Shown here: one piece after another, positions 1-64,000 of the stretch
How positions within the stretch are numbered: the stretch's first letter is position 1
Layout of the letters: each line of letters opens with the position of its first letter
Assembly: GCA_021234155.1 (NCBI GenBank)
Contig: JAJEKV010000021.1
Location: 10,531,523-10,595,522 of the forward strand
Direction of reading: 5' to 3'
From: Isoetes taiwanensis
Lineage: Eukaryota > Streptophyta > Lycopodiopsida > Isoetales > Isoetaceae
DNA length: 64,000 bases
Notes under the pieces: generated by a model
Seen by the model: the letters and a program-made list of their open reading frames with translations, nothing else
Database searches by the model: none
What the model was told of the DNA's origin: nothing
Position numbers and translations under genes: made by a program

Positions 1-29
1 ATAATACCGAGTGCTCTGTTTCAATGTAG

Positions 30-586
30 GCAACAAATCTGGCGATTCGAGTACTATGAGCAATAGAGAAAATGAGGGCATAGAAGAAGGAGCTGAGGAA
101 AGGGGCCGATACGTGGGAGTGAGGCAGAGAAAATCTGGCAAATGGGTTGCAGAAATACGGGATCCGGCGCGAAAAAATCGAAGATGGCTAGGCAGCTTTA
201 AGACTGCAGAGGAGGCAGCTATGGCATATGATGCAGAGGCCAAAAGGATCAGGGGCAAGAAAGCCAAGCTGAATTTTTCTGAAGAACAGTTTCAAATGAA
301 TATCTTGATGATTCAAGAATCCAAAGCCTCACTACAGAGAGCAAACACAGATCAATCTGCTGGAAATACATTGTGCAATGCAGAGGATTCGTACCTGCAA
401 CCACACGTAGATCCGTCCACATTTTTTGATATGCATGAAAATTACATGCTAGATTTTCCTATAGATCAATACCATTCGTCTGATACAAATATCTACGAGG
501 ATGATGGACCATATGATCTGCACAACACTGTACAAATCTGGAATTTTGATGACATGCCATCACCAGCTGATCATGTGTCTATTTAA
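30..586 (+). CDS. AP2/ERF transcription factor, group VII-like, 3' exon (5' partial)
   Basis: The frame contains one complete AP2/ERF DNA-binding domain, from RYVGVRQR to AKLNF, with the WVAEIRD and WLGSF blocks that contact GCC-box or DRE DNA. The block [18 protein letters not shown] is most like group VII ERFs (RAP2.12/HRE, hypoxia response). The acidic tail ends with IWNFDDMPS, which resembles their C-terminal activation motif. A polypyrimidine run followed by TAG ending at base 29 looks like a 3' splice site, so the true start, possibly with the MC N-degron of this group, probably lies left of the window. If the gene is single-exon, the first ATG is at 56. The stop is TAA at 584-586. Fold assignment is firm; subgroup is inference from motif likeness. 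Confidence 0.85.
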
Positions 587-778
587 TAATGTTGAAATCA
601 GTGTTAAAGTTTTACAGAGAGGGCCTTCAATGCGTGTTATTGAAAAGCAAGAAGATTCTTCTGATTCTGACTACGTGTCATAGTCTCGTGTTCAACTTGA
701 TTTGCCTTGCTTGAATTATAGGCCCACATTTTAGATATTTGAACACTTGACAATGGCGGCGACCGTCAAGTACAAGTT

Positions 779-1150
779 GTTCTATTGGACCTTTTTTTTT
801 TTATTTACTCTCTTTCATTCCTTTCTTTTTCCGCCACCTGAGTAACTGTTAGGTTGTCATAACATATCAATTCATATATAATCGAGATATATTTCTTTTC
901 CGCCTAAAAATTTATCAATAGCAAAAATCAGTTGTTCTGTTGGACTTTTTTTATTTACTTTCATTCCTTTCCTTTTCCGCCACCTGAGTAACTGCTAGGT
1001 TGTCATAACATATCAATTCATATATAATCGACATCGACACGAGGTATAGGCCTATTTCTTTTCCGCCTGAAAATTTACCAATATTAGCAAAAATCAATTT
1101 ATACAAATCGAGATATATATTTTTTTCGCCTGGAAATTTACCAATAGCGA
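779..1150. repeat. Diverged tandem duplication, about 155-bp unit
   Basis: Two near copies start at about 779 and 934. Each runs from a TTCTRTTGGAC start through CCGCCACCTGAGTAACTG to ATATAATCGA and CCGCCT. A third partial copy starts near 1087. No coding frame is evident. From 1151 to 1560 I see nothing I can name, apart from a T-tract near 1361. Confidence 0.75.
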
Positions 1151-1559
1151 AAATGGGTGCTGTTCTTGCTGCGGAGCCACTAAGTCCGATGCTTTGTTCG
1201 GCAGATTTTAAGTAAAATCGGCTATGATAGAAGGTGTTTCTGGCCTCCGGAGCTCGCTATGTTGGCAGGTAAATATCTTCGTTAGTTTCCATTTCTGACC
1301 TAAAACGTCTTCTACCGCCTACTAACTCTAGCAGTACTCCATCGGTGTAAGCATCGCATTTTTTTTTTTTTTTGTCACAACAGAATGTATTCTGGCTATA
1401 TAGCCTGGTGTGCTTCCTATGCTTGTGACAAGAAGCCTTCGATCCCGTCTGATCAGCTCAGATATAAAGCCTCAAAACATATGAAGAGCTCATAAACAAC
1501 TAAATGATGCATACCATCCAAACAGAAGCCACATAATCTAACTAGATATACTGACTGAT

Positions 1560-2634
1560 GCTTTTAAGTGTGGCTACCTCTGCTACTAACTGTTTCATAA
1601 TATACATGCTGCTTTCTATCTTCCTTACTGCTCCGCAGGCGTTCTGTCTTTAAATGCTCCTTCATATACTGCACCATTTGTTCCTGATTGAAGTCAGAAG
1701 CATCTTCTTCTGCTAGGCTGCTCTCAGTTTTCCTCTTCTGTTGCTAATTTTAATCCAAATCATCACGCATATTATCAAAATGTTAACAGTGCCAATCCAA
1801 TTGTAAGGCCTATTACCGCATAATTCTTTGTCTTTCCATTTTGAACCATTTAGAAAGGCCATATGAGTGTTCTTACCTGATTGAAACGTTGTTTCTTACA
1901 GTTGCTACGTGATAGCAGGAGAGTGTAGAATTTATCAAGAAAAAGTAGCCTTGCAAGAACAGTTTGAGAGACAAAACTTCAAAATCCCCTGCAGAGCTTC
2001 AAGAAAGCTGTTAGAGATATAATTTATCCCTGCGACCTCAAGCATTCTTTGGGAAGTGGAAAAACAACGTAAGCCCTTTTCTTGTAATGCAATCTTGACT
2101 TGGATTACTATAATTTGCCAGAATTTTCGTCATGTGGATTTAGACAAGCGCATTGACTAGCAGTGGAGCACACACCATAAGATTCAGAGGGATTTGGAAG
2201 CTGACAGGTTGAGAAAATGTTGTAAGAAGCCCTCCATCTTTTTGAATTATCAAATTAGCTACAAAAATTCCATCTCTCTCTAGTCTCATGAATCTTCAGC
2301 ATGTTGTGAACATAGTAATCCAAATGCAGAGTCCTCATATGTCCAACTAGTGAGCTGCATCATTGGGTGGCAGGCTTGACTATCATTTCCACTGGAACTT
2401 GTATTATTTACTGCCTCCAAAAGTGCTCTAGACATATTGCACAGTAAAACTGCTTGGAATAAGCCGCAGGGAGGATTAGTGGCCTTTTCATTTCTACCCC
2501 AAAGGCTCCACATATTATATGGGTCATAAAACGTTTGACCATTTTGCTTTATGATCATTAAATTGTATCCAGAAGAAACATTCGAGGAGGAAAAGTTACT
2601 AGTTTCATTCCTAGGGTAAGGTTCTGCCCTAGAA
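1560..2634 (-). CDS. Possible multi-exon gene or gene relic of unknown function
   Basis: Three minus-strand stretches look like exons. At about 2286-2620 an open frame follows a plausible acceptor (TTCTTCTAG), is Ser/Asn-rich and ends SWTYEDSAFGLL...AEDS. At about 1870-1960 a short frame ends at a GTAAGAAC donor. At about 1560-1750 a charged segment contains KRKTESS, EEDASDF and KEHLKTERLR. The fragments are plausible plant exons, but I cannot join them with confidence and recognise no family. The alternative is unrelated open frames in spacer DNA. Confidence 0.25.
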
Positions 2635-2949
2635 GAATGACATTAGTAGGGTGCCCAAAGCTCTACATAGTGTATTATTTTGTGCTGTCATAGAGTACAA
2701 GGTTGCCTGTGTTAAGCGGCTCCATGGATGCTTTTTGTTGAGCTTATGGAGACCATGCTAGAGTTTGTTCGAGTCTAACAGCTCAAAAGTTCCATTTTTT
2801 ATGATGGAAAGCGTTGCTTTTGTTCTTACCAAATTTTCCCTGTTGACATCACTCATACCTGCATCCCAATGTTGGCACTCCATACCTGCATCCCAATCTT
2901 GCATCCCAATCTTGCCATCTCTAAATTTTGGCCCAACATTGTGATGGAT

Positions 2950-3350
2950 AAAGTTTACAGGCTAGATCCTTAGCCTGCCTAACAAATCCCAGCCCAGTGA
3001 GATTGTTTCATTCTACTTCTTTATTTTGGTTCTCCAAACAAATCCTAGTGAGAATCCCTCATTCTAGTTCTGTATTTTGGTTCCTCCATTGAGGATGTCC
3101 TTGCACTAGGGCACTTTGATATATTTTTGGCTTTGCAAAGGCCATTCCATTGTTGGGGTTAAAATACTCATTTAAATATGATTAAAGTATAGAGGCTAGA
3201 ACCTTCTTGCCTAACAAATCACATCACAGTGAGAATGTTCCCTGAGAATGTTCCCTTCTGGTTCTGACGATGTCCATTCACTAGGATGCACTTTGATATA
3301 TTTTTGGCTTAGCAAGGCCCTTCCATTTATAATTTGCCTTCCATTGTTCC
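2950..3350. repeat. Diverged tandem duplication in spacer
   Basis: Two related segments, about 2950-3150 and 3170-3350, share CCTAACAAATC, CAGTGAGA, GATGTCC, TGCACTAGG-like and ACTTTGATATATTTTTGGCTT in the same order. A shorter repeat of CATACCTGCATCCCAAT precedes them at 2857-2920. The rest of 2640-5980 is AT-rich spacer in which I see no supportable gene. Confidence 0.6.
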
Positions 3351-5389
3351 AGTAGGACACTCATGTCTAAGTTTAAACATGATTGAGTGCCATGTTAATA
3401 AATTTTGATTATAAACAACCGAATACATGGATTGGTGTAGCAAATTGAGCACAATATCACTACTAGAAAATTGCCCATCATCTTCATGGGCATTTCATAT
3501 GATTGTTTGCAAAAGTGGGATATAATGTGTGGGGTAGTAATGTGTTATATTGGAACATGCAAGATAGCCTTTAATGTGATTGTTCTCAAAAGTGACATAT
3601 TAATATTAGTTTGGAACATGCAAGATAGCCAATATATTCTATATTTTAAAGTATTTTTGTTTAACACGATGGAGCATACGCCAAAAATTTTTAAATTTGT
3701 TTTGACAATTTGGAAGTGTACGACTATTATTTTGACAGTTGTTGTAAGTTAATAAGGCATTGAACCTTGCTTTCAAATTCAAATAAGATTGCTGATAGAA
3801 TCGAATAGAATAATCTACTAACTAGAATAATCTACTAACTGTATTATCAAGACATTAGCGCGTAGAATAGACAGAGCAATTGGTTGTCTATATTATTTGA
3901 TGCAACCTTGCTTGTAGAACAAATGTCCTAAGCTTATGCTTCACAAAAACAAAGGTACATGCATCTATATTGTCTGCTACACTAGACACCCTACCTTCAT
4001 ATTTGTGAGAAAACAATAAGTTTGCAGCATATTTTCTCATTCATAGATCATGACACACTTGAATAGTTCTCTTTGCAACTCCCATTATAATAAGACTTTG
4101 ACCACAATAAAGCTTTCCATTTGCATTTGTGGTAATGCATAATAGGTTGTTCACGTATCATTCCCCCAAAGCATTCTTAAAGCACCTTACCCACTTATGG
4201 TGACAATTGCAAATGCTCTTATGCTGCCAAAACTCCCCATTGCATAAGGACTCTTCTCATCAAAGTGGAAGGGCCTGATGCATTAGAGGCTATTCCATCT
4301 ATTTGTTTTTAAATTATTGCTTATAAATTTCACTACAATGCTTCCATCATTTACAAAGAACTAAACCACATTTCTTAAGAACACAAACTTGAGCATGTAT
4401 ATATTGCCAATCAAATCTCCATTTAAAAAGCTGTTTACAACACTCTTAAAAGTTCGCAAATCCTATTGATCACGTTGAATCTTTGGCCATTATACAACAA
4501 GACACCTCATCGCCCTTCCTTTCAAAGTAAATAAAGTTCAAATTTGAAAAATGAGGAAAATTGAGGATGGAAATGAGGGCTTGATAGGTTGATAAAAGTT
4601 CATATGTGCATAGGTTGAGGGTTCATGGGGTGGATCTTGAAACTTGATATAGAATTGATAATATAGACTTGGATCATTGCTAGGAAAAGAATTGCTAAGC
4701 TTAAAGATTTACCCCTTGATACCATTAAAATCCGTAGTATGATGATGTAAATACAATGATTGAGAAAATATGGAGAGGTTGAACAATAAAAGATGTGGCT
4801 ACTTGAATACCATTGGTTACAACAAAAGAAACAATATGTTGATGCATCGAGGGGTTCTACCAACGAGCTAATAGTAGAAGGGTGTATGATTGTAATGTAC
4901 CTCATTAAAATTCAAATGAATAGAATAGAACAAACTAATGATTAGTTTGAAATGGTATCAAACTAATGTGCAAGCAACAGGGCACTCGAATTTGTGATGA
5001 ATGTATCCTTGAGCAAATGCTACATTTAAGTTGTATTGTCGTATATGTCCGTTGTGAGTGCATAAGAATTAGATGTATTTGGTTCAATGTAATGAACAGT
5101 TTGAGGTTATTCTAGGACAAATTTTCTAGTCATGTGCCATCCAAATGGATATGCACTTGGCAATGGTCTTAGGAGGAAGAGGAGTTTAACGACTAAGCTT
5201 GTCAAAGTTAAAGTTAAAAGCTATATTGATAGAGTTAAGGTGGAGGTCAAAAGCTAGATTATACGCTATATCTAACACTTTTCCAACTGGTCGACAGGAA
5301 GATAAAACTAAATTGTAGTATACTGTGTCCTTCTCATTTACTTTTGATGTTGTTTTATGGTGTAATTGGTTATCACATTAGTTTTACAC

Positions 5390-5555
5390 ATTAAAGATCT
5401 CTAGTCCTGCCTTGGATGAAACCATAATAGTTTTACGCATTAAAGGTCTCTAGCTCGAACTTGGATGAAACCATAATATTTTAACCACTATTTTTTTCCC
5501 ATTACTTGGATGCAACCATAATATTTCAAGCATATTTTTTCCCCATTACTTGTTA
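5390..5555. repeat. Short tandem repeats of a GGATGAAACCATAATA-type unit
   Basis: The string CTTGGATG(A/C)AACCATAATA occurs three times at about 5412, 5459 and 5507. Intervening segments of the type TTTTACRCATTAAAG and CCCATTACTTG are also repeated. Noncoding. Confidence 0.5.
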
Positions 5556-5984
5556 GTTATTGAATACAAATGATTTTGCGGATGATAAAGATTAAATTAA
5601 ATCACATCAATCTATTATTTTATGCAGGTATCACAATCCTACTCATATGGGTAAAATAGAGTTACTCTCACGTTGCATATCTGTGACACTAGGTTCCGGT
5701 TCCTTTTTTGGTGTACTTGAGCCATGTATTCTCAAAGACCCTCAATGTATTAGCCTTCAAGCACAATGACCAACTACACGACAAAACAATGTACAAAATA
5801 GCATTGCTCATTTTTATAGCCAAGTAGGCCGATGTGTTTGCGTAGAAACTACAATCGCAGTAGCAAGAGATGTTGATTTAGTTTTGAGTAGATCCATACT
5901 TGTCAATTATCTCCAAAATGTAAGTGAGCTGTTAAAGTCCATCTGCCAAGTCAATTTAATAGACGCAGAGGGTGAATAAAACTA

Positions 5985-6106
5985 AGAATACATGAAGCCA
6001 AAAGTATTGAGATCGATGGTTAAAAAATAATGTATACATGAAACAAGGGGATAAAATTTGAAGAATACATGAAACCAAAAAAACTGAGATCGATGGTTCA
6101 AAAGTA
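5985..6106. repeat. Direct duplication, about 77-bp spacing
   Basis: GAATACATGAARCCAAAA followed by TGAGATCGATGGTT occurs at about 5986 and again at about 6063. The copies differ by a few substitutions. Confidence 0.6.
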
Positions 6107-6389
6107 CTATATACACCATAGACCTACCCTTGACCTGCAAATCTAGAGAATATCCTATCTCCACATATTATACCATGAAACAAGGGTTGCCCCTTCTAGC
6201 AACCCAAAAATGACAAAATGTGAGAAAGGATATGAATATTGTATGTTTTACTTTTATGTAGACAATTGGAGAAAAGAGGAAAGAAATCTTTTTAAGTGAC
6301 CTTTGAAAAAATAGATAGTGATGAACTCGTGTGCGTGGGAATGGTTGCAAGATATGTTGAGAGAAGTTACTAAAAAAAATACTTGGAGT

Positions 6390-6760
6390 GGTAAAATTGG
6401 CAAAAGAATAGAGTGCATTTTTATCATCTATTGAAACTAATTGGCCTATGGGACATAAACAAAAAGAACAAAATGTATACTGTCCAGATTAAAAAAACCC
6501 CCACCCTGAGGGGTTTTCGAGGGAAAAGCCTTATCAGTAATAAGTTACGCTGACAAACTATACAATGAAAATTAGCGTAGAATTTAATACCGTGTCCAAG
6601 AACATATTTGAGTGCAGCATATCTATGACCTCTTGAAGATATGATCCCAGTAAACCCACAAAGGCCGTGTGTAATAGCACATGTAGAAGTTGGTTAGGTG
6701 GGATTAACTGAATATACCGTGGCCAGATATGATCGAATGCTAAAATGCATGGCATTCATC
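6390..6760 (-). repeat. Dispersed LINE/SINE-like repeat, copy 1
   Basis: This segment is related to 26122-26400. Both copies share, on the minus strand, a short frame with LGSYLQEV(I/M)DM, then a stretch TTTTCCCTCGAAAACCC with a G/C-rich stem, then a 3' end TCCCATAGGCC...GATAAAAA. The order of an ORF end, a structured 3' UTR and an A-rich end suggests a non-LTR retroelement 3' end, but this class assignment is inference. The copies are old, with many substitutions. From 6760 to 8240 I see no supportable gene. Confidence 0.5.
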
Positions 6761-8245
6761 CTCAATGGCTCATGTTGGCAACACTAACAAATCCTGTCCT
6801 CACGTGCTTTCCGAGTCCATCTGCCTATCTCAATACAAAGGCGATGCATATCCATGCGAATGGAAGCTATCAATTTGCACTTTTTTAGGGTCAAATGTGC
6901 ATGCAATAATGCTGTGGACCTCATGTGAGCATGGGATTGATCTGTTCCTGGTAGTGTGTCGTCTAGCCTATGCCAGAGCATCTGTAATCCAGAGTTTGCT
7001 AAGGAAGCAGGCATCAAGGTGTTGCCTTTGCCTCAAGTAATGGTGATCAATGAAATTGATAGCTTTGATGTAAAGAGAAACAAATTTATTACAATAAAAA
7101 ATTACAATAGTAATGAGCCAGGTTTCTTTTATTCAAAGTTTGGAGTTATAACAGCCCTGTTCCGACAAGATCTTGATGCTCAAGAATTTATCCAACTAAA
7201 TTTGCAAAAACTCATTTAGAAAAAAAAAATAGAACCATCTATCATTTGCATGCCATTACTTCCATGTATTTACTTATATGCTTTTTGGAGCTCTCCTATT
7301 CTCTGTCTATTCACCGTAGTTGCATCATCGCTCCTTTCCTTTTTGCCCCTGCTTCTGGGAGAGATCGAAAATAGCAGTATGTCTAACTAGTAAAAATATC
7401 GCTTGGTATTTGATGCTAACAGTAAAAATATATCTTAGTGAATTTTCTAGTTTATTCTGCTAGAAAATTTTTTATTTTCTTGCCGAAAATTTTTAGGATG
7501 ACCAAAATTTAATAGCAGGCGACGGATTTTTAGGGGAGAAACTCCCCTATTTTTGAACCATGCCCCTGAGGGCTTTTACTGAGATTCAATTGATTTTATC
7601 TGGATTCAATCTAAATAACATCAACTGACATTGTTTTTCTTGTATGCGGAATGGGCATCTAAAGTCTTAAATTAGCAACTATGGTGTGTCTCCCCACCCA
7701 ACCAAATGATTGATGACGAATCCAAAGAGTATAGTTGATGACAAATACAAGGATCACATCTGCAGCCTGAAGGGATGGAAGGAGAAGCCATTGATTAAGT
7801 AAGAAAGTACAAGAGAAAGCACAAAAAGAAGCATAATGTGTTTTCAAAATTAACATTTCATGCATTTTGAACGTGTTTCATGAACTTGAATTTCGTGCAC
7901 TTTTGAACCTTATCCTCCCCTGCCCCAATACATAAAAGATGCAATCAACAATACTACAACGATTACAAACTATAAACGTTATTGCGGCAATGGGTAGAGA
8001 AACCTTGTCACTTTATAAAACATTTATAATGCAATCGATCCGAGCCATTGGATATCTATTTATGTATTTGTATTTCACTTCGTCGGTTATGGGCATCTTC
8101 TAACAACAGCATTCCTTATTGCCTTCGGTTCGCTCCCTTCCCTTCCTTATATTTTTCTGGTCATTTTTGTTGACATTACTACTGGTATGATTGTTTTAAT
8201 TTATTTTTTGGTAACTGTTGGTTATTATTATTCTTCAAATGCTAG

Positions 8246-8370
8246 GTGATGCTATATTTTCCACCTGTTGGGTGACGGTATTGGTATTCTACCCGCGGGG
8301 TGATGCTATTGTTATTCCACCTGCTAGGTGATGCTATTGTTTTTCCACCTGCTAGGTGATGCTATTGTTT
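8246..8370. repeat. Tandem repeat, about 28-bp unit (GGTGATGCTATTGTTTTTCC)
   Basis: About five degenerate units of GGTGATGCTATTGTTNTTCC followed by ACCTGCTA lie head to tail and run directly into the foldback element at 8368. A related but more decayed array is at 11396-11540, so this is a dispersed repeat family rather than a one-off expansion. Confidence 0.75.
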
Positions 8371-8853
8371 TTTAGTTAACACAAACCATTAACACACAAC
8401 TACCATTAACATTATTAACACAAACCATTGCATTTGACACATTTAAATTAAAATCCCCCTTAAACCCCCTTTGGTTTGGGTGCATATTCACACGGGGGGT
8501 TAACGTAGGGCAGCGAGAGCCCCAAAAAATTTACAATACATGTACAAAATTAACACCATTAAGTACATTCTCTCAAACCTTATAGTATTTTGCAAATCTT
8601 AATATACAGTATACAAAAACTTGTACATGCATACCCCACAAACGAGGATCGCTATGTACGGTCCAGATCTTGGAATAAAGGGCAAATATGCCCATCCGAC
8701 AGCTCTCGTTGCCCGGAGTAACCCCCCGTGTGAATATGCACCCAAACCAAAGGGGGTTTAAGGGGGATTTTAATTTAAATGTGTCAAATGCAATGGTTTG
8801 TGTTAATAATGTTACTGGTAGTTGTGTGTTAATGGTTTGTGTTAACTAAAAAA
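8368..8853. mobile_element. Foldback MITE with terminal inverted repeats of about 150 bp
   Basis: The left arm (about 8368-8521) and right arm (about 8702-8853) are near-perfect reverse complements. Each begins with an AGTTAACACAAACC-type end and passes through a run of AAACCCCC and TGGTTTGGGTGCATATTC. About 180 bp of unrelated loop separates them. A TA dinucleotide sits just outside GTTAACAC at both ends (TA/GTTAAC...GTTAAC/TA), compatible with a Tc1/mariner-type duplication, although T-rich and A-rich flanks make this uncertain. No coding capacity. A transcript would form a very long hairpin. Confidence 0.8.
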
Positions 8854-8880
8854 TTTTTTGGCCCCTTCGGGGCCTTAAGG

Positions 8881-8982
8881 ATGGTGTAGGGGTGCATGTA
8901 ATATTGTGCATGGAGTTTCCTTAGTGCATGTAATATTGTACATATAATATCTGTGCATGGAGATTCCTTAGTGCATATGAAT
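8881..8982. repeat. Short direct duplication in spacer
   Basis: GTGCATGTAATATTGT and GTGCATGGAGWTTCCTTAGTGCAT each occur twice within about 100 bp. The rest of 8854-9640 shows no gene I can support. Confidence 0.5.
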
Positions 8983-9644
8983 CATAATAGAAAATGGTAG
9001 TAGAGCTAAAAACAAGCTATTACATTCGAAGTCCTAATATTAAGTGTGACATAATACCATGATAGATAATAGACAAATGGTAACACATTTAAAAGACAGA
9101 AAACATTAGTTCAACACCAAATCTGAAAGGAACAAGTCCAGCAACAAAATTAAGAATTTAGAAACATGCTAACAATGACAAGACGACCATCATGGAAATT
9201 TCTGTTTCTGTAAATTTTTTTGCCTATAAAATGAACCACCCGGGAAGTCAAATCACAATAACTGATACCTACCTTCTTCAAGCTACATATACTGGATACA
9301 ATTGGTTACCCAAGACAATATGTACTAAGAATACCGCTTGGAAAACAAACCATCTTCATAGCTTTGATGGCTTTGCACATAAGCTTGTACTTCCCACAAG
9401 AAATGCTTCAGTCTCTTCCTGACATAAATATAGTTATTCACTTACTGAGAGCAGCAGTTGCAGAAGCCACCATTTTAAACACAGTTCTAACATTCTGTAC
9501 AAATTTGCCATTTAGACATAATTAGTCATACTCGTTCGTTTGCTCTCCTAGCCATTTCAGAACTTGTATTGTAACCCATGAACTAGAACCAGCAACCTCC
9601 TTGCATGAACTGGAAGCTCTGGTCGCCAGAAATGAGAGCCTCAC

Positions 9645-10036
9645 CAAATTTGCTCAATATTGAAGACCCCAAACATGGAATCATCTAAGACTGCATTTAA
9701 AGCAGCTCCAGCTACATCATCGACACTCACTGGAGATGTAAGAAGCAAATCAGAACCTGGCAAAGAATTTAATGGCTTCACATATTTCTCCACGGTCAAA
9801 AGAAAACTTTCTAAAGGTGGACCGATGACATCTAGGGCACATCCACACCATTCACTCGTCTCTTTCCATATATAAATCCAGATCGGAGAAACAGCTTTTG
9901 TTACTAAAATGCATGGTATTTGTATGGTAGACAAGTGCAAAAAATTACCAGTATTTGGGAACTTTGACAGTACACTCTGTTCTGCTCGACTAAGATGTTG
10001 CATATTCTGCCCCATTTTGAGGAATCAAAGGGATAC
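9645..10036 (-). pseudogene. Atypical SDR / NAD(P)-binding Rossmann protein, two 3' exons with a frameshift
   Basis: Minus-strand exon 9949-10036 encodes RAEQSVLSKFPNTG and ends at a GT donor. The next exon, ending near 9645 at GTGAGG, encodes a segment with VDDVAGAALNAVLDDSMFG and FNIEQI. This layout matches the C-terminal half of plant mitochondrial or chloroplast NAD(P)-binding Rossmann-fold proteins of the At5g10730/At5g15910 type, where LRPGFIYGKR is followed by a VDD...AALNAV block. The FIYGKRRVNGVDVP part and the following LDVIGPP part lie in different frames, so one base appears lost near 9834-9838. The N-terminal dinucleotide-binding exons are not visible. I infer a truncated, frameshifted gene copy. 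A sequencing error is the alternative for the frameshift alone. Confidence 0.7.
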
Positions 10037-10421
10037 CTGTTAAACAGAAAACACTTCAATAAGCAGTAGTTTGGTTTATAACAAAGCATTCAAAGGAAAG
10101 CCAAAATTGTCCAAGTTTGCCTAAGAATTTATAATGATTACTGATTTTAACCCGTAATTATCTACCCAAAATGGCATATGCAGCCAATTGAAGTTAGCCA
10201 AAGATGATGTTCAAATCATCTAATCAACAGAATCTTCAGATTGCAGATAAAGATTATCCTCGCCCAAAGTAGTCTATGCCATTTACTTTCTCCCCATGTA
10301 TGTTCTTTTGCTTGAATCTATGTTCTACTCTTGTCTGACATTTCTTGTAATCATCACTGCATGTGACCAACACACTAAAGAATGTCTAAACGAAAGGCAT
10401 GATAAACGAAAGGCATGTAAC

Positions 10422-10498
10422 AGTCTTGCAAAGCATATGGAGGAGATTAGCATGGTCCTGCACAAGGATAATACACCAAACTATGAAATCGTCCAAAT
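10422..10498 (+). pseudogene. U6 snRNA pseudogene
   Basis: The stretch GAGGAGATTAGCATGG, then CCTGCACAAGGAT and ATCGTCCAAAT, follows U6 spliceosomal RNA order: the GAGAAGATTAGCATGG core, CTGCGCAAGGATGACACGC, then AAATGGTCCAAAT. The catalytic AGATTAGCATGG block is intact, but ACAGAG is changed, several bases are lost, and the 5' stem-loop is not recognisable. No TATA plus USE pair is seen upstream and no clean T-tract follows, so this is a dead copy. Confidence 0.7.
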
Positions 10499-11395
10499 CA
10501 AGGGGTGGCCCTGCTGGCAACACCAATAAACCTTATAATCTAAGGCAGCACCAGCAGCCATGCATAATCATTATAAACTTGAAAAATGGAGGGCATGAAA
10601 TTATAGAGAGCCGAACCCATCATCCGAAGGTACTAACGCCAGAAATGCTAGATTGGAGAGTATACTGATGACGAGGTGGTTATATGATACAACATTGTCT
10701 GGGCAAGCAATGGCAATCAGAAAACCCTGGAAGGGAAACCGTGGAAGAGAAACCGTGGAAGCCAGACATGTGACTTGCTAAAAACGGCCGATGGGTAAGT
10801 AACAGATTGCATGAAAATGAATGTGGCCTGACTGTAACCCGGAAGGAAAATGGCTGACCTGTGCGGCATCTGTTCTGTAAGCACGAAACTTAATAAAATG
10901 TTGATGCTGGTTGCCGATTTCTACATATAGTTCGTTGCTAGTCATATCCAAGATATCCAAGTTTAAATTCAGTGTAAATTACCAAGCACCATGTATCTCT
11001 CCTGTATAACTCAATAACGGTAGAGCTCTTGCCTTAAATCCACGACTCCTGCAATCTGATGACCCTAACCAGAATCCTCCATTGGAAATCACGGTCCTCC
11101 TAATAATACAAATTAAACCTAAATTCCCCTCAGTCCCAAACCCTAAAGTTGAATGCCTCGTTGCTTGCATGGCGTTTATGAAATTAAATTAATTAATTTT
11201 TTAAAGAATACAAACATGCAAGGCAAAACCATTGCAAAACTATAGATAAAATGCCATTCAAATATGAGAATCCAGTGCGCACTCTAGATATACTGATTAG
11301 TATGCCTCGTGCAATACGCCTATGAAATCATATGAAAACCATACCAAAAAGCGTATAAAATCACAAAAAAAACCCCCTGTTATAATGCTAGATAT

Positions 11396-11540
11396 TGGGT
11401 GATTCTCATTTCTTCTCCACTCGCTGGGTGATACGTTTTGGGTGATGCGAATTATTTTCCACTCGCTAGGTGATATTATATATTTTCTATCCGTTGGGTG
11501 GTGCTGTTTTTTCTGTTTCCACCTATAGCTGATGCTTTTC
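11396..11540. repeat. Degenerate tandem repeat related to the 8246-8370 array
   Basis: Units of the type GGTGATNCNNATTNTTTTCC followed by ACTCGCTG repeat four to five times with heavy divergence. A CCTT microsatellite follows at about 11683-11703. I see no gene in 10500-13150. A segment at 11730-11825 (TTGTGCCTATGGTC...GAATGA) recurs loosely at 12663-12745. Confidence 0.55.
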
Positions 11541-13150
11541 CCTACATATACTACTAACTGTGTGCATGCCTAACTTTTTTTCTAACGGTTAAGAGGTACT
11601 GTGCATGCATTTTTGTTGTTTTATCCCAGTGAGAAATTGTCGCCATTGCCCTCTCTCTTGTCCCGCAGACGATTAAAGAACCTTCCTTCCTTCCTTCCTT
11701 CCTATACATAATTTGTTTTCATTTTATAAGGGAGCTCGACATTGTGCCTATGGTCAGCTCCCACTCATCTTTCCTAAAGGTTGTATACTTTTATTGTGAT
11801 GAATGACAAGACAAGTTTTTTTGTATTCTTTGCGAGTTCCTTCCCAGAATGAAATTTTTTTTTTTTGTATGTGAGGTTCAATTTTATGAAACTCATTTGT
11901 TTTTATTATTTTATCTAATCTTCAAATAAAAAAGGAATGTTTTTTTTTTCCTTCTTCTCTTTTCTAAAGAAATATATCAAAGAGTTGCATTATTAATGTA
12001 ATGGATATTTATAATAATGTAAATCACAAAAAACTTGCAACATAAAAATGTCCCAAAATTAAGACATAATTCCAATTTAATTGAATGATTGTTTAACCAG
12101 GTTGTAGGGCAGAGGGATTGGCCAAGTCTAGCTAAACATGTATATGAAGCATGTAAAAATGAAGATGATGATAAGGAAATAGATAGCATGATGACCATAG
12201 GTAGCATGAGGAAGATCTGACTTGTACAGTGCAGAGTGATGAGGTGGACCACATGAGGTACGAGGTTTTTTATCTTGGCCATTTGATCCACAGGAAGGGC
12301 ATATGACCACTGGTTTTCAATATGGCACTTGTTGAGCATGTGAAATCGGGTGAGCAGCATGTTCACCCTCAATGTTGGAGTCAGACATCAATTGCGATAT
12401 GGAAGGCATGGGCAGCCAAATGTCAACTACATTTGAAGTTGGTAAGGCATCAATTTACGGTCTCGAGATGACTGGGATCCCAAGCACAACCTGTTGCTAC
12501 CATGTATATGCTCCCTCAATTAGCACAAAGACCATAATCTCATAAGAAAGGGCAAGGGACCTAATTTCATGGCTTGGTGCACAGTAGAAATGCATCCTTT
12601 TCACCATTCCTCTCATCCTTGGCTTAGCACTATTCTTGTATTTTGCATTATTAGTGTAGTTTGACGTTGTGCCTATGGTCGGCTACCCCACTCACTTTTC
12701 ATCCATAGACTCTCAATGTATACTGCTGCTGTATTGAATGAAAAGCCTATCTATTCGGGCAGTTTTGTGTGTGTATATTGTAAGTCCTCATCATGAGAAT
12801 TGGACCTTTATACAATTCCACAATCTTGCACTCTGTTACTTCATTTGAAATGACCAGAACTTGCCTATTTGAACAGTAAGCCTAGCCTTGAACCAATGTG
12901 TTCTTCATATGTTAAGCAACCAAAATGGGGAAATGTGTTCAAGCCTTCTTTATTACGTTTCTTGATATTTCTTCTCTTTATATATTTTCCCTAAAGTGCA
13001 CTTAGAATTGTTCGTTTTGATATTTCGTTTGACCAAGTTCCATATGGTATGAAGTGCATTTAGGAGGTGGGCAAATAGAGTGATGCCCCCTTCCCCTTAG
13101 GCTAAACTTGTTTGTCAATTTCTATTGTTGGTATTGGTAATCATTCATAA

Positions 13151-13364
13151 TGTTATGAAGCAAATCTTTAACATAGAATTTCAAGTCATATTCTATATAT
13201 AAAATATGCGCTGAATTCTACAAGGTAATGAGATAGAACTCCAAATTGATTGCAAAATGTTATGAATCAAATTTTTAACATAGAATTTCAAGTCATATTC
13301 TATATATAAAATATGAGCAAGCTTAACTCTACAAGGTAGTGAGATAGCAAGTACAAGTAATGGA
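13151..13364. repeat. Tandem duplication with a 107-bp unit
   Basis: TGTTATGAAKCAAAT followed by TTTAACATAGAATTTCAAG and ATTCTATATATAAAATATG starts at 13151 and again at 13258. The copies differ at a few positions. No coding frame. From 13365 to 15187 I see only AT-rich spacer. Confidence 0.8.
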
Positions 13365-15182
13365 TCTCGATCCGATTTATAGCACATATTAATGGCTCAA
13401 CCATTAAATAGTCTGCAACAAAAATGCGTGTATAATAAATAGCATTCACATGCATCATCTAGATAGCATCTTCATCAATTAACTAACTTAGACCTCACAC
13501 ACATATACCATACATAACATAGCATATGCCACTTAAATGCTCTCCACCATATCAAGCTCATGCATTGCATACTATATTAAATATGTACTAACTGCAGTAC
13601 AGTAGGCTTGGGCAAAGTGTCAGAAAAGTTTTATGAAAGGAAGGATCCTATGAAATTGCCTAGTAGCTTGAAAAATATTTGTTGGAAATTTATTTGAAAT
13701 TTACTGTCCATATGGAAATTTGCATTTCAATGTTGTTAGAAGTCACACCTTCAAGCAATTATAGTAGCATTGAGTGGGGCTTTATAAAGGTACCGAGCGC
13801 ATTCGACAACACTAGCACAATGGAATAGTTAGGGCAATATGTATTTTCCTAATTGTAAGATAGACTTCCTGGTGGTAATTGGCAGTATTGGATAAACAAA
13901 TCCAAAAACTTAGACAAATCTTTATTACTGCCACATTTTGGCAGCATAGAAGAGCTATGTGCATACATCACACTTTTACTAATAATTATTTTACTTGATA
14001 TGTAGGTGCATGAGCTAGTGGTGCGTAGATCTTGAAAACATCTATGTTTGAAGACTTGTAGAAGATATTTGTTATGAGAACCAAAGGACGATATTGGTTG
14101 GACATCATATGGGCATTGCAAGAAGAGATATTGATCAACTAGAGCATCTACGAAGACTTGGAGATAAATCTTGAAGACCCCTATGTCACAGTTTGGAAGA
14201 CCCCTCAAGATACATTGGTATCTAACTAGATTCAAGTTTTTTGGCATGATGCTTCACTTCCCAAGGCATGATTCACATTTCTCTAGGTTTTGCTATCATG
14301 ATTTCACTCCAAAAACCATCTTTCACATCTTATTTTCCTCCATTCATACACCATTGCCACTTTTCAAAATCAAAGCTAGAAAAAAAAACTATTTTTCCCA
14401 GTCAAGAAGATACACACATCCACCATTCATCCATCATATATGAGAAAATGATAAAATTCCATGAAATTTGGCCAATTCTAAGGTCTAAGATCATCTTCTC
14501 TACTTAAAAACAAAGATAGAAAGAGAAAGTGCACTTTTGACATCATACATCTTGAAAAGACAAGAATTGATCTAAGAAATATAAAAAATCAACCATCTTG
14601 GTGCTCATCATGTGTCATCCACATCACCTCCACATGTAGCCATAAAGGGGATCATTGATAAAGCATGAGTTGTTATTGGAAAATTATGAAGTTAGTGATT
14701 TCCACTAGGAATCTGATGGCCAGGTTGTGCTGGTTCCATATAAATTGGTACAGAAAGGCATGGACCCATGACTCTAGTAATGGCACTAAAAATACGATGT
14801 AGAGTATCTGTATCTTTGTGGTTCATAGAAAATGGCCATCTTTTCGGGAAATTGTTATGTGTGAAATATATAAATTGATCCCATTGAGGCATTTTTGTTG
14901 ACCTTTCTTTCAATGTCTGATGGCTCGAAGTGTGATGTAGTTCCCACATTACTCCAGTAGGCAGACAATCTATATATCCACCACCCTTCTCCCCACAGTA
15001 AAAAGAAGAAATGGTGGGCACCACATGGCATGCATCTATCTTTGAATCCTATTTGGTGTCCGGCTGTGTTAAGAGGTCGTGCGTGGGGGGCCCATGCATG
15101 ATCTGTAGACTGACTAACTAGGGACCAATTAGGGATATGGATCGATGTAGAGGCTAGAAGGCGTAGAGCAGACCTGTAAGTT

Positions 15183-15187
15183 AACAC
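15183..15187. repeat. Target-site duplication, left copy (AACAC)
   Basis: AACAC abuts the TG of the 5' LTR. The same AACAC follows the CA of the 3' LTR at 26004-26008. Five bases is the usual length for Ty3/gypsy integrase. Confidence 0.9.
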
Positions 15188-15615
15188 TGTTGGGGTGGTC
15201 ACCACTCACCACATCCGTCACCACTCACCACACTCGTCACCACTCACCACTCACCACACTTGTCACCACTCACCACACTTGTCACCACTCACCACATCCG
15301 TCACCACTCACCACACTCGTCACCACTCACCACTCACCACACTTGTCACCACTCACCACACTTGTCACCACTCACCACACTCATCATATACCGTATATGG
15401 AGTGATGTACGCACATGCACGCGTGCAGGATATTTGCACGTATCCATGATGAGCAGTATTATCTGAGCAGAGAGGGAGAAGAACAGAGAGACGGTGTATT
15501 GGGAGAGATTATTTTCATTGATCTAGCTATGGAGATGATGCCTTGTTCTGATAGATTGAGCTTGTATTGTTGGGTTTTTCATCCTTCTTGCAAGGTTAGA
15601 GTTCAGGCTCTAACA
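15188..15615 (+). repeat. 5' LTR (428 bp)
   Basis: It runs from TGTTGGGGTGG to CTCTAACA. Its first half is a CAC/TCA minisatellite. Compared with the 3' LTR it lacks 20 bp near 15540 but shows no substitution that I can find. Confidence 0.92.
15198..15385 (+). repeat. LTR minisatellite, CACCACTCAC units in an 83-bp higher-order repeat
   Basis: Short units of CACCACTCACCACAYYYGT are arranged so that the CATCCG variant recurs after exactly 83 bp (15212 and 15295), giving two higher-order copies plus a partial one. The same array is present in the 3' LTR at 25566-25753. Its position in the promoter-proximal part of the LTR suggests U3, but that is inference. Confidence 0.85.
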
Positions 15616-15618
15616 ATT

Positions 15619-15635
15619 TGGCGACCACGGTGCTC
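15619..15635 (+). other. Putative primer-binding site
   Basis: TGGCGACCACGGTGCTC begins three bases after the LTR. The leading TGG would pair with a tRNA CCA end. I cannot assign the tRNA from memory. Confidence 0.55.
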
Positions 15636-15806
15636 GACAGACCATTGATCGGCAAGAATTTCCATTGAAAAAGGAGTTGTTACCATTGGTATTGGTGTTG
15701 GCTTCGGTGGAAGCGACACCATTGAGAAAGGAGCAATTTCTTGTGTGAAGGGAATTTTGCCGTAATTGATTTGTGGGGTAGAATTTGACAAGGGGAGCAT
15801 AGTTTT

Positions 15807-16315
15807 ATGCCCAAGAGAAGTAAGAAGGAGATCCCAATAAGCTCCATCGTCACAAGAAGGGGACCGGTGAGTCAATCTTTGGGCTCAAAATTGCATCAAG
15901 ATTCAATTTCGTTTTCAGATTTGGGAGCAGATCTGGGGTCTAATTCTCAGATCCAGGAGGTTTTGATTCCATTTACCGATCTAGACGGTAATCCAATTTC
16001 ATTTTTCAAATTGAAGGGAGATTCAATTTCGTTTTTCCAATTTCAAGAAACCCAAGAAGAGGCAGAGATGGCTGTATTACCACCTATGGTATGGGGTTTG
16101 CAGACAATGGGGATTCCAAAGTTTGATGATCTGGTGGATCGGGATCCTTTGAAGCATATTGTGAAGTTTGAGAGGTATTGCCAGCAATGTAAGTTACCGG
16201 CTGGTGATTATTTGCTTTGGTTTCATAGTTCTTTGCAAGATTCAGTGGAGGAATGGGCACAAACTCAGCCAGATACCATGACATATCAGGAATTAAAGGA
16301 AGCTTTCATTGCTAA
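15807..16315 (+). pseudogene. gag, N-terminal part (split by a Helitron)
   Basis: The frame opens with an ATG at 15807 after a leader of about 190 bp and shows a typical plant retrotransposon Gag segment: KHIVKFERYCQQC, then WFHSSLQDSVEEWAQ and TYQELKEAF. It is cut at 16315, where the Helitron begins. The frame stops four bases into the insert. The coding phase resumes exactly at 19890, so the two halves were one continuous gene before the insertion. Confidence 0.88.
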
Positions 16316-17596
16316 CTAGTAATGGTGCCCAGCGTTGCTGGGATATGTTGGGGGCTTGTAAATATTTTGGTCGGAATCCAACTATTTTAACTCTTTCTTA
16401 TAACAAAAATTCAAAGGTTTAACAGAGTTTAAAAGAAATCTAACCTCTTCATGTTAGATAGTATTGCCTTTGTATCTCTAAAATCTTTGAGGAGAACATG
16501 ATGGTGCTTTTTTGTAGCAATTTTGGGGTCTGTTATTTTTTCAGAGGGTCCTATTGGTTAATGATCTTAACCTCTACTATGTTCTCGAGTATCCTCTACT
16601 ATGTTGGATGATTGATGATCTATGTTCATGTATGTATGGAGTGTCTACATAACCTCTGGCGGACCTTGTTATTGATCTTCGGTGTGTTGTTACTCTTTGG
16701 TGTGGAGACAACCTTGTCATATATCAGGTGCACATCTTGTTAAAGCCTTGCTCGTTTTGTTCAAGCTTGTCATAGATAAGTGCTTGCTCCTCATGCTATG
16801 TCTCCTTGAGTGTTGGAAGCAAGCTTAAGATGGTGAATTTATAGCATGAAAAGGTAAAAGGTTAAAGGATGTGCCTTTTTTACCAGACACCTTTTGTGCC
16901 CCCATTTTTCTTTTGGCATGACTAATCTATGCTTTCGATTCAAGGGGCCATCCTAGCCAAACACATTAGGCCGGATCAAGAAGAGAGAGCTAAAATAAAC
17001 TAACTTTTCGATTGAACTATGATTTTCTTTTCTAAATTTTTGTAACTTTTCAATTGAATTATGATTTTTTCTCTGTCTTTGTAAAATGGAACTAAAGTAG
17101 AACTTTATAATCATTTTTTATTTAAATAGCAATGAATAAATACTCTTGTATGAACATCATGTTCCAACAAATGTTGTGCATTTTTTAATGTTGAATTGTT
17201 TGGATTGGCTCAAGATTTATATAAAAAATTTACATTCTGGCCTATGCTTCCTTTATTCCGAAAGTATGAAACGTAGCTTGAACAGTTCGAATTAAGTGAT
17301 TAACTACTATAGCAATGTCTATCAGTGCTATTCCAAACTATAATTATTCCGAGGGAACACATTGGTAAGTAAATTCCCTCTCTAAAGTGGAGGTTTATTT
17401 ATCTTCAAATTGTTGTTAGTGGCATGCAATAGATGTACAAAACAAAGAAATAGAACGCATAAAATGCCAAGAGTTTAAATTGAAGAGATTAGAGTTCATT
17501 TCTGTACTGTTAACCTTGTTCTTGTATCTCCACGTCTATAACAGTTAGTTGCCTTTAAGTTGATAGACATTTGGCATACAAATCATGAACCATATT

Positions 17597-17930
17597 TGGG
17601 CAAGCCATGTGAAGCAAGTATAATCATCTTTTTTGCAAAAAATGGCCTTCAAAACCTAGCCTTCATCTAGAATGAGCAACATAAACTGCAAAAATCATTG
17701 CCATACCTGAAACAATATTTTGGCAGACTATGTGAACCATACAGAACAGGGCCTTTAGAGTAGAGCCTTCATCTAGTATGCGCAATATAAACTGCAAAAA
17801 GCATTGCCATACCTTGGCACGCCATGTGAAGCAAATATGGTCATTTTCTTGCTGAAAAGGGCCTTCAGAACAGAGCCCTCATCTAATGTGAGCAAAATAA
17901 ATTGCAAAAAGCACTGCCATACCTGATTGC
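17597..17930. repeat. Three tandem units of about 110 bp inside the Helitron
   Basis: Each unit contains GCCATGTGAAGCAARTAT or a variant, GGCCTTYAGA, CCTCATCTARTRTG and ATTGCAAAAAGCAYTGCCAT. Units begin near 17597, 17708 and 17816. Tandem units near an end are common in Helitrons. No coding frame. Confidence 0.75.
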
Positions 17931-18488
17931 AAAGATTTACTTGAACCACTGCTTCTAAAACATATGCTTCAGTGCAAGCACAAAGACATGTACCTTGGCC
18001 TAGCCAATTTGCACATAACCTTGATCAATCCTTACATGAGACGTATAATATAATTCTTCTAAGTTTCAAGGGCGTATTCTTGATTCCTGATAAATCAAAT
18101 CAATGGAAGTATGGACGGAAGCTCCTGATAGAGCTGCACTTTAGTCTAAGACTTTTCTTGAAGGGAAATGCCTGCAGATAAGTTTACGGATGCACTTTCT
18201 CTCTTTGCATGTATAAGAACCAATGCACTTCTAAGATGTAGATGTACCTGTTTCTTGCAAAGAATGGACGTCCAGATAAACGATTTCCTACATTCTATTC
18301 ATGGGTTTCATGGGTTGATGATGTGCTTGAAGTATCTCCTTGGTCATGTAATGGCGCCTGTTGATTCCAGACTTCTCGCCTGATCATAAAACAAAACCTA
18401 AATTTAATCAGAGAAATACCTATTTTTGCAATTTTAGAAATCAGAAGTGGCGTTTTGTATGCTTACAGATGCGTGAGAACTTCCTCTT

Positions 18489-18765
18489 GGGGTAAGAGCA
18501 TGTTAGGGCCTACATGTTTTGGAAACTACCTGGAAAATACTCTGGGTAATCAAAGATGATGATATATTTGAGCTCTTAACATCTTCTTGACATCACAAAG
18601 TACCTTACAACATGTATGTACTACTACTCTTGAACATAACACAATTTCTTTTAGTCAATCTTGTAGTCTAGGTACTTTAAAATACAATTATGTACTTGCA
18701 CAGAAGTACACAGAAAAGTACCTTTTTGGTAATTTTTTATGTAGGCCCTAACATGCTTTCACCCC
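18489..18765. mobile_element. 277-bp MITE nested in the Helitron
   Basis: A 27-bp terminal inverted repeat, GGGGTRARAGCATGTTAGGG followed by CCTACAT, lies at 18489-18515 and in reverse complement at 18739-18765 with two mismatches. The interior has no ORF. I find no clear target duplication, so the superfamily is open. Confidence 0.75.
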
Positions 18766-19201
18766 TTGAGATCTACTTTATCACTCATGTTGCAGGCATC
18801 AAACAAAAATTCTGCATAATCCTTCTGATCAACAAAGAAGGGAGAATTTTCAATCTGGAAAAAAGCCCTGCTTAGCTGCTAAGATGTTTAGCTGCATGGC
18901 AAAAATATTTGAAAAGCTCCATAGCATTGGAGCCAGAGATCCTATGAGCAGCCCAACCCAGAGATTGTCCGCATCCCGCAGCCCCAGAGATTGTTACTTG
19001 AGTTTAGAATCTCACATCTTGAATACCGTGTCAAACTAATGAAACACTGGTTAAACCTCTGATTCTAGATGATGCATCTTTGTACTGTAGGGATGGATGC
19101 TTACTGGTCGCTTGGGCTGCTACAACTGCACTTCACACAGGGCCAAAAACTGACCAAACAGGATGCTACAAATCTGAGAGAAGTATGGCAACTTAACTCT
19201 G

Positions 19202-19510
19202 TTGCTATGGCCAGTGGCCAGCTCAACCATCCGCTATCTAGTTACCAAGGAGAATTGGAGCACTCCTTGCGCCATATATCGAGCCATTCAAGAAATCCCC
19301 ATTTATTGCTTTAAAAATAACGGCCTGCAAATCCAAAGTTGTAGCGTATGTTTACAGAAATTTAGAGACGGTGAGAATCTGAGAATATTGCCAAAGTGCG
19401 GCCATGCTTTTCATGTTTTCTGTGTTGATGATTGGCTTCAAAGGAACTGCACATGCCCTTTGTGCCGTTCACAAATCTCCACAGCTTGTTTTCGATGCAA
19501 AGGCAATTAG
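19202..19510 (+). pseudogene. Captured RING-H2 (ATL-type) E3 ligase fragment in the Helitron
   Basis: The frame holds a complete RING-H2 finger: CSVC, then 15 residues, C-G-H, AFH, VFC, VDDWLQ, and CPLC. All eight zinc ligands are present, and the DWL Trp and LPKCGHAFH spacing match ATL-family ubiquitin ligases, which recruit E2 enzymes. The preceding IPIYCFKNNGL resembles the region just before the ATL RING. The N-terminal transmembrane segment and the rest of an ATL protein are missing, and the upstream frame does not look like natural protein. It lies antisense to the Helitron. I infer capture of a host gene fragment. Confidence 0.8.
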
Positions 19511-19889
19511 ATCTGCATCATACCTCCTGCAAAATCTGCATGTGCGTGACCCAGTTGAGTGTAGAACTATACCTGCTGCTCCTACACTGACCCGGTGCTA
19601 CACTGACCTGGTGTTACAGTCAAAATAGTCACAAATCAGCCTACACTTCTAACAATAGATGCTCCTGGCGATAAGGTTGTCGGCTTACCTGAGATTACAG
19701 CGAGATTCGAAGCCGATACAAATCTGCATTGTATTGAGCCCAGACACTAAATCGAGGGAGTGAGAGAATAAGAATCCGCCACGCTCGAGGTAATAGAAGA
19801 CCCCAAACCGTCAGATCTAGGAGGATGAATCTCAGCCCTCCAATTTAGGGCTGGGTCCAACACTTACACAATAACATTATAATATAAGA

Positions 19890-22800
19890 TTATCAAGAAG
19901 TCCATGGTAAGGATAAGACTATGGAAAGGTGGACCAATTTCACACAAAAGGAAGATGAATCAATTAGAGAGTATAATCAGAGGTATATTGCGGTTCTCAA
20001 AGCCGTGGTTCATTGGAAGATTGCAAGGAGTGATGAAATGGATATCCAATGGTATGTGAAGGGGCTGAAACGAGCTATTGCTCATAAGGTGAAGGCCAAA
20101 CAGCCTACAACATTGCTAGAGGCACAAAAGTATGCTCTCAAGGCTGAAGATAAGCTGGGATACATTCATGAAGTTGCTGCTCCAGAGCATAAAACAGAGG
20201 ATATTGCAGCCAAGATTTCTAAGCTTACAATTGGTGAGAAGCCAAGGGAGGTGCAGTTTATTACTTGTGAGTATTGTGGGTCTATTGGGCATTCTGATAC
20301 TACATGTAGATTGCTGAAATTCTGCTCAAGATGCCAAATCAAGGGCCATAATGATCAAGAATGTAGGGAGAAGAGATTCTTTGAGAGGGCCAATCCAGTA
20401 TTTGCTGTTATGCAACAAGCACCACCTATTCCTATTCAACCAATGCAGGCAGCACCTATCATACCACCAGTTCCAATGATGCCACAAGCTCCAATTGCCC
20501 AACAAGTTCCAATGGGTTCCACACCAATGGTGCAGCCAAAACAGGGATGGTATCCAAGTAAGGCTCATTTGTATTGCAAGTTATGTGATAAATTCAAGCA
20601 TGATGAGACTACTTGTTGGAAAATTCATGGGAAACCGGAATGGGCAACCAACAAGTATCCACCAAGGCAGCAAGTGTTTGAATCAGTACCTCTTCCTAAT
20701 AATGATGTTCGCATTCAAGATGCAAAGTACATTGAAAATCCTCAAGTTAAGGCTCTTATTGAGGAGCTTAAGAAGCAAGAGAAGGCAAAATCAGTAGTAA
20801 ATTGTGGATTTGTTGAGGTGGAGACTGACCCATTTCAGCAAGAAGAAGAGATTGGAGAAGTAAATGCAGTTACAAGATCACAAAAGGTGGTTCAAGAACC
20901 AAGAGTAGTGCCAATTGCGGAGAAGACTAAGACCTCTTTTCCAAAGGCCTTGAAGGAACAAGCTTTGAAGGTATCAGCACCTAAGAAGGTGCAATTCAAT
21001 GTGTTGCCCACAGAACAGTTTCAGTCTATAGAAGAAAATCAACCCATAGTGATGCCTCCTATGGTGGATGAAGAAGTTCAAAATGAAGATGATGTGATCA
21101 GCCAAGTTTTGGCCACTAAAGTCACACTTACTCTTGAGCAATTGATGCATTATTCTCCAAATTTGTTGCAAGAGTTAGGGGGAAGAACAAAATCAGAAAT
21201 TTCAGTCCAACAAATCATATCCAATGATACCAATAAAAGTAGAATGGAGCCACCAGCCCGGCAATCCAAGGATCCAGGGCCATTTCTTTGTGATGTGAGT
21301 ATCAATGGGTATTTAATCAAGGATGCCAACGTAGATACCGGCAGCGGAGTGAATGTAATGCCTTACCACATCATGCTTCAAGTTGGATTAAAAATGATGG
21401 AACCGACAACTATGATGCTCAAAGCATTCAATCAAATGAAGGTGCAGCCTATGGGAGTCATAAGAAATGTCTTATGCAAGGTCTATGAGGTGGAAGCAAT
21501 CTTAGATTTCATGGTTTTGAAATTTCCAGAGAGTGTGCATGCTGAAACTTATACTTTGTTGCTGAGTCGTACATGGTTAGATGCCGTACAAGCTGAGATT
21601 TCATGGAGGAAGCGTGAAATGAACATCTTTCAAGGGGAACACAAGGTTACTATAGATCATCCTCTGAAATCAGCAAAAGGTACCTTTCTTTGCAACCCTT
21701 CTTTGAGCAGCCCGCAGTTAGAAATCAGCAAAGAGAATGCTATGGTGTCAGGGCAGCAAGGTCTTAGTTGTTTTCATGTCTTGGAAGTGGGTGACAGGGA
21801 ATATAAGACTTTGTTCAAGTGGTTAAAAGGTACCCAAATTTCAGAAATATGTCATTTACAGCAGCAAGTTGCAGATAAGTATATCCAAAGACTTGAAAGT
21901 ATTGGTGAAGATGAGCTACAAGAGACTCTTGTAAACATGCAGGAGGAGTCCATTCAAAGACCCATTGGTGAGACTTTATTTCAGCAAGGTATTGATCAAG
22001 ATCAAGTAGAGATGTTGATTTTGACGTCAAGCATGGATGGGGTAAACAGAAATCAGCCCACTATACAAGTACAAGCAGCTTGGTGGCATGCGCACATTCT
22101 GGAGGATGAGGTAAATCAGATCAGTCCATATTCACCACAGTCATCACAGTCACCACATGCACCACATTCATCACAATCATCACATCCACCACATCCATTA
22201 CAGTCACCACAATCATCACACGCACCACATTCATCACTGTCACCACATTCACCACAGTCACCACATTCACCACATTCGTCACCACATTCACCTTCATTAC
22301 AGTCACCACATTCAGTCAAGAACATCAATATTTCTCAAGGAAATCAAGAAGAATTGGTTACTATTGGAGAAGATCTTACTCAAGAGGAGGAACGTGATTT
22401 GATATCTTTATTAAGAGAATTCAGGGATGTTTTGGCAAGAAATTACAAAGAATTGAAAGGCATTCCACCAGAGGTCGTGGTCCATACCATTGATTTGAAA
22501 CAAGGATCAAAACCAGTCCAACAAGCTCAAAGGCGAATGAGTCCAGCAATAGAGGAGCAAGTAAAGGCTGAAGTTATGAAGCTTTTGGAGGCGGGATTTA
22601 TTGTACCAGTGCCAAATTCAGATTGGATCAGTTCTATTGTACCAGTGAGAAAGCCAAATAACTCAATCCGAGTATGCATTGATTACAGGGATCTCAACAA
22701 AGCTACCAAAAGAGATCATTTTCCTACACCATTCATAGACACCTTATTGAATATTGTTGCAGGAAATCAGGCCTATTCTTTCTTGGATGGTTACTCGGGA

Positions 22801-24582
22801 TATAATCAGATCCAAATCTATCCACCACATCAAGCAATGACGGCTTTTCGAACACCTTTTGGCATCTATGCTTATAAGGTATTACCTTTTGGCCTCACAA
22901 ATGCTCCAGCCACATTTCAGAGAGCTATGACATATGCTTTTCATGATATTTTAGACTTTTTGAGAGTCTTTATAGACGACTTGACAGTGTTTTCGAATCC
23001 AAGAAGGAATCACTTGGATCATCTCAGAAAAGTTCTTGAAAGATGCCGATTGTATGGCATAAGTTTGAATCCTGCTAAGTGTATTTTCTTCACTAGAAGA
23101 GGGAAACTATTGGGCAATTATGTTTCAGAAAAGGGATTACAAGTGGATCATGGTAAGATTGCAGCCTTGGAGAAGGTCAAACCACCTACAAATGTATCAC
23201 AAGTGAGAAGCTTATATGGCCAACTCAGTTTTAGTAGGAGGTATTTGCACAATTTTGCTAAAGTAACCCAGCCACTTGTGGATTGTATGAAGCAAGGGCA
23301 GAATTTTAGATGGAAGGAGGATGCTCAAGAAGCATTTGAATGGTGTCTTGGACAATTGAAAGAGAGAACTTTGTTGATTCCTCCAAGAATGAGTGAGACT
23401 TTTTATTTATTCTTTACTGTTTGGGAGCAAGCTTTGGCTGTCACATTATGTCAGAAAAATCAGCAAAAGCATTATGATGTGAATTACTATGCTAGCAGGT
23501 TGTTAACTCCACAAGAGCAGAAATGGACTCATGTGGAGCATCTTGGGTTAGCATTGAAGTGGGCCTTGAACAAGTTTAGACATTATCTTCTTCCTTCACA
23601 ATGGAATTCAGCAAATGTACAGTATGTTTACATTCATATGGATGTGAACCCGTTGCCATGCATTTACAACAAGACTGTCCAAGATCCTAAGTTTACAAGA
23701 TGGGCTCTTATCATACAAGAATTTGAGTTGAAGTATGTTAAGATGGCTCAAGGAGCTCATAATCCAAGTGCCTATTTGAGTAGTGGTGCTGAAATAGAAG
23801 AGGAAACAGACCATCAAGTAGCATTTCAGGATAATGGAGTATTACAGGGGTTCATTGAGACCGTGGATCTTTGGTATGCCAATATATACAGGTATTTACA
23901 GGATCAGACTTATCCTTCATCATTTTCAAAGCAACAAAAGCATGCTCTTAGAGTGCAAGCAGCTGGTTATGTGGTGCATGAAGCTATTCTTTATAAGAGG
24001 ACTATGGAAGGTCTCTTATTAAGGTGTGTTGCTGGTCAGCAAACTCATGATTTGTTGCAGCAAGCACATGATTGTCAGGGACATTTTGCAGCAAGAACCA
24101 CAGCTAGGAAGATCCTTCATTGGGGATATTATTGGCCAACTCTTTACAAGGATACTAGAGACTTTGTTAGCAAATGTGAGAAGTGCCAAAGGCATAAACA
24201 ATTAACAGGCCACAATAATATGCCATTCCATCCTATTTTGAGTGTTGGTCCGTTTCATATGTGGGGATTGGATTACATTGGGCCTATCAATCCTCCATCT
24301 TCCAAAGGTCATAAGTATATCTTGGCAGCCACATGTATGTTTACGAAGTGGGTAGAGGCAATTCCAGCAAAGCATGCTACAGAAAATACCACAGTAAGCT
24401 TTCTTTATCACAATTTGATTTCTCGGTTTGGTGTTCCAACCATTCTTTTGTCGGATCGGGGAACTCATTTCATGGGAAAAGTAGTAGCTCAGTTAACAGA
24501 AAAGATTGGTGTTCAACATGTGCAAGCTTCTGCTTATTATCCACGGGGCAATGGGCAATTTGAGTCTACTAACAAAATTTGA
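19890..24582 (+). pseudogene. gag C-terminus, protease, reverse transcriptase, RNase H and integrase
   Basis: Gag continues through WTNFTQKEDESIREYNQRY to three CX2CX4HX4C zinc knuckles. Protease shows VDTGSGVN (about 21331). A low-complexity Ser/Pro/His stretch (22126-22316) precedes reverse transcriptase, which has YRDLNKATKRD, PFGLTNAPATFQ and FIDD (22971-22982) in place of the usual Y/F-x-DD. RNase H has the YYASRLLTPQEQKW and EHLGLALKW blocks, but its first catalytic Asp position reads TVWEQA, so it may be inactive. Integrase has an HHCC finger and the Asp, Asp, Glu set at GLDYIGP, LLSDRGT and GQFEST. The frame ends at a TGA (24580-24582), where one base is missing. Confidence 0.92.
22126..22316 (+). 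repeat. In-frame CAC/TCA trinucleotide tract within pol
   Basis: Imperfect repeats of CCACATTCATCACAGTCAC encode a Ser/Pro/His/Gln-rich linker between protease and reverse transcriptase. The base composition and unit resemble the LTR minisatellite. Confidence 0.85.
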
Positions 24583-25138
24583 AAGCTATCTTGGCCAAAG
24601 CGGTGAAGGATAATCAAAGAAATTGGCATGAAGCCTTGACGGGTGCCTTATGGAGTTTGGTGTACTTACAAGTTGGCTTCTGGGATTTACACCATTTGAA
24701 TTGGTTTATGGAGTGCAAGCTGTGATGCCTATTCATTTGGACATTCCTTTATGTTCATTTGTGGAGCCACCTTATTATGAGAATTTGGGAGAAGTTCCAA
24801 CTCCAAATCAAGTGCATAATAGGATGGATGATTTGTTGCAATTGCAAGAGATGAGACAAGAAGCAGCAGACTTCAATATGAGGCATAAACAGAAAGTAAA
24901 GCTTATCAAAGACAAGTTACAGGTTGTCAATCCATTTGAGGAAGGGCAATTGGTGTTGTGCAGGACCACTAAGAAGCATCTATCCAAATTTCAAAGCCCA
25001 TGGGAAGGCCCATTTCTGATTGATAAAGAGGTACCAGGTGGGGCTTTCTACTTGATGACTCCAGAAGGGGAATTGTTGCCTAATCCCAGAAATGGCAAGG
25101 ATCTCAGGCCTTACTTTGAAAGAGAAGTGCTTTTGTAA
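24583..25138 (+). pseudogene. Integrase C-terminal part, frame-shifted
   Basis: After the TGA at 24580 the protein continues one frame over through AVKDNQRNWHEAL and then shifts again near 24650, where GFTPFELVYGVQAVMPI resumes. It ends with a GPY/F-like WEGPFLIDKEV and LRPYFEREVLL before TAA at 25136. The two shifts need one-base changes each and make the integrase non-functional in this copy. The 3' untranslated part, 25139-25555, has no other gene. Confidence 0.85.
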
Positions 25139-25555
25139 GAGATTCAGATTTGGTATAGCTCCAATTACAGAGAATTTGTGGAGAACTTTTGGGTTACAGC
25201 AGGTCGTTTTTCTGTAAAAACAGATGGTGACAGTTCAATAATACTTCATCTATTCTATATCAAAAGATTTGTTTCGGCGATACGAATCTAACGAGCTATG
25301 GTGCAGGTCAAACGGAGGTCTGGAACTCAAGATATCAGCTTTCAAAGTTTGCCATAGTTACAGAGACTCTGTTTCGTCACTGTCATTTTGGACCAATTTG
25401 TTTTCTATCAGTCATTTGGATTTGGGGAGGGTAATTTTCTTTCTAAACAAACATGTAAATGTGTCATTTGGGGACATGTCCCAAGGACCATAGTAGTATG
25501 TTTTGTTGTGGGTTCTCCGCCACGGAGTGGCATATTTTCCCACTGTGGTCGCCAC

Positions 25556-26003
25556 TGTTGGGGTGGTCACCACTCACCACATCCGTCACCACTCACCACA
25601 CTCGTCACCACTCACCACTCACCACACTTGTCACCACTCACCACACTTGTCACCACTCACCACATCCGTCACCACTCACCACACTCGTCACCACTCACCA
25701 CTCACCACACTTGTCACCACTCACCACACTTGTCACCACTCACCACACTCATCATATACCGTATATGGAGTGATGTACGCACATGCACGCGTGCAGGATA
25801 TTTGCACGTATCCATGATGAGCAGTATTATCTGAGCAGAGAGGGAGAAGAACAGAGAGACGGTGTATTGGGAGAGATTATTTTCATTGATCTAGCTATGG
25901 AGATGATGATTCTTTGTGTTGTGCATTGCCTTGTTCTGATAGATTGAGCTTGTATTGTTGGGTTTTTCATCCTTCTTGCAAGGTTAGAGTTCAGGCTCTA
26001 ACA
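25556..26003 (+). repeat. 3' LTR (448 bp)
   Basis: It matches the 5' LTR throughout, apart from a 20-bp segment (ATTCTTTGTGTTGTGCATTG) absent from the 5' copy. It ends CTCTAACA and is followed by the right AACAC duplication at 26004-26008. Confidence 0.92.
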
Positions 26004-26121
26004 AACACACACATCTAGTCATTTCATTAATATTAATGAGAGGAAGAAGAAGGATAAGAAGCAAGCCAACAGAGAGTACGTACGCGTCGTAGCAACCAAC
26101 ATGCATGAGACAAGTTTTAGA

Positions 26122-26400
26122 ATGAGAATGAGAATGATTTTTTATCGTCCACTGAGGCCAATCGGCCTATGGGACCCATAAGGAGCGCAGCAAACTTATT
26201 ACTGTCCGGGTTAAAAAAACCCCCGCCCCGAAGGGTTTTCGAGGGAAAAACCGTGGCAGTAATAAGAATGCTGTCAAACTGTACAAGTATACATCAATGT
26301 ATATATACATGTCAAGTGTGTGCCCGAGGACATAGCTGATCTCGCATGTCCATAACCTCCTGAAGGTATGATCCTAGCACCCGTACGGATGCTGCATACA
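26122..26400 (-). repeat. Dispersed LINE/SINE-like repeat, copy 2
   Basis: It is related to 6390-6760 over the stretch CCTATGGGACC through the G/C-rich block and into LGSYLQEVMDM on the minus strand. The minus-strand 3' end is GATAAAAAATCATTCTCATT followed by more CATTCT units, a short tandem tail of the kind seen on some non-LTR elements. From 26401 to 26917 I see no gene. Confidence 0.5.
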
Positions 26401-26917
26401 AAAGCCATAAAATTTGCAAGAAATGAGTAATTAAGCATTTATAGTTGCTAGTCATAATAAAGTAGACTCAAATTTGGAAGCATATAGCATAAGGGTCTTT
26501 GCACGTGTTCAACATCTTGTTTACAACATATTTATGAAAAAAATTCAAAAGGTATCCTCAAAATACACAAAAATCCCTGAGTTTTAATTTGCTTTAGTAT
26601 TATGACAGCCTACCAGCAAAAACAACCATTTTTTCTATCACATTAGCCTTCTTTTTGTTGGAAACACTTGATGCACTTTATTTAATAGGTCTGTTAGAGA
26701 TAGTACTAGGTGTCAGAAGTGGAACTAGTTGTCATTTGCTTCATTTGCAAAAATCAGCTTCCTGTTTTTTGCTGACAGTTCACTTACCTAAATTTTGATC
26801 TACTTTGAACTCGTTGTTTTCCATCATTCAGTCACAAATTAGGCTAAATTTTTTCGCGTTTGTTCCTACAACTTTTCTCTGATGATCATTTCATAATCAA
26901 CCAAAAATATGCCAGAA

Positions 26918-26951
26918 CATAGCCCGGCAACGCCGGGCACACGTTTACTAG
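26918..26951 (+). mobile_element. Second Helitron 3' terminus, same family
   Basis: CATAGCCCGGCAACGCCGGG forms a 7-bp-arm hairpin (GCCCGGC, AAC, GCCGGGC), followed after nine bases by CTAG at 26948-26951 and a host T. It matches the terminus of the 16316-19889 Helitron at most positions, with compensating changes in the stem. I could not find its TC 5' end, so the element may be truncated. Confidence 0.7.
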
Positions 26952-27418
26952 TGTTTAGTTAAACTCAAGATATCATCATTTGAGTGTGCTTACGTTTTTC
27001 TGTTTCACGGAAGTCCACTGGCTAAATTTTCTGCCAACTTTGAACCTTAATTTCTCAGTCATCCCAAATTCAAATTGAGCCAAATTTTTTCCCATATCTT
27101 ACGAATTTTTCTGATTTGTTCTTCCTCATTTGAAAAAGATCAGTACAGCTTCAAATATTCAAATCTGAGTGCAACTGCCTCATTTTGCTTTAGGAATCCT
27201 GAAGTGATTTGCCAATTTTTCACAAATGGTTGCCTCAAGCAACCTCGAGGTTCTAACCATATAGAATCCACTAAGGTTGATCTAAGTGCCAGGCATTGGA
27301 TCAACCTTTTGGAGGTTCTACCAAGATCTTCTTCTTGCTAATTGATTTGGGCTATGGAACTTAATGTTTGTGAGTTCCAGCAATTGGGATTGTTCTTCAT
27401 TGTTTCGAATGCTAAAAG

Positions 27419-27823
27419 TTGAAGTGCTACTATGGAGCAAGTTGCCAAGGCAAGAATAGTCCAACATCACCAATTGCCATACAAATTGATGTGATTTGGC
27501 CTACTCAAGCTCCTCTTTATCATGGTATTAAAGAGCCTCAACAGTATCTTCATAAATTTGAGGACTACTTTAATGATTATGGCAAAAGAAGTGGTAAAAA
27601 GATAGATGTGTTTGGCATATGTATAAGAGATGAAGCAATCTATTGGTGTGAATATGTGAAGACTATGGGAGTGAATCAAGTGAGTGAATTAAAGAAGAAA
27701 TTCATCAATAGGTGGCGAACACCTGTCACACAAGAGAGACTAATTCAAGAATTACCCAAATTGGTCTTGAAGGAGCGTGAAGATGTGCAACACTTTTGTG
27801 AGAGATTCTATACCATCTACTAA
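27419..27823 (+). pseudogene. Retrotransposon gag relic from a different element
   Basis: The frame encodes WPTQAPLYHGIKEPQQYLHKF, EAIYWCEYVKTMG, SELKKKFINRWRTP and ERLIQELPKLVLKEREDVQHF, the helix-rich order of a plant retrotransposon Gag N-terminal domain. It differs from the gag at 15807. It has no zinc knuckle or pol and stops at 27823, just before the ends of the block at 27856. No LTRs are evident. The upstream 26990-27400 is probably leader of the same relic. Confidence 0.65.
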
Positions 27824-28137
27824 CAAGATTGCGTATTAAACGGGAGCAAACCATCGAAACGAGAACAAAAGGAATATTCCTCAAAGATTCCCTTTTTTTA
27901 ACAAAAAAAGGGGGTAAAACGAGGTTAAAAAAAAAAGATGCATGAAATTCTATTTTGACCCCCCCCCCCCAAATGACTAATTTTTTTGTGCGACGAAAGA
28001 ATTGACTTTTTTAAAGTGTCACTTTTCTTAGCAAATAGAATGTTCTTGAAGTATGTTTTAAGAAAGAAACTCTAATTTCAGAGGATAAAATATTTAACAA
28101 AAATTGAAGTAAGTCTCAGAATCAAACTGTAGTATTT

Positions 28138-31100
28138 TCAAAATTTGAAGATAGAATCTTCATATTCACATGCAAAATTTCTGATCTTTTTTCTAAGACT
28201 TCGATTATGTACAAAAGTGTGAGGAGTGATGAGAGAGGGATCCAGGACGTCATCATATTCATTTATGTCATCCTTATCACCTTCACTTCTTTCACTGTCA
28301 CTCGATGAAGTGCTTGAGTTATCTTCCTCATCACTATCAACAGATGGTGAAGCATTGCCACCACCTTCTTCATCCTCTTCTTCGTAATTACAAGCTTTTT
28401 TAAGCAAATTGATAGTCCTCTGGCGTAGACGATTGTCAGATTTCAATTTAAAATCATAGCACAATATAGTCACGTCATTAAGGTTCAGCCCATCCCTACA
28501 ACCCACCTTCTTGGACTTTCTCCCTTTTCCTTGGCTTCTCATTTCTAACTCATATCTACCTTCAAAAGCATTTTCTGAGCGTGTTGCAAGCCAATGGATC
28601 TTGAGTTTAGTGACTAAGCCTTCCTCCTTGACTGTGTCAAGCACTTTTGCTATCCAAAAAAGTCGACCTTTGTCATCCTCCTCAGTTGGAAGAGCAATTA
28701 GCATACCTTTGGTAATTTCTGTGATATTACCTTGAGGCTGATTCCTGCGTCTTGGTCCGAGGTACATGACTCGATCCTCGTCTTCTTCTACTGCAGGTGC
28801 TAATGTAGCATTGCTTGGACCTGCTTGGTGCTGGGGTTGATGGAAGGTGTTAGGCCATTGAAATGGTTCTTGCAACTGTCTTAGAGCTATATTTTGTACA
28901 ACAATTTTCTGTTCGAGAAAGAAATTACTCCACCACATCCGATCTTCTTCTAAGAAGTACTTAAAGCCTGAGGAAATTCCATTTTCAATGGCTTTTAAGG
29001 ATGACGCTGGAGTACTTTTCTTCTGCTTGGACTCCTTAGGATTTTTGAGAGGAAGTTACTCAGCACGTTCTATGAAGGAAGTGTCTGGAATATATTTAAG
29101 GAAGCGTAATCTGGTGGACTCCAGTCCTTAGTTGTGGTATACTTCTTCCCCTGTAAGAAGCTTTGGCCATCCTTCAAGTAGAACTTGATGTGATGTTGGA
29201 AGGTGAGATCATTCAACTTGTTCACAGCTTGTTCTCTGTCTGAACGTTGAGAGAAAACAAACTCTCTAAAATCAGCAGTCTCTTTAAGAAGATCGATCAC
29301 TGGAGTGGGAGTGTAAGAATCTTCAATAATTCGAACTAAAGTAGGAAGAGAAAAAGCCTTCTTCCTTCTAAGGCGCACAGAAAATCTGCTGAACATTTGG
29401 TCAATCTGATCATGAGTGTGGCCTACAAGTAAGAAACCGAGCTTCACTTTTCTAAAGATCCCTAGCTCCACTAACATGGCACAGTAAGCAAAGAGTGTTT
29501 GATTCTTGTTCTCCCTTGTAGTATTGTCAAGTTGCAGGTAAAGCACTGGTGGTAACTGCTCTTGCTCGCACAGGACCTTGTTAAGAATTATAATTGTGAG
29601 GTTCGGGTCACCATGCAAGTTTGGATACGTCAAAAATACTTTGCACTTTAGACTTCCTTTGAAGACCATAGCTCCTACAAGGTGGACCTTAACAAAACAT
29701 TCCTCTGGCACATCTTTAGGAATGTTCAAGAAATAGGGTAGAGTAGTTTTTTTTTTTATCCATTCCATCAATCACAACAGACATATATTGCAGTGGACGT
29801 TCAAGAGCTTTTTTTCTGTGCTTGGCAAGCTTTCTTCTCTCTGCTGCTTGTTGTTCACGATGTCTGGCAAGGTTCTGTTGCACAATATCTGTAAAAGAAA
29901 TCAGGTCAAAGCATTTTCTTTAAAATAAGTGAGAGATTGGAGAGCATGAACTTACTTCTTTCGACCTCTGTCTTTGCAGTCTCTCGTTGACTTTTTAATT
30001 CTGCACACCTTGAGCAAACAGACATTCTATGTCTCCTGGGAATTTTCACAAGACCGAATTCACTTTTCCACAGTCTTGTGAAGTGTGAGTAAGAGATGTG
30101 CTGAAGCTGAGTGCAAGTCTCCTTGTACTCATTAAAAACATCTTTTTTGGTGATGTTATCAGTTAAATGATACATGTTGCTGTTAGGCAGCTTCGCACAT
30201 GTTTCTCTGAAATATTTCTCCATCCATGACACAGCAGCAAGGCTCTTCTTGGTCCACAATGATCATTAATTGCTGGATTTTTGTCCAGTCTTTTGTGTAT
30301 TCTAGACATTCTGGTGGACCCTAAACGGTGGACAACCATAAAGCATTTCTGGCAAACTTCTTCATGGTTAATGTAGTGCAAGAAGGTGTTGCGGTCTGGT
30401 CTTACATGATAGGCCAAGTAGGCATTCTGGTCAGCCAATGTCATTGAACTGTAGTTGTCTCTAATTGCTCGTAACTTAGACATGTTAAATTTGTTGATGC
30501 AACCCAATGAGCAGCATTTACTTCTTAATTCTCATTTTTTGCTCGTCCATAAGGTTTCTTCTTCTTACAGAGGAGCATGCTCTCAAACTATAATCCACCT
30601 TGAATTTTTTGGTGGACTGGCTAGAGAATGTGTAGTCTCGTTGCACCTCGTTGGTGTCTTCATCGTCTGAAGAGAGTTCTACTCTGGGGGTGACCTCCTC
30701 TACCCTTAGTGGTGTTCTTGTAGAGGAGAACAAACCACGTGAAGCTGTACCCAGATAAGGCAGAGGTACTGTGTTGAATGAAGGAGATGGGCCAACATAT
30801 GATGTGCCAGCGAAAGTTGTTGCAGCTTCTTCACAAGGAATTCGTTCAAACATGTCCCATATAGCCGACTGAAATTCTGCAAACCCATGTGTCACCACGG
30901 TTGTGTGAAGAGGAGTAGATGCTGCAAGGTCATCTTCATTTGTAGTGAAATCGTGGTGGGAGAAGCGATGGAGAATCTCGCAGTCTTCGGAACGTGCTGT
31001 ATTGCTTGTTTGTATAAGTGAAGAAGGAGAAACTACAAATGGCTGAGGTAGTCTGTTTCGAAAAATTTGCTGAGGTCGTGTAGTGTCGGGGGATGGTACA

Positions 31101-31380
31101 AATGGTGCTGGAAGATTGCTACGTGCAACAGGTGAGGCTGTGAAAGGAGGTGGCAGCCGGTTTCCTACTGGACTTGAGAGGCTTGGAAAGGTGGTGGCAG
31201 TCTACTAGTTACTGGACTCGGAGTGTCTTCGAGAAGCAACAAAGACCTTGTTGAGATAGGAGTTGAAGAAGCATCTCCGTCTTGTGTTCCCTCTGAAGTA
31301 GAGAAACTTGGGCAAACAAATGGTAGTGGAAGTTTGTTCACGAAGCAGTTAACCATGTTAAACAACTGCAAAAAATTGTG
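28138..31380 (-). pseudogene. DUF7869-type transposon-associated protein, decayed
   Basis: Recognisable minus-strand parts in order: Pro/Ser-rich repeats with NRLPPPF (31.3-31.0 kb); SSVRRRNLMDEQ; MSKLRAIRDNYSSMTLADQ and HEEVCQKCF; CSRCAELKSQRE (two Cys); a 67-bp intron at 29889-29955; VVIDGMD; LQLDNTTRENKN with HTHDQIDQMFS (29.39-29.54 kb); and a C-terminal chromatin-reader-like part, MLIALPTEEDDKGRLFWIAKV, with an acidic Ser-rich tail. The LDN...ENKN plus HTHxxID signature is that of DUF7869 proteins, a large repeat-associated eukaryotic family whose catalytic role is, to my knowledge, unproven. Breaks: shifts near 31.15 and 30.25 kb, at the T11 run 29747-29757 and near 29.08 kb, and TAA at 29056-29058. 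It probably served as the transposase. Confidence 0.7.
29889..29955 (-). other. Spliceosomal intron (67 bp) in the DUF7869 gene
   Basis: The minus strand reads GTAAGTTC at the donor and TTCTTTTACAG at the acceptor. Joining restores a charged frame from KTEVER to NLARHREQQAAERRK. It supports a eukaryote-adapted gene rather than a recent bacterial or phage transfer. Confidence 0.7.
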
Positions 31381-31742
31381 GACTTCTCAGTAACTCACAA
31401 GTCTGTTGGACTAATGATATTCGAGAATACAAATGCTATTCCAGAATACTATTTTGTGTGCAGCATTTGTTGTGTATGTGCATGGATGCTATTCCAGAAT
31501 ACACTTGTCCAGAGTGTTTGGACAAGACGTATTCCGCATCACATAGAAAAACACAACTGACAGTGGCCTACCTTTAAAAAGGAAATTTAAGCGCCTCAGT
31601 TGCGTATTCCGCTTTCAGAGTTCTAGTCGCCAGCCCGAGCGCCTTCCGACCTATATTAATTTGCTGTATTCCGATTTACATAGCGAAAAAAAATGGACAG
31701 GTAAGCATGTAAAGTACATAGTACGTCTTTCGTGTGTTTCCT

Positions 31743-31994
31743 GATTGACTCCTGAAGGGCAAAGTGTATTCCAGAATACACCTTGCCCTTCCCCTGAAGG
31801 GCAAAGTGTATTCCGGAATACACCTTGCCCTTCCCATGAATGGCAAAGTGTATTCCGGAATACACTTTGCCCTTCAGGGGAAGGGCAAGGTATATTCTGG
31901 AATACACTTTGCCCTTTAGGCGAAGGGCAAAGTGTACGGAATACACTTTGCCATTCAGGGGAAGGGCAAAGTGTATTCTGGAATACACTTTGCC
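31743..31994. promoter_or_regulatory. Palindrome array 1 between the divergent genes (six units)
   Basis: Near-perfect palindromes GTGTATTCYRGAATACAC, or variants, are centred at 31764-31781, 31806-31823, 31848-31865, 31890-31907, 31932-31946 (shortened) and 31971-31988, spaced 42 bp apart with little variation (41-45 bp). The flanks GGGCAAA and TTTGCCC, and CCCCTGAAGGG between units, extend the dyads. Degenerate single copies lie at about 31427, 31487 and 32185. The array sits between the inferred 5' ends of the two genes, where a shared promoter or protein-binding platform would be. Confidence 0.85.
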
Positions 31995-32248
31995 TGTCCT
32001 TTTGAAAACGCTTGTATTTTAGCCTAAACATACCACTTTTTAGCTTAAACAGACCACTTTTTAGGTTGAACATACCACTTTTTAGTCCAATTAAAGCATG
32101 AAAAATGGAGTTAGAGCGACAATGTTTTCTCTTGTTTTTATGTCTTTTGCTGGCCTTCAGGGCAGAAGTTTAGGAAATCTTATTCTGGAATACAATTTTC
32201 GTCCCGTTTGATGTCCTAACATTGTTGTTTTAAACGTTTCACTGGCAG

Positions 32249-33775
32249 GCAAGAAGGAAGCAAGAGGGCACCAAAAAAAACTCTCAAGCTCAGGCGGCCA
32301 CACTCAATGAAGCAGACCGCGGACACGGACGAGCCAACAATTTATGAAAACTTCCAAACGCAATGGTTCATAACCAGGGATGCAAGCGGAAAATATAGCA
32401 CTCTGACCTTTCTACATGTCTGCAAGAGTGCTGGGAACAAACGGTACGCGGAGTCCGAGTTTCTTAACCTGGGGACAATAAAAGAGGTCTCCGAGGTTGC
32501 CGGACAAGGAGGTCAGGCGGGGAGGCTATCCTTCAAGACCTCCCAGGGATTCATTGTGGTAGACATCGCAAGCTTCAGAATTATCAGTGTGCGACCACAG
32601 CCACTGTACAATTTCATTTCTCACTACCGGACGAAATGAAGCCTGGCTACAATAATTAGACATGTTTGTTCTAGTACGAGCGAGGACTTTCCTGTCAGTG
32701 AGTCCGAGCAATCAGATGGAGGAAGATCACAATCATCACCTTCTGCTGGTACTTTGGGGAGGGAAACAGATGGAGGTTCCGAAGAAGAAGAAGCGGAAAA
32801 CCCCCCAGAGCAGGCCAAGAGACACCATAGCCGCTAAGGAACCGAAGAAGCAGAAATTGCAGCAGCTGGAAATTGCAGAAATCCCCGAGGGAAGCACAAA
32901 AAAGCAAAAGGGAAAAGGAAAAGCTCTCGGGGTAGCTATAAAAGAAAAGAAGGTTGATAAGACCTCCGAAAGAATGGAGGTTATAAACAGAGAGAAATTT
33001 CTACAAGGGATGATATATCTTCCTGTGACTTGCATGAAGCTGCCCCCGAAGAATGAAGCTGGTGAAAGGCCGCTTCAGGTTCGAAAAATTTATGCCGACC
33101 AGTTAAGGAACTTGAAGGACCAAATTAGGAGCAATCCAAATGCTCATGTGGCCCCAATAGTTGTCCTTGTTGACAGGGAGCAATGCAAAACCCCCCAGGA
33201 CTATGACAGAGAAAATGCAGAAACATACACTCACTACGTCCTGGGAGGAAATCATAGCTTCAAGGCAAGAAGGCAGCTGTACAAAGAAAAGAATAACCCC
33301 AGGTACCTCTCCGTCCTGTGCGCCATTTACTGTGGTCTCGCCGACGAAGAAGCAAAAATCGTTGCCAACGCCCACAATGCTGATAACGAGTACAAACTAA
33401 AAATGAGCTTCGTCGACAAGATCCAGTTTATGCACAGGGAGTACATGATATTTAAAGAAAGATATGGAGATGATTTAAAGAAACCGGCATACTCTTTAGA
33501 ACTGAAGGAAGCGTGCGCTGTGGAGTGCTGCCTCAAGTACGACGAGGCTAATAAACGGCAGTCTCTCATACCGCATGCAACTGGCATGGTGAACTAAAAA
33601 GTAAAGAAAAGGTCTCAGAAAAGAAGAAAGGTTCTGACGTCCCAAAGAAGGAAATGACGATAACAGTATGGAGAGAAATGCAGGGCTTTACAGACATGGA
33701 CATACTCGAAAGGCTACTGCAGAAGGTCGTAGATAAAGAATTTACGCTTGAAGAGATGTCCAAGGAGCTGCACAA
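32249..33775 (+). pseudogene. ParB-like domain region of a ParB-methyltransferase fusion gene
   Basis: An acceptor at 32248 (TTTCACTGGCAG) opens a frame with KWFITRD-like and FLNLGTIKEV segments, then an acidic Ser stretch and a basic PKKKKRK nuclear-localisation-like run. A ParB-type domain follows: IYADQLRNLKDQIRSNP, PIVVLVDREQ, YVLGGNHSFKARRQLYKE, then LADEEAKIVANAHNADNEYK. The GNHSFKAR box matches the G-N/D-H-R motif of ParB/Srx nucleotide-binding proteins. A charged helical region ends at donor 33776. The frame is broken by TGA at 32637-32639, a shift near 32.8 kb and a one-base shift near 33.58 kb. ParB-like domains fused to or beside DNA methyltransferases are common in phages and bacterial mobile elements. 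Confidence 0.72.
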
Positions 33776-33822
33776 GTAAGAACGACAGAACTTTCTTTTA
33801 AATTTTGCTTCCGTAGCATGAA

Positions 33823-34088
33823 GTGTATACCAGAATACACTTTGGCTTAGCGTGTAAGCTGAAGTGTCTTCCGGATTACACTTTTGTTTTCGGGAAGCCA
33901 AGGTGTATTCTGGAATACACTTCGACTTCTGTGGGTAGTCCAAAGTGTATTCCGAAATACACTTTGGCTTACAAGCTGAAGCAAAAGTGTATTCCGGAAT
34001 ACACTTTTGCTTCACGTTAAAAGCGAAAGTGTATTCCGGAATACACTTTTGCTTCGTCTAGTAAGCCAAAGTGTATTCCAGAATACAC
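33823..34088. promoter_or_regulatory. Palindrome array 2 inside an intron of the methyltransferase gene (seven units)
   Basis: Copies of the same 18-bp palindrome lie at 33823, 33864, 33903, 33945, 33987, 34029 and 34071, about 39-42 bp apart, within intron 33776-34163. The arms differ from array 1 but still pair: GCCAAAG with CTTTGGC, and GCAAAAG with CTTTTGC. Two half-decayed copies lie in another intron at about 34892 and 34910. Confidence 0.85.
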
Positions 34089-34163
34089 TTTGGCTTTTTC
34101 TTCTTGGTGTTTGCGTTTCTCGGAAAACAATACTCACCTAGTTTCATTGTTCTTTACTTCCAG

Positions 34164-35612
34164 CCAAAAAAATGTCATTACGTGCCAAACATGTTTAATG
34201 GAGCAGCTGAACGTGGACAACTGGGACAGATGTAAAGAGCTCTATCCCATTGCTACATTCGACGAGCGTATTATTCAATATGCTCCAAAATTTGAGGGCT
34301 GGGTACGTCATTTTCCTGTTTTTAATGTTTTTCCTTTGTGCTGTCGGCGTGACTTCATTTACTAACAGAGCAAGAAGAAGAACAAGGACCTACCAGAAGG
34401 TTTTATATGGTAAGAACGGCCAGAGAGGAGAGGACTCTAGCGGACAGGCGTATTGTAGATGTTGAGCCGTCCGACTACGAGAGGTTTTCCTTGTTTGATC
34501 AAAACAACCTTTACTCTATCATTCATGGGGACTGCACTAAGTTGCCAGGAAGTATAAAGCCACAAGATTTTACTTTGGTCATAGCAGACTTGCCATATGG
34601 GTTTAAGCTGAAGGATAGCCGCTACGACGATCAGCCTTTCAAGAACTCAGAATTCAATGCTTTCGTCGACGGAATTAAGCAGGTTACCGCAACAAAACAC
34701 TGGCATCTTGTTGTGTTCCACTCCAGCATGTAATCCGGCCTTGTGGAAGCTACTTTCAAGAACCACTTCGGTTCTCCTGTGCAAGCCGGTTATGAAAATA
34801 TGGTCTGGTGAGTCTTCAAATCTCGAGTGCAGTTGAAGCGTTCTTTCTTTCAAGTTTTGATTCATGGTTGCAATTGTAACCCGTCACGTTCCATTCTGGA
34901 ATACGTACTTATTATTCTGGAATACGATCTTGCAGGTACAAAACTAATATTAACTACCATGGTGGAGGACCGAGGCTGCTGAGCAAGATTGAGTATCTCC
35001 ATGTAGCTTACTGGAGTTTCGACGGGAAGCGTACCATGGAGCACTTCAACACAGCAGCCTGCCAAAATTTTTCTAATGTCCTAGAGTTCCCAGCAGTATT
35101 ACAGAAGCTCTAGGACCCAAGTGCACAGGGCAGAATTGTCAATCATTACCAGAAGCCACAGAAACTAATCAACCATATTTTGGATATGTTCTTACGTGAC
35201 ACGTCCAGGAGATTGGGTCCTTGATGCTTTCTCTGGCTCTGGTACAACAATAGCATGTGCACTAAAAAAGGGCCGTAATTGTGTTGCTGTTGACATTGAT
35301 AAAGAGGCTGTAGACTTTATCAAGATGAGGTTGTCTGCTCTACCAACTCTATCAGATGAAAATCAAGAGTTAGGAGCCAAATCATCATCAGACTTTGCCA
35401 AGATGACATCCTCTGAGATACAGCCTCCTTTTACAAGCTCTCTGGAAGATGAAGCTACCTTTGCAGAGCTCAAAGAAGTAGCTTTAGCTACTATTCCTGA
35501 AGAGACTGTTGACACCAGTAAAGATGAAACAGTGACAAAGGAGCAAACTGCAGAGAAAGACAAAGCTGGGACGAGCACACAACATACTGAGGACTTCGAT
35601 TTAGACCTCTGA
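34164..35612 (+). pseudogene. Class beta DNA N6-adenine/N4-cytosine methyltransferase, decayed
   Basis: Exons 34164-34302, 34379-34807 and 34936-35612 are separated by introns with GT/AG ends. Exon 2 has SIIHGDCTKLP, then ADLPYGFKL, a motif IV variant of D/N/S-P-P-Y. Exon 3 has a target-recognition-like region, then RPGDWVLDAFSGSGTTIACALKKGRNCVAVDID, that is AdoMet motifs I and II. Motif IV before motif I is the class beta order. The Asp variant favours N6-adenine, but N4-cytosine cannot be excluded. An acidic tail ends in FDLDL. Breaks: phase mismatch at exons 1/2, in-frame TAA 34731-34733, TAG 35111-35113, and a one-base shift near 35195. Expected to act on DNA in the nucleus, guided by the ParB-like part; inactive here. 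Confidence 0.8.
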
Positions 35613-36019
35613 CTTATCTTTTGCTAAATTATTTACTATTGGCTAAAAAAAACTGCCATATTTGGTGTACTGAAAGAAATTAATAAAAAAAAGATTCTTA
35701 TTTTTACGTTTTTTTGGATGTCCTCGAATTCCTAGTAATATTCCTGGTGTATTAATGTCTGGAATTTTGCCATTTTCAAGTGCTCTTTTCTACAAATGCA
35801 AGATCATCACTTCAAAAGAGCCTAAAATGCACGATAAAATATTTTCTTCCACTTGAAATCCCCAACTTCTTTTGAAAATGATCATTTTTTAAATCCTGGT
35901 GTTTTTTTAAGGGAATCTTTGAAACGAGAGTGATGCAACACTTCCATTTAATTTGCAATCGTGTTTACTTTGCTATTTCATTCCTGGTTTAAAAACAAAT
36001 TTCAAGGAAGAAGAAATAT

Positions 36020-36310
36020 GTTCTCTTATACGGGGTCAAGGTTTGGGGCATGATAGTACCCTCCCCCCCCCCCTCCCCCACCTGGAATGAATTGGAGCAG
36101 GTGCAAAAGGCTTTCTTAGCGCGAGCACTTGGGGTGAAGTCTATAGCTCCATATTAGATCTTGCTGCAGGAGATAGGTTTCTTGCCCCTACAAAGGACCA
36201 CTTTAGATTGCCATATCATCCACTTTCAGAAGGTGGTTGGTGGGGTGATGTTTATCTCCTCTCTTGCTTATGCCATGGCACTTCGTCCACAGTGCCTTAA
36301 AGCTTGCTGA
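36020..36310 (+). pseudogene. LINE reverse transcriptase C-terminal relic
   Basis: The frame reads VLLYGVKVWG, then WNELEQVQKAFLARALGVKSIAPY, one TAG, ILLQEIGFLPLQRTTLDCHII, matching the segment after the RT domain of plant non-LTR elements (YGVEVWG...W..IE..Q..FL...L...). A 13-C run at about 36063-36075 interrupts it. Ends are not definable. From 36311 to 36724 I see nothing else. Confidence 0.65.
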
Positions 36311-36732
36311 AACGAAAAATGATCTCAATAGTTCTCCTGATGGAATGTGCAAATACACAGGTGCATAAGAATAAGGTATTATGATACATTTAGTAGCACA
36401 TTCGGATTGTAGAATAAAGAGCACTACAATAACTTATTGCTTCAAAAATGCACCAAAGTGGCGTGATTTTGGAACAACAAAACCCCAAAATAAATGAATG
36501 ATGGCTGTTAAATGGCCCTTCAATTGTGGAGACAATGAATTTAGTGCAGTCAAAAAGAAAAATTCCAGTGGATTTGAAGCCAGACCTTATGTTATCTGGA
36601 GTTAAGAAATTATCTCAGCAATTTCCTATCTTTTAGGTTCATGCCTACCCTTCATGACCATGTACTTTGCTCCCCATCCTTTTGAAAGCAGCCGTGAAGG
36701 GAGCAAAACTTGCAACATCCAAGGGTTGCAAC

Positions 36733-37440
36733 CAGGGTAGCCCTTAAGGACAAAAGTTCGCCAAAAGGCTATTTTTTAAGGGTATCGAGAAATTTTGACA
36801 CTATGGTTCAATAGGGCCCGTTATGGATGAAAAAAAAAAATTAGCCAACTTTTTTACAAACAAAGATCACTGCACTTGAAAATTCGCCACATCCACTAAG
36901 CGTCATAAGTATGGATTCGCCTTATCCTCTACCCTCCTTCTCGAATATTTCTTAAGGAATCGCCTAATATTCTAGGCTCTTCATAACCTAATCTATTCTC
37001 CATATCCATCCAAGTACATATGATAATTTTAAGAGTTATTTTTGTAGTTATTGTGTTTCAAATACTTCTAAGGATGCACTGGAGAGCATTTTTTTATAGA
37101 CCTCCCTTTTAATAGATTTGTTTTATCTACAAGGATAAGCCATGTTCTCATTTGCAAAGGTTAAGTTGTGGTATTGCATCATGCAACTATAGTTATAATG
37201 TGTTTGTGTCCTTGATTAAATATGGATGCCGGTGAATAAACTTTCACCACAGAAATTGCACTTGGAAAATAAAGACACTTAAATCTTGGCAAAATAATAT
37301 TGGCCATGATTCGCCTAGATTTCCATAAAAAAACATTCATGTCTAGAAAACATTCGCCAGCATAACTAATCTTGCAACTCTATTATTCGCCCGACCTTCT
37401 AAATTATGCTTAGAGAAATTTGGCCTTAAGGGCAACCCTG
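36733..37440. mobile_element. hAT-type non-autonomous element (708 bp)
   Basis: CAGGGTAGCCCTTAAGGACA at the left end and the reverse complement of CAGGGTTGCCCTTAAGGCCA at the right end form the terminal inverted repeats, with the CAGGG start usual for hAT elements. An 8-bp GTTGCAAC lies directly outside both ends (36725-36732 and 37441-37448), the hAT target-duplication length. There is no transposase inside. From 37449 to 37950 I see only AT-rich DNA with short TTACAATGAAAGTAAGAT-type repeats. Confidence 0.88.
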
Positions 37441-37954
37441 GTTGCAACCTATGGGAGGCATGACCTAGAAGCATTGCACAATGGATGCCTTGTTCTTTGA
37501 CAACTAGAATCACTTCTAAATCCACGTGACTGTTATGTCGATTTAGTAGGATCAAATATGGTCTTTGTAGTGAGACACCCCGAAGCACCTTGTGCTGAAA
37601 GCGAGTCAGCCATGACTTGAAGACTTATATAGTCATCCAGAACCACGATTTCATTATTTTGAAATTATTCCATCATTTTGAAATTTACAAATAGTGACAA
37701 CCCCAATTTCAACAATATGGAATTGCATGTAAATACTTTCTATTATCAGCCTTAATTCTAACAGGTCTCAAATTACAAGTTAACACTTAGTTAACCACAA
37801 GCCAGTATTCCACATTCATGTACAGTAAGATACTCATACACTGAAAGTAAGATTACATTGAAAGCACGAATACAATGAAAAATAAGATGCACTGAAATTA
37901 GGATTACAATGAAAGTAAGATTCACATCATAAGATACTCATGGACTCTCATACT

Positions 37955-40034
37955 TTATTTTGCTTGTTCGGCTATCTTCTCTAGTGACTTCAGAACTTTA
38001 TCCTTCACAGAGATTGGAATCTTCATGTACCCCTTTCTCGGATCCACCTTGCCTATTTTGGGGTTCCATGACATCAACACAGATATCATTTCCACCCATT
38101 GGGGGGAATCACTTGCATCATATTTCCATTGTTTCTTAAAACAATCTTTGTAGTGTTCTTTTTCAGTAATGACTCCTTTTCCACTTACTGGGTGCCACCA
38201 CTCCACATGCACCTTGTTTCTGTTAGGGTTATTAGCTTCCCTACAAACACTTGAGACGGTATACCCTAACCAAATAGGATAAGTATCTTCATCTGATGGC
38301 CTGACGATCAAATATTGGTCATCCTTCAAATCCATCTTAGGATCATATGGAGCAAGTCCATAATACTTAGAATGCTCTTTTCTAGGTCCAACATAAAATG
38401 GCCGTGATGCACTGCCATGAGTTATGAATCCAGCTAGTGATATTTGCAATGGGAAGGATCTCGCAACAGACTTTGGTATAGCCCTAAACTGAGGGAAACA
38501 TTTTGCTGATCCATCTTATCATGAATGACACATAAAAAATTCTCTGGTTCCATTGTAGACAAGCATCTCCACATTCAGTATGTTGATCGACATGACATTT
38601 GCTCCATCGTGTGAATTCTCATTTCTTTCTGCACCGCTGATCTTTCCACCTCAAGCTTCGACTTCTCGAGCTTATCTAACAAATCCACACATATATTGCA
38701 CTTTGAGAAGTTGTTATATTGCATTCTTTTGTCTAAAAAATGCTTACTCCAGATTGTTGAAATCTTGTCCACAACCATTTCCTCTAGAAAATTGTTGATC
38801 ATTTGTAAAATCACTGTTTGTGTGGAATATGCAGGCAACATTCGAACTACTTTTCTGCACTCCTCTTCATCAACCGCACTTTTGTGAGGCATTCTCCCAG
38901 CGTGATAGTTAACAAACCTCTCGAATAAACTCTGAGTTGCAAGCACTCTGGGGGTTGTTCTCGCTTTTCCCCAATTACCATGCCAACCTATTTGAGCCCC
39001 CCTCTTTTAGTTCCACCTAAATCTCCACCATGTAGAGGCTAATATACCTAGTATGGTTGTCACTGCACTGCTACATATCCACTTCCCACCAATAGGAGAT
39101 CCCCTGTTCTTAACATAAGGTGATGGCCCAAATGCATGTTCTATGATATTGTAAATATAAGTTTTTCTAGCGTTATGAGTTTTCTCCTTGTAGATTGATC
39201 TGGCTTCCACAAGTTCTTTCACTGTGAATCTACTAAAACAGTTGTTGGGGTAGCCACAATCCCCCCTCTGATGGCTTGCATGGTCTCTTCACTGCAGTGT
39301 ATCTTTCACAGTCTGAACCGTTTCCTTCTTCTTCCTCCTCTTCAAGAAGTTATAGACCCTTCTTTCTGGTATGGATACATCCATAGGAGGTATGGAAGGA
39401 ATGTTTTCATCCACCACCACATTATTTTCTCCAACATGCTCAGTTCTTTGAAGCAACCCTTTTTCTATTATCTCAATGGAGTCCACTGGCCAAAGCAACA
39501 AGGCTGGCAACTCTAAACCACTATTGATATTATTGCAAGCATAGCAATGTTTGTCCTTCAGCTCAACACTGAAGTTATGCTATGGATGTTGATATTTGTG
39601 CATAAGGACCTTTCCCTAGAATAAAGCTGTATTGAAGAAATGGAGACTTCCACAAAGTCATCACCAATAGCCTGTCCATTATAGCAGTGCATAGGATCCC
39701 ATAGTATAAGCACACCTTCACCAACAATTCCTCTGTTGCACTGATGATGCAAATTCACTTTCTCATCCTTCCATGTTAACCTAGAAACTACTATTCTTCT
39801 TTCCTCATTAGCACCAGTTGGGTTTTTAAAATTTTTTGCATTTAATTCAGGCGGCTGCTCATTCTTATTTGCATTGATCTCTTCCATATCCAAGTAATCA
39901 ACATCATTCTCTGCTCGAGGTTCTTGGTCACAGGGTTCCTCAGCACTAGCTTCAAGAGAAATCTGAAAATTAGAAGAAAGGTTGAGGAAAACATAGTATT
40001 GTATGCAATAACAATAAATGAAATATTTATACAA
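37955..40034 (-). pseudogene. Second DUF7869-family relic, internally deleted
   Basis: Minus-strand parts in order: WKDEKVNLHHQCNRGIVGEG with IGDDFVEVSI; RRVYNFLKRRKKKETVQTVKD; MKELVEARSIYKEKT; RMPHKSAVDEEECRKVVRM; KCNICVDLLDKLEKSKLEVER; VIHDKMDQQNVS; LQISLAGFITHGS; then a jump to KYYGLAPYDPKMDLKDDQYLIVRPSDEDTYPIWLGYTV. The order mirrors the gene at 28-31 kb, but the LDN...ENKN/HTHxxID catalytic part expected after FITHGS is absent and the flanks are fused. Several frames are used. The C-terminal reader-like module is the best preserved. It is inactive. Confidence 0.65.
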
Positions 40035-40276
40035 TGCCTACACTGCGTATGGACAATATTTATATGAAATACATAAGAAAGACATATTAATTTACTTAAT
40101 ACAGATATGTCGCGCTGGGCCCGACTCATACAAAAATATCCAATATTGTTTGTGACATAACAGGTCTAGACACGTCAGCACAGATCCCATTTCGTAGCAC
40201 ATATCCCATTTCGTATTTGCTGAATCAATACAAATATCATTTTGCCATTCCAATCTCTGCAGTTTTTTTTTGCTCA

Positions 40277-40711
40277 ATGGGTTACCAAACCGGTTTGGTG
40301 GATGTCAATGCTACCAATGGAGTCCATGTCCATGAGCAAGGCTTGGCCTTGAGCATCATCAAAACCCAGGACAGGGCACTTCACAGAGATATCTCGAAAG
40401 CTACCCTATTCAGGGATTTTCATAGATTGGTCCACAAGTTCGACCATCTCCTCCCTGTTTCTGAGGAGAGAGATGGATGTGGAAGTGCAGTGCAGTAAGT
40501 GGCAGGCTTAACAGACGCCGAGTTCAATGCCCAGATAGCAGAAGTAGTCCTCCATGCAGCTGCATCAATTGGCATTACCTTTGTTTTGAGCCATTTCTTA
40601 GTCCTAGAAGCTGGACAAAGAAATTTGTTAGAGTCTAAGGACCTACCATTCAGGAATGCTGGAGGCCAAAATGAACTGCCTGCTGATGATGACAAACCTG
40701 GATGCAAATAG
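40277..40711 (+). pseudogene. Unrecognised gene relic divergent from the second DUF7869 relic
   Basis: From the ATG at 40277 the frame MGYQTGLVDVNATNGVHVHEQ runs through ALHRDISKATLFRDFHRLVHKF to an in-frame TAA (40496-40498). It continues without any shift as VAGLTDAEFNAQIAEVVLHAAASIG to a final TAG at 40709-40711. Natural-looking composition on both sides of the stop suggests one gene with a CAA-to-TAA change. I recognise no family. It starts about 240 bp from the DUF7869 relic in the opposite direction, repeating the divergent layout of the 28-35 kb block. Confidence 0.5.
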
Positions 40712-40883
40712 ACTAGATTATATTGTACAGAGGACAGTAATTGTTGATTCTGAACCGCTCCTACCAGTCTTACCCGAATAGCTTTTATAAAGCTCTGTTG
40801 TATGAATGTTTTGGAATAAAAAAAATTTTACTTACACAATTTGTCAACTCAAGTATGTGTTATTTCTGGTTCTTTTTCTTCTC

Positions 40884-41240
40884 GCGCTGAGCACGAGAGA
40901 TTAATATAGTTTTCTATAAAACACTTTTAGATATGGGAAACGAAACATATATAAAAATGTTTTATAGAAAACTATATTAACTTTTCGCGCTAGGTGCGAG
41001 CAAACAGTAGTTTGTTAAAATTCATTTCTTATAAAAGATTAGATCAGTACACTATACTCAATGATGTAGCCAGTGAGATATATAGATAATGAGGATGTTT
41101 GCTGAGAACGAGTCAATCTACTCAAGGAAACGAGCCATATCTAAAAGTGTTTCATAGAAAACCATATTAACTTCTCGCACTAGGCGCGATTGAACTCCAG
41201 TTTGTTAAAATTTATTTCTTAAAGGAGATTAGATTTACTG
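40884..41240. repeat. Inverted and direct repeat cluster
   Basis: A segment with TTAATATAGTTTTCTATAAA at about 40900 recurs inverted at about 40953-41000 (hairpin) and again at about 41140-41190. The latter two copies are also direct duplicates about 191 bp apart, from AACYATATTAACTTYTCGC to GATTAGAT. The adjoining stretch 41045-41110 recurs at 45203-45268 outside the right end of the next element. Confidence 0.65.
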
Positions 41241-42149
41241 TACATATTACATTTAGTTAATTAACGCAGCACAAAAAAAAAAAAAAAAAAAAAAAACTAC
41301 TACAGAGTACATAAGTCGTATTTAATTAAAGTGGGACTCATTCCATTCCCATTTTTTTTCGGAACCCTGTTAATTTACACAAAAAGAAGCACCCCGACCC
41401 GAAAACTGGCCATAATTGGAATTTTTGTCTATTAGTGTGCATCCAAGCTTTTCTTCCAGTTTTCTAGGATAGCGTGTCGAGAACAAGAACAATGCAACGC
41501 AAACATGCATTAGACCTATCAAGTTCTAATTGAAAAAGATTCTTAGTTGAACATTTTGGCTCTATTTTCTTAGGTGGGTAGACAATAGATCACAAATTCC
41601 AACAAAAATTATGCAAATCGTTTACTTAATCACCCAAAAATACTAGTTTTGAGATACCTTATATTCATAAATGGGCTCATTACAATATATATTACAGTGG
41701 GTGAAGAGACCATAGTGGTCGTATGGGCACAATCATTACACCCTCTTCACACATGAACCACCTAGTGCAAAGGGCGCGTGGAGCTCTCTCCTAGTCACAG
41801 AGCAACTTACAGACGATAGAAATTTGTATGAGGAGTTCCTTTATAGATAGATAGATAGATAGTAGTTTTAACGTCACGCCACTAGGCAGCATCCAACTGG
41901 ACATGTGACCACACACCACACTACATTATGGGCCACGTGCTTGTATGTCCAACTGATGTCACCACCCTCTTCTCGGCACCTTTCTTTAATGAAATGATCT
42001 TTTCATTGCTCCCAAGCATGTACTATTTGGTCGTGATAAGGATTTTGCAAGAGACAAAATCAAATTAGTCGAAAGTGATGCTACATGCAATAAAAATAAA
42101 ATAAAACATAGTTCTTAGGGCCATTTTTGAAAAAACTGAGGGCATGAGA

Positions 42150-42370
42150 AAGGCAACTCAAAGGGAAAAAACGGTTTTAGGGGTCGAGGAAGGCCTTTCT
42201 CGACTCATGAAGTCGAGAAAGGCGACTCAAAGCGAAAAAATGCAAGTTTTAGGGGTCGGGAAGGCCTTTCTCGATTTCATGAGCGAGTCGAAAGGCAAAC
42301 TCAAAGCGAAAAATGCAAGTTTGAGGGCCTTTCTCGACTCAAGTCGAAAAAAGGCAACTCGAGAGTAAAA
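42150..42370. repeat. Tandem repeat with embedded TCTCGACT/AGTCGAGA palindromes
   Basis: Units containing AAAGCGAAAAAATGCAAGTTT and GGCCTTTCTCGACT repeat about three times. One holds a perfect 12-bp-arm hairpin at about 42193 (CTTTCTCGACT, CATGA, AGTCGAGAAAG). Similar hairpins occur at about 44479 and 44696. Confidence 0.7.
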
Positions 42371-42938
42371 AGGGCAATTTCAAAGCTCAGAGTCCGAGAA
42401 GGTCGAAAATGAATAACCTTCAAACATCCTATGTATTTTCTATGAAAAAATACCCTCCCCATAAATTTCCTACGTATTTTCCATAAAAAATAGACCCTCC
42501 CCATGTATTATCTAATGGACACATATCCAATGGACCCTCCCCCTTTCTAATGGACCATACCATATAGCTATATGAAGAGGGGACCATTGGGCTCATATTT
42601 AGCTATGTAAAGAGTAATGCCTAATGCACATGTAAATAGCAACATATGCACCTATAATGCACATTATAACCTACTATGCATTAAATCTATTAATAAGCAT
42701 TAGACCTATATATTAATATGTACTTGTCCCCATTTTGTGTCTTGAACCTTCAAAATGGGTTACACAAGGTGTAAATTATATCATGATCTTAGCAAAGTTA
42801 AATTTTTACCTTAGAATAAGAATATATGCCTAGAAAACGTGCACCATGGCAATATAATGTTTAACGTGTGAACATAGTAGCACACACATGAAAAGAGGAA
42901 ATTGGGACACGTCAAAATATAATCCTATATTATTAGCA

Positions 42939-43134
42939 TTTATTTTACACTTTCTTTTTCAACGTATTGTTTTACCCTTTTTTTCTAATACCCGCCTTTT
43001 TTTTTTCCGCCCATGCTTGAATTTTAAAATTATTTATTTTACACTTTCTTTTTCAACGTATTATTTTACCCCTTTTTTTCTAATACCCCGCCTTTTTTTC
43101 CCGCCCATGGTTGAATTTTAAACTTTGGTACATA
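42939..43134. repeat. Tandem duplication, about 100-bp unit
   Basis: ATTTATTTTACACTTTCTTT then TTCAACGTATTRTTTTACC, AATACCCCGCC and GCCCATGSTTGAATTTTAAA occurs twice back to back. Noncoding. Confidence 0.75.
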
Positions 43135-43344
43135 CCTTTGAGACAGAAGTTCCTTTTGTACCACTTGGAAGAAGCTCCCCAACGCCATAGCTCCCACCGG
43201 CATGCCTTGATCCTCAAAACCGTGCTATGGAACCAAGGAACACGCCAACGAGATTTAAGCTCGGATCAAATGGGCGTAGGAAGGCAATCGAGCATTCCTT
43301 TCTTAATCGACCATTCTGCTCTGTTTCAAGAACGTACCTTACAC

Positions 43345-43707
43345 ATGTCTAGCTATGGCGGCCTCGACGAAAATGTTGATGTCACTAATCGGAGCCTGCA
43401 TTTTGAGCCGAAGTTCATGGGGATCCGAAGTTCATGGGGATCCGAAGTTCGATCCGAAGGCGCATTTCTTCCACGACAAGGACAAAGGCTGAAAAGGGGG
43501 ATACGAGCATGGCTATGGCGGAGGGCCGGGCTATGGAGGAGGAAAGGGATACGGAGGAGGCGGTGGCTATGGAGGAGGTCCTGGCTATGGAGGATCAAGC
43601 GGAGGAGGCTATGGAGGACGCTTTTGCACTATGCTGCAGGCAATGGACAAGTAAAGGTAATAAAATCTCTATTGGCTAACGGTGCAGACAAGAACGCATT
43701 TCAGTTT
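43345..43707 (+). pseudogene. Captured glycine-rich protein fragment joined to an ankyrin repeat
   Basis: From ATG 43345, MSSYGG leads to FEPKF, an 18-bp tandem duplication, then in another frame KFDPKAHFFHDKDKG, a TGA (43490-43492) and a run of GYGGG units (43500-43620), the pattern of plant glycine-rich proteins. Directly after, TLLHYAAGNGQVKVIKSLLANGADKN is one ankyrin repeat, followed by a GT-like donor. The fusion of two unrelated families, plus the shift and stop, marks this as captured fragments, not a working gene. A 48-bp tandem duplication follows at 43738-43826. Confidence 0.65.
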
Positions 43708-44159
43708 ACCAAAGCCATTTCAATCTTCTGGAATTACAGAAGCTATTGTGATAGAAGCCCGGTTGCAGACACCAAAATAAGAAGCTATTGTGGTAGAAGC
43801 CCAGCTGCAGACACCAAAATAAGAGCAAAGGAACAGAGCACGTCAAGAAATAGGGGATTGCTTTGAGCCGGATTTGGATCTTCATGCAGCAGAATCAAGA
43901 AATATCGTATCAGCTGGATTTGGCTTTCTGTTTCGAATTCTTAATGCGTCTGCTGATTCCACAAGTCGTTGTATTCTTCTCACCTAATTCAGACAGAAAT
44001 CCCATCAAATAATGCTTTATTGCTTGATGCCCAAATCTGAACAATCAAAACAGAGACCCTAGAATGCCAAAAAAGGAGCGGAATGGGTCGGAATCATCAC
44101 AGGAACGCCTGTGCCCAGCCCAGCTCTTTGATTTTGGGCCTATGCCCCAGCTCTGCCAT

Positions 44160-44350
44160 GCCGCCCACGACTCCATGCCGCCCACGACTCCATGCCCTTG
44201 ATTATGGCTGCTTTCTTGAGAATCCGGCCGCTCCCTTATCTCTTATCTGCTAAAACTTCAAAGCTCACGAATAGGAGGAGCAGCACTGCTTCGGCCGCTC
44301 CCTTATCTCTTATCTGCTTCGGCCGCTCCCTTATCTCTTATCTGCCAGAA
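44160..44350. repeat. Short tandem repeats (GCCCACGACTCCATGCC; CCGCTCCCTTATCTC)
   Basis: GCCGCCCACGACTCCAT is repeated twice in tandem, and CGGCCGCTCCCTTATCTCTT three times, interspersed with AATTTCAAAGG-like strings. Local slippage within the captured-fragment element. Confidence 0.65.
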
Positions 44351-44535
44351 ATTCAAAGGCGCTCCGGTTGCTCCCTTTATCGCTAAAATTTCAAAGGTTA
44401 AAAATAGATAGGTTCTAGACCCGGTTTGAGGGGGTGAGTTGTTCTTTGTGGTGTTCGCCCTTCTATTGGGAACTAGGCATTCTCGACTCGATGAGTCGAG
44501 AATGGAGGCGCTTGTGGTGTTTGTATATGGAGCGA

Positions 44536-44625
44536 TGCCCTTTCACTTTGCTACAAGATGTGGAAATGTGGAAGCAATGAGTATGTTATGTGATTTACCC
44601 GTATCCACGGCATCGATGTCGGTTC
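44536..44625 (+). pseudogene. Second ankyrin-repeat fragment
   Basis: MPFHFATRCGNVEAMSMLCD matches the helix-turn-helix consensus of an ankyrin repeat (TPLHxAxxxGxxxxxxxLL). No neighbouring repeats are in frame. It is probably from the same captured gene as the repeat at 43.6 kb, separated by rearrangement. Confidence 0.55.
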
Positions 44626-44844
44626 CCTCGGGTTATAAGCATCAATCATGCGCTCCATCAAAATTGGAAGCTCCATCAAAATGGTGTTTTCCAATTCTCG
44701 ACTCACTAGTCGAGAAGAGGAGAATGATTTATATTTTTTTTATTAGTTATTTATTTAATTAAATTAATTAAATTATTGTATAATTAATTAAATTAATTAT
44801 TACTTATATTTTGATAATATGTATTTTTAATCTCAATAGATACG

Positions 44845-45035
44845 TTCCCTTGCCCTTGCCCTTCTTCTCCCTTGCCCCTTCCCCTTGCCCCTTGCCCCCT
44901 TCCCCTTGCCCCTTCCCCTTCCCCTTGCCCCCTTCCCCTTCCCCCTTGCCCCTTCTTCTCCCTTGCCCCCTTCCCTTGCCCCTCTTTCCCCCCCCTTTCT
45001 CACTCCCGTCTTCCCCTTCCCTCCCCTTTCCATCT
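44845..45035. repeat. Polypyrimidine tract (CCCTTGCCCC repeats)
   Basis: About 190 bases consist almost wholly of C and T with sporadic G, in units CCCCTTGCC and CCTTCCCC. The minus strand is rich in GGGG runs 4-8 bases apart, so G-quadruplex or triplex structure is possible. Confidence 0.8.
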
Positions 45036-45202
45036 CACCTCGCTCAACTTTCTCAACTATTTATTTGGAAATTCTGTAAGAAAATATTATGAACCAGTCC
45101 TTGTTATATGATGTGAAATTTTGATGTCAATATGAGTCCCATTTTCAGTCCGAGTCCCAAAATTCAAGATTTGTCCCACTTTAATTAAATACGACTTACA
45201 TA

Positions 45203-45268
45203 CAGGTCAGTACACTACTCATTGATGTAGCAAGTGGTATATATAGATAATGAGGGTGTTCGCATTGA
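45203..45268. repeat. Copy of the 41045-41110 segment
   Basis: GTCAGTACACTACTCATTGA and ATATATAGATAATGAGGRTG match 41045-41110 in direct orientation, about 4.16 kb apart, bracketing the 41.3-45.2 kb element. Confidence 0.7.
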
Positions 45269-45428
45269 GAGACAGTTTTGGCATTTCAAGATACAGACAA
45301 AATATAACAAATGAACAATACCAAAGAAGTTGGGATGTTACTTCAAATTAAGTTCTTGCCTAGATGTAGGCGATTTCTTATTCAACAAGGAAAAACCATG
45401 GCAGTTACAAAAGAAGAGGACTATTCTT

Positions 45429-45579
45429 TCACCAACCAGGCTCATCATGAGCAGGCGGCACGGTCACTCTCTTAACTTCATAAATACCTTGCTCTAGAAT
45501 CCAGACAAGGTGGATGACAACAGAGGCCATTGCAACTCCCTGTAGCCAAGGATCGAGTTCCAAGCCCCTCTGCTGGCAT
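45429..45579 (-). CDS. Candidate 3' exon of a small membrane-type protein, unknown
   Basis: After an acceptor (AATTTATAG) the minus strand is open for about 49 codons: CQQRGLELDPWLQGVAMASV, a hydrophobic VVIHLVWIL segment, EQGIYEVKRVTVPPAHDEPGW, then TGA at 45431-45429. The composition and clean ending DEPGW resemble a real C-terminus with one membrane segment. I cannot name a family, and the upstream exons are not found before the Harbinger element at 45894. It may be an orphan exon. Confidence 0.4.
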
Positions 45580-45893
45580 CTATAAATTTTAGAACAGGTT
45601 TTCTAATTTCAATCGAATTTGAATCCCATTTTTTCATTCCTAATTTCTTCCACGACGTTTTGCTTCGAGGGCCTTACTTTCTGACACATTTGCACTGAGC
45701 GATCTCTCAATCGAGCGAAATTTCTCGAGCGCTACCTTCAATTTGAGGTATCCTACTTCATTTCCGGCGTGTTTACAAAAATTCCGGCTCAATTTGAGCT
45801 TATCTTAGTAATAAGCTGCACCTGAGCTTCTCGAGCTGCAACAGAGCTTAATTCCAGTTTCTAGAGGTTCACCCACTTCGATAGAGCAACTAA

Positions 45894-47286
45894 GGCCCTT
45901 TTTCCACGGCAGTCTTATTTTATGGCTGTCACATAATTATAAGACACCCTTTTGGGTTCCATGTCATACTTAAGACATGTCTTAAAAAAAACAGTTTTCC
46001 ATTACATTATTATAAGACACGTCTTATTGATATAAGACGTGTCTTATATTCACACTTTTCCACTACACAAAAATAAGACATGTCTTATTATTAAAAACAA
46101 TATTATAAGCAACAAAAACATAAACTCTTTATAAAACAAGACAAAAAATGATATCTAGTAACAAGACAAAAAATACAAAATGCCAATATAAAATAGATCA
46201 CACAAAGTTGACATGAATACCATGTACAAAGTTGACCATGTAGAAACAAAAACCAGCAAAAACAACTTTTGTAAAAGCAAACATGTAGATACCATGTGGA
46301 TGGAAACAAAAACAAGCAAAAACAACCTTTGCAAAATCGAACATGTATATACCATATAGAAACCATGTAGATAGAAAGAAAAACAAGCAAAAACAAACAT
46401 AGATACCATGTAAAAAAACAAACATAGATACCATGTACAAAACATATGAAAAACAGAGATATCTAGAAATCGAAATTCCAATTTCTCATTACAGAACCAT
46501 AGTAGAAAAAGCAGAGATTTGAACGCTAGAAAAACGACACACAAATCCGACCTGTTGATCCGACTCTGAAGCTGTTGATCCGACTGTTCCTGACAATCCG
46601 ACCACAATTTTATGATCCCGACTGAATTGTTGGTCCCGACTGTTGATTCCCGACTGCAAATCCGACCACAATTTTATGATCCGACCTGTTGAATAGACTG
46701 TTGATCCAGACCTGTGAAGCCACTGTTAAATCCAGATCTGTGAGAGAAATCGAGATGGGAAAAGATTACAGACCCAAACAAGCAGTAGACAGACCAAAAT
46801 CCGAGCTCCAATGTACAAAATCGACCTGATAATCCAGCAGACAGACCAAAATCCGAGCTGTGAACAGCGGAACAGCGGAATCTGAAGCTTATGAACAGCG
46901 GAATCCTACCAGAAGAGATGCTGAAATCGACCTGGGGCTTGAAGATTTCTGATATTTGTATTTGCCATTGCAGTTGATCGCACTTCCAAAACCAATCGAT
47001 TGCTGTTCCAATTCATTCTAATCGATTGCAGTTCCACTTCCGTCTACTCTTCTTTTTTTAAGACAGCCTTGGATTGCGGAAAAGTAGGCATCTGATTGGT
47101 TAGGATTGCAACCTTATTTTCTGGCGGGGGCTTTCCCCCGGAATAAAATGCTCCTCCAAAACTGTACGGAACCAATTTAAGACGTGTCTTAAAGTGTGCC
47201 GTGGAAAAACTACCTTGACTTATATTCTTACGTGGCCCAATAAGATCAGCAGAAATATAAGACATGGGTGCCATGGAAAAAGGGCC
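45894..47286. mobile_element. PIF/Harbinger-type non-autonomous element (1393 bp)
   Basis: GGCCCTTTTTCCACGGCA at the left end pairs with the reverse complement TGCCATGGAAAAAGGGCC at the right end, one mismatch. TAA lies just outside each end (45891-45893, 47287-47289), the 3-bp duplication usual for PIF/Harbinger. Palindromes TAAGACATGTCTTA and TAAGACGTGTCTTA are repeated near both ends, as expected of transposase subterminal sites. No transposase ORF. The interior has tandem repeats of ACCATGTAGATAGAAAC type (46200-46440) and a CCGAC cluster (46545-46725). Confidence 0.88.
46545..46725. repeat. Cluster of CCGAC-containing repeats
   Basis: TGTTGATCCGACTG-like units recur, giving about nine CCGAC cores in 180 bp. 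CCGAC is the core of the DRE/CRT element bound by DREB factors. Whether it is active is unknown. It may be incidental to the repeat unit. Confidence 0.6.
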
Positions 47287-47759
47287 TAAAGGTTAGTATG
47301 TTCGAGTTTTTAATAGATTAGAAACTCTGTGACTCTGTTTTTAATAGGTTTTGCAACTATTTGCAATGGGAATGCCCGTGGTATGAGGGCCTTCATTTTG
47401 CTTGCATGGCTTAGAAACTCGGTTTTGCTCTAATGGGGATGTACCCTAAGTGCGTTGGCAAGGGGCTAGTGGAAGCTGGTAACACCGTTTATTGCTCACG
47501 CCAGAGGTTCTTGCCACGTGTGCGGCCCTAAAGTTGAAGTTTTAAAATGTTGAGGATGCATTTTTTGAAGCATGTCTCTTGCCATGTCCACTTTTTGCAC
47601 AAAACCAAATTTTCTTCCTTTTGATTTGAGTATGGGGTGAATTCTTGTTGTGGGTCCGTCAATTTGCATGCCTGGGGTCGGCCATTCTTAGGCTGTTTCC
47701 GGTGCTGGATTTACTAGGAATATATAACGATTATTGAGAATCCACCCAACACAGGGCAC

Positions 47760-49207
47760 ATGCAGAGTATAGGAGGTCACATGCAACCTCATCTGTCTAA
47801 TAAATATTTAGGTTCCTCTGAAGAGCCCCGGGATGGGGGATGTACCAGTCTCTTAAAGAGACTTTTCAAGGAGAGATGCTTGAAACGTCTGCAGCATCGT
47901 CAGACCAATGGGGAATATAAGGATGTTTTGGACGAGCATTACAGAAAGCTATATGATTCTTCTTGTCTAAGCCATGTTTTGGAAGATCCTGAGGTATCTC
48001 AGAACCATGCTGCTACACTTATTCTTAATTATGGTGTTACACAGGAAAACACAGAACATATGTTTTCTAAAGAGGAAGCTAGTCTTATTCCTGCATGTCC
48101 TGGAGATGGCAATTTTTCTGTCCATGTTCCTGAATATAGGTTTGATGGGATCTTTCCTGGCTTTGGTCCTTTGGAAGTGTTTAATCCTATGCCTGGAATT
48201 GGTCATCAACCATCAAAGTCTTCTGTAGTGGTGCCTTTTGCCAATAAGAGAAAGAAAGGGCATACATTGTCCAAAGCTGAGGAGCTGTTAAAATTACACA
48301 ATAGCAAGTCGAAGCGTCTTGGGACTTCTCAGAATGAGACAGACAGGCCTCTTAAACACCTAAAGATCAGTGATAGAGTAGAAAATGCTAGCAATTCTAT
48401 GCATGAAGGGGAGCTGGATAATGCTCATAATATTAGGTTAGAAGCAGCCAAGGGGGGGAACAGGTGGGAAGCACATAATTTCAGCGCGGAGGAGGTGAGC
48501 TATACTTGGGATGAAATATTGGGGACAGATAAAGGGCAAAGTGACTTGGCCAATGTCGAATGCAAGGAAATATTACCTGAAACAATAGAAAGAGAAAGAG
48601 AGAAGCCTCACAACATACAGCAAAGCATAGGTCTCAACTTCCAGAAACTATTACTGGAGCTAGAGGTTGATGCAGAAGAATCTGACCCTGAAACTTTTGA
48701 TGTGGATGACCTGGATGAGGATGATGATGTTGCAAAGGAGCGAGAAGAGATGATTATAAATAGAGAAACGAGAGCATATAGTTTTTTCACACGGTGTTTT
48801 GTGGATAACAATGAACTTCGCAAGCTTTATGAGGAACAATGCAATTGTGGTTCCTTCTTTTGTCTTGTTTGTGTTGCTTCTGGAACTGGGTGAGTACATT
48901 ATGATTTTGCATAAGAGTGAATTGCTTTTCTGTTTAGTGTTTTTTTGTATTTGAAGAATTGTACAATATAAAGACAATAAGGCTGTTGTAGGTCGAGCAA
49001 GGTGTTCCCAGATCTCACCAGCCTTGTACAGCATTCAAAATCGATTTTAAAGACAAAAAGACGGGCTGAGCATCGTGGTTATAGCCGTGCTATCACCAAT
49101 TTGTTAGGTTGGGGCTGTGGAAAGCCATTAGGTGCTTCTAAGAATGTTGCTGCAACCTCTAGAGTTTGCATACCAATTGCAGAGGAGGTACCTGCCGAGG
49201 AAACAAG
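47760..49207 (+). CDS. Uncharacterised plant protein with Cys-rich zf-XS-like motif (5' and middle exons)
   Basis: Exon 1, 47760-48889, encodes MQSIGGHMQPHLSNK, a basic LLKRLFKERCLKRLQHRQ helix, the NLS-like NKRKKGH, a long acidic run ending in DVDDLDEDDD, then YSFFTRCF and CNCGSFFCLVCVASGTG. Donor GTGAGT and acceptor TTGTAG (intron 48890-48991) join in phase to SSKVFPDLTSLVQHSKSI...AEHRGYSRAITNLLGWG in exon 2, 48992-49207, ending at GTAAGA. The Cys cluster followed by LxxLVQHS and HRGYSRAI recalls the zf-XS plus helix layout of SGS3-like RNA-silencing proteins; this is likeness only. No stops or shifts are seen, so it looks alive. The start ATG is the first in frame and could be preceded by another exon. 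Confidence 0.75.
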
Positions 49208-50299
49208 GTAAGACTTTCTTTGTCGTATTATGGAATTTTGCAATGAAGGATTAATTTCATAAGATGCTAAATTTAACAAGCACAATCTAGTATTCATCTA
49301 AAGCAACAATCCAGTTCAGGCGCAGAACTTTCCTACTTTTTAATAAAAAAAGTAAAACTGGTATGTGTGCTGCACGAGAAATGGCAGAATCTGAAAGAAT
49401 ATTCTGATGATTACCGCGAATTTGCGCAAACATTCGAGTAGCAGCCCATCAAATCTACAACAAGCAGAATTGATCTGTTCCAATATCATGTAAGATTTTG
49501 CCAATCTACGGACTTGTCTGATGTTGGAACAGCTCAATTTTACTTCATGCAGATTTGATGGGCTTCCTTTACAACGTTTGCGAAAATTCCTCTTTAAAAG
49601 CGAATTTTATTGAACATTTCAAGCATTTTAAAGTTGCTAAGATTGCGGACTGTTAAATTGACATGTCAAATAGTCTTTGGACACTTTGAGTCCAAAAGTT
49701 TTGTCACCATAACGATGTGGCTGCAGAGAGAAAGTATTAAGTATACGAGGATGAGCACATAGCTACAAGCGCCGGGATTTTAGGATTTCAAAGTTTTGCA
49801 TGTCACGTACAGGACTCTGTCAAGTATCTCGTCCAAGTTCATTGTTTCTTGAAACAGAGCTTTGTTCCGTTTCCAGTTTAAAATCCCATTCACTTGTGAC
49901 TTATTGCAAGCTTGCCATTCCACCTTATGCCTTGATTGTCCTATTCTATATAGGCATTGATGTCAGCTAACATGCTCTTTAATGAGCAGAAAATTCTGAC
50001 TGTTGTGGAGAGCTGAGAAGCTGGAAAGATGATTATTGAATAAATAGTGACTTTGCATCATCCAACTATGGCAAGTATATGGGCAGGATAATCCAGAATA
50101 GCCCCAAGTTCCTGCTAACGCTTTTGTTCCCTAACTACTTTGTGCTTTGTAGACTTTTAACATTGCACAGAGAAACATGTTACATTTGTCTCTTACATCT
50201 TATCAATGCAAACAGCTAAAACTGTGGAGCAATCACACATATGTATGTTGTTTAGGAGCTGATGACCACCTAGACAATCAAGGCGTTCTTATTTTGTGC

Positions 50300-50481
50300 G
50301 TCAAATTTTGTGCGTAAAAGAGCAAATGAGGAAGCAAGGAACACAAAGAGCAAATGAGGAAGCAAGGAAGCATCGTTTTGTACGAGAGAAGGAAAGACAA
50401 ACTGGGCTTGATAGACATGAATGGGCAAAACAAGATAATATAGCAGCAAATGACATTCCATATGCAATGTGTCATAGTTGA
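50300..50481 (+). CDS. Candidate last exon of the 47.8-kb gene
   Basis: An open, highly charged stretch, RANEEARKHRFVREKERQTG then LDRHEWAKQDNIAANDIPYA, ends with TAG at 50479-50481. A 26-bp tandem duplication (AGAGCAAATGAGGAAGCAAG) lies at its start and may hide the acceptor. It is the only coding-like segment for 1.2 kb after the previous donor. The intervening 49208-50270 holds no ORF that I trust. Linkage to the upstream exons is inference. Confidence 0.4.
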
Positions 50482-50814
50482 AAGGGAAGCCATTGGACAG
50501 CTGGAGGATGGCGCATTCCCGTGGTAGATTTTCCTGGCTGGGAAAGTAGTCTTACTTGGTTATTGTATCCTTCTCAGTCTCCAAGTATGACATTTTGATG
50601 TAGGTTGTTAGAGAGGATGGTTAAAGGCAATTTAATTTTGATGTGTGCAAGTTGGTCATTCCTCAGCCAAAGAATGCCCAACAGATACAAATGTCTAAAG
50701 GTAATGGTTGTGCGGAGTATCTTGTAGTAGAGAGAAAGAGGATATCAGGTCGGAAAGGAAAGAAATATCAGTGCTGAAAATGCAGGCTTGCTGCAAAAGG
50801 GAAATGTCATTATT

Positions 50815-50975
50815 ATATGAGCGTTTACATTTGCTGAATGGGTGTATGCATGTATTGTTTTATTTGAAATACACTTGAGTATCCTGCAAAATAGAAACGT
50901 CAATTATTATAGCATCTACACTTGTTGAATGGGTGTACGCATGTATTCTATGAAATTTTTTATTGAAATACACTA
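50815..50975. repeat. Diverged tandem duplication, about 97-bp spacing
   Basis: TTGYTGAATGGGTGTAYGCA then TGTATTNT and TTGAAATACACT occurs twice. Apart from this I see nothing to annotate in 50482-51687. Confidence 0.6.
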
Positions 50976-51687
50976 GTACTTTCATATTCGTTGGATCTTT
51001 AACATAAAATACATGGAATTTGCTTCTGGATTTGTGTCTCCTAAATTAGACCACCAATAGGAATCTTTAGCCCAAATATCTTGCATGTTTTTACATGCAA
51101 AATCTCGCTTAATCCTTGCCATTAATGTAGGGAATATTTGTTTGCATATTCCCTCCTTTGATGAACCCCAAGTCTGCGTATGATTTACCAGAATAAGCTT
51201 GCACAAAAAAGAATGTTGTCAGTAGCAAGCCCGGGGAAAAAAGGCTTATGCATGGCACATAGAAATCAATAGACAAATTATTTTGCAAAATATTTTTGGC
51301 ATGAAGCATTCTAAATTAGGCGGCCTCGAAAAAACTTTCGAATTGTGAAGAAGCACTATAAACAAGAAGAGCCTATAAAACCAAGTGCTATATAGTTTTC
51401 CCAATTTGTTTTGTAGAGCTTAATTGGCTTAAGGGGGGATGTTCAAATTTTGGGTGGGCTAGTTAAAGAATTTTTTGGTCTGTTTCAAAGGTCCGAAAAT
51501 GGGAAAGCATGTGAAGGCGGCCGGGCAACGGATATGAGAGCACCTGCTGGGCGTGGGCATGCCGGATTCGGCGGATGGAAGCGGGCCTGAATTTCTGTCA
51601 TATGGATTTCGGCATGGAGCGAGCAGGTAAGCAGTGAAATCCTTTGTTGATTGCTATGCATGAACTTGTTGTTAGTGTTCGAGCATA

Positions 51688-53016
51688 ATGCATCTGAGAA
51701 GAGAGGCTAGGCTGAAGGTTAGAGTTTATAAATTGGTGGAGCAGAGAATCCTCTTGCTAAGCAGGGCCTGTGGCTCTTGCAAGGACAAGGAAGGCTGCCG
51801 AATTTTCCATTCATTGGATTGGCAGGGGCGTCCTCCAGAGTGTAGCAGGGCTGGTGAAATGAGAGACATGAGGTGCAGAGAGATGTCAGATGTGACACGG
51901 GCAGCACCTGCAGAGGCCAGGATAGATGGTGCAATGGATGGTTTGGGGATCGGAGATGGGGAAAACCACATTGCAGTTGGGGGCTGCGATGGCAAAGAGC
52001 AATCAAGAGTTGTGCAGGCTGATGTGTTTGAAGATAGGATTTGAGCTATAGTTCCTGATGTGTGTATGCCTGCAGCGAGAGTGGGAAGTGCGAAGAGAGG
52101 TAGGGGCAAGGGGAGAGGGCGAGGAGGCTCCTGCATGAGGGCTACTGGTAGAAGAGCGGATGTGAATTTGTCGTCTTCTGTAGTGAGAGTGGAGGATGGG
52201 GCTATGGATGAGGAGGCCCCTTGTCCACAGATGCAGACAAACAGGGGTGGAGCAAGGAATCGAGGAAGGGGTAGAGGAAGGAGGGCTGTGACTTTCATGG
52301 AGGAGCACCTGGGAACAGATATTGGTGGTGGCAGAGGCGAGGAAGCTATAGACTTGCCATGCTTCTTGGATGCGTCTGTCACGATAATATTCGGTGGATG
52401 TGATGTTCCCCTCGCGCTGTATGACAGAATGATAGTTTTTTTGAAGGAAAATTGCAAGTTGGGAGTGGTGGCAGAGAGGGAGTCATCCCTTGAACATCTC
52501 CATATACAGACGGTCATGCGATGTGATGCAAAAACCCCTGCCAATTTGAATGTAAGGATAAAGAATTTCTTAGGTTGGAATATCTGTAAGCCCGCTGGGG
52601 CTATAATCCTCTGCAAAGCTCTCCGTGGTAGTAAATTGCACTGCTTTGAGGGGATCGTGGGATACTGCCTCAAAGATATTGGGAAGTTACATTTTAGAGC
52701 GTATATCCATAATGTGACTTCAGAGCAAATCAGTACAGGCAAAGAGTTGTATGCATTGTATGGCGCTGGAGAGATAAAACACCTGATGGTGCTTGACAAT
52801 TGAAATATCATGGCAAAGGCATTGCATTTTGTGCCTTATCATGGCGGCAAATTCTGGGGCGTGTCTCTCCTCCATACCATCAGATGCATGTTACAGACCG
52901 GAAACTTCAGGTTGGCCAGTTCATGGGTTTTGCCCAATAATTCTGCATATGTGTCGCTGGAGCTAAGCCTCACTCTACTGGCATCATACATCACCAACAT
53001 AATCATACCATCATAA
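51688..53016 (+). pseudogene. HUH-endonuclease (Rep/Replitron-like) transposase ORF with in-frame stops
   Basis: One frame spans 51688-53016, interrupted only by TGA at 52042-52044 and 52801-52803. The middle part has Arg/Gly-rich RGRGKGRGRGG and NRGRGRGRR blocks, then LPCFLDASVTIIFGG, EHLHIQ (the His-hydrophobic-His metal site, 52492-52509), LNVRIKNFLGWNICKPAG, and GYCLKD (52660-52677), a YxxK nicking-tyrosine motif. This is the arrangement of single-Tyr HUH replication initiators. A conserved tail, FWGVSLLHTIRCMLQTGNF, follows the second stop. Replitrons are the eukaryotic transposons known to encode such proteins; viral Reps and plasmid Reps share the fold. Element ends were not found. The role would be nicking and rolling-circle-like transposition. 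Confidence 0.7.
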
Positions 53017-53590
53017 TCTCTTGCACCAATTCATATCATAAACTTAACTTCATTTGAGATTAGAGAAATTGAGATCACACATGAGAGAATCACATAATCT
53101 TTTTTTAATTGAAGGCTGTATTTATATTAGTAGATTATACATAGAAATACATATGTATATATGAGTACAAAAAGGTCAACTTTTTTGTCCTGGGAAGTGA
53201 TTAACCCTTTGATCAAACATTTGGAATTTGAGAAAAAAAAACTCGAGTTATACTTTGAGAGAATCACATAATCATACTCAAAATTTCATACTTCAACTTA
53301 ATATTATTCAACTGATGAAAAAAGATACTCACAACTTCAAGAACTTTGCCCAGATGTCATCTTCCAAAATTGGGCCTCCCTTCTACATGAATTTTGACTA
53401 TCTTATACAAAACTGCACTTGATCCTAGCCACCAGATCTGGGCAAATCTCAACCTTAGATCCAAATTCTAAGTTCCATAAGTTCACTAGATCTTGCCAAC
53501 TCAACATCAAACTAGCCATCTAAACTCCTTGCAACTACCATGCTCTTCCAGATTCATGACACATCATCAGAATGTCAACCATTGAAAATA
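52966..53590 (+). repeat. Long direct repeat, copy A
   Basis: From GCTAAGCCTCACTCT through CATATCATAAACTTAACTTC, CACCAGATCTGGG and AGAATGTCAACCATTG it matches 55350-55790 at high identity, except for a 156-bp insertion (53100-53255). It could be an LTR of an old element or a segmental duplication. I see no TG/CA ends. Spacer 53591-55349 holds no supportable gene. Confidence 0.8.
53100..53255 (-). mobile_element. Retroposed insertion (SINE-like) with 18-bp target duplication
   Basis: TGAGAGAATCACATAATC flanks the 156-bp insert on both sides (53082-53099, 53256-53273), while copy B has the site once. The insert starts with T7 on the plus strand, so a poly(A)-type tail lies on the minus strand. 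A long duplication plus a tail is the signature of target-primed reverse transcription. I see no tRNA-like promoter, so it may be truncated. Confidence 0.75.
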
Positions 53591-55349
53591 TTTCTTAAGG
53601 ACTTTAATACTCCTTCAAGTCCATAGTTTCCACTTCAGTACATCATAAATTCTTCCTCCACAATATTTGTACATTTTTTACATTTTCTCCACATTATACC
53701 TATATTGTTCTCCATTTATGCGCACATTTCACCAATTTAAGCACATCATGCAAAAATAGTCAAGATAAAACACACAACATTATTCCCCCCCAAGACTATT
53801 CATGTCTCGATGAATTCTTCAAAAATCTTTTCTTTGATCTTCGTGTCCACAACTTGCTCCTCAAAATAGCATCACAACTTAACAAAAATCCAATGTCAAA
53901 ATGTCTTCAAGTCTTCAAAAGCATCTATAGAAGTCTTCCAAGGGAAAAAAATACTAAAAACTTCTAACATCATTTTCTCTTCCTCAACCATAGAGTGGCA
54001 AGTCCCATCCAGGTCAGTGGCACCCTCGCTCTACTGCCTGGTATGGCGCTCTATCCCTTTCATATCACTTATACTTTTTCATCACTTTTTATATAGGTCA
54101 TGGGATGCTGCTGCCTTTCTAGGTCAGCACATCCATCATGCCATCCATAATCACTTAAATAAAAAATAAAACTTATACAACTTCCTTTGATAGCTTGAAT
54201 TCTTGGAAAAACTTGGAAATTAAATCCAATCAAATTGTAAAAGCATACGCACTAACCATATAATCTTGATCTTCATAATACGGTGTTTGACTTGAATAAG
54301 CTTGTTGGAGAATAAATAGTCTTATTGGAAAATAAAGTCTCAAGTGAAAATAACATGATCATATAGATATATCTTCAACCTCATTTAGTCTTCAAAAATT
54401 TAGTCTTCAAAAACTAGTTTCCCATAGCCAAACATCTTCGAAAAATAAAGCACTTCACATCGACTTGAACTCGAAAGCAATAGTTGAAAACTAGCATCTT
54501 ATCCAACGAGCCATTACCAAGATGTTGAAATTTATCTTTCAAAATTTCTTTACTTCCTTTGAATAGCCCCCTTTTTTTTTTAATTTTCTTCCTCTTCTTC
54601 GTGCGTGCGGGCAGAAATTTTTTTTCCCTTTTTCTTGCAGGTCTGGGCAATGGAGGGCAGAACAGAGCATTCATTTCACATGCGTACTGTAGATTTCTGT
54701 GCCCCCTTCGCCATTTGAGCTTTCTGATGCACCCAAGCTCTCTTCTTTATCTGTTTGTGCTTCAATCATTTCCTTTGCCGCTCTTCTCTTAGCAACATCG
54801 GATTCAATCCTTAACTTATTCAATAGATATAGAGGAGTGGCAGATATTAAAGCAATTGAGAAAACAAGAAGCAAATGGCAAGAGCAATTTAGAAAGCAGT
54901 TAAAATGTGGAAGCAAGAATTTGGCAGGATTTGTCAAATACTCTGTAGTTCTTCTAGCAAACAATTCAATCTTTGCTAGCCAGGCAAAGGAAGAATAGAA
55001 GCCATTCATTTAAAATTCCTCAAATCTTCAAAATTATAAAGTAGATTCATACCTCTGCAATAGGCTCCAGATTCGACAGATCTTTTCAATTATTACCATC
55101 TTGTTTCTCTTTGACAAAGACTTTAGATATACACCATGTCTTGAACATATTTTGCACAAATGATACTCCAAAGATACACATTGCGTCATAACTTAGTATC
55201 ACCACCATCTTAAACTAAAAATAGGAAATATCATGCCAGCATAGTGTTGCTTTCTCGGAATGCCCCCCAAAACATGTTAGCTTGATCAATGCAACCAGGG
55301 CAAACTCAAGACCAAAGAACCAAAGCAAATCTCAAAGTATATGAGACAT

Positions 55350-55790
55350 GCTAAGCCTCACTCTGGCATCATCATCACCAACTTAATCATTCCATCATAA
55401 ATTCTTGCACCAATTCATATCATAAACTTAACTTCATTTGAGATTAGAGAAATTGAGATCACACATGAGAGAACCACATAATCATACTCAAAATTTCCTA
55501 CTTCAACATAATATTATTCAACTAATAAAAAAATATACTCACAACTTCAAGAACTTTGCCAGATGTCATCTTCCAAAATTGAGCCCCCCACGAATTTTGA
55601 CTATCTTATACAAAGCTGCACTTGATCCTAGCCACCAGATCTGGGAAAATCTCAACCTTAGATCCAAATTATAACTTCCATAAGTTCACTAGATCTTGCC
55701 AACTCAACATCAAATCTAGGCCATCTAAACTCCTTACAATTACCATGCTCTTCCAGATTCATAACACGTCATCAGAATGTCAACCATTGC
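55350..55790 (+). repeat. Long direct repeat, copy B (uninterrupted)
   Basis: It is the partner of 52966-53590, in the same orientation, 2.38 kb downstream. It preserves the empty site of the retroposed insertion and so dates the insertion after the duplication. Confidence 0.8.
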
Positions 55791-56137
55791 GAAAGTATGT
55801 AAATAGAGCTGCAAGTAGAACCACACTAACTTCATATGTCCGAACAAGACCTTTGCAACCTCCCTTAGAACTTCGATCACAAGATTATTTGCTCGTTCAA
55901 CGGCATACTTTCCCAACACTAGTACCAACGACTTGTTGGATCCCTAAATAAAGGCATATGAAGATCCACCTTCGCTGCCACCTATCATTCTCTCAGAACC
56001 CCACCAGCTATGGCGGCAGAGTGTGAAAACAGATCGGAAGGCCAATGGCTTCAACCTCACGCAATAGAAAAACTCCACCAGAAAAGCTTACCGAAAAAGT
56101 GTACCATGGAAAATAAATTTATATGTGTTGTGGCAAG

Positions 56138-56214
56138 AGATAAGATAAGATAAGATAAGATAAGATAAGATAAGATAAGATAAGATAAGATAAGATAAGA
56201 TAAGATAAGATAAG
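56138..56214. repeat. GATAA pentanucleotide microsatellite, about 15 units
   Basis: An uninterrupted run of GATAA units. Likely length-polymorphic. Confidence 0.95.
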
Positions 56215-56789
56215 AGAATTTTTAAACCCCACGGGAACCCAACGGGTTATGGGACGGCACATGCAAAGGCAACAGCTCATCGAAAATCTGGGGACTAGGC
56301 CCCATCACCAAACACAATAACCAAATATTAAAAGACTACCAAAAAGAAGATAATGCTAATGCTAGTGGTAATTTTGTGCTTCTAAAGCCAATCCAAGGAT
56401 TGGAAGGCCATTGGTCTAGAATAATTGTTGCGCCTCCCTTGTACACTGCCCATTTCTTTTGCATGCGGGAATAAAAGAATCAAAATTTGCCAAATCACTT
56501 TACATATGTGTAGAAAAAAAAAGATGTATAAATAAAAAAAGGCTCTTAAAAATATAAATGATAATATGGCAATGCCATAGAATATATTAGTAGTGTAATC
56601 ATACTATGTTATCATAGATTTCCTTCCCTTTTTTTTTTGTGTGTGTGTTGGAGCTTGTAGTTACTCAACAGAAAAGGGTACAGTGGTTATCAAGGCGAAC
56701 TTACCTTTGACAATTTCTAAGAAAATAAAGCATTGAATAGAAACTTTGAAAGGGAAATGAGACAAGTCCTTACCTAAAGTCTTCAAAGG

Positions 56790-57045
56790 TTTGGATGTGG
56801 TAGATAACCTTGTTCTCCAAGAAGCTCAATGTCACATTGCTAAGTCGTACTATTATTCTTCACTTGCTCCTCGTAAGAGGCGATTGATCATTGAGAAGTA
56901 TTTGGATGTGCGCTCTTATGCTTAGTCAAGTTGTTTCACTCGTTGGGTCTCCACTTATATGCCAAGATTTTATTCCTGTCTTTGCATTTATACTTGTATT
57001 TGACTCTGATTAAATAAAGTTGACATCCTTCAACAAAAAAAAGGG
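56790..57045 (+). pseudogene. Possible retroposed transcript 3' end
   Basis: A short frame, VDNLVLQEAQCHIAKSYYYS then SLAPRKRRLIIEKYLDVRSYA, ends at TAG. It is followed by UTR-like sequence with an AATAAA at about 57013 and an A-rich stretch at about 57031. That order resembles an mRNA end copied into DNA. No family is recognised and no upstream duplication was found. The rest of 56215-57740 is spacer. Confidence 0.35.
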
Positions 57046-57757
57046 TCCTTACGTAAAGAAACTTATACACAACCACAACCACAAGAAATCAAACTATATC
57101 ATATAGTGTAGCGTCTTCAGCTTGAAACCATATATCATCATCTACCATGTCACTGACTCCAAGATCCAATAGAATAGGCAATGATAGCCAAGGAATATCA
57201 GTCCATCTATGGAAATAAACCAGAAGCCAAAGGAATGGAAGTTAATAGTAGCAACATTAGTCCTTTCTGCCACAAATCTGTTATAAATCATATATTGGCA
57301 TGGTTTTGGAATGCCATAATTGAATTGACCATATACATGCATATGACAAGCCTAGGGAGAAATATAAGTTGTGCAAGAATCGTAGGCAATCATTTTACCT
57401 AAATTGTACTTGTTTAGGAAAAAGTCAAGGTTGAGAATAAACCAATCGAAAAGTGGAGTAAAGATGAGATCACTTTGTTCTAAAAGCAAAGACTCATAAA
57501 AAGAGGAAGAGGAGAAATGTATATTTTTAACGTTTGGGCTTCTGAAATAGGGGAACCAAGAGGAAGGTTTATGAGCCAATTGTGAACATATATTAGCTTG
57601 GCAGACAATATTGGTGGTCAAGATGCATCTTTATCGATCAAGATTTATTACCATATTTTATTAATTACACTCTATTGAACCTCCATATACGGAGGCAATG
57701 ATTAGAAGTGGTAACCTCATTGCTTGCTTGGGCATTTGAATAGATCACCCTGAGCTC

Positions 57758-57929
57758 AGTCTCCATAGCCATGGATGTGCATGCTAACACCATTAGCATC
57801 ATAGAGAAGATGAGTCATTCCATCTTCTTTTCCGTAGAAGACTAGTCTCCATAGCCATGGATGTGCATGCTAACACCATTAGCATCATAGAGAAGATGAG
57901 TCATTCCATCTTCTTTTCCATAGAAGACT
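57758..57929. repeat. 86-bp tandem duplication
   Basis: AGTCTCCATAGCCATGGATG to CATCTTCTTTTCC(G/A)TAGAAGACT occurs twice back to back, differing at one base, so it is recent. Confidence 0.9.
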
Positions 57930-58159
57930 AATGACGCCTTTATATGCTCTAGCTATACTTCATTAAAATCTTATTTGCCATTAATTTCCAAAGACGAGAG
58001 AAACTAGTGAGTTAATCTTTTCCTATATTATCTTTTAGAAGCATTTGACTACGATGTGGATGGTATAAAATATCTTTATAGATTACAGAAAATTTAAGCC
58101 TGGTGTATAGGGGAACAGAAGATGGAACCCCATTCCACCATAGCGGGAGGGGCCCCGCG

Positions 58160-58515
58160 ACTGACGCACCCAACTTCCATTAACGGTTGTTGAGAAATGC
58201 CAGATGTCGTTGTCAAATTGCACGACACACTCAACTTCCATTAAGGGTTGTTGGGGAATCCCAAATATCGCTGCCAAACTACACCGTAGAGAAAAATGGT
58301 GACTCCTCTGTAACTCAATGCTAATTAAGTTCTGCCAATTCATAGATACGATAATTCACCATAGACTTTTTTCTTCAATGTCGTCTTGCATCCCCGTTGG
58401 TTTGTCACCTATGAAAGATCCACTATTAGTGTTAACTCGATGCAGCGGAAGAACAACTTTTTGGTCTTACATTGTCATCTACGGAAAATTCACTATTAGT
58501 GTTAACTTGGAGGCT
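58160..58515. repeat. Two local duplications (62-bp and 75-bp spacing)
   Basis: CAACTTCCATTAASGGTTGT followed by TGTCGTTGTCAAA or its variant is repeated near 58169 and 58231. TCCACTATTAGTGTTAACT-type segments are repeated near 58418 and 58487. No gene is evident in 57930-58850. Confidence 0.6.
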
Positions 58516-58849
58516 AGCCATGTGATGTGAAAGATGTAGCATTATGTGTGTGTAGTTATATTGTCCACACATGAGTGCTCAATCTAAGCATTATGCAATA
58601 GATAACTTTTCAGTGATTCCGGGCAATAAAGTTCGAGGCGGTTCACGAGTGGCATCGAGAAACTTTTTCGGCCAGGATCTTGATGGTCGGAAGATATCAA
58701 GCATAGATATCTCCACCCAAGATTACGTACCTGAAAATTTTCCGGCGGTGACGTGATAGATCATATAAAAGTGTTTTGTGACGTGACAAAACTCTTTTTT
58801 TTTTTCCAGCGAGATCATGTCTTTTTACAATGACGATCTCCGACGCCAC

Positions 58850-58970
58850 GGCAATAGGGTTTGAAAATAGGGATGCCTTTAACCAGTAAAAATGCCGCCT
58901 CGTATTTCATGGCAATAGGGTTTGAAAATAGTGATGCTTTTAACCAGTAAAAATGCCGCCTCGTATTTCA
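58850..58970. repeat. 61-bp tandem duplication
   Basis: GGCAATAGGGTTTGAAAATA...CCGCCTCGTATTTCA starts at 58850 and 58911 with two differences. Downstream, 59085-59125 (GCGGATTTTTCGGGGAGAAA) resembles 7524-7564, a weak dispersed repeat. No supportable gene in 58971-60049. Confidence 0.85.
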
Positions 58971-60049
58971 GACTACCGGAAAAATATTTGAAAGTGCTAT
59001 TTTTCGTGTATCCTACTGGATTTTTTTGTTTTATATGCCGGAAATTTGCCAAAAACATTTTCAGAAGGTCGGATATTTTTAAGCGGATTTTTCGGGGAGA
59101 AACCCCTTATTTTCGATCCATGCATGGCAAGTTTGGAGCCATTGTGAGGCTTTCCGAAGGCGCAGCGAAGAGCGTGAAGATTCTGGCATAACTTTGGGAA
59201 CGGAAGAGTTAGTGAGGACGAGGATGCTCTAAAAGACGAGTGGATTCCACTTGAAGAGAATCTTTTGTCTGATGCATTGTTAGGTGGACGCAAGCGTTCG
59301 AAGAGTGCAAAGATTTGATTACTGGAGGAAGGCATTCAAAAATGACCTTTGTAAAGGTGACTTTTTTGTGCCAATTGAGAAACTCCTTTTGAGGAGGTTG
59401 AACGAACTGCTACTCCATTCATATAGGCACTAGGAGGACTGGAAGCTTCGAGATTCCTTTGCTCGAGCACAACATCCAAGTACATTTAGTTGGACCTGAG
59501 GGTCGATAAATATTTTGAAAACACTTGGAAATCAGGTCATAAACCAAGACAACCAAGGCAAGGTAAGGTTTCCATGGGAACGGCGAAACTTGATGTTTGG
59601 CCTTTAAAACAAGGTGCTTTCACATTTTGGGGATGGGAGCACCAAAGTTAAAGCAAGGGTGCAGCAAACACTTGCTCAGCTCCATACCTATCATTTGTCT
59701 TTTAAGAGGTGTCATTCCACCTCCATCAGGATTATTTTTTGGCAGAATTTCAAACTTTTAGTTCAATTCTAGCACTCGGATACTATCACATTCTTTTAGT
59801 TCAGTTCTACCACATTATACAATTAAGTTCCAAAGTTCAGACCAAATTCAAAATTCAAATTCCAAATTTTTATACATAGAACTCGGATTCATAGTTTTTA
59901 ATTCAAAATTTTTACACCAAATTCAGAATTCTAACAAAAAGTCACAATTCAGAATAAGACCACAATCACAAGTCACGATCCCAGAACTTCACTCCCAAAA
60001 TCTATCTCTCCTCCATAACAACAAAGGAAATGATACTTAGCAGCTGATT

Positions 60050-61405
60050 TCAATCCATCCCAAAATATAAAGCACACCCTGTAAAACCTCCAGAATTGCT
60101 CCTCTCAGGATCCTGCACTCTCAGGACATCATATTCATCCTGAACCAAGTCAAAATAGACTGTACCAGCTAAACCACCATCTGCGACATTCTTAACCATC
60201 TCTGATTTTCCATCACTGCAAATGAGCTGATCAACCTTATCAATAGGAGCCTGTTGCACATCACCTGGCAAACCTGCTATAGATGACAAGTTTTCTGCAT
60301 CCATGGAATACGGGCATCCTCGTGCCTTAAGGTTTTTTGCATCCACGGAAAATGGGCAGTTTAAGAAGGTCCATATTGACCTTGAGATGAGCTTTCAGGT
60401 CCGAGGGCCCCATGGGAAACCACGTTAAATAGTGGGAATGAAACGTGCAAAATTTTCTTCAAGATGAGAGCCATTTTTTGTTGGTTGTCAACTTAACCAT
60501 TTAAGGGCAACTTTCCTTACATAACAAGTAGTAGGATCTAACAGGTTTATTCAATAATATGATTTTAAAGGTGGTAAATTCGTACTTTGCATTCTAATCT
60601 TCTTTATCTTTCTTTGTGCTCTAGTGTAGATTTCCAGATAATTTGAGGCTGTAATTTTCCACTTAATTATATTGCAGACTGAACTTTTGCTCCCTTTCTC
60701 TCATAGGTTAGAGTAGAGATAGCGCCTTCTAGAAGCAAACATTAAGCATTATAGTCTTTAAAAATCGTTGACCACCAATCTTGTTGCATGTTGCATCATC
60801 AAGAACTCCTAAACCATGTAACTCATCTGCTGGAGCTTATTTGAAAATAATCAAATACATATACGGATGCGAGAGTCTTACTTCAATTCTGTTGACGGAC
60901 TGAAAATAATCCAGCGAAAGTAACATTATATTATGAAGTGATAATTTCGACCTCATCATACAAACTAGATTTCTCTCAAGATCTTATTGAAATTTCTTCA
61001 CTTTGTAGATTTTTGTCTCAACAGAGCACTCAGATCCAGCGCAAGGCCTGAATAACGAAGAAAGACCCTCACATTCTACTTTACATTCTAATAAGATATA
61101 AACCATCTCAAATTCAATCTACAACAGCAACATCCATTCCCTCTGATTAATGGCTGAGGCAAGGTCTAAGCAGTAAGCATCAAAACTGAAGGCTTACTTA
61201 TAAAGCGCAGAAGACATTATTATATCAAATATACACTCTTTTGATAGATGCCGTGTTTATCTGCAAAAAATGATCTACTTATCAAACGAGACATAGGGTA
61301 AATGGCACATACCTGAAGAAATAAGCTGGACAGCTACAGCATCTGCCAAAACCTTCAGGAAGACGAGCTCTGGAGTTGGGAATCGTATCAGGCGGCAGAG
61401 CCATC
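60050..61405 (-). CDS. Candidate small minus-strand gene, first and last exons
   Basis: The minus strand from ATG 61405 reads MALPPDTIPNSRARLPEGFG then RCCSCPAYFFR, ending at a GTATGTG donor near 61312. A second open segment, about 60380-60050, repeats CP(F/Y)S(V/M)DA(K/E)NL and continues LPGDVQQAPIDKVDQLI, GLAGTVYFDLVQDEYDV and GFTGCALYFGMD before TGA. Composition is protein-like and no shift is needed, but the phase between the exons cannot be checked and I recognise no family. The intervening 60.4-61.3 kb shows no further ORF. Confidence 0.35.
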
Positions 61406-63188
61406 CGTGATAGGTTTCCGAAGATGAGTGCAAAGAAACAAATAAGGTAGTCAGCCAGCCATATCATTTCACGGGCAGGCTCAGGAGAAACTAGATACGG
61501 CGGCAGAGCCTGCCATTATCCGTTCAGAAGAGCTCCCCCACCATAGCTTCCCCACCGAACCCTATATTAAAACGTGCCTAACGAAATCGGTAAACCAGAC
61601 CCTAATTTCTTACCCTTTAGCCTACCATGGTGCATCTGGGTGAAGATAAATGTACCCATCTACTATGGTCAACTTCCCAAATGAATGTAACACACTAGTT
61701 TAGATCCAAGAACGACCATTCTTGAAGTTCAGATCCATTCTTGAAGTATTCTGCAAATATTGTAATGCGTAACTTTAGTCTGGGTTTCTTTGGAGCCACT
61801 GTTCCTTAGCATATCTGGTCCCTCGACGTTTACTTTTTTGTAGAAGTTTTGAAGATCTGGCTAGCCATGTCTTCTGTTGCGGCCTGGGCTTTTCTGAAGA
61901 TGTCTTGTCTTGGCTCTTTGGGATTGTCAGCACAAACTGGGCACTGTGAATCTAGTTTATTGGAGTGGTATCACTGAGTGTATGGACTGAGCACCAATCT
62001 ATCAAATGATATATCATCCGGGCCTTCAGATGGTTTTGCATAGAATCGACAAGCATTGAGATATTATTGTATCATTTTGAAGTGGACTTTTGCCTCTAAG
62101 CTCATATGAGATAAGACCTAAAGATTTCTTGTCCAATGATGTGACGTAAGAGAACAAAAAAATCTCAGAAGTACCAGGAAAAGACATGGATTTACAAATA
62201 AGTCCAAGGTATAAAAACTAGTAAAAATATAAACATAACAAAAAGAGTTTAAAACAAGAAGATAACAATGAAGAAAACAAGCAAAGAAGCATTGGAGGAA
62301 GAAAGTTGAAGTTACAGAAGCAAGGACAAAACAGACCGAAAGAATCAATGTTCAAACATCAAGGACTTGTGGAATAGCAAGCGAACTCATAAATGCATGC
62401 ATTTTACAATCAAGAAAAAAAAACCAAAACATGACATGTTGACTTCATTAGATCGAGCAGAGTGATCAAAAGAAGTTTATGTGTGTGGTCAACTTTGATT
62501 GTAAGGTAAAGCAAACAAGGCACCAGTCCACCAGTGTGGCATGTACAATTTTTTTAAGCAAAACACATCGCCCCTGGTTGGGTTCTTTGTTTTGACGGAT
62601 TGAAATATTGTCCCAAGACCACTCCACATAGTGTGAATTTGGCTACATAGCTTGGGGCTAGCAAAATTTAGTTTTCACATCAAGATTTTGAAGCAATTTG
62701 ATTAAATAAAATAACATATTGTAAGGACTTAATATTGTATTGCAATGTGCACTAATGATTTATCTACTAAGCAATAATACTCATCAACCAAAGTTCAATA
62801 CAATTTAGTTCAATTCATCATATATACATTGTTATAGATCTACATTGCAAAGTGTTCACAAAACAGCTTGTTAATAACAACAATATATAAGTGCAACATG
62901 TGGGACATCGAAATGAATCTTTCCTTAATGCCCGGCTCTCATGTTTACAGATTGAGATTAGATCTCAGCCACTGATTAGAGTGTTGTTACCAGCTGGTAA
63001 CAGCTTCACTGGCCCACATTGCTGGTTTGCTCCATCTGAAACTCTGCCCAAAAACTCTTTGCCCAAACTCTGCTACACAGCTAAACAAAAGAGACAGAGA
63101 ACTGGCAGAACTGGCTATGGCGAAATTGGCTTTGACAGAACTGGCTATCTCCAAACAATGCAAACCCTCGAGCCATAGTGTTACGGGT

Positions 63189-63333
63189 GATAATGCCCTG
63201 GCCCTCGGGCGTTATAGCAAAAACAATTTTTGGGTCATCAAAATGGCTCAAGAGTGCGTTGCATGCGCACCTTCGCCACTGATGGGCCTCAGATCTTCTT
63301 TTTTCAATAATGCCCTCGAGCCAGGGCGTTATC
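63189..63333. mobile_element. Small MITE (145 bp) with 27-bp imperfect TIRs
   Basis: GATAATGCCCTGGCCCTCGG at the left end pairs with the reverse complement of the right end, GATAACGCCCTGGCTCGAGG. Each end is itself nearly palindromic (GCCC...GGGC). No clear target duplication. From 61468 to 63188 I see no supportable gene. Confidence 0.6.
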
Positions 63334-63543
63334 TACACCATGTTGATGTAGTATTATGCTTTTTCTTTGAACCATTAATGTTGCATTAGAGATGAAATTG
63401 TTGGACATTATCATGTTCATAGGTGTGTAGCCTATTTATAGATCCTAAAATAAAATATGCCTTAACAAAATAGATAGAAAGTGGATATTTTAGATTTAAA
63501 AATAAAACCTGCAAGAAAGACTTAACGACTATATGTATACAGG

Positions 63544-63634
63544 AATGGCAATCTACTTGCCATCCCTAGGATGGAGACAGGGCGACGCACGAAGCGCGGA
63601 GCCCTGTCCCAGGGATGGCAAGTAGATTGCCATT
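63544..63634. repeat. Strong hairpin with 24-bp perfect arms
   Basis: The arm 63544-63567 (AATGGCAATCTACTTGCCAT then CCCT) is an exact reverse complement of 63611-63634. A second inner stem pairs ACAGGGC (63577-63583) with GCCCTGT (63601-63607) around a 17-base loop. Either strand would fold into a 91-nt precursor-like stem. It could be a miniature foldback element or a small-RNA source. No family match is claimed. 63635-64000 holds only a further short hairpin (GGTTGCCCC...GGGGGCAAACC, about 63843). Confidence 0.8.
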
Positions 63635-64000
63635 GCTGCAACGTGAAGGTGGTGCATTCCAGCCCGCCAGAATGCGAAGTAATAGCTCGAAATACAGGAT
63701 AAAGATCCAAAATGCCGGGTAGAAGCGACTGTAAAATCTTGATGCCACTGTATTTTTTTCTGTTAACATTCTTGCAAAAGAAACATGCCACATGGCAAGG
63801 CGCAATTGGGGGATAAGGGTTGAATGCATCTACCTGTTTTTGGGTTGCCCCTAGGGGGGCAAACCCTTGTTTGTGTGGGTTGGTGGCATATCCTAGATAT
63901 ATGCTAGAATATACCTAAGATATGCTCGTGACTGCTCCAAACCTATAGTTCCCTGTAAATTCTCGGTCTCCTGCGTTCTGGATCGAGTATGTTTCAACCG

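Follow-up and report, generated by a model that had tools for sequence, protein, structure and literature searches.

In a large family of cut-and-paste transposons of the lycophyte Isoetes taiwanensis, long palindromes form arrays in the non-coding sequence surrounding a methyltransferase gene. These arrays are the new feature of the system. To judge from its sequence, the transposon is probably self-marking: its methyltransferase would recognize the lineage-specific arrays in the element's own DNA. The copy described here lies in a window of 64,000 nucleotides, by which the whole analysed stretch is meant. It is a single decayed copy of 8144 bp (27822..35965), with frame breaks and stops in both genes, as expected of the gene relics originally predicted. 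A leftward DUF7869 gene and a methyltransferase gene on the plus strand diverge from a common spacer.

The boundaries of the element are common to 10 other copies. A 4-bp target-site duplication (TSD), TACT, flanks it on the left (27818..27821) and on the right (35966..35969). The left terminal inverted repeat (TIR), AACAAGATTGCGTATTAAACGGGAG (27822..27846, plus strand), pairs with an imperfect right repeat (35941..35965, minus strand). The paired terminal repeats of the original prediction are real, but the ends lie slightly outside the interval 27856..35929 given for them. Perfect 4-bp TSDs of varied sequence flank all 11 copies with both ends located among 21 loci inspected (CTAA, GTGA, TAAG, TCAT, CATT, AAAC, GTAA, ATAT, AATT, TTAA and TACT). 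TIRs with a TSD of fixed length are thereby present in these 11 copies, as in DDE/D cut-and-paste elements. For L012, L018, L019, L020, L024 and L025 only the right end was obtained, and a candidate left end of L018 was discarded because it matches the left ends of no other copy. L010 yielded the left end alone and L011 neither; the right end of L027, though visible, was not used, and L009 diverges within the right end. Kolobok and piggyBac are defined by a TTAA-specific TSD (PMC9587614). Assignment to either superfamily was rejected, since the TSDs vary among the 11 copies.

The leftward gene (28138..31386, minus strand) is broken, and its identification as DUF7869 stands: Pfam PF25273 scores 176.3 bits against a gathering cut-off of 26 (E=6.5e-52, 29070-29771, minus strand). 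Homologues occur in a liverwort, a fern and a sea urchin, among others. The predicted structure of a close homologue, P0001, has a mean pLDDT of 85.9. The best 50 VIA-align matches listed for this model are all transposases or retroviral integrases; the best fold Z is 9.0, where unmatched models typically reach 7–8 with this tool. As modelled, the DUF7869 protein resembles DDE transposases and has a predicted RNase H-like DDE fold, with the DDE-like catalytic core placed at 29070..29919 (minus strand) from the P0001 model. Foldseek gave weak matches of P0001 to BAH domains (E about 0.1–0.3). The C-terminal beta domain of the homologue is a candidate source of these matches, and a candidate BAH-like beta domain would correspondingly lie in the C-terminal part of the window gene (28138..29055, minus strand). 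No papers on DUF7869 were found in the literature searched, which covered few subscription journals and no preprints.

The divergent gene begins with a predicted exon of eight nucleotides, ATGGACAG (31693..31700), followed by a donor site and an in-frame join at 32249. All its exons lie on the plus strand, and its introns are GT/AG introns predicted from the sequence. The next exon (32249..33597) encodes a conserved N-terminal domain and a ParB-like domain, with a frame break between the two. A short linker exon (34164-34300) precedes the N-terminal half of the methyltransferase (34403..34808), which holds the catalytic motif DLPYGF (34587-34604). The C-terminal half (34937..35612) holds the AdoMet motif DAFSGSGTT (35223-35249). 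Relative to copy L017, the methyltransferase gene of the window has lost a predicted intron by deletion, together with the sequence on either side of it. Both methyltransferase motifs had been correctly recognized in the original prediction. The joined exon pieces match PF01555 (E=1.9e-16, 61.1 bits against a gathering cut-off of 26.7), as does the single open frame 35169-35612 (E=1.3e-11, 45.3 bits). Further matches are to phrog_67 (E=2.5e-23) and, among solved structures, best to CcrM (6pbd, E=2.5e-11). Motif IV precedes motif I in the sequence, the order of class beta. Motif IV, D[LI]PYGF, is found in 17 of 21 copies, and motif I, DAFSGSGTT, in the window and in all 20 fetched copies. The assignment of the putative product to the N6/N4 DNA methyltransferases is well supported. 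We take the DLPY/DIPY motif to suggest adenine as the target, and methylation of N4-cytosine would be less likely.

The ParB-like domain (33067..33444, plus strand) has a GG.H..KA signature, seen in the window as the GNHSFKAR of the original prediction. Its best match, to the ParB family model TIGR03764 (E=1.3e-4), scores 21.7 bits, far under the curated cut-off of 143.75. This match recurs in nine of the 10 members of alignment A1 and in seven of nine in the wider A3, weakening in diverged members. ParB-like PHROGs match less well (best E 0.0055 and 0.024), and among plasmids the domain matched proteins annotated as ParB only weakly, at E 0.1 for the best. Pfam ParB models and solved structures gave no ParB match, and a single-sequence model of poor quality (pLDDT 56) gave no useful fold match. 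The ParB label given originally is plausible, but finds no counterpart in Pfam and stays below the TIGR03764 threshold.

Both genes recur together elsewhere in the genome. A search with PF01555 gave 1443 candidates; the 150 that were scored were all above cut-off. A divergent DUF7869 gene lies within 10 kb in 15 of 20 fetched methyltransferase loci, so the possibility that the pair never co-occurs elsewhere is excluded. In the other five it is absent from that distance or nearly so (10.3 kb away in L019). Two lists of 150 matches contain 24 DUF7869/methyltransferase pairs at most 15 kb apart, against 0.4 expected, and all but two of the 24 are divergent. Many copies thus share the layout, as had been proposed for a eukaryotic transposon family with introns. 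We give practically no probability to a bacterial contaminant or to relics assembled by chance, although 721 phage records match such methyltransferases: both are refuted by the high copy number over many contigs, several of which reach megabase length, by predicted introns and by TIRs and TSDs. The window itself lies 10.5 Mb inside its contig, and a Ty3 polyprotein adjoins the element.

The methyltransferase looks selected. Median dN/dS, from stop-free copies only (which favours low values) and pairs with 0.1<=dS<=1.5, is 0.055 for MT_C (27/153 pairs), 0.096 for MT_N (11/91), 0.087 for ParB (9/45), 0.144 for the N exon (14/66) and 0.10 for DUF (11/15), with dS saturated in most methyltransferase-gene pairs. 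A laxer filter gives 0.233 for DUF and 0.025 for MT_C. DUF and methyltransferase distances between copies show no correlation (r=0.04), because the elements are mosaic.

The palindrome of the window lineage, GTGTATTC-YR-GAATACAC, occurs at 4,367 genome sites, and its reversed control at none. Across the 21 loci there are 261 palindromes of this type; 95 of 154 spacings below 100 bp measure 41–42 bp. All but three of the 261 fall in the divergent spacer or the methyltransferase half, and none in the window-family DUF7869 gene. In the window, the spacer (31387..31692) has palindromes at 31418, 31437 and 31490. Predicted intron 1 (31701..32248, plus strand) has the first array, spaced at about 42 bp (31767-31985), and a further palindrome at 32181. 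The predicted middle intron (33777..34163, plus strand) contains the second array (33906-34085), and the predicted last intron (34809..34936, plus strand) a single palindrome at 34913. The arrays fall within 27856..35929 and had gone unmentioned in the original prediction for that interval. The 11 copies with defined ends showed no full dyad at either terminus; the left end has only the shorter GGAATATTCC.

In diverged loci, other palindromes occupy the corresponding places. L032 has the same layout, with a methyltransferase only 39–64% identical, and carries nine sites of a second type, GGTATRAATTYATACC, in the spacer and a methyltransferase intron. This type occurs at 7,350 genome sites (control 0) and is shared by L033, L035 and L037. 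A third type, GTCTATGCGCGCATAGAC, was seen at one locus, L036, which has two sites in the DUF7869 intron region. None of the 28 loci typed mixes types, and two lack palindromes. Sequence comparison shows that the palindrome is replaced between transposon lineages. Among seven DUF7869 loci from other classes, three (L033, L034 and L038) gave no methyltransferase with the window or L032 queries. L034 and L038, which also lack palindromes, were set aside as negative controls: other sequence adjoins them and they may be truncated.

A mechanism can be proposed from these features. A cut-and-paste transposon of the DUF7869 group carries the divergent gene for a ParB-like, class-beta methyltransferase protein. 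This protein, probably through its ParB-like part, would bind the dyads as a dimer and methylate adenine, or less probably N4-cytosine, in or near them. By methylating its own arrays the element would mark its own DNA. The mark would most likely keep the element expressible or mobile despite host silencing, like VANC in VANDAL elements.

The arrays could instead be bound by a host factor or by the transposase. If they were transposase binding sites, an internal transposition enhancer comparable to subterminal repeats, the methyltransferase would modulate access of the transposase. Transposase binding would fit three observations: part of the array is in the spacer common to both genes, DUF7869 also diverges between lineages of different palindrome type, and L033 combines DUF7869 with an array but gave no methyltransferase. 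We nevertheless regard it as rather doubtful, as the sites are internal, many of them in predicted methyltransferase introns, and are missing from the window-family DUF7869 gene and, as full dyads, from the termini. Binding by host transcription factors that drive expression of the element is quite improbable. The core of the window type, TTCYRGAA, is heat-shock-like (TTCnnGAA; we take it to approximate a two-unit heat-shock element) and some sites are in the spacer, but loci of the same layout swap the whole site for one with an AATT or GCGC core, some dyads reach 24–38 bp and many are within predicted introns.

The role of the mark may also differ from the one favoured above. Dam gates IS10 transposition. 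The Isoetes enzyme might similarly tie transposition to replication state or to copy number rather than oppose silencing; it is of class beta, its best solved-structure match is the cell-cycle enzyme CcrM, and action on element-borne palindromes could distinguish fully methylated from hemimethylated copies. This role seems unlikely: clusters of sites are lacking at the ends, on which a transposase must act. That the methyltransferase is a captured passenger without a role for the element is very improbable: three of the seven DUF7869 loci from other classes do without it, but L032 retains the layout despite its divergence, and dN/dS of about 0.06–0.14 disfavours this explanation.

The self-marking transposon has partial parallels in known systems. 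In VANDAL21 of Arabidopsis, short VANC21 motifs are repeated in tandem within introns and between genes, and VANC targets change between related elements (PMC5735166). Motif arrays specific to the element are likewise found in non-coding DNA in Isoetes, and differ between related elements. The second protein here is, in contrast, a bacterial-type methyltransferase and the transposase is DUF7869; the sites are long, regularly spaced dyads, and anti-silencing is a proposal. A fusion of a ParB-like domain to an adenine methylase is described for bacterial proteins such as Bce_0392 of Bacillus cereus (PMC5512222). The Isoetes protein differs in belonging to a plant nuclear transposon, in its predicted introns, in an extra N-terminal region and in the conserved linker that joins its two domains. 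The bdelloid rotifer N4CMT and the Marchantia 4mC methyltransferase also represent eukaryotic capture of a bacterial amino-methyltransferase; they are described as host enzymes acting on transposons or genome-wide (PMC8885841), whereas in Isoetes the transposon itself encodes the enzyme. The chromodomain of N4CMT was not detected in Pfam scans of the window methyltransferase-gene pieces other than the linker exon. Retrotransposons of dinoflagellates and charophytes are reported to have acquired C5 cytosine methyltransferases (PMC5890265). These too place a DNA methyltransferase aboard a mobile element, but the Isoetes element is a DNA transposon with an amino-methyltransferase and dedicated lineage-specific arrays.

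Database relatives are few. Searches limited to proteins sharing exact words gave none at E<=0.01 for the ParB and methyltransferase protein of the window. For the methyltransferase part, such searches gave a sole protein at that threshold, Gb_14868 (62% identical across 19% of the query), presumably from Ginkgo biloba given its prefix. PF01555 is present in it; judged by eye, it also has part of the linker but lacks part of the catalytic domain. The best 20 of the 721 phage matches cover the methyltransferase part only (22–25% identity), and three that were inspected are short methyltransferases of about 220–270 aa. A scan of viral contigs for the protein confirmed none. In the literature searched, with the scope given above for DUF7869, none of the titles and opening lines of abstracts listed describes the gene pair.

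Whether 6mA or 4mC is biologically meaningful in plants is debated. The elements offer a natural plant system in which a single genome combines a selected-looking enzyme with thousands of candidate sites, falling into two or more distinct types. This opens the question to a direct test, perhaps with nanopore data that already exist; Nanopore reads were used for the published assembly of I. taiwanensis (PMC8566536). There is about an even chance that a sequence-specific methylation system rides on a vascular-plant transposon, in which a bacterial-type ParB-methylase and its arrays co-diversify and give each lineage a private epigenetic address. If true, this would be a second, enzymatic answer to the problem solved by VANC proteins, and would supply new sequence-specific proteins for epigenome editing.

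The element at 27822–35965 is a transposon that carries a pair of broken genes in divergent orientation and lineage-specific palindrome arrays. The minus-strand gene matches DUF7869 (PF25273; Pfam scan, E = 6.5e-52). The joined exon pieces of the plus-strand gene match the N6/N4 DNA methyltransferase family PF01555 (E = 1.9e-16), phrog_67 (E = 2.5e-23) and CcrM (E = 2.5e-11). Catalytic DLPYGF precedes the AdoMet motif DAFSGSGTT, which is the class-beta order; the divergent DUF7869–methyltransferase pair named in the original prediction is thus confirmed. N4-cytosine enzymes usually carry SPPY, and the D in DLPY suggests N6-adenine as the target of the predicted methyltransferase. The ParB label given to the upstream part of this gene stands less firmly. 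A conserved domain there bears the signature GG.H..KA. No Pfam ParB model matches it, and its sole NCBIfam match is the ParB family TIGR03764 (best E = 1.3e-4, below cut-off), found in 9 of 10 members and, after addition of diverged lineages, in 7 of 9, likewise below cut-off. ParB-like PHROGs match more weakly still. The domain is called ParB-like here on this weak, sub-threshold match.

A short way to the right of the element lies a second, diverged DUF7869-type relic (38384–39285, minus strand); its match to a DUF7869 protein from a sea urchin has 23.6% identity across 271 aa (E = 1.4e-10). Three plus-strand features lie to the left: a gag-like open frame, judged by eye, that adjoins the insertion point (27416–27820); a Ty3-type polyprotein with RT, RNase H and integrase in a single 1564-aa open frame (19888–24579); and an open frame with an AP2 domain (5–583; E = 2.5e-10), possibly a host gene. 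Two database DUF7869 pieces, P0001 and P0010 (88% and 74% identical to that of the window), are both on 3468-bp public contigs (source 'ena') and may stem from environmental Isoetes DNA. An annotated seed-plant relative of the methyltransferase, Gb_14868 (P0121; presumably Ginkgo, from the prefix), lacks part of the catalytic domain.

The genome searched comprises 1,658,258,908 bases in 1,110 pieces, with the window at 10.53 Mb of its contig. The PF01555 profile yielded 1443 candidates, and all 150 scored exceeded the cut-off; the DUF7869 profile yielded 9902, of which 150 were scored. Between these two lists of 150 matches, 24 pairs lie at most 15 kb apart (0.4 expected), 22 of them divergent. 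Twenty methyltransferase loci were hand-picked, non-randomly, among the 150: high-ranking matches, plus some with long frames. A divergent DUF7869 gene lies within the 10 kb at 15 of them, so that the predicted gene pair recurs elsewhere in the same layout. It is absent or nearly so at L009, L018, L019, L020 and L027, although at L019 it lies about 10.3 kb away.

The window has 14 copies of the palindrome core TATTCNNGAATA, every one of them within the element. Such arrays do not figure in the original prediction. Twenty-one loci hold 261 palindromes with the extended consensus AAAGTGTATTC-CR-GAATACACTTT. Of the 154 neighbour spacings below 100 bp, 95 measure 41 or 42 bp, which corresponds to about four turns of the helix. 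Sites fall in methyltransferase-gene gaps (119), in the divergent spacer counted with exon 1 and intron 1 (110), upstream of the methyltransferase gene at loci without DUF7869 (9) and elsewhere (3). The other 20 lie in methyltransferase-gene protein-match stretches, at two places with predicted short introns; none of the 261 falls in 48 kb of DUF7869 gene. Wherever located, the 18-bp form GTGTATTCYRGAATACAC is found 4367 times genome-wide (reversed control, 0).

Of seven DUF7869 loci of other profile classes, hand-picked from the list, five carry different sites. L032 has the same divergent pair, with stretches 57–65% (DUF7869) and 39–64% (methyltransferase) identical in amino acids to the window. 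It has no window palindromes; instead GTATNAATTNATAC occurs nine times, at places that correspond to those of the window type: between the two divergent genes and in the intron predicted to follow the ParB-like exon. This second type is found 25 times at L037, which has the gene pair (most array spacings 27–34 bp, about three turns), 10 times at L035 (which has DUF7869 and a portion of the ParB-like region) and five times at L033, where the methyltransferase was not found. Its 16-bp form occurs 7350 times genome-wide (control, 0). At L036, where methyltransferase stretches are 28–45% identical, sites of a third type (GTCTATGCGCGCATAGAC with variants; eight by loose core count) lie in the spacer, in one methyltransferase intron region, in that of DUF7869 and beyond the methyltransferase. 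L034 and L038, both perhaps truncated, have none of the three. All 21 window-type loci carry type 1 alone, four loci type 2 alone, one type 3 alone and two none; no typed locus combines two. Such replacement would be expected if an element-encoded protein recognises the site; were it the site of a host factor, replacement between lineages would not be expected.

Elements also appear to exchange halves. In L013, L015, L023 and L028, the left end and DUF7869 gene are about 90–97% identical to the window, the ParB-like and methyltransferase exons only about 75–83%, and the right end 65–69%. The same step is seen in L016 and L017, and in all six copies it falls close to the arrays or to the N-terminal exon. 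L021 is at least 90% identical in most segments and 83–87% in the spacer, intron 1, N-terminal exon and middle intron; in L015 and L021 the switch follows the N-terminal exon. L014, L022 and L026 are diverged throughout. Some copies are closely related: between L015 and L017, whose target duplications differ, identity is 99.9% for the last exon and 92–99.7% for other segments. Exchange would explain why DUF7869 and methyltransferase distances are uncorrelated (r = 0.04).

Both genes have low dN/dS. Among stop-free copies, medians for pairs at usable divergence (0.1 ≤ dS ≤ 1.5) are 0.055 for the last methyltransferase-gene exon (27 of 153 pairs), 0.096 for the methyltransferase N half (11 of 91), 0.087 for the ParB-like region (9 of 45), 0.144 for the N-terminal exon (14 of 66) and 0.10 for DUF7869 (11 of 15). 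Most other methyltransferase-gene pairs are saturated (112, 75, 35 and 50, respectively). Close pairs (dS < 0.1; 1 to 14 per methyltransferase-gene exon, four for DUF7869) give pooled values of 0.08–0.36. With a laxer filter, the values are 0.025, 0.096, 0.087, 0.155 and, for DUF7869, 0.233. Individual copies decay, yet the lineages look maintained as functional.

The literature searched yielded no mention of DUF7869 and, among the matches listed, no description of its pairing with a ParB-like/methyltransferase gene. By word search, a eukaryote-wide account of adenine methylation (PMC12695648) mentions neither Isoetes nor land plants. Known neighbours of the methyltransferase are rotifer N4CMT and the Marchantia 4mC enzyme, but these are host-borne (PMC8885841). 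Transposon-borne methyltransferases have a neighbour in the C5 enzymes of retrotransposons (PMC5890265), and a bacterial protein, Bce_0392, comparably fuses an adenine methylase to a ParB domain (PMC5512222).

The proposed mechanism is as follows. (i) The ParB-like/methyltransferase protein would recognise the palindromic dyads. (ii) It would methylate the dyads themselves or DNA nearby. (iii) The resulting mark would oppose silencing. This last step is drawn from VANC21, the nearest functional precedent for the arrays: its motifs are tandem repeats in VANDAL21 introns and intergenic regions, and vary among related elements (PMC5735166, PMC10398659). The main functional rival is that the mark would gate transposition.
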